NCBI GenBank assembly: GCA_021234155.1
Contig: JAJEKV010000113.1
Location: forward strand, 744,001 to 808,000
DNA length: 64,000 nt
Direction of reading: 5' to 3'
Source of the DNA: Isoetes taiwanensis
Lineage: Eukaryota; Streptophyta; Lycopodiopsida; Isoetales; Isoetaceae
Positions within the stretch are counted from its first letter, which is position 1, and each line of letters begins with the position of its first letter. The notes beneath the pieces were generated by a model. It was given only the letters and a program-made list of their open reading frames with translations. It made no database searches and had not been told where the DNA came from. This document shows positions 1-64,000 of the stretch, piece after piece. The translations under genes were made by a program, and so were the position numbers.

Positions 1-1708
1 ACATCATGCCTTTTATTAGTTTCAGAATTTGCATTTTGTGCAACCAATAATTTATTTACCTCATTCTCATCTTGAGTTTCTTCTTTGTTTGCTTCCTCAG
101 TTTCCTTGGTGATATGAACACCTGCATGCCTGTTTCCTTCTTTTCTTCCACCACCTCTTCCTCCCCTAGGAGCTTTTCCCCTTCCTCTCCCTTGACTATA
201 GTCTTTTGGAGTTGAGCATTTGGCTGCCACATGTCCCTTGCCTCCACAATTATAACAGTTAAATTCCTTTTTTAATTTAGGGCATTGGCTTTTAAAATGA
301 CCATTTTCATGGCAGTAATAGCATGTAATCTGCTTCTTTGCACCAGTGAGAAGTATTTCAACAGTATCTTCTCCTTCTTTCAATTTCTTTTGTTCAAATT
401 CTGTTCTCAACACCCTTTCTGCCTCTTCTCGGGTTTTACACATATTTCTTATGAATAATCCTGGTTGTTCATTTTCAATGGCTCTAGAAATTTGTAAAAC
501 TTGGCTTCTCTCTGATACATTGACTGCTGCTGCTGACAAATCAGCAATGATGTTATCAAACTGGTTGAAATATTCTGAAACATCCCCTTCTGCTTGAAGT
601 TTTAAACTTCTAAGCTCATTTTCCAATAATTCAATCTGTGAGGAGCAGGGATAGGTTCAATACGTTGTACGTTTTATACGGAATACGTATGAAATGTATG
701 ATACGGCACATATTTGCCGTATAAAACGTAAAAAATACGGCAAAAAAAAAAATCGGAAGATTTTTTGGACGTCGCGAAAACGGAAAGCGTGACGTCTGAA
801 AAATTTTTCGGCGTCGCGAAACGATGAAAACCACAGACTGTGACGCAAAAAAAATTTTTTTTTTTTTTCGCGTCAGAAACCTTCAATGCTCACAGTGCGC
901 AAAAGTATTTTCACAGTCGCTGATCTGAAGAATTCGCGTGCGTCTGAAAAAAAAAAAAAAAATTTTTTTTTTTTTTTTTTTTTTTTTGAATTTTGCGTAC
1001 GCGAAAATAACGTGAAAGCGTACGCGAAATTTTTTCGCGACGCAAGATCTGGAAGGTTTCACGTCTGCCAATTTTTTTTTTTTTTTTCTTGGTTTTCGTC
1101 AGCGGTTTTCAAGTTTCGGCGTCTGAAAAAAATTTTCGCCAGACGCTTTCACGAGAAGCTTTTCGCGTCGCCGAAATTTTTTCCACGGCCAGCGGTTTAA
1201 TACGTTAAATACGTATTTTATTAAAAAATACGTATTTTTTGACTTTATACGTCAGGAATTTTAATTTTGTACGTATAGAACCTATCCCTGGTGAGGAGGT
1301 CTTCTCCTCATAGTTCTTAAGGAGAAACATCCACATCTGCCTGGGACTTTTATCTCTCAATTTAAGCCTAATGGTAGAGCTTACCTTGCAAGAGATAATA
1401 CCTTGGGCCTCCTTGATGCGTACATACAATGATCTTCTTGCCATCCCTCCTTGGCTGACCACTGTTTCCCTTGCACTTGTCTCACCTGCATTTGCATTAG
1501 TAACATTTGCATTCACTGAACCTTCTGACACAGACCTTTGAATGGTGTTAACTGGACTGCTTGCATCCACACCTTCTGGATCAACAAGATCCCATAGCTC
1601 CTCTACTTCAAGAATGTGTTTAATTGCATCTTTCCATACCTGAAAGCCTGCTCCTCCTTTGAATACATCCACACTGCTCAAGAGACTAGCACCAAATCTG
1701 CTTGACAT
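1..1708 (-). pseudogene. Copia gag polyprotein, interrupted by a MITE
   Basis: Gag is the nucleocapsid precursor that packages retrotransposon RNA. I take the start as the ATG at 1706-1708, because its product begins MSSRFGASLL, although the frame is open further up into the PBS. The first ~140 residues (1708-1299) are a UBN2-type gag region; after the inserted MITE the same frame resumes at about 637 with a coiled region containing SEYFNQFDNII, then two zinc knuckles at about 330-225: CYYCHENGHFKSQC and CYNCGGKGHVAAKC. The insertion at 638-1298 adds an 8-bp target duplication and removes nothing, so gag was apparently intact when hit. The 3' end lies beyond the window. Function is lost only through the insertion, as far as this part shows. 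Confidence 0.85.
646..1290. mobile_element. hAT-type non-autonomous element (MITE), 645 bp
   Basis: The element is bounded by perfect 13-bp terminal inverted repeats, CAGGGATAGGTTC at 646-658 and GAACCTATCCCTG at 1278-1290. It is flanked by an exact 8-bp direct repeat, GTGAGGAG, at 638-645 and 1291-1298. An 8-bp duplication and a CAGGG start are typical of hAT elements. There is no transposase ORF. The interior is built of homopolymers (A-run 947-962 followed by T-run 963-987) and repeated TACGTA and CGTCGCGAA-type words in both orientations, so much of it could fold back. It was presumably mobilised in trans by an autonomous hAT element elsewhere. Confidence 0.93.
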
Positions 1709-1737
1709 CTTGTTCAAAGAATAATCAAGCACACCAA

Positions 1738-1749
1738 GCTCTGATACCA
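1738..1749 (-). other. Primer-binding site (initiator tRNA-Met)
   Basis: On the minus strand this reads TGGTATCAGAGC, the standard primer-binding site of plant Copia elements. It lies two bases from the inner edge of the 5' LTR and just upstream of gag. Confidence 0.9.
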
Positions 1750-1751
1750 AA

Positions 1752-2335
1752 TGATGAACTTGAGACCAATATATGCAAACTACTAGTCAATTTTCCTAGC
1801 AACAATCATTCACAATGCAATGATAACTTGAATAGTAGTGCCTTAGCAACAATGAACGAAATTAACCATTAAACTATTGAGAAAATATTCAACGGTTACT
1901 GTTCATTTGAGATTGACCAGGTTACTGTAGATGCATTGACCGAATTCTTTCTGCTCCAATTTGAACTTTAATCAATCGAATGCCTCACTGCACATGCCGG
2001 AAATGCCTGTAATTCACTATGTATTGAATGATCCCAATATGGGATATATGTACAAGATTCTCTTCGTCGGTTTTGGCTACAGAATCGACCGACTCTGATG
2101 TGTTTCATTTTGAATGGTTTTTGGCTCCATGTCGGTCGCCTTCACCTCTTGAACATATTTAGCATTAACTATTTACAATTAACCATTGAACAATGGTTCA
2201 TATTTACACCGATGGCATAACCATAATATACTAGGTTAATATGAAGTTACCTAGGTCTTGTGAATTCTTCCATGGTCATAACCATTTGCATGCAGTTCTC
2301 AAAATATATGATGAACCTACCCATAAATATCAACA
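1752..2335 (-). repeat. Copia 5' LTR (about 584 bp)
   Basis: The inner edge is fixed by the adjacent PBS. On the minus strand the LTR would start TGTTGATATT (2335 leftwards) and end GTTCATCA at 1752, giving TG...CA ends. The outer end is placed where AT-rich sequence gives way to LINE endonuclease coding sequence, so it is accurate only to a few bases. The partner LTR is outside the window. Confidence 0.7.
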
Positions 2336-4060
2336 CATCTCGGCGTAGTCCTCTGCCTGCTCATAATCCAGTCGCAACTGAGGATGGCGAGGGGCTGGTA
2401 TAGTGGGGGTTCTGGCGGCTTGCCAAGCCATGTCCAAATAAAGTGGGAGGTGATCTGAGTCGACCTCCTTATCCCGACTGTCGGTGCCCACCCGAAAACG
2501 ACTGATGAGATGCATATCTTGCGCAACTACGAGCACATAGTCCACCACACTAGACCCTCCCCCCTGATTGTCCTGTCTGCAGGTGCACTTGTGAGAAGCG
2601 GGCCACTGTGACAGACCATTGCAAATTATCAAGTCAAAAATACCACATAGCAGGAGCAATTGTTCACCAAAGCGAGTGACCCGGGCGTCATCATCCGATC
2701 GTCGTGGGCGGGTTGCCTCTCTGCGGGGCGTAAATTATCCAGGACATCGTCGGCCGAGGGGGTCAAGTCTCATGGGCTGCTCTACTCCTGTCCGTGCATT
2801 GAAATCCCCAAGAAGGACGACCCTACCCAACTGCTTGTGCTACTGTATGTCATCATATAGATTGACATAAGGGTCCATCCTATCCGCATCGAAAGTGGTT
2901 CGCGATAGAAGGTGCTCTCTGCGTGAGGGAAACAACAAAGCGCCGTAAAAGAGGGGTGCCACCGGTATTATGCACACGAACCCACAAGTACCGGTTGTGT
3001 GCGTGCGCCTTCCGAGGGTAACCGAATGTGCCAAGGTTATCCGGGTAGTAGCAAGCAACCCCACCATGACCCCTCTCGCCTGCATGTGTATTGAAGACCG
3101 AGAAATGTTGGTAACCCTACAGATCGTAGCTCGCGGCCCGACATGCTCCCATGTCTCCATGAGAAAGATGAGATCCATATCGGCTGCCACCTGAAGTTGA
3201 GACTATCCCCTTACGCCAAGGGAAGCCTCGACAATTCCATGAGACCACCCGAGGCACAATTCCTATTTGTCGCCAAGCAGGGTATGCGCGCAACCGAGTC
3301 AGCGGGGGAGGACGGGAAGCGAGGGCCGAGTGAGAAGTAGATGGAGCCGAGGCAAAGATGTGGTGGTATGTATGCGGATCGTGGAGGGAAGCGGGAGTAG
3401 GAGCGGAGGAGAAGGGGTGCCGTGGTAGGAGAAGTAGAAGCGGGCGCGACCGGGCGATTGGGGTCGCGGGTCCGATGCATGTAGCAACATGGAAAAATGT
3501 GCATCCCGCCGAACCAATCCTGCGGCACCCCCGTGGTGGCGGATGCCTCGACCACGACAAGCTCCCTCTGCGTGCCTTCTGTTGTGCGGGTGTGAGGTCC
3601 CGGTCCACGCATGAGGGGGCGCCCCTTCAAATCTTGCCCTAGCGCAATATGGCATCACGCACTGCGCATCCGCAACCGCCGAATATGACAATGCGGCATT
3701 CACGACTTCGAAATGGAAGCATGGCGGACCTCGGGAAATGTGAATCGGGCGCCGAATGTCATCCGATCGAGAATGTGTGTTCGGATGTTGTGGGCGACTC
3801 TCCCCTCCTCTTACGGCATGCCTCGGACTACCGTGTTGTGGCCTCTCCGTCTGGCGCTCTTGGAGTTCTCGGCTGCCCGCGTCAAGGGTGGGCGGCGAGG
3901 GGCCGGCCTGGGGGTGGTGGTGGTGGCTGGGATGGCGTGGGGTGGCTTGAGTGCGGGGCAGTAGTGCGTGGTCCTGGCTGCCGGCGTGCAGGCTGTGCAT
4001 ACTGGGGAGGTGGTCAAAATATAGCCATTCAAAGACATCAATCCTTAACTCCACAACTTA
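2336..4060 (-). pseudogene. LINE (non-LTR) retrotransposon fragment: 5' region and endonuclease domain
   Basis: On the minus strand this encodes a degenerate APE-type (EEP) endonuclease, which nicks target DNA for LINE integration. Motifs in order are VVSWNCRG near 3255 (domain start), FLMETWEHVGPR near 3150, LLGDFNARTG near 2800 (catalytic D and N region) and VDSDHLPLYLDM near 2440 (terminal SDH motif). They are split over three frames. There is a frameshift near 3190-3220 and an in-frame TAG just before the GDFN motif, so it is dead. Sequence from about 3300 to 4060 is GC-rich and proline/serine-rich in translation, like the 5' region or ORF1 of a LINE, but I cannot identify a domain. No reverse transcriptase follows; the Copia 5' LTR begins immediately instead. 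If Copia inserted here, the RT half lies left of the window. Confidence 0.8.
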
Positions 4061-5226
4061 CCTTGCAGTGAGCACACTGATTCCAACCATAGTGCCTAAA
4101 GGAAAGCAAGTTGCGAAGTAAGTCCTGATGCAGTTGAAATATTACAATGGAACATTGAACATAGAGATTGCATATGGGAACCTCGACAGTCCTGCAACCT
4201 CAAGTTGAGACAAACATGAATTTGGGCTTGCTCTCATGCCAGGGCATTTATTAGTGGCTCTAGCGGGCCAGTTGGCCACATATTGATATATTTCATAAAA
4301 TAGTCAGCCATGCCAGAGTAGGAAAGGGTAGTGGCCAGTTCAAAACACCATTTTATTAAATCCAGTGCATAAGTGGCTAATTTGATATTTGCCAAATCTT
4401 CAAACCCCTAGCGCATGGCCATTCCAAAATATCATGCACAATAGCGACTTGTTGTGGTGGCCATTTAAACCATGGAATAATTTTATGCTTCTAGGGTTAT
4501 GACCCAGCTCTATATTGGTGCAACTGCCTTGATGCAACTCAGATGCAATCTTCCATGCTCTTGCCTCCTCGGTGCTCCTCTGCCTTCAGCCCTACAAAAG
4601 CTCTTGCAAAGTCCTCCTTAAAAGCAGCAAAACCCTTGCTTTTTATGCTCTCTGTGCATGCATGCCAAGCACGTATACATACGTATATAAATACATATAT
4701 TGGTCCATCAGATGGCTAGGCCTGTTTCACATTACTAGCTCCAAATCAATTCCATGCTTACACGGAGTCCACAATGCTACTTGCATTTGCCCATGAAGAT
4801 GCACAGATTTATAGCTTCAATTCACATAGGTGCAAATTACCTTTGAATTGAGACAGGTAAATGGGCTCAGGAGGCGCGTGAGGATAGACTTTGTCAGTGT
4901 TGCCAATAGGGTGTCATTAAGAATGAATGTCAACTCTTTAGAGCTGTTTGGCATTCGCCCACATCCAGGTCCGCAATGCTGATCTGATCTCGCCTAACAA
5001 GCTGCTCCAATGTGCTGATGGACATGGCTTCAGGTTCCTCGCTACGGGTGGCATAAATGATGCCATTTTTAGCCCTAAATAATAGCGCTAATTAAGGGGG
5101 TTTAATTGAATTTTTAAATTTTATTTTAGCACTAAATCCCGCCCATGGGATCCTAAACCGTTGAACCTTTCCTCCTTTCCTTTTTTCTTGGAGTTTCTTG
5201 GATCGGATTCAGAAACATAGCTGCTC
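4061..5226. other. Intergenic, no gene seen
   Basis: AT-rich sequence with no credible coding region or clear repeat boundary. Words resembling TGGCCA(T/G)TTNAAA recur near 4265, 4330, 4425 and 4470, without clear unit structure. Confidence 0.5.
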
Positions 5227-5545
5227 CCCATCGAGATCCACGTACTCTGCTTGGTTAACTGGCCGGATCAAATTGTTGTGACTGTTCTGCTCCTACAGCA
5301 GTAATTATCGAATTCCGTTATTTGTACCATTCTAAACAATTGGCAGTCATTAGATTCAACAAAATCCCCAATCGAGATCCCATTTCCCTGCTTGGTTAAC
5401 TGGCCAGATTAAATTGCTGTGACTGTGCTGCTTCCACACCAGTAATTATCGAATTCGGTTATTTGTACCATTCTAAACAATCGATTGCCAGACAATCGAG
5501 ATCCCATTACCCTGCTTGGTAAAGAGCTCGGATCAAATTGCTCAT
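5227..5545. repeat. Local tandem duplication, about 2.3 copies of 124-141 bp
   Basis: The block starting ATCGAGATCC, followed by CTGCTTGGTTAACTGGCC, occurs at 5230, 5371 and (partial) 5495. The first two copies are also alike in their second halves, with GTAATTATCGAATTC and TTATTTGTACCATTCTAAAC. Spacing is 141 then 124 bases. The third copy breaks off near 5540. Confidence 0.85.
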
Positions 5546-5819
5546 CTGAACAATTTCCCAGACTCAAGAAAAGTTGTTTTAGTGGTAAGCATCTAATCTT
5601 TGTTGATAAATCTTTGGGAATGGTAAATAATGTGGAAATGGTTTCATTCTATTATTTTATATTTCATGCTTCTATATTGAAGTTAAAGGTTAATGTAGCA
5701 GGTGTGGAGGATTGCATTCCATCTTGCTTTGATTCATCTCTTTATTAGTGTGATATTTCAAGCTACAATTTTTTGGGCTTGGCATCAGCGGAAAGTACAG
5801 CACAGTAATGTTTGGTCGT

Positions 5820-6013
5820 GCAAGTTCAGTAATTGATGCTAACGAGTTTAGCATTTGGTACTATGTTTGCAGACAATCAGTTAGCAAATTATGCTAACAG
5901 ATTATATTGGTACTATGTTTCGCAGGCAGTACTTGCTAGTTAGTATGTGCTGGGTACCCGAGTTACTTAGTGATTTCGTTCTATGTTTGCAGGCAACATT
6001 TGCTAAGTAGCAG
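5820..6013. repeat. Short imperfect repeats with splice-acceptor-like core
   Basis: The core CTATGTTTGCAG, once as CTATGTTTCGCAG, occurs near 5861, 5915 and 5981, with GCTAAC/GTTAGC words between. Similar pieces continue right of the TTAA-flanked element (8702-8990, e.g. CTACACTTGCAG, TTTTTTGCAG and many GCTAAG words). The element therefore split this array. Confidence 0.6.
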
Positions 6014-6019
6014 GTTACA

Positions 6020-8701
6020 TTAACACTAGAGTGGTCCCGGGGACCATTCCTGGTCCATGGACCAGAACTGGTCCAGTTGACCCACTGTCACTTAAACTAA
6101 TATATCTGAGAATAGAAGTTTCAATTTCGCGATATATCGCCACCATATCAATCTTTACTTGATTCTTAATGACCTTCGAGAATTTCAAGACTAATGAATT
6201 CACCTATATGTTGTAGTGATTGTTCAAATATTAGAGAATTTGACAGTTTCTGCAATAGTCCAGAACTGCATTCTTGGGTTTTCCTAGCATAAACAAGCCT
6301 AAACCTTGCTAAAATTGGAAGTATTTGTCTATTTACGATAGAACATATTGATTTATATCTTTTCAGCTTTGGTTGCTATCATCTAACGCCCGTGGAAGCC
6401 GGCAAACCCTATTTTGTTCAAAAATGTTGCATGCGGTTTAGGAATTATTTCTCTCTTATTATTACAAGTTTTGAGTTAATTCTTGTGGCCATGTATTCTT
6501 AACTATATGAAGTATAATCTTATGTTTTTTTTGGAGTGTTCATAAGTTATATCAACTTCAAAATCTAATAGAGAATTTCCAATACAGAATTTAGGACAAA
6601 ATTATATGTTAAAATGCTCCAATATCACCACCTGTAAGTATCACGAGGGTAATGAATGATGCATTCTTCTTATATCTACATAGAAAATTACTCTATCAAC
6701 TTGCATATAGTGTAATTAGGGTTTAACCATGCAATTAACTAGATTTAAAGATGATGTACAACCATAGGATTAACACGTTAGAGGTTAAAAATTTGAGTTA
6801 ATTCCAAAATTATAGGCTGAAAACTCATCATTTACTAGCTAGTGATGTTTATTGATGAATGAAAGTGAAGATTATGAAGTTTAAGTATAAAAATAAAAAA
6901 ATTAAACCATATGACCTTTGATGCGTCTTTCTTAGCTTTGTAGAAAACACACTACATTTCTCCAAATAAGCCTTTCAAATGGTTCAAAATATGACAAGGG
7001 ACATATATATATAGGTCGCCTATATAGGTTGTGTGGCTTTCTTGCAAAGATATATAGAGAAACATGGTTATTTTTTACTAGTATAAAACTGGTGTATCCA
7101 TTGCTGCTACAAAGCATTAGAGTTCTAGTAGGATAATGTTACAAGTAGGTCATCTTTTATGTACACTATATTTTTTCATGAATGCGGGCCTTCCTTTGCA
7201 ATATAACTCTCAATTTTTATATTGAAATAATATACTATTTGAAAGATATGAATATAATTAAGCATGAACCATTTATGGTCCATAACTAGACCAATTGTAT
7301 AGAGCATATACTCTCACTAACCCTATCCATTTTATCCCCATAATGATACCATGGTTTCCTACCTTTAACAATATAATTTTTGAATGGTGTAAGTGGAAGC
7401 CCATGTAGATTCAATTGGCAAATAAATACCCCATAAATTCACAGTTATTTGTACTTAAACATTGCCCTCAAATTATGGAAACTCGTCTAACCAATTATTT
7501 TTACCCCATAGAGAACTGTACGCATAAACTATATTCTAAAGTTGAGATCAAAATTGATTAAGATGTTGCCTCTATTAATTTTTAAACTTCCAGTCCTGTG
7601 GACCAATAATGGTCTGCAAGTGGAGCTGCACATAGCAGTCTAACTTGACTTTTTATAGCCATAAACTTTTGTATTTTTCTTTGAATTTTTTTGCATTGAT
7701 TTCATGACATGGGACATTTTGAGAATGTGTTTTTTTAAAGGCACATCTCGAGGCATAAATCTAGAATAAACATAGAAGACATATTTGAATTTGATGCTAT
7801 AAAGTTTAATCCAAATCTCAAGGTTATGATCAACAAATAATTTCCTTACTAAAGTAAATGAGAAGCTATTCATATCCCAAAATTTAACTTTAGATCAATT
7901 AATATAAGGAAGTTATTGATTTTAAATGGACCTATGGACCAATAATGGGCTCAGGTACAGAAACCTTTCTTGATTTCTTGTGACCATGTCTTTTGCTTTT
8001 TTAATGAGCTTGTTTTTGCATTGGTTTCATATCATTTTGAACTTTCATATTATGATTTTTTGGAGGACATCATAGAGTAAGTTTTGTTCTACGGGGGGAA
8101 ATATTAATCATTATTACAAGTTACCTAAAATTGAGATCAAAAATGAAAGTCCAAACGTCAAATTCAAGGCCAGCCAACATTTTTATGGGATGAAGAAACT
8201 TGTCAATTGCTTATATGTCAAATGTTAGCTCAAAATGCATTTCCTTGTAAAAGTTGTTGTATTTAAACTACAACTGCCTTCTGGGAACCATAATTGGTTC
8301 TGAGGAGGCAGAAAGCAGTTTTGACCCTGTCATGTTTGAATGGCCCTATCTTTCTTTACAGACTTCGGATTGACATGTGGTTTTTTGTGTCATTTTCTTT
8401 ATCTCGTGTAGAACAATATCATGATAATCAAAAAATTTGAAAAAATCGTTTTGTCGAGACAGTTTTACTTTATGTAAACATGAAGCTTTTGGTACTTGAC
8501 CCCCCTGAGTTTGCTAGAGCATAACTTACAAGAATGGAGGTGTATATATTTTTAGATATTTTTCTAGTGGACCATGACTGGCATATATGAACTCCTAGGA
8601 AGGGTTCGAATAGATTTTGTACCATTGATTTTATATGAATTTTAAAGTGAACACTGCAAATGGACCATTTCTGGTCCATCACCTGACCACTCTAGTGTTA
8701 A
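6020..8701 (+). mobile_element. TTAA-flanked non-coding DNA transposon, copy 1 (piggyBac-like ends), 2674 bp
   Basis: The body 6024-8697 starts CACTAGAGTGGTC and ends GACCACTCTAGTG, a 13-bp perfect inverted repeat. It is bordered on both sides by TTAA (6020-6023, 8698-8701). An inverted second copy lies at 24969-27652 and is also bordered by TTAA. Duplication of TTAA at both copies fits piggyBac-type integration. The CACTA start suggests CACTA elements, but a 3-bp duplication does not match here (left TAA, right TTA). No ORF longer than about 80 codons and no transposase motif occurs, so it is non-autonomous. The interior carries several palindromes of the form GGACCA-N4-TGGTCC. Confidence 0.75.
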
Positions 8702-9028
8702 GAACGCGAATTTTGTGCTACACTTGCAGGCTCAAATTGTTATTAGCGGCGGTTGCTAAGAAGATGAAGTTCAGTGCTAAGTTAGAACGAGTTAGCTGCT
8801 ATTTAGCATGACATGCTAAGCATTTCTATTTTGCATACAGTAGGCCCAAGGTAATTGGTGTTCATGACAATTAGTAATTATTTGGAAAAAGTAGCAGTTC
8901 ATTGCTAAGCTCTTAGAGTTAGTACTATTCAGGATACTTAGTGCTAAGATTTGGATTGGTTTAGTTTTTTGCAGACACAATGATGAACTTCCAGTGATAT
9001 ATAATTTCAAAGCTGGTGCAGGGATAGA

Positions 9029-11412
9029 ATGGCAACGAAGAAAACTCAACCCAAAGTGACCATAGACAAAGAGGAAGCAAGGAGGATGTTTGACACATCT
9101 GTGTTGCCTTCTGAGGGCATGACCTCTTTAGATGTAAGAAAGGCAGATGTGGCTGAAGATGAGATACGCAAAATATTTGGCTGTGTAAAACTGGTGGGTA
9201 CCAAGCAAATTTATAAGTCTAGTCGAATGAATCCACTATTTGTGGATCAGTTTATGAACATCTACAGAAGATGTTACCAAAGAACTGATGTTTGTGTTGG
9301 AGAGATTGGGAAGTTTTTTGCACGGGCATTCACTTTGCATGTGAGATGACAAAAGATTAACTGGCAGTCATTTGTGGTTAAAACGAAGAAAAGTGTTACA
9401 GCTAAGGTTGAGAAAGAAGATGAGTACGAGTCCTTATTTCCTCATACAAATGTTGTTGGTTGTGTAGTGGACTATTTTGTCATCAACTCCTTGATTGCTG
9501 AGTTAGATAAGCAGAAGGATGACTTGAATGTTAGAGTTAAAAAGTGCATCCAGTGAAATGAAGGAAAAAATGAAGTTGTGGAAGAAGTGCAGTTACGAGG
9601 TGGATGCTACAAAACAGCAAATTGAAGCAGCAAAGGCCAGGTGTGAGCACTCCAGTGTCATTACATTTTTGTTGTCAATGCTGGTTTCCAAGGAAAAGGA
9701 ACTTTTGGAGGCGACAACAGCATACAAGAGTATGGAGGAAATTCACAAAGGGGTAATTGCTAATGACCTTTGCAATTACATAGTGCTCAATAATTTTTCT
9801 TTCTGCTTCATCATTCTTTTTATTTTTAAACAGGCAGAAGACGAAGAACATAGACTCCATCCAAGGCTGGAGAAGTTGAAAGAAATAGCTTCATCTCTAA
9901 ATAAGATGTCTGGACTGCAACTCAACCTTCCATTTTTGGAACATCCAAAATGCTCTACTGTAGCATTTGCAAAATTACAAAGTTGTTCTTTCTGTACATA
10001 TGCCTATGACCCACTTTGTGTCTCAGCCATTGTTGCACATTGCATGCACAGTTTTCATCCAATTTACGCTTACATATGTTTCTCAAAGAGATCAACTTGT
10101 CCTTCTTGTGAGAGCCAGATGCCTCATAATTGGTTCAGGTCCATTAGACTTCCATGTAGATCTGCAATAGAATCTGCTCCGAATTATAGTGCAGTGCAGT
10201 CCATTGAAAAGAGTCGAGATCCATCATTAAGCACACCTGCTGACTTGGAGGAGCCTGATATAATTATGCAATCCATTGAAGATTGCACTTTATTATCTGC
10301 CACAAGCCCAAACTTGAAGAGAGACAATGCTGAACAAAGTAATAGTTGTAAAAGACTGAAAAGTAAGTTATTCTTGTGAAGTATAACTACTTTGGATTTT
10401 TCTTCTATAAGTACTTATTTAGTTTGGTAATTTGAATGATGTAGGCTCAAGTTTGGATATTTCAAACTCTATAGTTGACATTTTTAACAGAATTGAAGAC
10501 AATATTGTGCAAGTAATAGATGAAGAATGTGAAGCAATGTTGAAGAATATAGATGATTATGTTTCCAATTTGGACAAACGTGCTGATATTATAGAGAAGA
10601 CAATCATAGAGGAAGAAACTGATTTGGCATCAGTTGGAGAATATCCTTCTAAGAATAATTCCAAGCAGGTTTCCTCCAGCAAACGAGCTCCATCGAAATC
10701 AATAACTAAGAAACTAAGGTGATTCTAGTGTGTTTCTTTCTGTCTGTTGTACTGATATAATTTCTCTAATAGTTGTCATTGCACAGTGCTAGTGTTGTTG
10801 GCAAGAAGCTTTTGGTTATTGAGCCAGAGGATTTCATGTACAAGGTTTTCAAAAAGGCTAAAGCAGTACCTGATGTAGTGGAAGGTGTCCAATTTCTTCC
10901 ATCAAGAAAAGAGGTTCTTGCTGTCAGGCCAAGGGCACTGCAGTTCATGCATTTCGTCACCAAAAATTTTGATGTTGGTATATGGTCTTCCAATCACTCA
11001 GTGATTAGCTGCCTGAGGTCTTTCATTCCTCAGTCCTTAGTGGATAAGTTTCTTTTCAAATGGATGGTGCATCCTTTGAAAATGAAAGGAGGAACTTCTT
11101 GCTACATCAAAAATACTCACAAAAGTTTATGAGAAATGTCCAGAATTTAGCATGAGGACAACTTTGCTTATTGATCCTTACAAATACGTGAACTTTAAGA
11201 ATAATGCAGATTCCTGCATCACACCAAGGTCCTTCATGCCTGACATAAATGACGGTGATTACCTATTGAAGACTATGGTACCTTACTTGGAGAAGCTAAT
11301 GACAGAAGTGAACGTAATTGCTTATGTACAGAGGTTTGTGCATTTTCGAAATCAGTATGATGAGAAAAGCACAAAAGTGTTGGAGGTACTAAAGACCATG
11401 GATTTGTCCTAA
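9029..11412 (+). pseudogene. Broken multi-exon gene: coiled coil, RING-like finger, NIF/FCP1-like phosphatase domain
   Basis: Exons can be joined by three phase-compatible introns: 9753-9833, 10363-10444 and 10719-10786. Translation starts MATKKTQPKV at 9029. A charged helical region (about 9490-9900) precedes a RING-like cluster near 9985-10120: CSFC, CMHSFHP, then CPSC, with one expected Cys replaced by Tyr in HPIYAY. The last two exons match the HAD-type NIF/FCP1 fold: GKKLLVIEPED at 10800, VRPRALQFMHFVTKNFDVGIWSS at 10925-10993 and LLIDPYKY at 11160. The nucleophile DxDx motif is replaced by EPED and the usual DDSPYK has lost residues, so phosphatase activity is unlikely. Damage: in-frame TGA at 9347-9349, and frameshifts near 9540 and 11115. 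Introns are kept, so it is a duplicated rather than a processed pseudogene. Earlier exons could lie upstream but are not identified. Confidence 0.75.
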
Positions 11413-13439
11413 ACTGTTGTATGTTTTTTTAATATTAGATCCCTTTCTTATTGCAATTTGGTGTTTATCAACACCACACACGTTTAAAGAACTTTATAAT
11501 TAAGCATGAATTCATTAGTTAGAGAAATTTGGAATTCTCGTTGATCTCCAAATAGGTTGCAATGGCCATATAAAACGCAAAAAGTTCTTCATGAGAACCA
11601 TATTCCAAAAACATGCTAAAAAGGTTGCACAGATCGCGACCGCGATGTATTTGCATCTACACGACCAAAATATTTGTTTTTTTAAGGTATATTCATCATA
11701 TATCGCATGTTTTATGAGATATATATTGCACTCTATGAGCTCCCAAAGATCGCCATTGCGATCTATTAAAACAAAACATGGGTGCAAAATAAGCACCCAA
11801 AGACCAAATAAAATTTTTATTTTATAAATTTTTAAGCTTTATACAATATTGAAAATACTAAAAAGAATACAATTTTTGAAAAGAAAAACATTTTATCTGC
11901 TCAACAGAATCGCTGTGGCGATTTGCTTGAGCACGCATGAAGTTTGTGCAGATGAGATTTGTGCTCATGGATTTCGCTACGACGATTTAGTGGATCAAGA
12001 ATAGAACCATAAAGGCAACCTTCTGAAATCCGTACGGACATGCTTTTCTGCATCAAGAATAGACTGCGAAGTTTTTTTCCTATGGAGTTGATATGATGAC
12101 AGACCTGGATAAGAAAGGAATCGATTAAAAACCTAAATAATAGATCTGAATAAGAAAGGATTGGATTACAAATCTTAATTTTCAACAAGCTTGATCTTAC
12201 TCAAATCGAAGAGAGAATCAAGATTGTCTGCTGCTGAGAAACCTTCAGTGATCAGATTAACAATACAAGCTGATCTAATATTTTTTTTAAAGTTCTCATC
12301 CATATTGTCATTCCCCTGCAACTCTGTCTGCGTGAACTCAATTTGATCTTCAATGATCCTGAAACCAGCAGCTCCGAATTTCATAGTTGTCTTTCTATTT
12401 GGTACTGCTCCCAAGCATCTTGTTCAATAGGCTTTGAATACTGCTCCCAAGCATCTAAATTGAAGTTAAAAGCATCATTCCTTTCAGCCAAACCAAGCCC
12501 ATCATTTAGCCTGAAAAGCAGCCATAGATTCGTGGATTCTGAAGCGCAGCAGCTTCGTCAGAGTTTGATTTTGGTTGAAAACATAGTTGAAGGGGATTTC
12601 GACTCAAAGCCTTGCTCAAAACACTGCGGAAATCCATGGCTTTTGCTAAAAACATGGACCCTAAAAATTCTAATACACCTGCACAGCACTCAAAATAAAC
12701 CTGTAGGGAATCACTTCCAGCGGAATCCTAACTGCAAAGAAATCACTCACAATAATCACTGTAAATCGTCGAAGAGATGCCGGTTCCATGGCCGGAAGAG
12801 ATGCTGGCTCCATGGCCTGGAGACATCTGCTGAAGGCACATCGAGCAAGGCATCCGGAGGTCCTGGCTTTTCGGCGTGCTGCTGCCCATTCAAATCGAGT
12901 AGTTTTTAGAATATTAATGGTCCTACACCACGTTTTTATTTGAGTTGTACCTTTATCCCGCCCACGTTGGGCGGGACAAAAATTTGAATTAAAGGTGACC
13001 ACTTTTGCTAGTGGTGGGCCTAAAGTGTTGCCCTTTAAATTCTCAAAATCCCGCTTTTTTCTCCATATAATGAATTCATGCTTAATTCTCTGGTATGCAA
13101 TTCCCGTTATAATGGGCTCAAATATCCCGCATGCTTTGGCCACAAAATATCGCCAAAACAGCAACCCAAAAATTAGCACAAACCTAACACAAAGTTAGCA
13201 ATATCCCACATGCATATATCGCAAAATTCGTGCGCATATATAAATAGTTTTTTGCTGCTTCATTGAAGAGTGTGGATAGAGATTAGATGATGAAAGGGCT
13301 CTGACTCGCTGGCTTGTAATCTTCAGTTACAGGCCAGAGTGTCATGACCTTTCAAAATGTAATCCTTGTCTACCCTTTTTTTTTAGTAATGGGCTCAAAT
13401 ATCCCACATGCATTCAATGTTCCACATGTTACCAAATCA
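11413..13439. other. Intergenic, no gene supported
   Basis: AT-rich with scattered ORFs whose products resemble nothing I know. Small features: a GGGTGCAAAATAAGCACCC hairpin near 11778, a TCCCGCCCACGTTGGGCGGGA palindrome near 12956, and a short duplication around CCATGGCCGGAAGAGATGC near 12785. Confidence 0.5.
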
Positions 13440-13940
13440 ACAAATGTCAAATGAATGGATTATGTTAAGGCATATTGTGTATCTATGCATATTGTGTTTG
13501 GTAAAGCGTGAGTCAACAATTTTCAAGTCAACAAGTGTTTCTATGCATTATGTTAAGGCATAAATTGTATAAGTCAACAACTTTCAAGTCAAGAAGTGTG
13601 AATCACCCCCAAGCAAATGTTTGACTTTTATTGACCAACATCTTTGGTAAAGCGTAAGTCAACAATTTTCAAGTCAACAAGTATGAATCACCTCTAAGCT
13701 AAAGTTTTACTTTCATTGACCAACATGTTTCGTAAAGCGTGAGTCAACAATTTTCAAGTCAACAAGTGTGAATTTTTTGACCTATGCTATTCTATGCATT
13801 ATATTAAGGCATATTGTGTAAGACAACAATTTTCAAGTCAACAAGTGTGAATCACCCCCTTTGTTACATGTTTGACTTTCATTGACCAACATGTTTGGTG
13901 AAGCGTAAGTCAACAATTTTGAAGTCAACAAGCAATTTAC
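13440..13940. repeat. Diverged tandem array, unit about 90-110 bp
   Basis: A unit containing GTAAAGCGTGAGTCAACAA, TTTTCAAGTCAACAAGTGTG, AATCACCCCC and TTGACTTTCATTGACCAACA recurs about five times, with starts near 13498, 13566, 13647, 13732 and 13820. Copies differ by substitutions and small indels. No coding potential. Confidence 0.85.
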
Positions 13941-14193
13941 ACTAACTCATTATAATTACAATTACTAAACAAGTGCCAAGCCAACATAAGATGATTGGTG
14001 TCCAAAAAAGAATGGCCATTTCAGGATAGATATATATATTTTTTTTAATGTTTTAGAAAATAAAATTATGGTCATTTCGAGGTGATTACATTTCACTTCG
14101 TATCCTACTAAATCATTACGATTAAGATACTAATGATACGAAATCCTAAAATCGTAGCCTACGAAATTAATTTCACGCCATCCTTTATAGGCT

Positions 14194-14736
14194 ATGGTCG
14201 TGAGGGAGAAGCATCGTCCAATTCTCCCAAACAGAATGCCGAAGCGCTGCCGCTCTCCCTCCCGCTCTGCTTCCCCTTTCCCTGGCCCTTCCAAGCGTCG
14301 GGCCTTGCTTTCCTTACCTTTGGCACAGGTCCTCGCGAGTTATGGCATAGGATCTTGGACAATTCCTTTGCAGGAGCCCAATGTTGAAACCAATTCTGTC
14401 GAGAATTCTTTTGAGAGCCCCGAGCAGCAGCCAGAGTACAGCAGCTCCTCTTCTGAAAGCTCTGAAGACTCTTTTTCTGAGCTTTCAGAAGAGGTGGATT
14501 CCTCACAATTCGATTCCTCTAATATGGATTCTTCTGAGGAGCAGATTGATTCAGAAGATGAAAACTGGAGCGAACATGAGACGACCAGCGAAGAAGAAGA
14601 CCCGGACGAAGAAGAAGAAGAAATTTTTTTGGAATTTCAAAATTGGCTGGAGAGTAAGTAGCAGCAATTTCAATTTTTGCTTTCTTTTATTACAGGCTTT
14701 CTAACTTTCTGAACTTTTCTTACAGATAAAGCTTGA
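14194..14736 (+). CDS. Acidic Ser/Glu-rich hypothetical protein (two exons)
   Basis: I do not recognise this protein. Exon 1 is 14194-14653. A donor GTAAGT follows and an acceptor ends at 14725, so exon 2 is 14726-14736, giving the ending ...LEN-KA-stop; reading through instead ends at 14661. The start may be the ATG at 14194 or that at 14236, which begins MPKRCRSPSRSASPFPG; the latter opens with a basic, nuclear-signal-like stretch. From residue ~60 the protein is dominated by Ser, Glu and Asp, with clusters such as SSSSSESSEDSFSELSEEVD and EEEDPDEEEEE. It is convergent with the minus-strand ORFs at 15444-17276, and a minisatellite lies between the 3' ends. It could be a host gene or the acidic accessory gene of a mobile element. 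Confidence 0.5.
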
Positions 14737-14839
14737 AGTCCCGACAGCTCAGGAAGCCACGTCTTGTTTTTTTTTTTTTTTTCTTTTGATCAAGTTCAGA
14801 AACAAGCCTTTTATGCCTTTGTATTTTTTTAAAAAAACA

Positions 14840-15305
14840 GATGCTATAGGCCTTAGTGCCTTTCTTTGTAATGGCTTTAGTGCCTTTCTTTGTAATGGCC
14901 TTAGTGCCTTTCTTTCTTAGACCCTTCTGTGAAACAGGCCTTAGTGTCTTTGAAATATAATGGCCGTGCCGACCCCTGTAACACAGGCCTTAGTGCCTAT
15001 TGTAATATATAATGGCCTTGTGCCTTTCTGAAAATTTCTGGTTTTGTTTTCTGTTTTAATCAATTGGTTTTGTAATACCTTTTTATTATGCCTTCAGTTT
15101 AATCCAAGCCTTGTGCCTTTTGTTTAATCCAGGCCTTAGTGTCTTTAATTGTAATGGCCTTGTGCCGACTGTAATTCAGGCCTTGTGCCTTCTGTAATCC
15201 AGGTCTTAGTGCCTTCTTTAATGTGGATGATGGCCTTGTGCCTTTCTGTAAATTTGTGGTTTTGTTGCCTTGTGTAAATTTGTGCCTTGTGTCTTTTTCT
15301 AATTC
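14840..15305. repeat. Minisatellite based on GGCCTTAGTGCCTT
   Basis: Variants of GGCC(T)TTAGTGCCTTTCTTTGTAAT or GGCCTTGTGCCTT recur at least fifteen times with irregular spacing of roughly 20-60 bases. They fill the space between two convergent genes. The first units, near 14850-14920, are the most regular. Confidence 0.85.
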
Positions 15306-15443
15306 TGTTTTACCTTGGAATTCATTCAACATTCCAGTACAAAATTCTGTAACTGAAGCATCAAAAATGAGAATGCAAAATACAGAAACTTCTTTATATT
15401 CATAAAAGTACCTATACAGTACCCTTTACACAATTGCTCTTTA

Positions 15444-16061
15444 CTATTCCAACAACGTGGGAAGCCTCTCTAGAATATCTTGTTCTTCTTTGGCACTTAG
15501 AGTGTAAACCACTCCCTGCTTAACAACGTGCTTTGCTTGAACCAACCTGACTTTGTTATTTGCAACTTGAGTGGCATAAACAATTGCTTTATTTCCTCTA
15601 CAAAACTTGTAGCTGGATTTACAATTCACCAACTTCTCATAGTATGTCCCTTTAATGACCTCATCCGCTTTCACAAACTTCTGCCCTTGCATATCTACAA
15701 AGTCTTCTAACACCAAGTACTTAGCTTTGGTACATAGGATAAGGTAGAATTTCACATTCCCGTGATTGTTATTTGGAGCCACCACTGCAAAGACATCACC
15801 TATAGATACTTGCATGCTACATAAGTCAGCGCTGCCAATATATGTTTCTTCTCCTTCATCATGTACTTCTTCTTCAATAATAGATTTGATGGGCTGTACC
15901 ACAACTAGTTCAAACTTCTTAGTATATGATACATTGGGGCAAGATTCCCAATTCAAATCTAAACAATATATATGCTTATGGAATGGCCATTTAGGCCACT
16001 TGGCCAGATCCTGTAATGCCTTAAGTTCGCCAAATCTTAACTCATTAAGAGGTCCCCTCAT
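15444..16061 (-). CDS. Orphan protein with CxnCPN / GDVFAVVAP domain (probable mobile-element gene, 3' part)
   Basis: An open frame of 205 codons. Visible blocks are YCLDLNWESCPN (near 15950), a linker rich in Glu, then SIGDVFAVVAPNNNHGNVKF, FYLILCTK, DMQGQKF, VIKGTYYEKL and KAIVYATQVA, ending VVYTLSAKEEQDILERL. A second degenerate copy of the same blocks lies on the plus strand at 37900-38390. Recurrence in one window argues for a repeat-borne family. I cannot assign a known domain. The first half of the same gene is probably the ORF at 16527-17276, separated by about 470 bases of AT-rich sequence full of stops, where the middle of the gene appears deleted or replaced. Confidence 0.5.
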   Translation of the reverse strand: MRGPLNELRFGELKALQDLAKWPKWPFHKHIYCLDLNWESCPNVSYTKKFELVVVQPIKSIIEEEVHDEGEETYIGSADLCSMQVSIGDVFAVVAPNNNHGNVKFYLILCTKAKYLVLEDFVDMQGQKFVKADEVIKGTYYEKLVNCKSSYKFCRGNKAIVYATQVANNKVRLVQAKHVVKQGVVYTLSAKEEQDILERLPTLLE

Positions 16062-16526
16062 AAATTCATCATTTATGGAGGGCCAACATTATTAGAATTT
16101 TTTATTCCTAAATATGTCTACCAACTAAGAATAATCCCGCTCTTCTGGAAAATCAAATGTCAAGGCACTTTTCAATCCTCTTTACCAAGACTCTGGCACC
16201 GATTTTTTATTCTCCCTACCAGCAATCTGTGCATTATTAAAATACATGGGGTATGAATTCAAATTCATACAACATGTAACTTAAACACATTTATATAGGG
16301 TAGCAACTTCTTTATGTTTGGGCAACTAGCTCTACATTTAATAAGAATCTAGCTAAAAATTGCCATTTGAGCTACACATTATTAGATATTTGGTTCAAAA
16401 ACCACTAATTGGATTCCAGCCACATTAGAAAAAAAACAGGAAAAATGGTCAGTTCAGCTACACTTTTGGGGGTATATTTTACAAGGAATGGCCAATTCAT
16501 TATACTTATACAAAATTATAGGTCTC

Positions 16527-17276
16527 TTAAAATTTTCCCTGGTTTGTCCAATAATCCACAACTTTTTCAATCACTTCTTGACTCAGGGAATCCTTTCTCT
16601 TCTTCCTTCCCCCAAGAGCCCACATTGCATTTTTATTACTAATTGCAACACGGTGCTTCTTAGCTCTGGAACAATTCCTTGGATGAATTCCTAACGCCTT
16701 GGCAGCTAATCTTTTGCTGCCATGCCTGACCTTCCCAAGTGCCATGACTAATGCTGCTCTTTTTGCTGCTAATTTGTCATTGGACTCCACTCCTTTCACA
16801 TGCTGTATGGTTTCTTGGATGCTACCGACAATTTCACTGTGAACAATCTTTTCTTTATCAGACACTGCAACCTGCATAACTTTGCTGTTCTCCACTAGAT
16901 GCCATACTTCTTTCTTCTGGTCTGTAGACATCAAACCTGTCAAATCCAAAAACGTTTTCGTGATTATGGAGGCTGCATGTTGCAATTGCTTATTTGAGTG
17001 CTCAATACTCCAATCTAAATTTTCATTTGACAATTGTTGCCTCATCTTGCTCGCTCTTTGCCGTTGCTTCTGCAAACGCCATTTCTGCCTCCTGTCTTCG
17101 TCATTAGTCATTGGATCATAAGAAGCCTGAACAAAAATGGATGGAAAGAAAGAAACGAGATCTCTCTCCCTCGAGAAAGGGGGAATCAACCACCCCCCGA
17201 TATTCTCATTAATTTTGAATTTCCCTCTTCCCATAATACTAAAATATAGTGCTAATTTGGGTGGACAAAAGGACAC
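16527..17276 (-). CDS. Orphan basic helical protein (probable N-terminal part of the same mobile-element gene)
   Basis: Open for 249 codons; a likely Met start is MGRGKFKINENIGG near 17232, and the frame continues upstream without a clear landmark. The middle is Gln/Arg-rich and helical (RRQKWRLQKQRQRASKMRQQ). The end contains AAKRAALVMALGKVRHGSKR, LAAKALGIHPRNCSRAKKHR and SQEVIEKVVDYWT, which looks like a helix-turn-helix DNA-binding region. Coding stops right after a helix that should lead into a further domain. This suggests an internal deletion relative to a full-length family member. No terminal inverted repeats were found by eye around 14-17.6 kb. Transposase-related origin is inference. 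Confidence 0.45.
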   Translation of the reverse strand: MSFCPPKLALYFSIMGRGKFKINENIGGWLIPPFSRERDLVSFFPSIFVQASYDPMTNDEDRRQKWRLQKQRQRASKMRQQLSNENLDWSIEHSNKQLQHAASIITKTFLDLTGLMSTDQKKEVWHLVENSKVMQVAVSDKEKIVHSEIVGSIQETIQHVKGVESNDKLAAKRAALVMALGKVRHGSKRLAAKALGIHPRNCSRAKKHRVAISNKNAMWALGGRKKRKDSLSQEVIEKVVDYWTNQGKF

Positions 17277-17719
17277 TAAAAATGAGACACCGTAACATGT
17301 GAGGACCCTTCAATAAAGTTACTGGGGTCTTCTAAGAGATCATGGATGTGCACACTCATCTATGTCCTCAGAACTGCATTGAAATATATCATAATGTGTC
17401 ATTGCCCAGTTTCTCAGCATGCTTATACTGCCGATGCTTTTCCCTCTAAAATCTTTGAGGCAAGGGTTTTGCTAACCTGATAGTAATACGATCGTTATTC
17501 TTTTTTATTGTCTCCGTATCGGCTTATTCAACTCAATTTAATTCAATACTTATAAAAAACTACAGGATCAGCTTAAAAAACCAAACCTCTACATGACCAC
17601 GTAGTTTTTTTTTTTTTCTTTTTGTAATTTTCTCAAAAACAACCCGTGGACTCTTATGTCCGTTGTTTTCAAGTATGGATCATTTTTTTGGATCGTTATG
17701 TCCAGTATATCTTCATGTT

Positions 17720-18010
17720 CTAGCTAGAATAAACCATAATATGCTTTTGCCAAGACCTAAGGATTGATTGGCTTAAGCCAATTTACGCTTTTTTCTTCGA
17801 GTTTGGGCAGATGCATCAGGCTACAAGCTATGTTCTCGAGTCCACTAAAGATATGATGCTCAAAAATTGTGTTCTCTGCTCCAAGAGCCAATACACTTTC
17901 ATATCAGGTTAGAACTTAGAGTCGGAGTGGATTTGGAGCTTTGGTCTTTCAAAGTCATCCACAAGCCTTTGAAATCAGTATCCTCCTCCTTCTAGATGAC
18001 CAAACAAAGT
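17720..18010 (+). repeat. Dispersed repeat, copy A
   Basis: About 290 bases closely resemble 56110-56400 in the same orientation. Shared words include ATATGCTTTTGCCAAGA, GCAGATGCATCA and TGTTCTCTGCT. No coding potential and no terminal structure seen. Confidence 0.8.
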
Positions 18011-20261
18011 TTTGCTCAAATTATTACGTTGAACCAATATGAGGGCCATGCACACTTATCAAACCCTTTAGTATCTAGTTTTACTTTTGACCATAACAAT
18101 TCTTTTTATGCAGACATCTAATAGGATATTCATAGTCAACCTCCATGTATGCGAGCATAGTTGCTTCATTATATAGAGGAAGACAAATTGGCAGCAACAA
18201 TGGAAGGGGCATGTCTCTTCCTCTTACAGAGTGATGGATCTATTTTGCTTCGCCTATAGCGTAGAAGTCAGGGGAGCCATCTCGAGTGGTTGAACTTGAG
18301 GAAGGGCTTTAGCAACAAGGTTTGAAGCATAAAGTCGGAAAGTTTGGTGGTTGTTTCAAGAAGATATGGTGGATGTAGTTGTGTACCTCTACTTCTAATT
18401 GTTACAGGTTGATCGAAATTATAGCCCCTATTTCCACTATGTGTTGGAGCAAGTTGCCACATGGCTTAAGAAGGATGAACATCAAGTTGAAAAAACGACC
18501 AACAGGGTCATAATTGAGTTCATATCAAATGATTGATATATTAGATTTTTTTTCCTCAAAGCATAAGCAATAAATTGAACTGAGCTTAATTGATTTTATC
18601 CTTCAGGAGACCAAGCGGTCTATAGATGCCAAGGGATATAAGAAGAGCACAATAACCTTATTCCTGTATATGATTACAAAAATATCACCTCCAAGGGAAA
18701 AACCTTAACAATAATAAGTTTACTATGACATTACTTTGTTCGGAGCGGGCGTAAATGTGCATGCCATTCAAGAACCTCCATGACATTTGCAAAAATATAT
18801 GTAGTGACTGATTAGGTGTAACTAACTCAACATATTTTGCTTTGATGCTAGAAAATTTTGAAAAAAAAAAATGGTACTCATCTTAATCACTATTATCTAA
18901 CAACATCAATAGATCCTATTCTCACCTAGCTCACGGTGTTGTCGGCTCAAAAATATGTGCAAGAAAAACAACATGCCTGGCTGTTGATGAATTGGTCCCC
19001 CAACGCCACGTCAACAGGAAATTCCAAATTTGCCTATGAAATTTTATACCACCTTGAAATTTTGTAGACGTGTCAGGCTACGTGGCAGAGATATAAAAGA
19101 CATTTTGGGACAATTTCCTCTTCCTTTTACCTGTGTCTTCTTCGATCGGGCATGTTATTGGAGCTTTTGGCGAGGATCTGCAGCATCTTTCTGGTAGTTT
19201 AGGGTCTAATCTTGCTGGGGCTTGATAAGCACCTTAGAGCGCCACAATTTCTTGGTGGTTTTGAGGTTTTTGTGACTTTTTAGAGTTTCTTGATGGTTTA
19301 CCACAATCTTGGCGAGTCTATGGCGCTTTGGCGAGTCTGTGGAGCTTTTTGCGATGATTTGTGAGTCTATGGAGCGTTTGGCGATGATTTGCAAGTCTGT
19401 TGTTCTTTATTGCGAGTTGTGGCTACTACCGAAATATATTTTATGCTCTGCCTAAAGGTCAGTTTTGCTCTGCCTAAAGGCTTTGATATGTACCGAACAG
19501 ATATTTTATGCTGTAAATCCTTATGGAAATTCGTGTAAATGCAACTTATCTTGATTGTATTCATGTTGGAAGCCACTTTGCCTATTTTCACCTGTTCATA
19601 GTAAATGCTTAAAACCTTGAACTGAAATATGTAGCATTATAACAGGGGGTTTTTTTTGTGATTTTATACGCTTTTTGGCATGGTTTTTATATGATTTCAT
19701 GGGCGTATTGCATGAGGCATACTAATCAGTATATCTAGAGTGCACACTGGATTCTCATATTTGAATGGCATTTTATCTATGGTTTTGCAATAGTTTTGGC
19801 TTGCATGTTTTTAATTTTATGAAGGCCATCCAAGCAACGAGGCATTCAACTCTAGGGTTCGACTTTAGGGTTCGTGGCGTGAAGGGGATTTACAGGACCA
19901 TTTCCGGCAGTTTTCTCCTCGCTATGGCTTCGAATGGAGAGGGGAATTTTTCTTTTTCCGCTGCTCTGGTGGCGTCTTCTTGGCGGACTTCCTTCTTCTT
20001 CTCTCCTTCCCTTCCCATTTCTTGCTTGCGAGACGAGCTTTTGGCGGCAGATAGATTCGGCAATAGGCAGAATTTGTGACTCCACTCTCCTCCTATCCAT
20101 TTTTTCTCTCCTTTTTTTTTTGCAGGTTAGCGGATTGGGAGGCAGCCAACAGCAACTACAGTGGCTTCTTGCTCTTCTTCTCCCTCTTTCCCATTTATTC
20201 CCATTTCTTCTTCCGGTCTGGCAGTCTAAAACAGAAAACAGAGACTGCCATAAATCTGATA
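18011..20261. other. Intergenic, no gene supported
   Basis: AT-rich sequence. Near 19310-19400 a short imperfect repeat of TTGGCGAGTCTATGG-like units occurs. A CTAGGGTT-type leader followed by ATG at 19924 opens a 52-codon frame, but no motif or continuing exon supports a gene. Confidence 0.45.
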
Positions 20262-20560
20262 ATCTTGGCAATATCTTGAGCAATCATCATCCTTCTGTCC
20301 CAATCTAAGACTTTAGGACTTAGTTCGATGTTGTCAGGACTAGACCCTCTGTTTTTGGTGCCGGAGACCCTGGTCCCCAGCCAATCTGCCAGCGATCCGT
20401 TTTGGGCAAACTCGTAAACAAGGTAAAAATTCTCTGTGCCACTGATGCATAGCCCGACAAGCTTCACAATGTTTGCTTTGATGTACCTTGCACAAGATTT
20501 TGAGTTCTACATTCATGCTACCCTTCATGGCCTGAGATGCTTGGTAACAGCATTGGATTA
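20262..20560 (-). pseudogene. Receptor-like kinase fragment (LysM-RLK-like kinase domain)
   Basis: On the minus strand this reads a kinase N-lobe: MKGSMNVELKILCKVHQS, then after a one-base shift NIVKLVGLCISGTENFYLVY, EFAQNGSLADWLG and WDRRMMIAQDIAK. This corresponds to the alphaC helix, beta4-beta5, hinge and alphaE start of plant receptor-like kinases. The ELKILCKVH block resembles LysM-type receptors. The frameshift lies in an A-run near 20475. There is no Gly-rich loop upstream and no catalytic HRD/DFG loop downstream, so only part of the domain survives. It is a gene relic and cannot make a kinase. Confidence 0.7.
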
Positions 20561-21721
20561 GGCTGTCCTTGGCTCGTTGCTGGTAGTGGAGCTTGCTCTG
20601 ATTTTTTTGCTTCAACCTTCCTTTTTTGTAGAGTTTGGTAGAAATCTTTGCAGATCTAGTTGGCTCGGCCTTTGAAAAAATGATACTTTTTGCTTGGCTT
20701 TCTTTCCTTGGATCTATTCTTCAATCTTTTCTTTGCTATATATATAGTCATTATGGCTATGACTATGCAAAAAATTTTATGCATAGTTCACCGCAATAAC
20801 CTTTAGCTTGTTCTTTTTGAATTTTTTTTTTCAAGCTCAATCCTAGCATTGTTTTTCACGGAATCAAAATTGTAGAATGAGGAATTAACGTACTATTCCA
20901 ACTTAGTAGATCATTTGCTTCTCGATAAATGATTTCTCTGTCGTCAATCGAAGTCGCCTCTTATGTTCTTTGGCTAAGATTTGTAATTTGCTTTCGGTAC
21001 GCCAAATGCACAAAATCCTTGACGGCAGCTTTATGGAAGGATTCGCCTAACAATGTGCATAGGAAGAATTTGGAAGAGAAAGGAACCGTTTCTTTCAAAT
21101 ACATCGATAGAATGTTTCACCAAGAGAATTCCTCTATCCTGAGAGTTATCGTATTTCCACTCGAAGCATTAATCCATTGCTGCAGCATCAAGTTTCAGTA
21201 AGCTTTTCACCTTATATGCTTGCATTTCATGTCTCTCGTCAATTTGAATTGGGATATGGATAAGCAGTCATATTTCATATTTTTGGGAATAAGAAATGCA
21301 ACTCCCATTCTACCATGATTATTATGGTGGATTGTATTAGATGTTCCTACACTCATATGCTCAGCCACAATAGCTAGCTGGGATTTGGAGGCTTTTCAAA
21401 AGATATGTTAACCAATATTTTGTCATACACTCATAGCTCAATGCTAAATATATTCTTGCTATCTTTATATCTGGACAAATTGCATGTTCCTCTTGGAACT
21501 AATCCATGTTCTAGCATGAACCACGCCCTCTTATACATGTGTTCAACTAGAATATCCAAGCTTCTTAGTAATTAATATATAAATTAAAGTCTACCTATGT
21601 TTGATTTTGTTAGGGCCCGAAGGGCCCAATTTGTTTTTTTAGTATAACATCAACTCATCCAACTGTGAAGTCACGTTGTTTGTTCTTTGCCCCGAAGGGG
21701 CAAAAATTTTTTTTAACCTAT

Positions 21722-22172
21722 AACAAAAACCATTATATTAAATTAAATTAAACCATTACATTAAACCATTACATTACCTTTAAATTAAATCCCCCTTCAA
21801 ACCCCCTTTGGTTTGGGTGCATATTCACACGGGGGGTGACGTAGGGCAAATGAGCCCCTATAATTATGTTTTGCATTACAAAAAATTAACACCATATAGT
21901 ATATTACCTCAAATCTTATAGTATTTTGCAAATCTTGTTATACAGTATAGCAAATTCCATACTAACATACCCCACAAACGAGGAACTTTGCGTACGGTGT
22001 AGATTAAAGAATAAAGGGTGAATATGCCTATCCAACAGCTCTCGTTGCCCGGAGTCACCCCCCGTGTGAATATGCACCCAAACCAAAGGGGGTTTGAAGG
22101 GGGATTTAATTTAAAGGTAATGTAATGGTTTAATGTAATGGTTTAATTTAATTTAATATAATGGTTTTTGTT
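21722..22172. mobile_element. Foldback element with perfect 119-bp inverted arms
   Basis: Left arm 21722-21840 and right arm 22054-22172 are exact reverse complements: the outer end is AACAAAAACCATTATATT, the inner end CACACGGGGGGTGAC. A 213-base AT-rich spacer separates them, and its ends are themselves similar in inverted orientation (GGGCAAATGAGC versus GGGCAACGAGAGC). No ORF. No target duplication is clear just outside the arms. Two GC palindromes lie to the left, GGGCCCGAAGGGCCC near 21614 and GCCCCGAAGGGGC near 21689. Perfect arms imply recent origin or continuing gene conversion. Confidence 0.85.
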
Positions 22173-23829
22173 GAATTGAAAATCAACAGAGAATCACCTT
22201 AAAATTTTGACTTTAAAATCAAGGTGATTAGGCTACGTTCCCATGAGCCTAACCGGACTTCGAAATTCAAAGGTGTCAACTGCAACATTCAGAAATCCTC
22301 TGCCATTTCTGAAAACTCAACGTGAACTTTCGCAATAATTTGAAGTTAGGCGACAGCATGGCAACATACCCTTGGAGCCGAAATTTCAGGTCGTTAAAAT
22401 TTGGGAACAATAGGTTAGTGGAGCAAGGGTGCCCTGTTGTTTTGTAGGTGGCATGAGCCAATCCTCTCTCTCCCGCCTAGAAATCTATTTGGTCATAAAA
22501 CATGCGGGATTGGAACACCCAACTATTGCCTCATGTTTTCGTGGCCGTAGAATAGACGAGGCAAGGTTTTTTTTTAATCTGTACGGCAGTGGATTTTATG
22601 CTCTTATGATACCATGACTCTATTTATTGAGCAATCCAGACAACAATGTTAAGGTTGTATTTAGCAACCTTAACCACGAGTTATTTTGAATCCCACCGTC
22701 CCCCACCATCGTATCCGGATTGGGTTATATCCAAGAACCTTCCAAATATTAGTATGTTTAAAGAATATTCCATGAATTATTACAGTAATCTTCAGAATAT
22801 TCATTTTTTAAAGAATAGTCCACATAGTACTACCGTAATCTTCTGAGTCTCCCGTTCCAGAAACATTTTCCTGCAATAAATACTTTGCAATACTCTATTA
22901 CGGCATCAGAGCCGACAATCGTTGGTGAAAATCAGTGCCTGGAGCATGGAATCCCTGGCAAATGCATGAAATCTGGCAGCTCCTTCATCATTTCGGCAAC
23001 TCCTATACCTTGTTCTTGCAGCATTCCGGCGGCTCAAAAACTCCTACCTTGTTCTTGTATTCAGAAATGGCAAAAACTTCTACTCTGTTCTTATATTCAG
23101 AAATCACAAAAGCTGATGCGATGATGTGAAGTAGAAGCGAGTAGTTAGCAAATAGGGAACCAGCTTACATTCTCGGCCGGAAACCTCAGTGAGGTCCAAA
23201 ATAATACTACTCAAACTCCTGAAGCAAGCAACATGTTCGCCCCCATAGCTTCTTCTGCCGCCATACTCAAAACAGAGAATAAAGACCTTAAACAGAAAAA
23301 CATCCAGCTGTTCACACTGCACAAATAAAAAAAAAATTAACTTGCTCAAGGGTTGATTTGCTGTGGTTCCAGTTTTATCACTTTTCATCTCCTTTTTGTG
23401 ATTTGTAGAGCAGCATGCATCGATCTGGGTGTTCAAAATCAGGATGGAAAGCATATAGCACCTGAGATTTCTACAACAGGTAGACATTGTGCAAAAAAAT
23501 GTCTTGAGAAAAATATGCATTAAGCTTTAGAGCTTCACATTTCTTGCCACCAGGACGTCCCTATCGGACATTCTCAATTATTCAATTATATATGGTGTGA
23601 TGTTGTGATAGGATGCATGCAATCCCATTAGGCTAATTTTAAAACACGTGGCCTTATGCTACACACTTAAAAAGTCATATTAGTGTTGAGTTTTGGCGCC
23701 AATTGGTTCTCTCATTACAGAAGACTGCCGAAGCTGTTTCATTACATTTCTTAAGTTATGGAGGTATCTGATTACATCTTAAGTCAAATAATGACATGTA
23801 AGTAATCAAATGTTTTTATTTGAATGCAG
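22173..23829. other. Intergenic, no gene supported
   Basis: Just right of the foldback, AATCACCTT...AAGGTGATT forms a small hairpin (22192-22231). Near 23010-23110 the words TTGTTCTTGTATTCAGAAATGG and CTGTTCTTATATTCAGAAATC form a two-copy repeat. No ORF has recognisable content. Confidence 0.45.
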
Positions 23830-24228
23830 ATGGCAGAAAACTGTGCAGAAGAGTAGTTATATAATGTAGTGGAGGATTTTTTAACAGAGCTAAATGACGT
23901 AACCTGCTTGTCTGAGGATGAATCTAGTACAGTCGCAACAGTTGATGATGATGATTTTGAAGAAGTAAATGAAAGCCAAATGAATGTTATTGAAGAGGAA
24001 GGCGAATGTTTTGAAGAAAAAACGAGCTTCCACTGCCTTGAATGCTGCCCAGTGCTGGCATATATTATTGATGTCATTAAAACTTTCACAGATGAAGAAG
24101 ATAGAGGGAAAACGTATGTTTTATCATCTGGACGCCATAGCCTTGAAGAGCAGGCCAAATTAGGCATCTCTGCCCCCACTATCGATCATGCTTTTCAAGA
24201 GTATTTTGCTACACATGTTCAGTTATGA
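23830..24228 (+). pseudogene. Possible exon of an unknown acidic protein
   Basis: A splice-acceptor-like TTTTTATTTGAATGCAG is followed by ATGGCAGAAAACTG, then an in-frame TAG at about 23854. The same frame then stays open for about 119 codons with coding-like composition: a Glu/Asp-rich stretch (VATVDDDDFEEVNESQMNVI) followed by FHCLECCPVLAYIIDVIKTF and SSGRHSLEEQAKLGISAPTI. I recognise no family. The early stop suggests a broken gene, unless the exon begins after it. Confidence 0.3.
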
Positions 24229-24964
24229 TACTTGGTTGCTAATTTTTTTTTTAACGATGTATGTATGTACCCATTTAAAGAAATTTCTACTTTTACTTAT
24301 ATTTCTCGTTCATCATATCCAGGATACTGGATCTCTTCAGTTGTGAACAATTATCCCAGTGACCTTTTCATCAGAACGTCTTATACCCAAGCCTTTACTA
24401 CACATTGCCCCAGGTTTGGAGAGTACTTTCCTAAATTCTTTATCTTATTATGTGTGGCTGGATTTTTGTAGAAACATCCCACTGGAGCGTATAAATTGGA
24501 TTGCAAAAAACATTCCACTAGTAGACTGATGAGCTGAGAAAATTATGCATTTCTCCTTTATCACTATGTAGCATTCTATTTAATGGATTGTCTGCTATTC
24601 CTTTTCTCACTGATCATACACTTTTCAATCAAAAAGACATGTTTTGTTATCTGGGCCCTTTTGCCTAAAATTGGATGTCAAACTACACATTTGCGCTTCC
24701 ACAATAGATCATCCGTTGCTATATTTATAAGCTTTGAAAAGCAATAGGAATGTTGTTTTGTATGCATAACCCCATTACATCTTTTTTCAAACATCTAATT
24801 GTCATGGAATGCTGAAACTTGGTGATATGAAAAATGATTTACCACTGTTGGTGATGTTTGTTGAGAAACATTATGACACAGCCTTGATAATTCATACTAA
24901 GCAGAAATGATAATAACGCAACTCCGGTATGGTTTATATGTATAATATGGTCTAAGAGTAGGAG
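24229..24964. other. Intergenic, nothing seen
   Basis: AT-rich sequence without ORFs, repeats or hairpins of note. Confidence 0.5.
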
Positions 24965-27656
24965 TTAACACTAGAGTTGTCCCATGATGGACCAAAAATG
25001 ATCCATTTGTAGTGTTCGCTTTAAAATTTGTATAAAATCAATGGCACAAAATCTATTCGAACCCTTCCTAGGAGTTTATATATGGCAATCATGCTCTACT
25101 AGAAAAATATCTAAAAATATATACACCTTCATTCTTGTAAGCTATGCTCTAGCAAACTCAGGGGGGTCAAGTACCAAAAGGTTCATGTTTAAATACCAAA
25201 AGGTTCATGTTTAAATAACATCAAACTGTTTCGACAAATAGATTTTTTCATATTTTTTGATTACCATGATATTTTTCTGCACGAGATAGAGAAAAAAAAC
25301 ACAAAAAACCACATGTCAATCCAAAGTCTATGAAGAAAGATAGGGCTATTCAAACATGACAGAGTCAAAACTACTTTTAGCCTCCTCAGAACCAATTATG
25401 GTTCCTAGAAGGCAGTTGTAGTTTAAATACAACAACTTTTACAAGGAAATGCATTTTGAGCTAATATTTGATATATAAGCAATTGACAAGTTCCTTCATC
25501 CCATAAAAATATTGGCTGGCCTCGAATTTTGATATTTGAGCTTTCATTTTTTATCTCAATTTTAGGGAACTTGTAATAATGATTAATGTTTCCGCATATA
25601 GAGCAAAACTTACTCTATGATGTCCTCCAAAAAATCATAGTATGAAAGTTCAAAATTATATGAAACCAATGCAAAAACAAGCTCATTAAAAAAGCAAAAG
25701 ACATGGTCACAAGAAATCAAGAAAGGTTTCTGTACCGGAGCCCATTACTGGTTCATAGGTCCATTTAAAATAAATAACTTCCTTATGTTAATCGATCTCA
25801 AGTTGAATTTTGTGATATGAATAGCTTCTGATTTACTTGAGTAATTGAAAATATTTGTTGAGCATAACCTTGAGATTTGGATTTATCTTTAGAACATTAA
25901 CTTCAAATATGTCTTCTATGTTTATTCTAGATTTATGCCTCGAGATGTGACTTTGAAAAGTCACACTCCCAAAATAAATCAATGAAAAAAAAGTTCAAAG
26001 AAAAATATGAAAGTTTATGACCATAAAAAGTCAAGTTAGACTGCTATGTGCAGTTCCACTGCAGACCATTATTGGTCCACAGGATTGGAAGTTTAAAAAT
26101 TAATAGAGGCAACATCTTTATCAATTTTGATCCCAATTTTGGAATAGAGATTATTCGTACAGTTCTCTATAGGATAAAATTGGTTGGTTAGACGAGCTTG
26201 CATAATTTGAGGGCAATGTTTAAGCACAAACAACTGTGAATTTATGAGGTACTTATTCATCAATTGAATCTACATGGACTTTTACTCAAACCTTTCAAAA
26301 ATTATATTATTAAATATAAGAAACCATGGTATTATTATAGGGACAAAATGGATAGGGCTTGAGAGGGATATATGCTCTATACAATTGGTCTAGTTATGGA
26401 CCATAAATCGTCCATGCTTAATTATATTCGTATCTTCCAAATAATATGTTATTTCAATATGAAAATTGAGAGTTATATTGCAACGTAAGGCCCGCATTCA
26501 TGAAAAATATAGTGTACATGAAAGATGACCCACGTGTAACATTATCGTACTAAAACTTCAATGCTTTGTAGCAGCAATAGATATACTAGTTTTATACTAG
26601 TAAGAAATAACGATGTTTCTCCGTATTTTTTTGCAAGAAGGCCACACAATCTACATAGTGGACCTATATATATGTCCCTTGTCATATTATTGAACCATTT
26701 TGAAGGCTTATTTGGAGAAATGTAGCATGTTCTCTACAAAGCTGAGAAAGACGCATCAAAGGCCATGTAGATTAGTTATTGATTCTCACAGTTAAACTTC
26801 AAGATCTTCACTTCATTCATCAATAAACATCACTAACTATATAAATGCTCAGTCTTTAGCCTATAATTTTGGAATTAACTCAAATTTTTAACCTCTAATG
26901 TGGTAATCCTGTGGTTGTACATCATCTTTAAATTTAGTTAATTGCATGGTTAAATCCTAATTACACTATATGCAAGTTGATAGAGTAATTTTTCATGTAG
27001 ATATAAGTAGAATGCATCATTCATTACCCTCATCATACTTATAGATGGTGATTTTGGAGGATTTTAACATATAATTTTGTCTAAATTTCTGTATAAGAAA
27101 TTCTCTATTAAATTTGGGAGTTGATATAACTTATGAACACTTCCAAAAAAACATGACATTGTACTTCATATAGTTAACAACTCATGGCCACAAGAATTAA
27201 ACCAAAACTTGTAATAATAAGAGAGAAATAATTCCTAAACCGTAAGCAACATTTTATAACAAAATGAGGTTTGGCGGCTTCCATGGATGTTAGATGATAG
27301 CAACCAAAGCTGAAAACATACAAATCAATGTGTCCTATCATAGATAAGCAAGCACTTCCAATTTTAACAAGGTTTAGATCTGCTTATGGTAGGAGAACTC
27401 AAGAATGCAGTGCTGAACTGTTGCAAAAATTGGCAAATTCTCTAAAATTTGGACAATCACCACAACATACAGGTGAGTTCATTGGTCGTGAGATTTTCCA
27501 AGATCATTAAGAATCAAGTAATGATTGATATGGCAGTAATATATTGTAAAATTAAAACTTCTATTCTCATATATAATGGTTTAAATGGCAGTGGGTCAAC
27601 TGGATCAATTCTGGTCCATGGATCAGGAATAGTCCCCGGGACAACTCTAGTGTTAA
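24965..27656 (-). mobile_element. TTAA-flanked non-coding DNA transposon, copy 2, inverted, 2684 bp
   Basis: The body 24969-27652 starts CACTAGAGTTGTCCC and ends GGGACAACTCTAGTG, a perfect 15-bp inverted repeat, with TTAA on both sides (24965-24968, 27653-27656). It is collinear with copy 1 at 6024-8697 when reverse-complemented: shared landmarks include the CCATAATTGG/CCAATTATGG motif, the GACCATTATTGGTCC palindrome near 26064 and the region CATGACAAAG/CATGTCTTTTGC. The copies differ at many sites, so neither is very recent. No transposase coding sequence remains in either. Confidence 0.75.
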
Positions 27657-28679
27657 TGAATGCTATGTTGTGATTACAAAATTATGTGTAACAATGTTGA
27701 ATTTTGCCCTCCTATGTTATGCACATCCGATTGTTGCTTTATTGCTAAGTCAAGGCCATCATGGATATTTTTTTCTTCCAAATCTACGGGATGGAACCCA
27801 TTATGTTTGCAAATGTGTTTTATAAACTTTTCTTTTTCGAGGAAAAAGGGTTTTAATAAAAAATAGAGGATTTTGTGCGTGAAAACTATTGCGGGACCAT
27901 ATCTAAGAATAAAAATAAAAAAAGTTGTTATTTTGCTTTTCAAAAAGCGCTCACAGATCATTCAAACCGGGGAAGGTGAAAATTTTAGATCCGTGGCTTT
28001 TCTTAAGCCGAAATCACACTAAAGGCTAAACTGAAAAAATCTAAACGAAGAACCGACAGAACTACAACAGTTTAGGCATGCACCACATATCACATCTAGG
28101 GTGCCAAATGCCCAGTCGGCCTTTTGGCACCCATATATTTTTGGACGGGGGATTTTCCCTGTCCCAACTTTCGGCAGCCACCACATCATCCACCTACTCA
28201 TGCAATCTGGCGGGATATCATACCCTAAAAGTACCTATTCATGCAATTCGGCTGGAGCTTTCTGGAAATTGCTGGAGTCTAGATAATCCGTTGGAAAATC
28301 GTTGGGAAAGCGATGCATGTAATCTCGAAATCGTTGGAAAAATCTGTGAAAGACAGATCAAGTGGAAGAGCCGAGCGATGGATCAAGAGGAACCGACTTA
28401 AGGTCTTTTGCAAAAATTGCATCAAAGCTTTTCCATCAGAGCTTTTCTAAACTCGCATCAGAGCTTTTCCATCAAAGCTTTTCAATCTTGGAACTATGAT
28501 TTCTATCAGATTTCAGGTAACATAGATGGGGCTTTTGGCATACACACGAGCAGGAAGCCATTGCTGCCCTAGATTATAGCAGAAATAAACTTCATGAAGA
28601 ATAGCTGAGATCAGAAGGATAAAAAACGATTACAAATGCCCTATCAAAATTCATCAGGTTTTGTCACAGATTATTGCCG
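27657..28679. other. Intergenic, nothing coding
   Basis: No credible gene. Two short similar segments near 28195 and 28235 (CATGCAATCTGGCGGGATATC, CATGCAATTCGGCTGGAGCT) and repeated CATCAGAGCTTTTCCATCA near 28430-28470 are minor duplications. Confidence 0.45.
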
Positions 28680-28684
28680 CTTAT

Positions 28685-28853
28685 TAAAGAAATTAATCAT
28701 GTAATCAATCACAGAGAGGAAACCCAGTTGGTGGAATAGGTAGATGGAGTTTTATTGCATAAGAACATATACAAAAGTATGCATCAGGATAGATGCGACG
28801 GTTGTTATGCCAGGTAGACAGACCATGGCTGACTATATTTCCATATTTTATCA
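28685..28853 (-). repeat. 3' LTR of the Copia element
   Basis: 169 bp; on the minus strand it starts TGATAAAATATGG and ends TTTCTTTA. It matches 32255-32425 with few differences. A purine-rich GAAGTGGGAG tract (minus strand, 28854-28863) immediately precedes it, as expected of a polypurine tract. Confidence 0.93.
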
Positions 28854-28861
28854 CTCCCACT

Positions 28862-29617
28862 TCAGCCTGGATCTGTCATAATCTTCAGTAAGTTTCTGTC
28901 ATGCTGAAATTTGTCTCGGGCAAGTGCTTTAGTCATTATGTCAGCTAGCATCTCCATAGTTGGGCAGTATAAGAAACTGATCACACCATTTTGAACTTGG
29001 TCTTTTATAAAATGATATCTTGTTCCAATGTGACGAGTTCTTGGATGATACTTTAGAGAGTTAGCCATAGCAATTGCACTTTGATTATCACCATATAATA
29101 AAGTAGGTGCTTGTTGCTCCAGCATAATTCCTCTCAACATTTGACGTAACCAGATTTCTTCTTGTGCAGCAAAGCTAGCTGCAACATATTCGTATTCTAT
29201 ACTAGATAGTGCCACTATTGTCTGTTTCTTACTCTTCCACGATATAATGGAATCTCCAACAAAGAAGACGAATCCGGAAGTAGATCTTCTAGTATCTTGT
29301 TCGCCTGCCCAATCTGAATCAGTATATCCAACCAATCTGAATGATTCTTTATCATCAACTCTAGAATAATATAAAGCATGATCCCTTGTTTCTTGAAGAT
29401 ATCGTATAATGCGCTTCACTGCTGTCCAATGTGCTTCACCTGGATTTTCCAAGAACTGGCTAACCACTCCCACTGCATATGACAAGTCTAGTCTTGTACA
29501 TATTGCTAGATAAATCAAGCAACCCACAGCGTGTCGATAAGGAACCTGACGCATGCGAGCTATCTCGGAATCCGTTTTAGGAGACATATCAGATGTAAGT
29601 TTTACATACGTCTCCAT
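28862..29617 (-). pseudogene. Copia RNase H domain and RT C-terminus
   Basis: RNase H removes the RNA strand during reverse transcription. The frame is open for about 250 codons. It begins in the RT connection region (VPYRHAVGCLIYLAICTRLD), passes through YTDSDWAGEQDTRRSTSGFV, the first catalytic Asp region of Copia RNase H, then VALSSIEYEYVAASFAAQEE and LLYGDNQSAIAMAN, and ends shortly before the polypurine tract. Catalytic D-E-D motifs are present. It is separated from the upstream RT by stops and a deletion, so it would not be made as part of a working polyprotein. Confidence 0.9.
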
Positions 29618-29718
29618 TGGTGTTGAGACTGGTTTGCTATCTTACATGTTGAATCTTATAAGCACATCATCAATATGTTTGCTTTGAACTAACCTCAAGC
29701 GACCCTCTTCAAGATTTC

Positions 29719-30219
29719 TCACCACCTATATGCCAAGACAATAACTGATCTCTCCCATGTAACGTACAAGGCGACAATGACAAAAAATTCTCCCACGGTT
29801 TTAACATAAACATTGCCATCTGCCTCAGTACCTGTAAAACCAAGAGACAAAAGATAAGTATTAATACGATTATACCATGCCTTGGGGGATTGCTTGAGCC
29901 CGTATAATGCTTTCTTCAACTTGCAAACAAGATGTTCTTGACCCCTTTTGATATAACCTTCAGGTTGGAAAATAAAAATCTCCTCTTGAAGCTCTCCATG
30001 AAGAAAAGCAGTGCGTACATCCATTTGGTGTACTTCAAGATTAGCATGAGCAGCAAAAGCAAGCAGGATTCGAATGGAAGACATACTCACTACAGGTGAG
30101 AATGTGTCAAAGAAATCAATGCCTTCCACTTGAGAGAAACCTCTCGCAACAAACCTTGCCTTCCACCGCTCTACTTGGCCAGCCGCATCTCGCTTTCCAA
30201 ACATGGGCATAAGCAACAC
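29719..30219 (-). pseudogene. Copia reverse transcriptase, truncated
   Basis: The RT fingers and palm are visible: KARFVARGFSQVEGIDFFDT, FSPVVSMSSIRILLAF, VHQMDVRTAFLHGELQEEIF (first catalytic Asp) and LKKALYGLKQSPKAWYNRIN. After VIVALYV the expected YVDD active-site loop is replaced by unrelated residues, so DNA synthesis is impossible. The N-terminal RT region is also missing: coding jumps from integrase to this point in an overlapping frame at 30171-30219. Confidence 0.9.
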
Positions 30220-30851
30220 ATCCGAACTATATGGCTAAGGGCTGGCTTCTTTCCTGTCCATGCTTCATATGGGGTAATGCCATTTACTCCGGACGTAGGC
30301 AACCTATTTCTCAAGTAACCTGCTGTTGTTACTGCTTCTCCCCAGAACATGTTAGGCATACTAGCAAAATTCAACATTGCTTTAGCACTTTCCATCAAGA
30401 TCCTGTTCATGCATTCTGCAACTCCATTTTGTTGCGGAGTACATGGAGTTGTGTGCTGGTGAATAATACCTGTCTCCTTGCAATATTGATCAAATTCCCC
30501 TAAAAAATACTCTCCACCACCATCGCTTCGCAGAACCTTAATTAATTGCCCTTTTTGTCTTTCCATTTGAATGCGGAACTCTCTGAACATAGCTAGTACT
30601 TCAGATTTTCTTGTAAGAAGTCTAACTGTCACAAACCTGGAAAAGTCATCGATGAAGGTCAACATATAGTGTTTCCTTCCCATAGTCATGGTCTGCATTG
30701 GCCCACATACGTCAGAGTGTACAATCTCCAAAGGTGCACTGGCTCTCCCACTTTCTCCTACTGGAAATGATGTTCTACTATGTTTTCCCATCACGCACGC
30801 CTCACAGAATTCAAGCATATCATCTTCAAAGGGTTCAAGATCATCAACCAT
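30171..30851 (-). pseudogene. Copia integrase core
   Basis: Integrase inserts retrotransposon DNA into the genome. The frame shows the end of the zinc-binding region (CEACVMGKHSRTSF), then the DDE core: HSDVCGPMQT, FIDDFSRFVTVRLL, VLRSDGGGEY, and TPCTPQQNGVAECMNRILME with the catalytic Glu replaced in context (ECMNR where ERMNR is usual). It ends near TPYEAWTGKKPALSH. The rest of integrase is deleted and the frame drifts into RT sequence out of phase. In-frame upstream sequence continues to about 30900. Confidence 0.9.
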
Positions 30852-30964
30852 CCTCTCCTTTGCTAGTTTCTTAAGTGCTTGAATATTTGGATGTCACATT
30901 CTATTATGGCATTGTTGAATATGCGTCACATTTGCCTTCACTGCTAGTGCTTGTGCTGGGTCCT

Positions 30965-31342
30965 TCATTCTTGCATCAAGCTATCCATTCGTGTGCCACT
31001 TGCAATTTGATCTCCAAACTCATCAAATATAGTGCATTTAGTTTTTGTAAAGAGGGCACTTAAACCTGTATCTGCAATTTTCCCTACTGATAATAAGGAT
31101 TGCATCAACCCTGGCACATAATGCACATTTTGTATCTCTTGGACCTTTGCTCCACACTGGACCATTATTGAGCCTCTCCCACTGATCTCGAGTAATCTAC
31201 TATCCCCTATGTAAACCTGTCTCTTATTTGTAAAGGGCTCAAATGTATGAAAAACTTCTCTGATTGGAGTCATGTGCATGGATGTACCAGAGTCCAGCCA
31301 CAAGACTCTATCTTCTCCACTGCCTGGAGAGTTTCGCACCAT
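30965..31342 (-). pseudogene. Copia aspartic protease region
   Basis: The protease motif appears as VLWLDSGTSMHMTPIREVF, with the catalytic DSG, followed by VYIGDSRLLEISGRGSIMVQ and HYVPGLMQSLLSVGKI, the link to the pre-integrase region. Copia protease normally follows the gag zinc knuckle, but here it is joined to a shortened gag with stops in between. Confidence 0.88.
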
Positions 31343-31861
31343 AGTGTGGTCACTGCTTGCCCAAATTCAGGTGTAAGTCCCTTAAGCAGCACTACCATCT
31401 GATCTTCCACAGGGACGATTGACTTTACACGTGCCAGGCGCACCACCAAAGATCTTGCTTAAAAATTCTGCCACACTTTTCCCTGATTCCATCGTAATTG
31501 CAAACAATTGCTGCTTTAAAGACAATTCACAGTTTTTCCCTGATCAGCCAAATGCCTTAGTAAGGTCATCCCAATTTGTTTTAGAATTCTTCTGCAAATC
31601 AACTAGATGGACATAACCTTCTCCCAGTGCCAGTTCTATGGTAGTGACTGCCTTTTTATCCCTTTTCTCCCACTCAAGGGCTTTGTCAGCATCTGCAGGT
31701 TTGGGTTTACTACCGTCAACTAATCCCCATGTGGATTCCCTCATTAACACCATTTGTAATTTCGAGGACCAGGTATGAAAATTCTTCCCAGTAAATTTTT
31801 CCAGGAATTTTTCTAGAAACTTATCAATGCTCTGTGTTGTGTTTGTCATTTCAAAATTCAA
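31343..31861 (-). pseudogene. Copia gag (capsid region), degenerate
   Basis: MNFEMTNTTQSIDKF starts at 31861, with KFTGKNFHTWSSKLQMVLMR typical of the gag N-terminus. After a stop near 31544, in another frame, LKQQLFAITMESGKSVAEFL continues the UBN2 region. No CCHC zinc knuckle is found before the protease, so the nucleocapsid part is deleted. Confidence 0.8.
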
Positions 31862-31873
31862 AGGAATTGAAAT

Positions 31874-32236
31874 TTATGAAATACCTTTGTAATTCTTCAA
31901 TGGAAGGATAATCGTTGAAAAATGGTTGATCTGGTTTTTGGATACAGCGACCTGGGGAATAATCTTCTGTTTTGGGGTAATAATCTTTTGTGTTGGCTGC
32001 CGCTTGTGAACAAATCCTCCAGATTTGCGCTGATATTTCTCAAAAGGCCGTTGCTGCAAAAGCCGATGCTGCCTACATATGGGTTGGGAAACCTTATTTG
32101 GCTTCTGATCTTTAATTGGATTTTGAATTCTGGAAGATACCGTCTGTGATTTACGTTGTTGTAGCCGATGGTTGATTGTGAGCAAAGCAAGGCGAATTTT
32201 GATTTCTCTCCTATGGTCGTCCTTGCTCTTACCCAT
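31874..32236 (-). CDS. Leader ORF between PBS and gag of the Copia element
   Basis: An open frame of 120 codons starts MGKSKDDHRREIKIRLALL, a few bases after the PBS. The product is very basic (Lys, Arg, Gln) without a motif I know. It may be a chance frame, or an RNA-binding leader peptide of this Copia lineage. An alternative overlapping frame exists, which lowers confidence. Confidence 0.3.
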   Translation of the reverse strand: MGKSKDDHRREIKIRLALLTINHRLQQRKSQTVSSRIQNPIKDQKPNKVSQPICRQHRLLQQRPFEKYQRKSGGFVHKRQPTQKIITPKQKIIPQVAVSKNQINHFSTIILPLKNYKGIS

Positions 32237-32242
32237 CGTTGG

Positions 32243-32254
32243 GCTCTGATACCA
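32243..32254 (-). other. Primer-binding site of the Copia element
   Basis: On the minus strand it reads TGGTATCAGAGC directly next to the 5' LTR, complementary to initiator tRNA-Met. Confidence 0.92.
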
Positions 32255-32425
32255 TAAAGAAATTAATCATGTAATCAATCACAGAGAGGAAACCCAGTTG
32301 GTGGAATAGGTAGATGGATTTTTATTGAATAAGAACATATACAAAAGTATGCATTAGGATAGATGCGACGGTTCAGTTATGTCAGGTGGACAGACCATGG
32401 CTGACTATATTTCCATATTTTATCA
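32255..32425 (-). repeat. 5' LTR of the Copia element
   Basis: 171 bp, near-identical to 28685-28853. Differences include G/T and C/A in the TTTTATTG(C/A)ATAAG block and a 2-base indel near GACGGTT. It would supply the minus-strand promoter. Confidence 0.93.
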
Positions 32426-32430
32426 CTTAT

Positions 32431-33628
32431 GTGGCAAATGACATGGAAGACTTTTTGAATAATTTGGCACGATGGTGTGATATCGAGTAGTGATAGAATG
32501 TTTTTGGGGCTAAACACCTGCCTAGACTTGCCACATATTTAATTGAGTTTAGCCATAGTGTGATTTCTGCGTTAGCCATGCCCGATGAAGAAAAGGACAG
32601 ATGAAAACTTCTATGGCTTCCCATGCTCCGCTGAAGATGTAAGATGTTTGAGATTTTTGCTTGTTTCCGTCTGATTCTAAAAGCTTCACAAGTTGGGGCG
32701 GAATTGTCAAAGCATTGTTCTCGACTGCAAGAACTGATGATGTCGGCATTAAGAAATCGACTCCAAAAGCCTGATTCAAAGATCAACAGGGTAGAATTTG
32801 AAGGCAAATAAGGGAGGTGGAGCACCAATGGTGCACCACCCACCGATGGCACAAACGGCTTAGCGAACGTGGCTAGGGTTTCAGTCCACGTGGACGCCCA
32901 ATATAAGCAAGAAACTGCCCTAATGGCGATCTTTTTTTTCCCTCTGTTTTCTAAGCTGCTCCTTCGATGGCGCAGCATCTGTCCGCCATGGCCAGCCTTC
33001 CGACATGCAAGAATGCATGGTTTTTTCTTTATGGAGCAAGATTCTGCCCTGATGGTGCTCCGTCTGGTTCTACACCATTGTATTTTTCTTGCTTGCACAT
33101 TCATTATTTCCATAGTTCCAGCCATGGCTTTTTGAATTATGGCCTCAACAAACATTCGTGGCAGGTTGTTGGGCATTTTAGAGGGAAAAGTTCACATTAT
33201 TTGCTGGATTCTTGAGTTGGCACAGATCCGTCCCTTCCTTTGGAGGATTCATGAATTGGCTGCACTATGGCCATTGATTTCTTCCCTTTATCCTCGGTGA
33301 TCTAGCTATATATATGAGCAGCCTGTTCTTGGAGTTTCATACGAATCCTAGGCCTATTCTCAGAGCAGAGCTGCTTGTTCATGGGATAACATTCTGATTG
33401 GCTCTTGTTCACAGAAAAGGTGAGTCTTTTCCCATTTCTTTCTTTGTTTTTGCTTTGCAGGATGGATTGATTTACTAATCTTACATCTTGTGTTTTGTTT
33501 AGGTCATCCATACAAGTGGTTCTTTGCCTCCTTCACTTATTCCTTCATCTATCTTCTCTTTTCTTATTCCTTTGCTGCCTTCCTTTATTTTCCTGTCTAG
33601 TTTTTTTCTCTGCAATTACCATGAATTT
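32431..33628. other. Flank between Copia element and transposase gene
   Basis: No domain recognised. A palindromic word GGTGGAGCACCAATGGTGCACCACC lies near 32816. Near 33415-33502, GTGAG donor-like and TTTGCAG or TTTAG acceptor-like sites could form a 5' leader intron of the downstream transposase gene. Confidence 0.4.
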
Positions 33629-33641
33629 AAGAGGCAAATGT

Positions 33642-35738
33642 GAGTTGTTGCCCCTTCACCTGATGCTCTTGTAGCTGATTCAACTATCATCAAGCAAAAG
33701 AGAACTCCCAAAACTCGTCCAATCATTCTGAAATCTGCAAACACAGACTTGCCTGTTGGAAAGAAAAGAGTGAGGAATTCCACTAGAGGGTCTTGGACTA
33801 TGGAGAGTCTGCAAGAGGCCATTGAATCCATTGAGTCTGGGATTTTCAGCATAAGAAAGGCAGCCAAACACTTTGGCATTCCTCAGACCACTGTCAGAAA
33901 CCATTTGTATGGATTGAGCCAAAGCAAATTTGGTGCTATTCCAAAAGCACTAACGAAGGATGAAGAACAATATCTTGTGGATTGGTGCTTTAAGCTCTGT
34001 TCTGAGGGTAGGGCAATTACCCTAGGAATACTTAGGCAGAAGGTTGCAGAAATGACAATTAATAGGCATACTTCTTTTAAAGATGGTCTTCCAGGACCTA
34101 AATGGTGGCAAGGCTTTAAGAGGAGGCATCCTCAAGTGGTTTTAAGGTCTTCTCAATGTGTGGACATGTCTAGAGTGAAGGCAGTTACAACATCAAACTT
34201 GTCTAATTTTTATTCCACTTTGCAATCTGTTTATGATAAGCTTAATGTGGATGCTTCTCGTGTGTGGAATTGTGATGAGACAGGTGTGCAGGCTGGAAAC
34301 AGGACATCTATGAGGGTCATTGCACGGAAAGGAATGAGAAATGTGAGTGAAACAATACCTACAAATCGGGAATGGCTTAGTGTTTTATCTGCGTGAATGC
34401 GCAGGGAGGTAAATTACCTAATTTGTATGTATTTAAAGGAAAAAGAATGAGGGATTCAGATTTGTTACTTGGCTGTGAGCCTGGGGCTGTGATGTCTTTT
34501 CAAAAAAAGGCTTGGATAACTGATGTATTATTTAATGCATGGATAGATCATTTCAGATCAACTGTACCTGGTGGAATAAGTGAGGATAGACCTCATCTTT
34601 TGATTTGTGATGGACATGGATCTCATGTCACAACTGAAACAATTCAGAAGGCCAAAGGATTTGGACTTCACATTTTGCAGTTACCTCCTCACACTTCACA
34701 TAGGCTGCAACCATTGGACGTTGCATGCTTTTCTTCATTTAAATATCATTTCAGGAATTACAGATCTCAATTCATGCATAAGCACATGGATGATAAGGAG
34801 AAGAAGGAGCCCAGCAAAGAAGATTTGGCTAGCATTGTTTCAGATTCCTTGCAGTTGGCTTTGTCTCCTTCAAACATTCAATCTGGTTTTTCTAAAACAG
34901 GTATATGGCCCTTTAATTCCACTGCTGTTACTCCTGAACCTTTGGCTGAACAGTTGGAAGCAGAGTTGAGTGTTCCACAAACACAGCAGCAGTCTGAACC
35001 TGCAGCAGGTCCATCAGTACAAGAAAATTATGATGATGAACAGGTAAATGCTAATGTAAATGCAAATGGAAATGATTCTGGCCTTGTAGCATTGGCTCTA
35101 GCAGCTGAAAATCCAAATTCTTCACCACAACTCCCTTCTGAACTTGCTGCAAATTCTTGTCCTTCACCTCAGATCCATCCTGGACTTGTTTGCATCATGC
35201 ACGACCAAGCAATAGTGAGTGCTCAACCACGGCTGAACTCCGCAAAGCAGAAGTGCAAGCGAAACATGCACCTGCAGCTAAACAAAAGAGAAGGGGAAGA
35301 TTGCCTCCAGGTCTTGTGGGCAAACTTTATGTATCTTCAGATGAGGTTCTTCAAGCTAGGTTGCAGCATCAAAGGCAGATGGAGGAGGCAGCACGAATTA
35401 GGCAACAAAAGTTGGAAGAAAAGAAAGAGTTACAAGAAAAAAGGAAAAAGGCTAAGGAAATTGAGAAAGAAAGGAAAGAAAATGCTAGGAAGGAAAGGGA
35501 AGAAAAGAAAAAGGCACTTGGACATGAAAAAAAGGCCAAGAGAAAGAGAATAGTAATTGAGGATAGTTCAGATGATGAAGAGATTGTTGTGATGGAGTTA
35601 GCAAAAGAAAGATCTAAGACTAGGAGAACTAGAATTAATACTTGTGATGCACTTAACTTAGAAGTTAATATTCCTATTGAAAATGCAGATTTGGTAGATC
35701 TTGTAGATCAAGATGACATATTCCAAGATACAAAATGA
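33642..35738 (+). pseudogene. pogo/Tigger-type DDE_1 transposase, two frameshifts
   Basis: This would cut and paste its own element. Frame 1 (33642-34396) has a psq-type helix-turn-helix, LQEAIESIESGIFSIRKAAK then FGIPQTTVRNHLYG, followed by a CENP-B-type domain ending GLPGPKWWQGFKRRHP. The first catalytic Asp is in VWNCDETGV near 34270. A frameshift near 34393 moves coding to the next frame, with LLICDGHGSH (second Asp, about 34606) and RLQPLDVACF (third Asp, 35 residues later) and the family's GIWPFN motif near 34905. A second shift near 35210-35240 leads to a Lys/Glu-rich coiled-coil tail (GKLYVSSDEVLQARLQHQRQ) ending at 35738. All three catalytic Asp residues are kept; only frame breaks spoil it. 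No upstream ATG is clear; a spliced first exon is possible. Terminal repeats were not resolved. Confidence 0.9.
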
Positions 35739-36420
35739 CGTTTTTCAGATACTCACATTGGTCAGTAAGAGTGTAGAGGTTTCAAAATGCGAAAAATGAT
35801 TCCAAAGAAGAAGACACTTTAAAGAAGACAAAGACACTTGATGATGTCTACAGGAAAGAAGCTTATGACAAAGTTGAGAGAGTTAGGGATTTGAAAGGCC
35901 TGCAACATTTGTTTTTGCAATGCAATGTCTCTTGTTTAATCTAAATTTCAGAATTCAATATCATATTCTTTGTCTTAGTCTTCTTTCATTGTACGTTGTA
36001 ATTCTATACATTAATAGCTACTGATTTTATTGCATTGCAAATTTGTTGTAGCATGGACATGGTGTAACTTTTGATTCAATGCTGAATAAACTGTACACAA
36101 CAGTTAGTACATCTTGGATCATTTCATTCCTCATTATTTTTGTTGTTAAGTTGGGCTGATAATGGCACCAATAGTGGTTTCACTATTGATCCCATTATCG
36201 TCCCCGCGCTTATTTTGATTTGTTTGTTGTTTGGCATGTTTGTAGGTGGAATGAATGGTTGCCAGCTTTGTGCTGGTCTATGGTTCAATTCCATAGCTTA
36301 ATTCCATTTGCAGGGGTATGATTTAGGAGCGTAGGGGCTGATGTAGGAGCAAAGGGGTCTGATGCGGGGAGCAACAAGGTTATTTGGGTCACTAGTATCG
36401 GAAATTTTGAAGACCATGTA
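35739..36420. other. 3' flank of transposase, no gene
   Basis: AT-rich. A palindrome-like stretch GGCACCAATAGTGG...CCACTATTGATCCC-type words near 36164-36200 could be part of an element end, but I could not pair it with the other side. Confidence 0.35.
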
Positions 36421-36439
36421 AAGTAGTTCATAGAATGTT

Positions 36440-36560
36440 TGAAGTAACGAAGATGTCTATTGCAGGTAATTGAGATATCCGTTGTATGTAATCGATATCT
36501 CCATTGTATGTAATTTACATAACCATTGTATGTATTTGACATCTCCATTGTAGGATGTGC
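36440..36560. repeat. Minisatellite, unit about 32 bp
   Basis: The unit CATTGTATGTAATTGACATCTC and variants repeats about four times (GTCTATTGCAGGTAATTGAGATATC, CGTTGTATGTAATCGATATCTC, CATTGTATGTAATTTACATAAC, CATTGTATGTATTTGACATCTC). Confidence 0.8.
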
Positions 36561-37559
36561 AGTGCGCCAACCAGCAGTTCCAAGTGATCCATTCGTGGAT
36601 AAGAATGCATTATTCGGGTCAGGCATATCACCATTTGGGAAATATTGTTCACTATTAGCAATGCACCATGCAAGAACATCCATCACCATTATGGTGTTCA
36701 AACCCCTATGTGTTTAGGCCATAATCTGGAGTAAATCTGTGCAGAAATTTTATTAGAGTTAATTTGATGATGTTCTACACATCCTAGGGGAGTTGGATGT
36801 GAAAAAAAAATTTGATTTGATCGAAACAGGTGAAAACTGGAGAAATTTTGCACTTAAGTGCACCAAAGATGCTCCACCCCCCTTAGGGTCTAGAGGCAAA
36901 GGAGGTCGGATCTGAAGGCCAACAAGGTATTCTGTGTCCACTTTGACTTTAGGGGCAGTCTGCCAAGCTGCCCTCATAATTTTGTGCAAAAAGGATATTT
37001 GACAATTTATTTTGTGGTTGTTTATCACCATAGTTGAGGCACTTACTTCGGTTCTGCATCTCCACAAGAAAGGGCAATGCATGGCAACTCGAAATTGTGT
37101 TATTTTGCATGGCAGAGATTGCATGGCTATTTTGCCCCAGCAGGGCCAGGGGCAAGCTACTTCCTCTCATGGCAGGGCCCCCTCTTCACCAAGATTTTTA
37201 GCCAAGAAGGGGCAAGGATGGATTTAACTTAGGGAAGAATGAATTTCTCCCATATTGGCGGAGCTGATGATTGTTTTGAGTTTTTTTTTGGCCAAAGGCG
37301 ATATCCATTTTCCTTCGTAGTGCAAATGTGGGTCTTGCATGGTACTACAGATTTGATCTGGTGGAGTTCTCGGGGTGCTTGAAGTCCTTTTTAGATCACG
37401 ACTCCTTTTTGATCCCGAGAAAGGTGCAAGCTTCCCGTATGGCAGGGATAGGAGAATCTTTGGATTCGGATCTGCAAGGGTTGGATCTACAGCCAAGCAT
37501 ACACTTCGATCTGCAACTGCAGCGATGTGCTCTGCACTGGAACTAGAGGCAAAATTCTG

Positions 37560-37840
37560 GGAGTTGCTATGGACAAAACCAAGAAATATGATCCCTTTAT
37601 TAAACAAAAGGCACAAGAGGCGTTATCCTCATATGATCTTAGAAGCGAAAACCTTTGTAAACACAGCAAGATTATTATTTCCTAATCTTGATGGTGTGGA
37701 GCAGATGCTAGCAGTAGTTGATGTGCACATGGCTACGCAGCTAAAAATCAGAGGAAATGAGATGCATTGAATTGCAATTTTACAGGTTGATCCTTCTGCA
37801 GATGATACCACAATAAAGCCACAACACAGGAAGCTTGGAC
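37560..37840 (+). pseudogene. J-domain (DnaJ) protein fragment, plant DnaJ/DUF3444-like N-terminus
   Basis: The frame shows ARLLFPNLDGVEQMLAVVDV then VDPSADDTTIKPQHRKLG, which is the characteristic start of plant J-proteins in which a short helical region (NLxxxxQMLAVxDV) precedes the J-domain (WYGILxVxPxADxxxIKKQYRKLA). The conserved Trp codon before the J-domain is now TGA (37768-37770), and the HPD tripeptide required to stimulate Hsp70 is absent because coding decays after RKLG. It is a dead fragment. It sits about 70 bases before the orphan domain at 37900-38390. Confidence 0.72.
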
Positions 37841-37899
37841 ACACGAAGTTGCATTGGGGCTTGTTGAAGAAGCTTAAGCACATGCTGCATTGGAGCTTA

Positions 37900-38390
37900 T
37901 TGCAGAAGCCTTACGAATCGCCCTCAAGTTTGCAATTCTGTACAAAATGCTTATTGATAAATTGGGATTTTTGTCCCAATAAAACACACAAAGAATGGAA
38001 ATTAGTTGTCATTGAGCGTACTGCACGTCATATGATCTTAGCAGCCAGCTCGTAGTTGGTGATGTTTTTGCAGTTGTTGCCCCAACAAACAACTATGAGA
38101 ATGTTGAATTCTATCTTGTTCTATGTACAAAGACAAGAATGCTGAAGTTTGTAGATCAGCATGGGCAGAAATTTGCCATTGGGGATGCGGTCATCGAAGG
38201 TAATTACTATGAGAAGCTGCACAACTCAAAAAAAGGCTACAAATATTGTCCAGTAAAGCCATTGTGTTTGTGGAGCAAGTTGCAAGAATTAAAATTCATA
38301 TGTCTATTGGCAAACACAGTGTCAAAGGTTGTGATACGGTTTATACTCTCGAAGAAGAAGAAAAGAATGAATACTTGAGAATCTCTTCGA
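37900..38390 (+). pseudogene. Degenerate second copy of the orphan CxnCPN / GDVFAVVAP domain
   Basis: Blocks found in order are FCTKCLLINWDFCPN (near 37940), VVGDVFAVVAPTNNYENVEF, FYLVLCTKTR, DQHGQKFAIGDAVIEGNYYE, then after a frameshift near 38250 KAIVFVEQVARIKIHMSIGK and VYTLEEEEKNEYL. Each block corresponds to the minus-strand ORF at 15444-16061. This copy has an extra CxxC pair (CTKC) preserved. The function is unknown to me. Copies on both strands 22 kb apart point to a repeated, probably mobile, gene family. Confidence 0.65.
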
Positions 38391-39000
38391 TCTTTTGTAA
38401 AAGATTCATCATGATGTGATTAACAATTCGGTTGTACTATAGAATAATTACAATTCGGTTGTACTCTAGAAATGGTACTGGATCCCTACATTGTTTCCTT
38501 TTTTATTTAATACATTTATCAGATTCTCTTACTCATCATTATTGTCTACTTTGTTACACAGAAATGAAAGTTAATTGTGCAGCAACTTGCTATTGCTTAT
38601 GTCAGATGATGCTGAGAGATAGATCTTAGCTGGGTAATGCGTTTACTGCTAGGTGCAGTACTTAAGCAAATAGAAGTTTGACTAAGCAGTGTAGAACAAC
38701 ATCCTGGTCAAGTTAATTAGAACTACGTTCTGGATTGCATCTTCATGGCTTAAACGTATTCAGCTATGCTAGGGTTTAGAGTGGGTTTGTCTTACTAGAT
38801 CAATTTGACATATCTCAGAGGTTTAAAGTAGGGTCTGATAACCATCTTTGACCTGATGTAACTTAAGCAGGTTGAGCTTTAGTTTTTTCATGAAGAATAT
38901 GGCAAATCTGATCCTACTTGTTCAGCTCAAAGTTCAAATTGGCAATGACAGAAATTTAAAGCAATATCTGTATTAAAAATATCTGGTGAATATTGTGTTA
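38391..39000. other. Intergenic, nothing seen
   Basis: AT-rich. A two-copy word ACAATTCGGTTGTACT(A/C)TAGAA occurs near 38425 and 38451. Confidence 0.45.
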
Positions 39001-39115
39001 AAAACAAAGTTAAACCTTGAGGATCAAATGAGGAAGAAATATTGCATGCAAGTATAAAACAAAGTTAAATCTTGAGGATCAAATGACAAAGAAATATTGC
39101 ATGCAAGTATAAAAG
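39001..39115. repeat. Tandem duplication, 55-bp unit x2
   Basis: CAAAGTTAAA(C/T)CTTGAGG... through TTGCATGCAAGTATAAAA appears at about 39005 and 39060, with three or so mismatches. Confidence 0.9.
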
Positions 39116-39327
39116 GGTAAAACACTGCATGTAAGAAACTGTATTATATTATCAAAATGGATCAAAGAGTTTACATAAAACGGATCATAACTAACTCATG
39201 AAAGAGCTTACAGAAAACAATTTACTTAGAAAATACTTTGTAGCTTTACATCATCATTTACACCAAAAGTTATCCATACATAGCCGAGAAAATAAGAAGA
39301 TTTTAGATAGATCTACCCGAGATCCTA

Positions 39328-39611
39328 TTAAACGACATCCGAAGAACGAAGGCAAGGCATCATCAGCTGAACATGAAGGTCATTGCCATCAGCTTCTATG
39401 TGCATCTCCAGAAGGTGTTCGTCAGTTGCATGCACACGGTCTATCCACTGCTGGACCTTAGATGAGACTGCAGCTTCTTTTCTCTGCAGCTGATTCACCT
39501 CCAGACGAGAATTTGGCCACAATCTTCCATTTCGTGCCCAGATGGCAGTGGCTGGAAGCAACGGACTCCTCCATGGAGGCCTTGGCGGTGATTTTGAACC
39601 TCGCCATAATA
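39328..39611 (-). CDS. Possible hypothetical exon
   Basis: An acceptor-like TTTCATTTTCACAG (minus strand, near 39615) is followed by coding-like sequence in one frame ending VQQWIDRVHATDEHLLEMHI, then EADGNDLHVQLMMPCLRSSD. Composition looks protein-like, but the first half reads better in another frame (ATGGCGAGGTTC...). I recognise no family. It could be a decayed small gene. Confidence 0.22.
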
Positions 39612-39779
39612 CTGTGAAAATGAAAGAGTGATCGATTGAATCTAGTATCTCAATAGGAACTCTGCTGCATGCATAATTAAATGCAGGCCTCAAAAGTCGA
39701 GCCCAACAATAAGTAACTTTTTATAACAATCAAATGTTCTATATGGGGTACCAGGTATTACCATATCCATGTTTATAAG

Positions 39780-41215
39780 AGACTCAAACTTGATGATAGA
39801 TCATTGATAACATATCTAGTAGGTTATGACGAACATTCAAAAGGATACAAAGTATATGATCCTGAAAATAGAAAGGTGTTAATCAGCAGAAATGTTGAAT
39901 TTGTTGAGAAGGAATTATACGAGCTAAGGGGAACAAATGCTGAACTCAAACAAGAGGATAAGACAAAACTCATTGTTGAGGAAGAATAAAAGGAGACAGG
40001 AGTTTTATTAGGATTACTAGAAAATGATAATGTTGAAAGTGATAATGAGAATGTGGAAGACGAATTGCAGACAGAAAACAATAAGAATCCATGGAATAAT
40101 CATGAAAAATCCATTGTACCTCCCTTAACAATGCCTAAGAAAAGAAAGACAGAAGGGGAAAGGCTGACAGATGAGCTACACATGGATATTGAAAAATATA
40201 GAAGGGAGAAGGATGGCAGAAGTACTAGGTTGCACTGATGCAAAGAAAATATAACAGAGGCAGATGAAATGAACTCATTTGACAGAACTTCAACATATGA
40301 ATTGGTTGACATGCCTGATAATAAGAAATATTGTAGGAAATAAATGGGTTTACAAGCTAAAGATAAATGCAGATGGAAGTCCTAAACATAAAGCAAGACT
40401 GATGGCTCAAGGATATTCTCAGAGAAAAGGAATAGACTATGATGAGACCTACTCTCCAGTGGTAAAATTGACAAGCATTGGATTCTAACTGCCATAGCAA
40501 ATGCTTTGGATATAGAGCTACATTATATGGATGTTAGCACAACATTCGTAAATGCTGGCTTGGAGGAAGAGATTTTTATGAAACAAGCACCTGGTTATGA
40601 AGCAGGTGAAAGCAAAGTCTGGAAACTAAAGAAAGCCGTGTATGGGCTTAAACAATCACCTAAACAGTGGTACAAGTGCATAGATAATTATTTGAAAGAG
40701 CAGGGATTTACAGAGCTAAATTATGATGGAAATGTGTACATGTTCAGAGATGTGGAAAACTATGCGTAATAGGTCTATATGTGGATGATTGTGTGATGGC
40801 TGCTATAACAATACAAATATCCTAAACAAGTGTAAAGACATATTGAAAGACAAGTTTAAAATGTATGATCTAGGTGAGTTAAGACAATTTTTAGGAACTG
40901 AAGTGACAGTGACAGGGAAAAGAAGAGAATTACACTCTCTCAAGGAAATTACATTAATTCTGTAATATGAATGAATTCAACTCTGTTAAAGCTCCAATTG
41001 CGCCTGGTATGAAAATCTCAAAAAGATTATGTCCATAAACAAAGAAGGAGAAAGATAAAATGACTGAAATTCCATACAGACCATTGATAGGAAGTCTGCT
41101 ATATATAGCAAACAATACTAGACCTGACATTACATTCATTGTTAATGTTCTGAGCAGGTACAATAATGATCCTGGAAGAGGTCATTGGCAAGCAGCAAAG
41201 AAAGTTCTAAGATAG
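39780..41215 (+). mobile_element. Copia relic, integrase C-terminus to RT/RNase H, no LTRs
   Basis: Plus-strand fragments in Copia order, all broken: integrase C-terminal YLVGYDEHSKGYKVYDPENR (39804 on), RT N-terminus [20 protein letters not shown] and [17 protein letters not shown] (40340-40485), the first catalytic region LHYMDVSTTFVNAGLEEEIF, AVYGLKQSPKQWYK (40630), YVDD in LYVDDCVMAA (40775), KFKMYDLGELRQFLG and the connection YRPLIGSLLYIANNTRPD (41075). Stops and shifts occur at 39988, 40488, 40767, 40966 and 41038. Coding ends near 41213. It differs in sequence from the element at 28.7 kb, so it is another lineage. Confidence 0.88.
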
Positions 41216-41867
41216 CACTACTTTGTCATAATCCTTCATATGTAATGCAACGTCTAATAATTTTTGTTCTCCTCTAATTTCTTCCTTACAAGTTACGAGA
41301 CCATGACACGTTGCATTGATGGCATTTATTGCATTGATTTCTATTTATGAGCATTTATGGCGAAAGAAGAACGCGCGCATCTTCCTCCCCTTCTTTGTTG
41401 CAGTTAAGCTTTTTTTTTTTCGGGTCCATCCTTCTGCTTCAAAATCCTTCATTCCGTCCATGAGAATCAGGAAGAATCGTTGCTCCATAGCTTCTTCTTT
41501 CTCAATTCCTCAGAATCTCTGCCCCGTATCTGCCAAATCCGTCCAATCTGCTCCCCTAGGGAAAAAAATATAAAGAGAAAAATGGTCGAAACTGCAAGAC
41601 GACACGCCCACAATGCTCAACAGAATGCTACTATCGCTGGGTCGTTTGACCACCTTGCAACTGGAACCTGGCAGATCGTTGATCATCGGGCAGTTTGCTA
41701 AATTGGGCAAATCCGTCTACTTCAGTCTGGTAGTAGCTAAAGATTTAGGGTTCTTTGTGAGAGTATTCTGATGCATAAGCAGAACATGGACGATTTCAAA
41801 TGTTTCAGCAGCGAAGCAGCAAGTAATTTTCCGAGTGAAATCTTACTTGCTAAAGTTGAAGCTTCTG
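41216..41867. other. Interval with a short ORF, no assignable gene
   Basis: Between two transposon relics. The segment ACGAGACCATGACACGTTGCATTGATGGCATTTAT near 41295 resembles 53385-53425 (GGAATGACACGTTGCGATTTAGGCATTTAT), so a dispersed repeat edge is likely. A frame starting MRIRKNRCSIASSFS at 41461 ends after 37 codons. Confidence 0.4.
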
Positions 41868-41872
41868 TGGCA

Positions 41873-41897
41873 AGATAATAATAATAATAATAATAAT
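41873..41897. repeat. (TAA)n microsatellite, LINE tail
   Basis: About eight ATA/TAA units on the plus strand, corresponding to (TTA)n at the 3' end of the minus-strand LINE. Confidence 0.9.
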
Positions 41898-41953
41898 ATA
41901 TTTCTAAGCTCGTAAGGGCCTTGAAGGCCATAGAGCCAAAATTGTACAAGGAT

Positions 41954-42728
41954 TTATGAACTCACTGTTTTCAACAAAATGAATCTAAAATCTTCTATTT
42001 CTTTTATATACACACCTACTTGATTTATATCCATAGTAGAGTCAAAAAGCGATCTGAAGTTGTCTATCCGCAACCCAAATCTCAATCTGAAATCACTATA
42101 GACAGGACATGTCGCGAAAACATGGTCCTCATCTTCGACTGCTCCTTGGTTGCACAGTTTACATATTCTGCCTTCCAACGGAATTTTGCTCCATCCGCCT
42201 GCTTTCTATTTCTAAGTGATGAGAGCTCACTCAGATCTTGCTATCCTTTGTCTCATCCTCTTTTGCAAATTCCCTGTTAGATAGCTATGGTCACCGAGTA
42301 TGCTCGGGTTTACCTTTTCAACATAGTGGTTCAATCTGCTGCCTCTCAATTCCCAAAGCCGCTGTAATGTCTGTTGTTCTAACACAAGCCTAGCCGCCTC
42401 CTTGTCTTCGTGCCAGCCATCATCGGACCCCCATCCGCAAAGCCATGCTTTTAACATCCGCAAACCACCCTTGATGTTCGTAAACCCGCAAGGCTTGAAA
42501 TGAGAGCCCGTCATCCGCTTGTCCATTCAGCCTATTTACAAAATTAATAGTGTGATACGCAGCTTCCATCTCAAGAGGAAAAAGACCGGTTTCAGCCAAC
42601 ATGATCCGATATGGAATGGTGTTTTTAATGCCCAATTCCCGCATATAAACAACTTTTGACTGATTCGACTGTTTCCATAGCCTCTCGGAGGTACTTGGAC
42701 CCCATATTGGAGAACCATACAGAGTCAC
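41954..42728 (-). pseudogene. LINE ORF2 C-terminal region with zinc-binding motif
   Basis: GRICKLCNQGAVEDEDHVFA followed by TCPVYSDFRLRFG gives a C-x2-C...H-x4-C motif near 42170-42115, the RT-associated zinc-binding region of plant LINEs. Upstream ORFs in other frames (42227-42728) carry SPIWGPSTSERLWKQSNQSK and IKNTIPYRIMLAETGLFPLE, the conserved region after the RT thumb. Several frameshifts separate the pieces. Confidence 0.8.
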
Positions 42729-44100
42729 CGCTTACGACCAAATGGCCTTAAAGAGAAACTTCTTCATATTCCAGTCTTCCGGATAAGCTCGTGCACCCGG
42801 ATAACATGGAGAATAGAGCAGCTTTCCTCTTGTCACTCTTCTTCTAATGCATTCCTTCCATCCATAATTGCAAGCTAAATCAATTCCTAAATATTTGAAA
42901 CAATTTACCGCTTCAAGTACACGCCCATTGTAGATTAGCTCGGTCTCGCTCCTAGTCCCAAAGATCATGATCTTGGTTTTCGCAATGTTTACCTTCATTT
43001 GTTTTTCAACACAAAAGCTTTCCAAAGATGTTTAGATGCTCTTGCAAAATGCAATGTTTATTAGCCGAAAGCACTATATCATCTCATAAAGTAACAATTG
43101 GACTAAGAAAGCTCCTAGTCGTGTGTGCCAAACAAAGACCTGGAGCTGGCCATTCATCCACTCATCAATATAAATTCAATAGTGTTGGAGACAAGGGGCA
43201 GCCCCCCTGCGGACCCCAATGTTATTCTCGAATCAGAGCTATTGAGTCACGAGACAGCTTTCACCAAAACTTCATCAGATAATCGAGCAAATCAACGATC
43301 TCAAGTACTCCGCACCCCTATATCAGCCATCCTATCTCCAAGTCCCTTCCTTGGGACTGTATCAAATGCTTTAGTAAAAATCTATGAAGGTCGCATATAA
43401 AACAAAACCCTGGCTTCTTTGCTTGTTCAATCAGACTCTAAGAGTCGAGCATGATCTAATGTGTTATAGTCTCTTCTAAAACCAGCTTGAAATTTTGATC
43501 TTTTGTCATTATCATCAGCCCATGAACTTATTTTTGCTTCCAATAAGCTGCCCAACAGACTTGGTGAAAGTGGAACCAATCAAGATGGTTCTATAGTTTT
43601 GTACTTGGCTTTTATCCCCTGACTTATAGATGGGCTGTACCACTGCTCATTTTCCATGCATCCGGCAAACCCCAAAGTGAGACTCAAGTTCAAAGAAATT
43701 CGTTAGAATTCTCAAGGTTTGCTGTCCTCACCCCCATTTAAATAGCTCTATACATATCCCTTCCATGTCATGAGCTTTATTGTTATCAAGAGAGGCCAAC
43801 GCCTCTTGAACTTCTTCTTCGAGAACAAAACCACCGCATCGGTATCAATAGACATCTTATCCGCTCCATTTACTTCATAGATGTTTCTCACTAACTCAAT
43901 GAGATCATCGTTATTCAGCTTCGTGGGTATCAACTTTGCCTTGCAAGCATTTCCAAAACGCCTTTGGAGACTTCCTAAGTCCGTCTTTTCAAGCCTTCCT
44001 TTTGTTTTCATAGAACATTCGCTTCTTATTACTTAATCGTGATTTATACCATTTAGGCTTCCCCGATACATCCCGGTGGCGGCAATTTCTTGCATTTTGG
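42729..44100 (-). pseudogene. LINE reverse transcriptase, degenerate
   Basis: The catalytic box survives as DDIVLSANKHCILQEHL near 43085-43035, with the residues before DD replaced by a stop. It is followed by VNIAKTKIMIFGTRSETELI and AVNCFKYLGIDLACNYGW (42960-42850), the thumb region. Upstream, near 43850-43750, coding for the EE(V)...(L)DNNKAHDMEG-type RT start can be seen across frames. Multiple stops make it inactive. Confidence 0.8.
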
Positions 44101-44339
44101 CAATCTACATCCCACCATGCATTGTTTGGTCTCCCCGGTTTATGTTTCTTTGTCCAACCAAAGACTTGGTGGGTCGCTTGAAGCATGTTCTCGTGTGAAC
44201 TGAGATACCCGATCATGAAATTCGCATCCGGATCAATATGTGCCATCAATTCCTCAACTTTCCTCTTGTATTTGGCATGATATAAGTAGTCTACTTTCAA
44301 CCTGGGTTGGAAAGAAGAATTCTCTTGTTTCCGCCTCCT

Positions 44340-45135
44340 CAAAATTGATATCCATTAGCAAAGGACATGATCCGATTCATGTAATTTTCTACTCAAGCTG
44401 AAATCTCGAATCATGTCGGTATTTCTTGCCAACAAGAAGTCAACTACACCGCCCCCTGAATGATTCAAGCAAGTAAAACCATCCGAAAGAGCAAATTTGC
44501 TTGATCCCATTTAAAATTTTCGATTATGTGATTGTGCAGTAATGTGCCTCCAAGAGCATTTCACCAAGCATTTAAGATCCGGTCGGCGAGAAGATCTAAC
44601 ATAAGTCGGTTCTTCTAGTTCATGTAAACGATATCAGCTATATTTTCAAAGGTACTAGCTTGCTTGTGCCCCACCCTTGCATTGAAATCACCCATTAATA
44701 TGACTTCTCCTTCATTGTTTTACATGAGTATGTCATTTCAAGATTACTCGGAAAATATCTGTCTTATCTATTTCTAGAACATTGTACAGAGTAGCTGCCG
44801 TGGGTTTGCAAAATAACGTAAAACACGTAAAGAGATCATGGATCCCGAGCCACACGTATTGCTTGTTTATGTCCGTCTTCAAGACCGAGACATTATGTGA
44901 TATGTTATTTCGCCATAAACTGCTATGCCTCCATAACCACGACCTACCATGCTCTTCTTCATGTTCCAGGAGTTACATATAAGTGTAAATCCTGGAAGAT
45001 CAGGCAATGGGCGGGCCTGATGTTCCCAAGTCTCAACAAAAGCAGCTAAATCACGTTTTTCCCACACATCCCAGGTGGCTGCAATTTTGGCTTGATTTAA
45101 ACCATATGCATTCCACATGCTCACCTTCAAGACCC
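44340..45135 (-). pseudogene. LINE APE-type endonuclease, degenerate
   Basis: The domain starts KVSMWNAYGLNQAKIAATWD (45125 leftwards), followed by DLAAFVETWEHQARPLPDLP, GRGYGGIAVYGEITYH, and after frame changes MGDFNARVGHKQAS near 44700-44655. The SDH end of the domain lies near 44370 in decayed form (the DHVLC-like sequence). This enzyme would nick target DNA; stops and shifts show that it no longer functions. Confidence 0.8.
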
Positions 45136-45659
45136 CTGATTTTCAAGATAGAAAACTCAGCAGGATTTTGAGAAGGGCCCCGGAGCATATTTGGTCCTTG
45201 AAATTATCAAGCCTCTCAAAAGCCTTCTCGATTCAAAACCTGGCAAAATTTGTCCTGCCCAAGCACAAATCTAAGCTATTAAGAAACATTTTGCACCGTA
45301 TGAGTTGCATTGAGCTGAACTAATATCCTTTCAACTAGCCCTCAACCAAAAGTAGGGCCAAAGGTCATCGACGCAGCAAAGAGCTTCCTGCTTCGCATTA
45401 AGCCACAACAGTTTTCAGATTGAATCAATTCAATCCAACAGATTTCTTTGCTTTCTGGGGTTATTTTTCTCAGATGAATCATCATTAACCATCTCAGGTC
45501 TCCAGCTTTAGTAGCCACAACAAACAGCTACATTTGGTCACCTATTCCAGAATGAAGCTCTTTCTCAAATTTTCAGGTCAAGCATCCACGCCGTTTTTAA
45601 AAATTCTGTGTCTTTATATTTTATAACCCAAATACAGTATTGCACCGCAATCAATTCTC

Positions 45660-45987
45660 CACATACAGTTGTGCGCATTGCTGTAGTACGCCGTCAGTTC
45701 GATCCCTTGGCTCCTACCTCCAGGAGGTTTTGGATCTGCGGACTCACCTCTGTCCCCGCGCGCCTACCTGAGGTGCCAGGAATTCATGTGTATAGGTATA
45801 TTTGTACAGCTGCCAGCAGGCTTGTTGCTGCAACGGTTTTTCCCTCGTAAGGGGGTTTTTTAATCCGGGTAGCAACGGGCTTGCTGCACCCGTGTAATTT
45901 GGGTCCCATAGGCTGATTGGCCTCTGCGGACGATAAAAAAACCTTCCTTCCTTCCTTCCTTCCTTCCTTCCTTCCTTCCTTCCTTCT
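45660..45987 (+). mobile_element. Possible SINE with (CCTT)n tail
   Basis: GTTCGATCCC at 45697-45706 matches the RNA polymerase III B-box core. About 230 bases of non-coding sequence follow, ending in GCTGATTGGCCTCTGCGGAC, then GATAAAAAAA and a (CCTT)n run of about 45 bases (45942-45987). A simple-repeat tail after a tRNA-like promoter is SINE-like. I could not find a convincing A box or flanking target duplication, so the limits are approximate. Confidence 0.4.
45942..45987. repeat. (CCTT)n microsatellite
   Basis: About eleven CCTT units in a row after a short A-run. Confidence 0.95.
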
Positions 45988-47960
45988 ACTGCAACTGGCC
46001 TGCTCTATTGGTGTTGTTTGCTTTCCCTGTTCTATTGGTGTTGGAATGGTTCTTACCAGCAGTCGGCCCCTGCTACTGGCAAAATATCAAGGCCCCTAAT
46101 TTAGTTTTAATATTCATTGTAGTCATTTTAAATTGTATGTTGATGGGTTTTGCAACCTTTAGATAAGTATGATCCATGAATTCAAAGAATATACTGTCCC
46201 CTTTCTTGCTTAATCTAAACATTACTTTAACTTACGTTTTACATATATAGGGAAATTAGGTACACTTTATCTTGCACGATGTGAGGGGGAACGTTACATG
46301 ATCAATAACCCTCATTCACAATACATTGTTGATAGTCAAAGAATCATAGAACTTGAGGAGAACTTGCGAGGTCTGCCACCAAAGTTCTTGTATAAATAAT
46401 CTATGTTAAGGTAGTATTGGAATACATTTGATAGTTTTAAGGAAATAAAGGGTATCAGTACCTTCCTTCCTCAGATTTGATGTTGATGTATTAGAATCTG
46501 TACACTTTTAAGGCAAGCATAAATGATGGTAAAATTGTTACATGGATTGTCCCATCAGATTTCATTATTCTCACTGCTTTTTAAATGTATTGGTATGGAC
46601 CGTGAATGCAATGATCTCATAACAAAAGCTCGAAAATTCGTTGGACGAGGAGGAGCTTGAACGAAGATCCAGAGCTGAGAAGGATCATCTGGTATGCATG
46701 TAGACACAATTACACGAACTTTTTCAACTATAGTGAAGCATAATCCATTGAAACTTATAGTCCCGTAGGAACGAGTAGAGGCGTTTACTTGCCACAAATC
46801 TCCAGCACCTTGAGACAATACAAGCTATAACAAATTCCAAGTTTAGAGTGCAAAAAATTGTATAAAATCAACAAATAGATTGAATCAAATTGAAAAGGCG
46901 AAAAAAAAACACGAACCCTGGTCCCGTCCCAACGGATTCCGCCCCCAACTTCCCGGTTTCCCAGCCAGGTGAGACCGGTTGGTTCGTCTCTTCTTACGTT
47001 CCAGACCTGTCTCAGAAAAAACGAGCAGATGGGCATATCTTTTTTTGATCCGAAATAAGCTAGACGTCTAGGGTCTCATTCTGCTCTGGAATACCCACCT
47101 GGAATTCGTCTCTCAGGAGTGATGTTCTCGACAATTGAACCACATCTTCAAACACAAACGCATTGACTGCCAAGCACAGTCTCCAATTCCTCGAAAAAAT
47201 GAGATATTCTGCCCCTCTTCCACCGCCCTTTGCATATGCCTGCAAATAACCCGAATGCCAAGTGTGAACACGGGCAAAATGAATACCGTTTCTACCCTTC
47301 CAAAGAATTGCAATCTTGTGAACTAACAACACTTGCATTGGCATGGTAGATCCCAATAACTTGAAGAAACAAATGTAGCATGTACCTCCTCAAGCCCATC
47401 TTTGTGATACAACTGTTGAACTTTCTTCCCTTTCAAGTGATCCCTTGGCATTCGAACATGGCATTTCCTTATCTTTTATTGTTTATATAAATGTATGCTT
47501 CTCGAGCACGTTCCCCAAGCATTCCAATAATTGTCTCTTTTCATAGACATTTCACTATAAGTGCAAGGCAGTGTTGTTAGTAAAAGTCAACTCGCCTACT
47601 CAGTTTTTGTAACATATGTGCAATAGATTACTTGTGTATAACGTTGACCTTATCATTCAACTTAACTAGCTAATTCAACCCCATCTATAAGTGACCATGT
47701 AACAACGTTCCTTATGGTACTTCTTTAAGTATACCAATTCTTAAGCATCTTCTACAAACATTCCAATAATTGTTTGTCATGTAACGACGTTCCTCAGTGT
47801 ACTTCGTTAGATAGACTACTTCTTAAGCATGTTCCCCAATAATTGTTTGTTTGAAAAGACATTTTACTGTGAGTGCTAGTGTTGTGATTAAAAGTCAACT
47901 TGCCACTCAACTTTTGTAACATATATGCAATAGATTATTTGACATCCACATTCAACTCAA
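45988..47960. other. Intergenic, no gene supported
   Basis: AT-rich. Near 47540-47940 two related segments of about 180 bases occur (GTGCAAGGCAGTGTTGTTAG... and GTGAGTGCTAGTGTTGTGAT..., each followed by AAAAGTCAACT...GCAATAGATTA), an old tandem duplication. ORFs on either strand show no known motif. Confidence 0.5.
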
Positions 47961-48355
47961 CTAACTGATTGTGAACTTCAATTTTCTAAATGTTTCATGC
48001 TCGAATTTAGCTTGATAGAACTGAAATGGTTGGAAAGCTCGATCTTTAGATTTTAAAAAATAAAGATAATGCAATAAGTTTTGCCACATGCTCTCGACAT
48101 GCATGGGCCCCCATAAATTTGTGTGTACCAAGTTTAAAATTCTTAAAGTTTTGGAAAACCTGGATCTAAAACTGTGTCTAGCTTGTTTTCCAAGCATGCA
48201 CCCTCGGCACATTTTATGCTCATCTGTAGCTATGCTGGTAGGCATATCTTCCACCAGCTTGTGTTAGCTCATAATTTTTGTGGTTGTATCATTCACATGT
48301 CCAAGCATCAGATGCCGTAATTCTAATAAACTGACACTTCCAACACAAGGAATAA

Positions 48356-48537
48356 CAATATCACAGTTGGGTCGCTGCTATTTCCGGTGGTGCATTCTCA
48401 GGCATCCACGTCGCCCCTGCCGATTTCAAGGAATCCTATTTCCATTCTTCATGCTTCAGCACCGGCTGCACAGGTAAGAAATCGTAGCAAATTTTGATCA
48501 TACTAACCGGATCTTGCGCTCCCCAACTGTGATATTG
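48356..48537. mobile_element. MITE, 182 bp, 16-bp TIRs, TAA target duplication (PIF/Harbinger-like)
   Basis: CAATATCACAGTTGGG at 48356-48371 and CCCAACTGTGATATTG at 48522-48537 are perfect inverted repeats. TAA precedes the left end (48353-48355) and follows the right end (48538-48540). A 3-bp TWA duplication fits PIF/Harbinger MITEs. It has no coding capacity. It sits exactly at the left edge of the hairpin element that starts at 48538. Confidence 0.75.
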
Positions 48538-48635
48538 TAAGGGTAGCACAATTGGTCCTGGATTCCCGGTTTGCAGCTCCCGGCTACGCCGGTCGCTGCC
48601 AAACCGGGAATCCAGTCCCAATTGTGCTACCCTTA
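48538..48635. mobile_element. 98-bp near-perfect hairpin element
   Basis: Two arms of about 47 bases pair almost completely around a three-base loop; ends are TAAGGGTAGCACAATTGG and CCAATTGTGCTACCCTTA. Inner arms contain CTGGATTCCCGGTTTG and CAAACCGGGAATCCAG. If TA is the target duplication, the element core starts AGGGTAGC, as in Tc1/mariner-type MITEs. It lies within Copia integrase coding sequence. A transcript would form a long hairpin. Confidence 0.7.
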
Positions 48636-48830
48636 TACATCCAAGAAATACAACTTCCCTTTTCTCCTTGCATGTATCATTCTACAATTACCCTTTATTT
48701 CACAACAATAACGATCAAAATCAAGCTTATATCCTGCATCTACTAAATCTGCAACTGAAACTAGATTAAATAGCATACCAGGAGCATACAAAGCATTTTC
48801 CATTTCCAAATACATCTTGTGACAAGTGAC

Positions 48831-49440
48831 GTTCCCCTATACATCTTGTCTACACCGTCATGATAAAATTCCCCATCTGCACATATGGTTTTATCCACAT
48901 CCTTTCACATCCTTTCACATATGGTTTTCAAATATGGTTCCCCATCTGAAGCAATGATAGTTCTCTCAGCATCGTCAAATGAACCGCGGAATCTGCTTCC
49001 ATTATCATGATCTACCCAGCTGTGATTCCACTCTCAAATTTTTCGAGCCTAGGATTCGAACCCAGAATATAATTCCATTTCTCTGACTTCTACACTCTTC
49101 ACACCACACAATGAATACAAATTGACTGAAACGAATTTGAAACCATAGTGAATCCGATGTCTACTTTTGGGTGGTTGCCAGATTCGCTCATAGCAGTTGC
49201 ACCAACGAATCCGTTTCTTTATTCAGTTGTGTATGATCCTCTCATGTTTATGACGTTTTATAGTTAACAAAAGACCTGAAAAAACAACTAGAATGAAAAA
49301 CAAGACATGGCCAGCTAAGCAGAATTAGGACACCCAATTTCCCTTTTGTATAGGGGGTCACTTGTGCCCTGCATTTTGGGTTTGAAACCGGGCGATTCCC
49401 CAAGGTTTTAACATTTCATGCTTTGGCGGGACTAGGGTTT
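48831..49440. other. Intergenic upstream of RPA14
   Basis: No coding sequence. CACATCCTTTCACATCCTTTCACATATGGTTTT near 48896 is a short tandem repeat. GC content rises near 49430, toward the probable start of the RPA14 transcript. Confidence 0.45.
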
Positions 49441-49739
49441 TTCAAAGCGAGCTTCGCCTCGGAGTGCAAGTAATGTTATCCTCTTCCTCTTCTTCTTTGG
49501 CTTCAGTGCGTGTCATTTGTTTATAAGATTCTTTAGTTCGTCAGTGTTCTTGAAAGAACCTAGTCAGAAGAATTTAGGCTTTGCAGACTTTACAAATTTC
49601 TTCTTCACCCCGTTTTCATGGTGATATGGCTATTATTGGTGGTTTCAGATCTTTTCCAATATCAAACATTCTGAATGATTTGTGCAGTATATGATAAAAT
49701 CTCTTTCATTCTCTTGATTTATGCTAACAGATCTAACTA

Positions 49740-50138
49740 ATGGATACATCAAATCCCTCACCGATGGTAAATGGTGAGCTCCTACGGAGGTATATGGGAC
49801 GCAGAGTTCGTTGTGTGCTTAAGGTAATTCAGGCGGACGGTGCTATGTTTCTAGGCCAGACATCCGACAACCAGCAGGTCAGTATTAAGCAGGCCAAAGG
49901 ACCATTTACACAATATGTGGAAGTCACAGGAGTTGTAGATGGTGACCATACTATGAGAGCAGATCATTGTACCAATTTTGGTGACAACTTTGGTGAGTGC
50001 GCATTGTTTCAGATTTTTTGTTTTTATCTTTTATGCTTCAGATGCGGGATTTATGTTTGTCTTGGTGATGCAGATCTGACATCATATAATCAGCTTTGTC
50101 AAATGGCAAATGGAGAACACCAAGATATATTTGTGTAA
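49740..50138 (+). CDS. RPA3: Replication protein A 14-kDa subunit (RPA3/RPA14)
   Basis: RPA14 is the smallest subunit of the heterotrimeric single-stranded DNA-binding complex used in DNA replication, repair and recombination; it is a single OB fold that helps assemble the trimer. Two exons, 49740-49992 and 50074-50138, are joined across a GTGAGT...GATGCAG intron in phase 1, restoring NFGDNF-DLTSYNQLCQMANG. The product is 105 residues, the usual plant length of about 105-110. It starts MDTSNPSPMVNGELLRRYMG and contains GRRVRCVLKVIQADG, YVEVTGVVDGDHTMRA and the C-terminal helix SYNQLCQMANGEH, all landmarks of plant RPA3. The ATG at 49740 lies nine bases after a probable acceptor that closes a 5' UTR intron (49470-49730, GTAATG...AACAG). 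No stops or frameshifts. It is the clearest functional host gene here. Confidence 0.93.
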   Translation: MDTSNPSPMVNGELLRRYMGRRVRCVLKVIQADGAMFLGQTSDNQQVSIKQAKGPFTQYVEVTGVVDGDHTMRADHCTNFGDNFGECALFQIFCFYLLCFRCGIYVCLGDADLTSYNQLCQMANGEHQDIFV

Positions 50139-52293
50139 AAATCTACAAATGCTCTTATGACTGAGATGAATGGGCTACCCTGTGAAATGCATGGTATCAA
50201 TGTAGGGAAACTAAGCCAAATTCTTGAATTTGACATGTGTTAACTGTTGAAAAATAAGATTCAGGCCTTGTGATGAGTTCATACTGAGTATCTTCTTAAA
50301 TAAGTGTTGGGTGCTATGCTACTTTATAAACTAAACCGTCTAATCTGCAATATGCTCTTTTTGTAATCTTGGCTAAGGGCCAATCTTGCAAAGGAACGAA
50401 CTGCCCACCAAATTAAAAAATGTAAGGGAAATGAAATGCAACTGAAAAATGGAGCACAGAAGGAGCTTAGAGATACAAAGGTGGGGTCAGATCGGTTTTC
50501 TCCAGACGTAAGATTTTGATAAACTATCAGTAAATTTGTCGTATGGGATTTAAAAGCTCAGTGGTTTATAATCTTCTTATATTTCTCTGTAAAGGGTGGA
50601 AGCAAACATAGAAATCGCTATGGTGGTCTGATTCATGCAGTAGACATTTTATTCTCTGTTTTGTATCACGTGTTGCCAATAGTTCCTCTTGATATAAGGC
50701 AGAATTTATCCCTGGTTCAGTCAGAAACATGTGAGGATTTTTTATGATGTTAGATATCACCGTTGTTGATTGGAAAAAGGGAGCTTATAATAAAACCTAA
50801 TCTGTTGTTTCAATTTCTATTTTTGTACTTATAACAAATTACAATTTAATTGAAACGTTGAATTTCCATGATAAGATGTTGTTGTTGTCCCTGTTGCTGC
50901 AACTGTCTCAGTTTCTTTACCGAAATGCTGGAATTCCAGGAACAACTGTGGCTCATTCTAAAATCATTCTTCTATCCTGCCTTGAAAATGTGACATACTG
51001 GAGCTTCATGCTGCAATAGTAGCATCAATAAAACCTTGGCAAAGTTTATTGATGTACTGTTATACTATAAAGAACAAGAAATCAGCTTTTAGAGTGGTTA
51101 TTGGGAAGGGACCAATGGGACAATTATATGCTGCTAAATAACATGCTTCTACCCTTTCAGAATGTTCACGTCTCAGAATTGTATATGCTCCTTGGTTGCC
51201 AATACATGGTATTCTATTTGGAATTTTGGGACAAGAATGCATTTAGCTTAAAAAACTCAGGTAAAGCCATGCAAAAGGGTTCCTGAAAATTTAAAAGTTT
51301 CTCTAGCTTTTGAGTTTAATCGTGGCATGACAGATGAAAAGGGACCTAGATCGTTGATGCAACTAGTGAACACCCAGATCAACATGTTGATTGCCACACC
51401 GACATCCTTTCATGTCAGTTGATGCAGCATTGTGGATAACTAGAATATTAATGAATATTATTAAATTAACTTGCAAAAGTTTGAAATTTCGTGGTGCTCT
51501 TAGAACTCACTTGTCTCATGTTCGCAGGGGATGGCAAGCATCCGTTTGGTCAAAACTTCTGAAGCAGCAAAACGAAAAGTTATATTTCTGGATCTCCAAT
51601 TTACATCTACGAATGGCATTGAGATTCTCAGTCGACCCAAAATAGGCATTGAAATTCAGCACGCTTGCTTTTGTCAGTAAATACAAATGGGCATATTAAA
51701 TTGAACAGCTTGCTTTTGACGTTATATAAAATGTTGATGCATTCTGCAACAACTCGAGATCCAGAAATAAGTATTCTATTGACTAACTTTGCTCTGGCTT
51801 TATGTTCTCTGTGATTATAGCTCAGAAGAGATATGCCTCATGATGATGTTTGACAGTTCACTGATCCCTATTGGTAGCTTGTATAATTTGTATTCATTGT
51901 TTCTATGTGCTTTCTTTAGCAACTCTCATGTATCACTATTGGGATTATGATTTTTTATGGCAAATTTCATGCTTGAAAGTCAGAAATAGGACGTGCAAAA
52001 CCAGGAAAAAGTGGGCTTTACTAAAAGTTTGCTACTTAATGGGGAGGCTTACACTTTATTACAACAGTAGAGTATAAAGATTCTGAAATACATCAGAAGT
52101 AACAGCAATTGTCTGATAATAATGTTAATATTGAAAAACAATAGCTGCCCCTGATACATTCTGCTCATCTAAGTGCAGCAGCCAGAAAGAAGTTTAGATT
52201 GTGTAAGTAGTAGGACTATTCTATGACGAAGATGTAAACTATTACTCATATTAGACGAGATCTGAATAGGTAGACATTTTCTCAGCTTCAGAA
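50139..52293. other. Intergenic, no gene seen
   Basis: AT-rich sequence with short, uninformative ORFs. I see no repeat boundaries, RNA gene or transposon motif. Confidence 0.45.
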
Positions 52294-52706
52294 TTATGCT
52301 TCAACATTATAGGACCTGGAAAAAAAACAAGCAGGTGAGTTAAATGGAAAAAATTTAAGCATAAAAGAGTAAAAGGAGGGTCTTACTTGTTATTGCAAAA
52401 TTCAGATTGACATTGAGAGGCGACATGAGTAAAGTTTGGATTTCGAAATCCAGATGAGTGACAGAAGCAATAGTTGGACAAAGGATTATTTTTGTATTGA
52501 AAGCAGCAACTGACCAGGCATTGTACACGGCTGCAAAGCTCGAAACAATCTACAAGTTGAGAGGCATAGCTGATGCACGTCTTGTTTCTTTCAACTGGAA
52601 GCCTGTGGTGTGCAGCAGCACTAGTAACAGCAGGAAATGTTCCTCCAACTAAAATAATTGGCACTACCACAGCTAAAACAATTGGCACCATCATTCTTAA
52701 TCCCAT
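52294..52706 (-). CDS. Small secreted cysteine-rich peptide
   Basis: The minus-strand start is the ATG at 52706, giving MGLRMMVPIVLAVVVPIILV, a typical signal-peptide core, with probable cleavage near TSAAA. The mature part has ten Cys spaced C-x9-C-x3-C-x4-C-x3-CC-x11-C-x-C-x16-C-x4-C and two N-glycosylation sequons (NKT, NFT). This is the layout of plant apoplastic cysteine-rich peptides, but I cannot assign a named class. Exon 1 (52387-52706) ends in AACAA|GTAAGA; a good acceptor TTTTTTTTCCAG leads to exon 2 (52294-52315), giving 113 residues ending NNKSYNVEA. Without splicing, a stop at 52383 gives 107 residues ending NNK. CTATAAATAAG (52742-52752, minus strand) is a plausible TATA box, implying a very short 5' UTR. 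No breaks. Confidence 0.6.
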
Positions 52707-52741
52707 GTTTTCTAACACAAAAATAAATGTTGAAACAGGGC

Positions 52742-52752
52742 CTTATTTATAG
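52742..52752 (-). promoter_or_regulatory. Candidate TATA box of the cysteine-rich peptide gene
   Basis: On the minus strand, CTATAAATAAG lies about 40 bases upstream of the ATG. Just upstream is CGACGTCGG with an ACGT core, a common bZIP-binding context. The assignment rests on sequence and spacing only. Confidence 0.45.
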
Positions 52753-52754
52753 CC

Positions 52755-53236
52755 GACGTCGAGTATGCCAACTGTCCGTTTCTTTGGAAATCTTTCAAGG
52801 ATAAGAACAACACGTCGCTGCGTTCAATTTCTATTGGCATTATATGGTGGATGTGGATGTATTTCACACTACAATAGCACCCCTACCTACATAAATAACT
52901 TAGCATTTATACTTCAATCTCTAATGGAGTTACATTGTGTAATGGGAATGGAATGGGGGAAGCCATTCTTGCTGCCCTACTGACCTGGAGAATCCAGGAG
53001 CACTCCAGATTCTTTAGATCACTAGGGTAGCAGGAATCGCTCCCACTATCTCTAGGGCAGTACGAATGGCTTCTTCCATTTCAATCAACAACGTCAAGAA
53101 AATACCTTTCTATTTTATTACCTTTGTCTTCTAGTTACCCACAGGAGTGCACAACAAGTTTCGATTCCACGATGCAAGAACACATACCCAATTTTCTTGA
53201 CATATTTATTTAGGCATAGAACTGTTGTTGCATCTT
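52755..53236 (+). repeat. Dispersed direct repeat, copy A
   Basis: From GTCGAGTATGCC onward this matches 56695-57492 in the same orientation, allowing for a 211-bp insertion and other indels in the latter. Shared words include TTTCTATTGGCAT, TCAATCTCTAATGGAGTTACAT and GGGGCAGTACGA/AGGGCAGTACGA. It begins at the promoter of the cysteine-rich peptide gene. Confidence 0.85.
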
Positions 53237-54730
53237 GGGCCCCAAGGGCCTTAAGGTTGTTCTGTGTACACTCCTTTAAAAACTTTTCGACTTGAGAAAA
53301 AACTTTGATGTAGAAGACTTATCCTTCCTATTATAAGGCAGATACATTTTTCTGCCGGAGTGTAATTTCTTCCTTATAAATTACAGTGGAATGACACGTT
53401 GCGATTTAGGCATTTATGGCAGATTAGGCATTTATGACAGACAAATGCATTTATTGCCGCCATTAATACACTGCATTTATTGCGGCCGACGTCCGCCATA
53501 GCCAGACCTATGCTTGAACTCCGGCGCCTGGTCACGAAATTGGAGGATTGAAGAAATCTTGTGTTGGAGGAAGACATAGGCGTTGAACAGGAGCTGCGGT
53601 TCGTATTAATTTGTATTCCTATGCTAAATATGGCTGCTTCAGTTGCTGCCATTCGGATGTGAGCTTTTACATTGTCCTAGCCATCTTCAAAAATGATGCA
53701 GCAGGGCAACTAACTCTATGCTATCACAGATACAATAACCGCAGGAAAAGGTTGGTTTTTTTTTTTGGCCTGGATTGTGACTTCTAGTGGCAAGGTAAGG
53801 ATTAAACACTGGGTTGTCTTCCTTTTGACATGAAGTGCTTACTGGAGTGTCTGTGTTTATTGATTCATTCCAAAGAAAATTTTGCTCCGACCTAGGCAAT
53901 TTCAGGACAAAGCTTTTGATCCAACCTAGATTTGTTTGGAGCGTGCAAATCAGGTGCATTGGCCTCCCAAATTGCAACAGCCAAATTTCATCTCCAAGCA
54001 TCCGGTTTATACTTCCTTAATTCAAGAAAAATATAAAAGACGAGGTCGCATCATCCGAGTTTTGCAGGAGCAGGCTATAGCATCTCCGGATTTCATAGCC
54101 AAACAAAAAAGGTAGGCACCGATGAATTTGAACCGACCTCAAAATCATGAACAAGCTAAGTCTAAATTGAGAGGAAGTGAAGGTAGGGCAGGATGGGCTT
54201 TGCCGGAGTGACAGTGTGGTATTACATCCTCCTCCATTTTGTTTGTGAAATTGCAAAGCTGGGCCGGAGACCTATCGATGGCGCACTTAACGGGAAAACA
54301 TATCCTAGAAGACCCTGTGGTGATCGGATTGAGCCCTTGCTCCATTGGAAATTGCACACAAGAGGCCCTGCTCCGTTGAAAATGGTCAAGAACCCTAAAA
54401 AAAGGGGCAACAAACACTGTACTCGTTTTGAATGTCTTGATTAGATCTTTCAAACGCATCTGGTGCGTCCAATTTCGCGTGCCCTAAAAAGGCATTTATT
54501 GCAATGTAAAATGTAAAGAAAGGGAGAAAATTTAAACCTAGCAACTGGATTCACCATTTGGCGGCGCTCCATAAGTGGCCCCACACCATTATGGCCTGCC
54601 CCTTAGTGCTTACCCTTTTCGGTCGCTATGAATTATTTAATGGTTAGGCAGTATTATGTGCACAGAATACGCAGATGATATTGCATCTCAGACCTGTCAT
54701 ACATGTTACATGTAGATAATTGCGGAATAA
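53237..54730. other. Intergenic, no gene supported
   Basis: Near 53385-53480 GCATTTATTGC-type words recur, resembling 41295-41350. ORFs at 53687-54459 on both strands lack recognisable content. Confidence 0.4.
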
Positions 54731-54925
54731 ATGGGGGGTGGGATAGTTGCTAAAGTTCCATTTTGCACCATAGGAAGTGCTGGATCCATATATAACGAGG
54801 AAGCTATAAATTGGAGGTCTAAATTAAACTCAACAGAACAATTACAATTACTAGGACAATTGCAATTACTTAGACTACGTAGTAGTCAAGAAATGCTGAA
54901 TGATTTCAATGCCAAAACCCCTTAA
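54731..54925 (+). CDS. Candidate exon of an unknown gene
   Basis: The frame MGGGIVAKVPFCTIGSAGSI then EEAINWRSKLNSTEQLQLLG has coding-like composition, a predicted helix and a Gln/Leu-rich stretch. It could group with coding-like pieces downstream: QCQIWLNKIKIGSTVNQST near 55320, an AT-hook-like PVPKKRGRPS near 55538 flanked by acceptor (AATAG) and donor (GTACG) sites, SDIEFEDPLCIQSRCSTKHG at 58678-58767 between TGCAATCAG and GTAACT, and 59505-59726. The family is unknown. The grouping is speculation based only on strand and splice-like borders. Confidence 0.2.
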   Translation: MGGGIVAKVPFCTIGSAGSIYNEEAINWRSKLNSTEQLQLLGQLQLLRLRSSQEMLNDFNAKTP

Positions 54926-56109
54926 ACCACCACGAGGGAGGGTACTGGACTCTTCAATTCCATTGAAGTTTAAACAAAAAAACCGATGTAGAGTAGGTTA
55001 GCACATCCGATTTTGGGTTGTTGATACTTGAACCTAACATATATTTTGTTATGTTTAATCATGAACCTATCTTTATAATGTTAAGTTTTGAACGTTATAT
55101 TGTCTAGTGCATGGCTAAAATAGTGCATGTCTCAAATATACAGGAAACCTATTCTAAGATAGGGTCAATGGACCATATTAACTTGCTTTGTTACTGCAGA
55201 AACCTTAAATATTTCCTCATTTTAACTACGCATTGATCAAGATGTTATATGCTCTAATGTTTGCTTTTTGGTATGCACCAGGAATTTAAAGAATATCGCA
55301 TATGGAGGTATTGTCCAATGTCAAATTTGGTTGAATAAAATTAAGATTGGAAGTACCGTCAATCAGTCAACATGTCGACTAAGCACCTCAGGTATCTTAA
55401 CCATTACAGTATTTTGTACTCATGCAGCAATGCATTAAATCGATTTAATATTATATGATTGTTTTGATGATCATTAATAGGATTCAAACATTAGAAAGTC
55501 ACGATGTTCAAAGCGAACATGTCCAGAATCAACCGGTACCCAAAAAAAGAGGTCGCCCAAGTACGATTTAACAGCCATTGCAATTAAGCTTCATTTGATG
55601 TTTTATTTACATATCACTCATTATCTTAAAACTAAGCTAAAAAACATTACTAGGTCCAATACTTAACTGTTAAAATGGCATTTTCCCTTGGTTAATAAGG
55701 TTTTATTTAAATGTTTGCTTTTAGACACACTTCTAACTAATGCGAGTAAAGTGAATCACAAAATTTGAACCTCATTTTGAGAGCCTTGAAATAACATTTT
55801 TATCTTCAATATGAGGGCAAAGCATTATGGCTTGAGATATGCTTGAAGATGTGTTTTCACGTTGGTTCCAAGTTGACACAAATCCCCTCTAATGGATTTG
55901 GAAGAAGAGAAATGTTCGCGGCGGCCTTGGCCGCCGCGATAAATTTCTTGTATAAAATAATCGTGTTGAAGGGAGCCCTTGGTTTGGAGCAAAAAAGTTT
56001 ATCGGCTCCCCTTTTAACCCAAAAAACCAAGGGATTGTGTTAAGCCAATCATTAATTAAGGAGTGGATTGGCACTAATGTGACAAGCCAATCCGATATAT
56101 ATCTACTGT

Positions 56110-56400
56110 ATTGTTGTAGTCCAAACCTAGAATAAACCATATGCTTTTGCCAAGAACTAAAGATGGATTGGTTTAAGCCAATTCACGCTTCTTTCTCCGA
56201 GGTTAGGCAGATGCATCACGCTACAAGCAATGTTATTGAGCCCACTACAGACATGTTGTTCAAGGATCATGTTCTCTGCTAAGACAATCCACCTTCATAT
56301 TAGACTAAGACACAATGTTTCTATCGAATCAAAATGGATTTGGATCGCTTTAGTCTTGCAAAATCATCCCCAAGCCTTTAATTAGTATGCTCCTCCCTTC
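56110..56400 (+). repeat. Dispersed repeat, copy B
   Basis: Matches 17720-18010 in the same orientation with roughly one difference in six to eight bases by eye. Shared words are ATGCTTTTGCCAAGA, GGCAGATGCATCA and TGTTCTCTGCT. Confidence 0.8.
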
Positions 56401-56694
56401 TTTTTGGATTGCCCCCTGTTAAGGGGAAATTTGTTAGGGAGAGGGGGTTTGGGTATCTTGAGCTATATTCTAGGCATATCTAATGGCCTGAAGGCCATAA
56501 TTACTAGTTATTTTTTCGGCAGTGAAAAATATTTTCGTATTTTTCTATATGAATGTGGGTCTTAGGTTTTTGGCTTTTTGAACGCCAAAAAATCTTGGCC
56601 TCATTTTGCCCTAATCAGATTTTCCAGCCTTCATGCAATATTATCGGCGCTTGTTAATTCCTCGTTTATAGACAACCCTGTGGTTACCCCTTTA

Positions 56695-57492
56695 TGTCGA
56701 GTTATGCCAAGTATCTATTTATTTGCCAAATTGTCAAGAATTTGCTAGATGTCTCTAATGATAAGAACAACAAGTTGCAACATTATAACATGGCTTCAGT
56801 TTCTATTGGCATGATATAATGGATGTGTTTTAATCTACCATTCATTAACTAGACTAGATAGCCCAGTACCATGGTTCGAAAATAGGGGAGTTCCTCCCCT
56901 AAAAATCCGCCCACTTGTCTTAAAATCCGATCATCCTGAAAAATTTCCGGCAATTTTTCGGCAAAAAAATAACAAATTTCCGGCATAATACACTAAAAAA
57001 TGCACGAATATATATTTTTTCCGGTAGCCTCAAAAAGCCAGCGGCATTTTTTCTAGCTAGACTCATTGCTATTTTTGAGCCCTACCCAGTACCATGCCTA
57101 GAATATCATTTTGTGTGGCATAGCCTTCACATTAGACTAGCACCACTACATGACTTAACATTTTACCTCTGGCGTGTTTTTTCTTTTCCTATAGAACTTC
57201 AATCTCTAATGGAGTTACATTAAGCAATGTGGAATGGAAAGGGGGAAATCATTCCTGCTGTCCTAGCAACTTAGAGAATCAGGGAGTGCTCCAGATTCTC
57301 CAGGTCATTAAGGAAGCAAAAATCACCCCCAAATTTCCCAGGTCGCTGGGGCAGTACGAGTGGCTTTCCCAATTCCATTCGATAATGTCAAGAAAACACC
57401 TCTCTATTTTATAACCTATCTTCCAGTTACCTGCAAGAATGCACATCAACTTTTGATTCTACGATGCAACGTATTTATTTCGGCATAGAACT
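56695..57492 (+). repeat. Dispersed direct repeat, copy B (interrupted)
   Basis: Counterpart of 52755-53236. It shares ATGATAAGAACAACA, TTTCTATTGGCAT(G/T)ATAT and the whole block from TCAATCTCTAATGGAGTTAC to TTCGGCATAGAACT. It is interrupted by the 211-bp insertion at 56874-57084. Confidence 0.85.
56874..57084. mobile_element. 211-bp insertion with 12-bp target duplication
   Basis: CCCAGTACCATG occurs exactly at 56862-56873 and 57085-57096, bracketing 211 bases. The ends are weakly inverted: GTTCGAAAATAG on the left and CTATTTTTGAGC on the right. The interior repeats TTTCCGGCA words. A 12-bp duplication fits a MULE-type MITE or a SINE/LINE-type insertion; no poly(A) or simple-repeat tail is present, which favours the DNA-transposon reading. 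Confidence 0.7.
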
Positions 57493-58670
57493 TGTCTCTT
57501 CCTCCCCGCCCCCCCCCCAACAAAAGCATAGGTCACATAGATTAACATTTTGTCTAGGACGTAGTTATTAACATAAAAAGCCAGTATGACTCTAATGGCA
57601 TGTCAATTTATGCCATCTGGCAATTTTTTTGCCAAGATATCGGCCTAGATTTGTAATAATGAAATTTTGTTAACATTATAGCTTTTAGGTGATATTCCCC
57701 TTAACATTCTACTTTGCATTCTAGTTGACATTCCACTTTTAAATTCTATTCTACTTTACAACGCGGCCCTAGACCCATCAGGCCCACGCATTGGCTGATG
57801 ACGAGAGATTTGGCTGATAACAAGGGACCTGACACATTAGCACATGTCTTGGACGACGTTGCAAGATAGTTTCAACGTTTAAATTTGCTTATACTATACA
57901 ACGAAATCATAGAAAAACCATGTGAAAAAACGTATAAAAATCTAAAAGTAACCCCCTGTTATTGTGCTACATATTAATAGAAAAAAGTATCAATACAACG
58001 TACAAACAAGACAAAATTTCTCTTATTGAAACAATTTTTGCCTCAACAATATCAATTTCTTATGTCGAAACAAGGCATCATCTCAGTATATATAGCAGGT
58101 TTCATCAAAGAACTAATTTTAGGAGGCAGTACAAGAAATTTCATCCAGTTTCAATGTTCAGAACCAGGAGCTAGTTTTCAAACTACAACAGTAACATCTA
58201 AATGACTGACAATTGCTCATTTGTAGATGAAATTCCATTTAGGTGAAATTCCTAGCGGACTTGGCGGCATGGTTTCCACACTAGGAATATCACCTAAATG
58301 GTGCTTTTTATTATGTGGGAGCAACCTAAACCCAATTCAGTGGTGGTGACACGTGGCAAGAAAAAACTTTTGTACTCGTACTTTCATTTTCTCCTCTTCT
58401 CTTCAGCCACCATACATATTGGATGCCAAGAATAGCATTAATTCATCAACTTTTAAAGGAGAAGCATACTTCATGCAACTCAATCATGTTTGTTAAGAAA
58501 GAGATCATTTTTACAGAATGAAGACCAAAGATTACAAAATTGTTTGGAAAAACAATAAATTTGGTGGGAACTGAAAAGATTGAGTGTCTGACATAAACAA
58601 TTTGAATTGCTTATTTTTGTACATTTATGTTTTTTTTGTTTTATAAACCGTTTAACGATTATTTTTTTTT
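57493..58670. other. Intergenic, nothing seen
   Basis: AT-rich, with a C-run near 57505. ATGGCATTTGCC-type words recur without clear structure. The stretch AAATTCCATTTAGGTGAAATTCCTAG near 58228 contains a short direct repeat. Confidence 0.4.
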
Positions 58671-59504
58671 TGCAATCAGAGTGACATTGAATTTGAAGAC
58701 CCCTTGTGTATACAGTCAAGATGTTCTACGAAGCATGGTAGAATGAGTAGGTTGAGAAACAATGAAAAGGTAACTTGTGTAGACTATCGAAGAACGAAAT
58801 GCCTAATTGCAAACTAAGATGAAAGGATGTAGACCCAAGGGATTCACCTATATATTTTTGGATATGGCATTTGCGTTCCAATACCCTCATCGTACGCATA
58901 AAAATGCCTTCCTATATCCATGTACTCCTTAAAATACAATCAGGCAAGTGAGTTAAATGGTAGATACCCCTTATTATAAGTATGCAATATGCATAAAAAA
59001 CCCCATAGCGTACACTTAGATAGTTTATATGCATAACACAAGTGCACCCCCCTTGGATCTAGATACCATTGTTTGGAAATGAATTAAATTGAATTGAATT
59101 TAATTTATTTCGTCCACGGAGAGTGATACCATTGTTTTGTACTTTATTTCTATGTGTCTTCTCGGTTTGGATAATGAAGTGGATTTTGTTTGTGAATAGA
59201 TGACATGTTTGTCCACCAAGAATCACGTTTTGACATGTTAAGACAAGATTTCATGTGTAAGCTATAGATCTGCTATCTCAAAATGGGACAAATTAGCTTG
59301 CATTTGGTTGAGTAGGAAGGATAGATAGATAGTACTTTTTACTTCAAAGACTATATATAATTAGAAAAAAGACAATTCCGATAAACATTCATAAAATTGC
59401 ATGTCATGCATACCAATAATATATTTTGTTCTTATCTAAACATATATAATCAATAGAAGAAATTTATTGCGGCATCCAAGGCCAACCCATGTAGAAGATA
59501 CTCG

Positions 59505-59726
59505 GTGCAATATCAAATGTCATGGATGACATCCAATGTTGAAGGAAATATGATGATTGAAAGCACCTTATGTCCTCAAGAAGATGTCATGAATGTGGAT
59601 CGTGATCAGAATTACTTTATATCCTTAAAAACAAGATGGCGCATTAAACGGGAGCAAATCATCGAAATGGGAGCAAAAGGAATATTCCTCAAAGATTCTT
59701 ATTTTTCCAAAAAAGAGCTAAAATGA
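59505..59726 (+). CDS. Candidate terminal exon, unknown gene
   Basis: Open for 73 codons with coding-like composition: CPQEDVMNVDRDQNYFISLK then TRWRIKREQIIEMGAKGIFL, ending KKELK-stop. The basic WRIKREQ helix could bind nucleic acid. No family recognised. It may belong with the small exon-like segment at 58678-58767 (plus strand, acceptor and donor present). Confidence 0.25.
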   Translation: MQYQMSWMTSNVEGNMMIESTLCPQEDVMNVDRDQNYFISLKTRWRIKREQIIEMGAKGIFLKDSYFSKKELK

Positions 59727-60012
59727 GGTATATAAAAAAAAGACATAAATTGTGTTTTGACCACCCCCCCCCTCCCCAAAAAAAAAAAATCACCAATTTT
59801 TTTTTGTGCAAAAACAAAATTGACTATGTGACACTTTTCACAGCAATTAGAACTTCCTTAAAGTATATTTTTGGAGAGAACATCTAATTTAAGAAAATAT
59901 TACCTTTAACCGAAAGTTGAAGTGAAGTCTTCAACTGAAATTGTAGTATTTTCAAAAATTGAAGATAAAATCCTCATATTCACATGCAAAATTTACAGTG
60001 TTTTCCTAAGAC

Positions 60013-60695
60013 TCAGTTATGTGCAAAAGTGTGAGGAGTGATGAAAGAGGAATCCAGCACATCATCATGCTCGTTTATGCCTTCGTCATCACATTCACTT
60101 CTTCCATTGTCACTTGAGGAAGTGCTAGAGTTATCTTCCTCGTCACTATCAACCGAGGATGAATCATTGTCACCTTCTTCATCTTCTTCCTCATAATTAC
60201 AAGCTTTTTTAAGCAAGTTGACCGTCCTTTGACGTAGATGATTGTCTGATTTCAATTTGAAATCATGGCACAATATAGTCACGTCACGTAGGTTTAGCTC
60301 ATCCCTACAACCTACTTTCTTGGCATTTTTTCCCTTCCTTGACTTCTATTTCTAACTCATATCTACCTTCAAAAGCATTTTCTGAACGTGTAGCAAGCCA
60401 GTGAATCTTGAGCTTAGTCACGAAGCTTTCCTCCTTGATTGTATCGAGTACTTTTGCTATCCAAAAAGGTCGCCCTTTTTCATCCTCCTCGGTCGGAAGA
60501 GCAATCAGCATATCTTTGGCAATTTCTGTGATATTACCTGGAGTCTCATTCTTGCATCTTGGTCCGAGGTACATGACCCGATCCTCGTCTTCCTATACTG
60601 CATGTGCTACTGTAGCATTGCTCTGACCTGCCTGGTTCTGGGGTTGATGGAAAGCGTTAGGCCATTGAAAAAGTTCCTGCAACTGCCTTACAGTT
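60013..60695 (-). pseudogene. Orphan gene fragment with acidic C-terminal tail, probable transposon relic
   Basis: On the minus strand, LTVRQLQELFQWPNAFHQPQ (60690 leftwards) runs to a stop near 60596. The frame then continues EDEDRVMYLGPRCKNETPGN, GRPFWIAKVLDTIKEESFVT, LKIHWLATRSENAFEGRYEL. A frameshift in the A-run near 60320 leads to KKVGCRDELNLRDVTILCHD, LKSDNHLRQRTVNLLKKA and a Ser/Asp/Glu-rich tail ending at 60013. The block FWIAKV...KIHW...FEGRYE resembles a small beta-rich domain seen at the ends of some plant transposon-borne proteins, from general familiarity only. The stop and frameshift make it non-functional. Confidence 0.5.
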
Positions 60696-61435
60696 AGATT
60701 TTGAAGCACAATTCGAACAAAGAAACTTCTAAGAAGTACTTAAAGCTCGAGGAAATTCCATTCTCAATTGCTTTTAAGGGGAACAGATTTGAGGAAGCAC
60801 AACCCCTCTGCTGGACTCCAATCTTTAGTTGTGGTATGTTTCTTCATCATTCTTTAAGTAAAACTTGATATGATGTTGAAAGGTAAGATCATTCAACTTA
60901 TTCACTTGTCATATGGTTTTTCGTCGTCGCCGTTGGTGCATTGATTGTTGTGGTCGTAGTTTGTGGTTTGTGTTCGGTTTTTTGTGCCTTATTTGTTTAC
61001 GCTTTCCATTTGCCCGATAGTTTTGGCTTTCTTATTTGTTACTCCATCTTTATGAAGTTTGCATCATTTGTCCTCGTTTTCCTCCCACCCTTCCTTATTA
61101 GGTTTTGCATTCTATGGCTAGCTTTTTCACCTTCAATATTCTCATCTTTTGTCTCGCCTCTGCTCCCTCTGGGTTCACCAATCTCATTTAGTAGTTGTTT
61201 CTTCTTTGACACGCCCATGGTATAGGTCGCTCCTTGTATATTATTCTTTGTCGTTCTCTATCAGGTCACTCCAGTTTCGAATCAGTTCTTCATCACACAA
61301 AGGTCTTAGTTTCATAGTTGTTTTATATGATGTCTCTTTTCTGCATCTCTATCGCTAAGAAATCGCCTGCCCTCTCAGTGATCTTACTTGTTTTTGCTCG
61401 CAGTTTTGGTCTGTGATTGGAGGAGGTAGGTTCCT
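60696..61435. other. Intergenic, T-rich
   Basis: Open frames here arise from T-rich, hydrophobic-coding sequence (Phe, Leu, Ser, Val) with no domain. I see no gene. Confidence 0.45.
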
Positions 61436-63120
61436 AGATGTTGTTGCTTTGTAAAGGACCTTTCCCTAGAATGCTATGGTTCTCTTCTTATAAGAAGATA
61501 ACCATCATTCTTGGGAAAGGGATGTCTGTTTTGGCGTCACGCCATTTTGGGCGTCAAAACCATCTATAGCCTGAGCCTTCTATCGCGCAGACTTTCTTTG
61601 GCTCTGTCTCTATATATCCGCTTTGCTTGCCAGTATTCCTCATCGGCATTTCCTCTGAGCTAAATTCTGTTTGTTCCAGAGTTTCCCTCCCTCCCTCCTC
61701 TGAGTCTAGTCACCTGGTATCGGCTCGCCTTAACATCTATTGGTCTCTTCTCGTTCCATCTAGTGAAGGCTGGATCAACTCTTCTCTTCTATTTCTTTGT
61801 GGCTGGTGGTCTTTGCAATTTCCTGGCGAGCATTTGTTGCTTCTGGAGGGCACCTAGGGGCAGACCCCCATGGTCGGGCCTAGACTATTTCTATCTTACT
61901 CTCTCTCTCTCTCTCGGCGTAGCTCTGTGGCTTCTGAGTATTCTCATTTGGTGTGTCATTTTCCTGAAATCCTTGTTCCGTCCTGCTCGTGTGTTTTCTG
62001 ATTCAGTTAGCGTTCTATTGCTTAGCTCGTAAGGGTGTCTAACCCCTTGTCTTTAAACTTCCATGTGGTCTATTTATTTGCAATGGGTGCAGGATGGATC
62101 GTCTTTTCAATTTTTGATATTGTGCTATTGTGCTTGGTCGCTCGTGTTGGCTATTAACTATTTGATTACTATCGAGTTAGTTCTCAGTTGGCCAATAGGC
62201 CCCTGCATTTTTCTAGCGTATCACTTGTCGCTTCTGGTGGGCATCGAGAGAAAGCTGCCCTCGGTCGAGCCTGTATATAGATATTGGAATTCTCGATCTC
62301 GGCATAGCCTCGTGGCTTCCGACGATCCTCGTGGGTTGTTTCCCCATATTGATGTTGTGATTTTTGTATTCTTGATCCCGGTGTAGCATCGGGGCTTCAG
62401 GTTTCTCATGGAATATTTCTCTTTTTCGATATTGTAATTCTTGTATTATTGGCCCAGTTTTATAGTCTCCTGACACTTGGCCCGTGGGTGGCTCCTAACC
62501 CTTACACTTCGACTATTGGCATGATTTTTGCACTTTTTGGAGCTCTGACCTCATTGATGCTCATGGGGTGGCTTGACTTGCCGAGCTGCCCAATTTTTAG
62601 CTCTGATCTCACTAGTGCAGGTGGAGTTGCGTGTTCAGACGAGTAGCCAAGGGCCGGCGCATGGAGTTGGTGTGGCAACTTTAGCGGGACATATTTTGAA
62701 TTGCAGCTTGGATGGTTGCCAAGGTGGACGCGTGTAATATTGGGGTGGGGATCTTAGTACAACTTGTTGAGGCACAGCTTCGACGAGCGGCAGTACTTTT
62801 TTAGAGTTGCAGTTTGGGCAGTGTGGTGGCGATCTTCTGGCTTCTTCTGTCTTGACTTTCTACTGGGGCCTAGCCTCACTATGAAGGATTTTTGTGTTAC
62901 CATCGAATTTATCTAGACAGTTGAGGATGCTATTGTTTCTTACTCATTTTGGGGTTCATCATTGGGTACCCCTATGTATCATTGTACTCATTCATTCAGC
63001 TCAATGGAACACCACTTCACTTTTGTTGCTTTCGAAGGACCTTTCCCTCGAAAGGTCCATGACAGCATCAATCCAAGCAATCAGAACAACATTTTGGGAA
63101 GGGATGAACTCTTTATATAA
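61436..63120. repeat. Diverged direct repeats, possibly a decayed repeat element
   Basis: TTGTTGCTTT(GTA/CGA)AGGACCTTTCCCT occurs at about 61442 and 63020, each followed within about 80 bases by TTGGGAAAGGGATG or TTGGGAAGGGATG. Inside, TTGCTTCTGGAGGGCA...GGTCGGGCCT (61826) and TCGCTTCTGGTGGGCA...GGTCGAGCCT (62228) are about 400 bases apart, and GGCGTAGCTCTGTGGCTTC-like words recur near 61915, 62309 and 62380. A (CT)n run is at 61902-61916. No coding domain was found. Confidence 0.5.
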
Positions 63121-64000
63121 ATGATACCATTTCATTTAGCCAAATATCGACATCTTGTCTTAGTCGCATTCTTCGTGGCTTCCTGGTTCCCTCTAATTTT
63201 TCCTCGACCATCCTTGTCCCTTGTTCCCCCCTTACCTTTTCTTCAGCCATTCCATAATCTCATATCGTAACTAGATACTTCCATTGGAGGGCGCTTCTCC
63301 TCTTTTTGCATGGGTTTCTTCATCGGTGTCTTTGGCACTATAAAAAATTCTCGTAGTTTGAGTGGTTATAGTTCTAGTTCTTCAAGTTCAACCAAATCAA
63401 GACATCATTAAACAAGATCAAAAGGACTCATAGCTACTGCTATTAAGAAACGTAAAAAAAAAGTGGACCCTTTGAGCTTCCGTCAATCACAATAGTTGTC
63501 ATTGCCTCAATACAAAAGCATTCCAAATCTGTTACATAGTGGTATGACTCAAGCAAATACAAAACTAGAAATTGTCCTTCATTTCTTGTACTCTGTCCAA
63601 TACTGATAGAAAGAAAGAAGCTTAGAAACTCAATAGTAACATCAAAGGTTAAATCTCCAATAAGCTATTCCGTGCAAAGGCTCGCTTTGCTACTTTATTC
63701 AATGAAATTGATAGAAAGAAAGAAAATTGCAATAAGCTATTCGAGTGCAAAGACTCCCCTTGCTATAAAAAAGAAGCAAAAGAGTCAAATATCAAGTGTA
63801 GAAAAAAATGGGTGAAATGTCTCACATCTTGGAAGCTTCAAGTCTTCTGGCAGCTATAGAGTAAGAATAGGTTCAAGATATGCTCATCATTATACCCAAA
63901 CAATCGATGCCCATTTTGCCTTTGGTCTTAGTTTCTGCAGTGGCTGCATAGAGCTGGAGCTTTAGACTTTGAGCTACAAATACGACAGCTCTTGGCGTGG
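63121..64000. other. Window end, no gene seen
   Basis: Two related segments with GAAAGAAAGAA and AATAAGCTATTCCGTGCAAAGGCT / AATAAGCTATTCGAGTGCAAAGACT near 63660 and 63730 form a short tandem duplication. Nothing coding. Confidence 0.4.

Follow-up and report, generated by a model that had tools for sequence, protein, structure and literature searches.

Two inverted TTAA-flanked elements

The window, a stretch of 64,000 nucleotides from the genome of the quillwort Isoetes taiwanensis, carries two gene-free elements in opposite orientation, together with several other repeats and transposon-like sequences (Table 1). The two copies share 89.3% identity over 2655 aligned bases and show up as inverted-repeat blocks. 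Both start CACTAGAG and end CTCTAGTG, and TTAA lies directly outside all four ends; the sizes, positions, common ends and TTAA borders of the pair are as described in the initial annotation. The motif TGGWCCA (TGGTCCA/TGGACCA) occurs 9 times in the window element, compared with 0.17 expected in shuffles, three of these within the first 56 bp and three within the last 140 bp. The longest stop-to-stop frame in the majority sequence of 20 copies is 87 codons, and no transposase remnant was found inside the element by tblastn and DNA comparison, in agreement with what had been noted at the outset. The sole tblastn match is terminal-repeat homology, located in a non-transposase frame of the transposase-coding element L034.

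Table 1. Features of the window, with positions counted from its first nucleotide.
Feature	Position	Strand	Remarks
Copy 1, non-autonomous piggyBac element	6024..8697	+	2674 bp without TTAA; ends CACTAGAGTGGTC...GACCACTCTAGTG
Copy 2, non-autonomous piggyBac element	24969..27652	-	2684 bp without TTAA; second subfamily, ends CACTAGAGTTGTC
Left TTAA target-site duplication, copy 1	6020..6023	.	One TTAA in 66/67 empty paralogous sites and in empty site L044
Right TTAA target-site duplication, copy 1	8698..8701	.	Flank reading and empty sites
TTAA target-site duplication, copy 2, low-coordinate side	24965..24968	.	Read directly
TTAA target-site duplication, copy 2, high-coordinate side	27653..27656	.	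Read directly
Left terminal block, copy 1	6020..6097	+	Common to transposase-coding elements (92% identity with L029 across 75 bp); palindromic TGGTCCA/TGGACCA repeats
Interior, copy 1, origin without visible source	6098..7956	+	Without long ORF; DNA match to eight transposase elements only ~100 bp, near element position 1574-1678
Right terminal block, copy 1	7957..8701	+	745 bp including right TTAA; common to transposase-coding elements L029, L030, L033 and L034, 71-78% identity
Dispersed repeat of unassigned class, around copy 1	~5920-6019 and 8702-8801		Copy 1 inserted within it
Array of direct repeats	13471-13932		Short; imperfect 65-85-bp units
Inverted repeat	21722-22172		128-bp arms, 98% complementary, 195 bp between
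Copia-like retrotransposon fragments	28862-30851	-	Integrase core E 2.8e-13; remaining parts by eye
Two overlapping transposase-like frames	33749-35553	+	HTH_psq, HTH_Tnp_Tc5, DDE_1 (PF03184, E 1e-22)

Family size, subfamilies and size classes

The genome searched consists of 1110 contigs with a total of 1,658,258,908 bases. Its 40 top-scoring matches to copy 1 are all complete or partial copies, 91-97% identical, which puts the copy number at 40 or more. The end letters CACTAGAGTGGTC of copy 1 and CACTAGAGTTGTC of copy 2 mark two subfamilies. The 17-mer TTAACACTAGAGTGGTC, which is the copy-1 end type with TTAA, occurs exactly 314 times genome-wide, and the corresponding copy-2 type, TTAACACTAGAGTTGTC, 982 times, with no occurrence of the reversed control in either case. 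The closest other genomic copies to copy 2 are 90-92% identical to it, and the copy-1 subfamily ~88%.

Among the matches listed, end pairs of the GTGGTC type are spaced 2.55-2.88 kb apart in 14 of 23 cases and 1.6 kb apart in two, while those of the GTTGTC type are separated by ~1.0 kb in 11/29 and by 2.5-2.9 kb in 12/29. The window pair thus belongs to a large family, divided into two subfamilies and varying in size class, and its length without a transposase, initially regarded as unusual, is not very odd in this genome, in which classes of 1.0, 1.6 and 2.65 kb coexist. The ~1.0-kb class with TTAACACTAGAGTTGTC ends (1001-1085 bp, the same 11 of 29 listed end pairs) is likely to represent another dependent piggyBac family, of shorter elements.

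The 20 nearest copies differ pairwise by 1.4-5.4%, and by 1.3-3.4% from their own majority; these copies were picked as best matches, so that the family as a whole is more diverse and the values carry no absolute date. Contamination is ruled out by the spread of element copies over many contigs, some of more than 20 Mb, and a plant host is supported by the chlorophyll a/b-binding (light-harvesting) genes carried by the genome.

The target site and its 4-bp duplication

TTAA is present at both outer ends in 16 of the 20 best copies. In the remaining four, one base is changed (L007), an end is missing (L002), 2 bp are inserted (L004) or the pair reads TTAG (L016). The flanks of these copies are unrelated to each other apart from TTAA. 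The existence of such a family, mostly with TTAA at both ends and otherwise unrelated flanks, means that the TTAA-bounded copies are not due to chance.

A flank-against-flank comparison among the fetched copies yielded no empty site. When the two flanks of a copy were joined with a single TTAA and run against the genome, unfilled near-identical paralogues were recovered for six target sites (L001, L003, L004, L014, L018 and L019). At single-base level, five of these six empty sites hold exactly one TTAA with a joint free of gaps, and the sixth, that of L004, holds one TTAA after allowing for 2 bp inserted at the right end of the L004 copy. For the site of copy 1, 67 unfilled copies were found within two mismatches, with TTAA kept in 66 and no hit for the reversed control. 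Such unfilled paralogous sites are sites that were never filled, and not excision products. The repeat into which copy 1 inserted is itself dispersed genome-wide, many of its 67 unfilled junction copies being 97-99% identical over 204 bp.

A single TTAA in an empty site is compatible with a duplication of TTAA as well as of TA, TAA or TTA, because the filled site would read identically. On this evidence alone, a Tc1/mariner- or Harbinger-like element, which duplicates TA, TAA or TTA with a strong context preference yielding TTAA, would fit equally well. The distinction is provided by four copies situated at non-canonical 4-mers, TTAG/TTAG, TTAC/TTAC, TTAT/TTAT and CTAA/CTAA, each pair being on the same contig and 1.6-5.0 kb apart. 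The repeats at all four are direct and not inverted, so the four bases represent duplicated target sequence and lie outside the terminal repeat. These non-canonical targets show that the duplication is 4 bp and rule out the 2- and 3-bp models. The outer bases, too, are directly duplicated at these four sites, and this, together with the piggyBac transposase encoded between the same ends (see below), makes a Tc1/mariner- or Harbinger-like origin extremely improbable. Among the matches listed, 12 of 20 variant ends have no partner, which may reflect point mutation. The TTAA target, for which the initial annotation had proposed an examination of empty sites, is accordingly seen both as a single TTAA in unfilled paralogues and as a 4-bp direct duplication at variant targets.

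A second alternative is that the pair represents a non-autonomous CACTA (EnSpm) element whose 3-bp duplication falls by chance in TTAA. The CACTA letters at the tips and the enrichment of TGGWCCA do resemble CACTA anatomy; however, the duplication is of 4 bp and not of the 3 bp of CACTA/EnSpm, since the variant targets directly duplicate all four bases, with changes at the first position (CTAA) as well as at the fourth (TTAG, TTAC, TTAT). In addition, the scanned transposases from same-ended elements (L029, L030 and L031) match PF13843 and not PF02992. We therefore assign this alternative a negligible likelihood. CACTA letters at the ends of an element do not always mean a CACTA transposon, which constitutes a warning for annotators.

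Transposase-coding relatives

A profile search of the genome with PF13843 (DDE_Tnp_1_7) gave 111 matches, with a best E of 2.5e-60, and eight transposase loci were read with their flanks. Two of them, L030 (6006 bp) and L034 (5847 bp), are whole elements bounded on either side by TTAA-CACTAGAGTTGT. In L029 (5237 bp) and L033 (5611 bp) one of the two TTAA copies is damaged, and in L031, L032 and L035 the left end with TTAA was seen. The other five catalytic domains aligned are 81-87% identical to that of L029. The D-D-D triad aligns with D268/D346/D447, the catalytic residues of Trichoplusia ni (T. ni) piggyBac (PMC7351741). In L030, L031, L032 and L034, the frame continues past the catalytic domain into a C-terminal Cys/His-rich domain, recognised by motif and not by structure. 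The frames of L030 and L031 are open over 984 and 954 codons, respectively. The integrity of the copies varies, as L034 is damaged, its first triad aspartate being replaced by tyrosine, and the L029 frame ends ahead of the cysteine-rich domain. No PF02992 match was found in the scanned proteins of L029, L030 and L031, in which PF13843 was found, and no transposase relatives were found in viral contigs. The suggested search for a transposase gene between the same ends has thus led to relatives of 5.2-6.0 kb that encode PF13843 with a D-D-D triad and a cysteine-rich domain.

Long end pairs were also considered as autonomous partners: L040, L041 and L042 (4-9.5 kb) are copies of the non-autonomous element into which other DNA has inserted, and L043 (1.6 kb) is a derivative shortened by deletion. 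In L040, a LINE-like element (positions 2153-8178; reverse-transcriptase-like frame, by eye) is nested in the non-autonomous copy. Tandem repeats of ~360-370 bp, visible as self-matches in L030 (5998-7540) and in the reverse complement of L034 (5915-6889), separate the transposase gene from the conserved right end, and related units match position 1938-2042 of the window element.

Relation of the window element to the transposase elements

On the left, the first 75-108 bp of the window element align with the corresponding ends of L029 (92% identity) and of L032 and L034 (79%). On the right, the final 745 bp align with those of L029, L034 and L030 at 71-76%, and the right end of L033 matches at 78% over 605 bp. 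Among the loci read, the ends of L029 are the closest (left 78 bp, 92%; right 745 bp, 76%), and the TGGTCCA/TGGACCA arrangement of the left end is also present in L029 and L030. With single-TTAA empty sites, 4-bp duplications at variant targets and, between the same ends, a PF13843 transposase with its D-D-D triad and cysteine-rich domain, the piggyBac reading of the pair proposed at the outset is borne out. The window element has no transposase ORF and its terminal blocks are common to transposase-coding elements; we conclude that copies 1 and 2 are non-autonomous members of the piggyBac superfamily (probability about 0.97).

The interior (~80 to 1930) has no relation to the eight transposase elements read, save for ~100 bp, and none of these eight gives the window element by simple internal deletion. 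One variant of the piggyBac reading holds that the ends captured unrelated genomic DNA, so that the interior is host sequence and not older piggyBac remains. The near-complete mismatch between the interior and the eight elements speaks for capture; however, no host source locus was found in searches whose scored matches were filled by element copies, and the interior could also stem from another piggyBac lineage beyond these eight. We regard capture as possible but rather doubtful.

The non-autonomous piggyBac element of the window is presumably a derivative moved in trans. We propose that the transposase of the 5.2-6.0-kb elements would mobilise it by binding both the CACTAGAG tips and the internal palindromes of the TGGTCCA type, and would cut the ends via 4-nt hairpins; the element then inserts at TTAA, with the duplication of those 4 bp that is observed here. 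In T. ni piggyBac, a dimer of the cysteine-rich domain binds a palindromic internal repeat (PMC7351741), and by analogy the TGGTCCA/TGGACCA palindromes may play a like role. The presence of several transposase lineages with open frames of 950-980 codons, alongside hundreds of dependent copies, can be tentatively read as the mark of a diverse system that might still be, or might recently have been, active in this lycophyte.

Comparison with known systems

T. ni piggyBac (PDB 6X67) resembles the plant system in its PF13843-type catalytic domain, D-D-D triad, C-terminal cysteine-rich domain, TTAA target and palindromic internal repeats near the ends. Nevertheless, it is only distantly related to the plant transposases (phmmer E 2.1e-23), and it differs from the plant elements, which are 5-6 kb long, start CACTAGAG and have a conserved 745-bp right end, as well as from the gene-free window element. 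The best sequence match among solved structures is piggyBat of Myotis lucifugus (PDB 9C0F; E 1.1e-33), described with simple 15-bp terminal repeats (PMC8086355), whereas the ends of the plant elements carry extra palindromic subterminal repeats. Plant CACTA (EnSpm) elements share the CACTA tip letters and subterminal repeats, but the window family has a 4-bp TTAA duplication and a piggyBac transposase.

PiggyBac is a heavily used transposition system which, to our knowledge, has been studied almost entirely in animals. PiggyBac-like elements of plants are named in a review (PMC8086355), a survey records PiggyBac for every group, land plants included (PMC4438587), and the annotation of the fern Ceratopteris contains 1230 piggyBac fragments (PMC6890710). 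These earlier plant records, of the same superfamily and kingdom, are list entries or masked fragments; the present data add complete elements as well as empty sites, evidence on the target duplication and a family of dependent, non-autonomous copies. The initial remark that piggyBac is poorly known in land plants holds insofar as we found no detailed description of a plant piggyBac system in the literature searched, a body of work outside which most subscription papers and the Repbase reports lie; it does not hold insofar as such elements are already listed from plants. The occurrence of piggyBac in plants is therefore already known, and the Isoetes family adds one more member. What is shown here is that piggyBac, little studied in plants, is abundant in the genome of a lycophyte alongside matching transposase genes.

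If a diverse lycophyte system that is still active, or was until recently, were confirmed, it would rank with the first piggyBac systems to be characterised in land plants. The open transposase frames, together with the matching ends, the clean empty sites and dependent copies numbering in the hundreds, offer a means of testing native piggyBac function in plants. The Isoetes system also makes it possible to ask whether plant piggyBac originated by old inheritance or horizontal transfer, and how it is silenced by plant genomes.

Other features of the window

The two overlapping frames on the forward strand (Table 1) probably represent, from their domain content, one pogo/Tigger-like transposase disrupted by a frame change. 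The inverted repeat between copies 1 and 2 is possibly a young foldback or MITE-like element.
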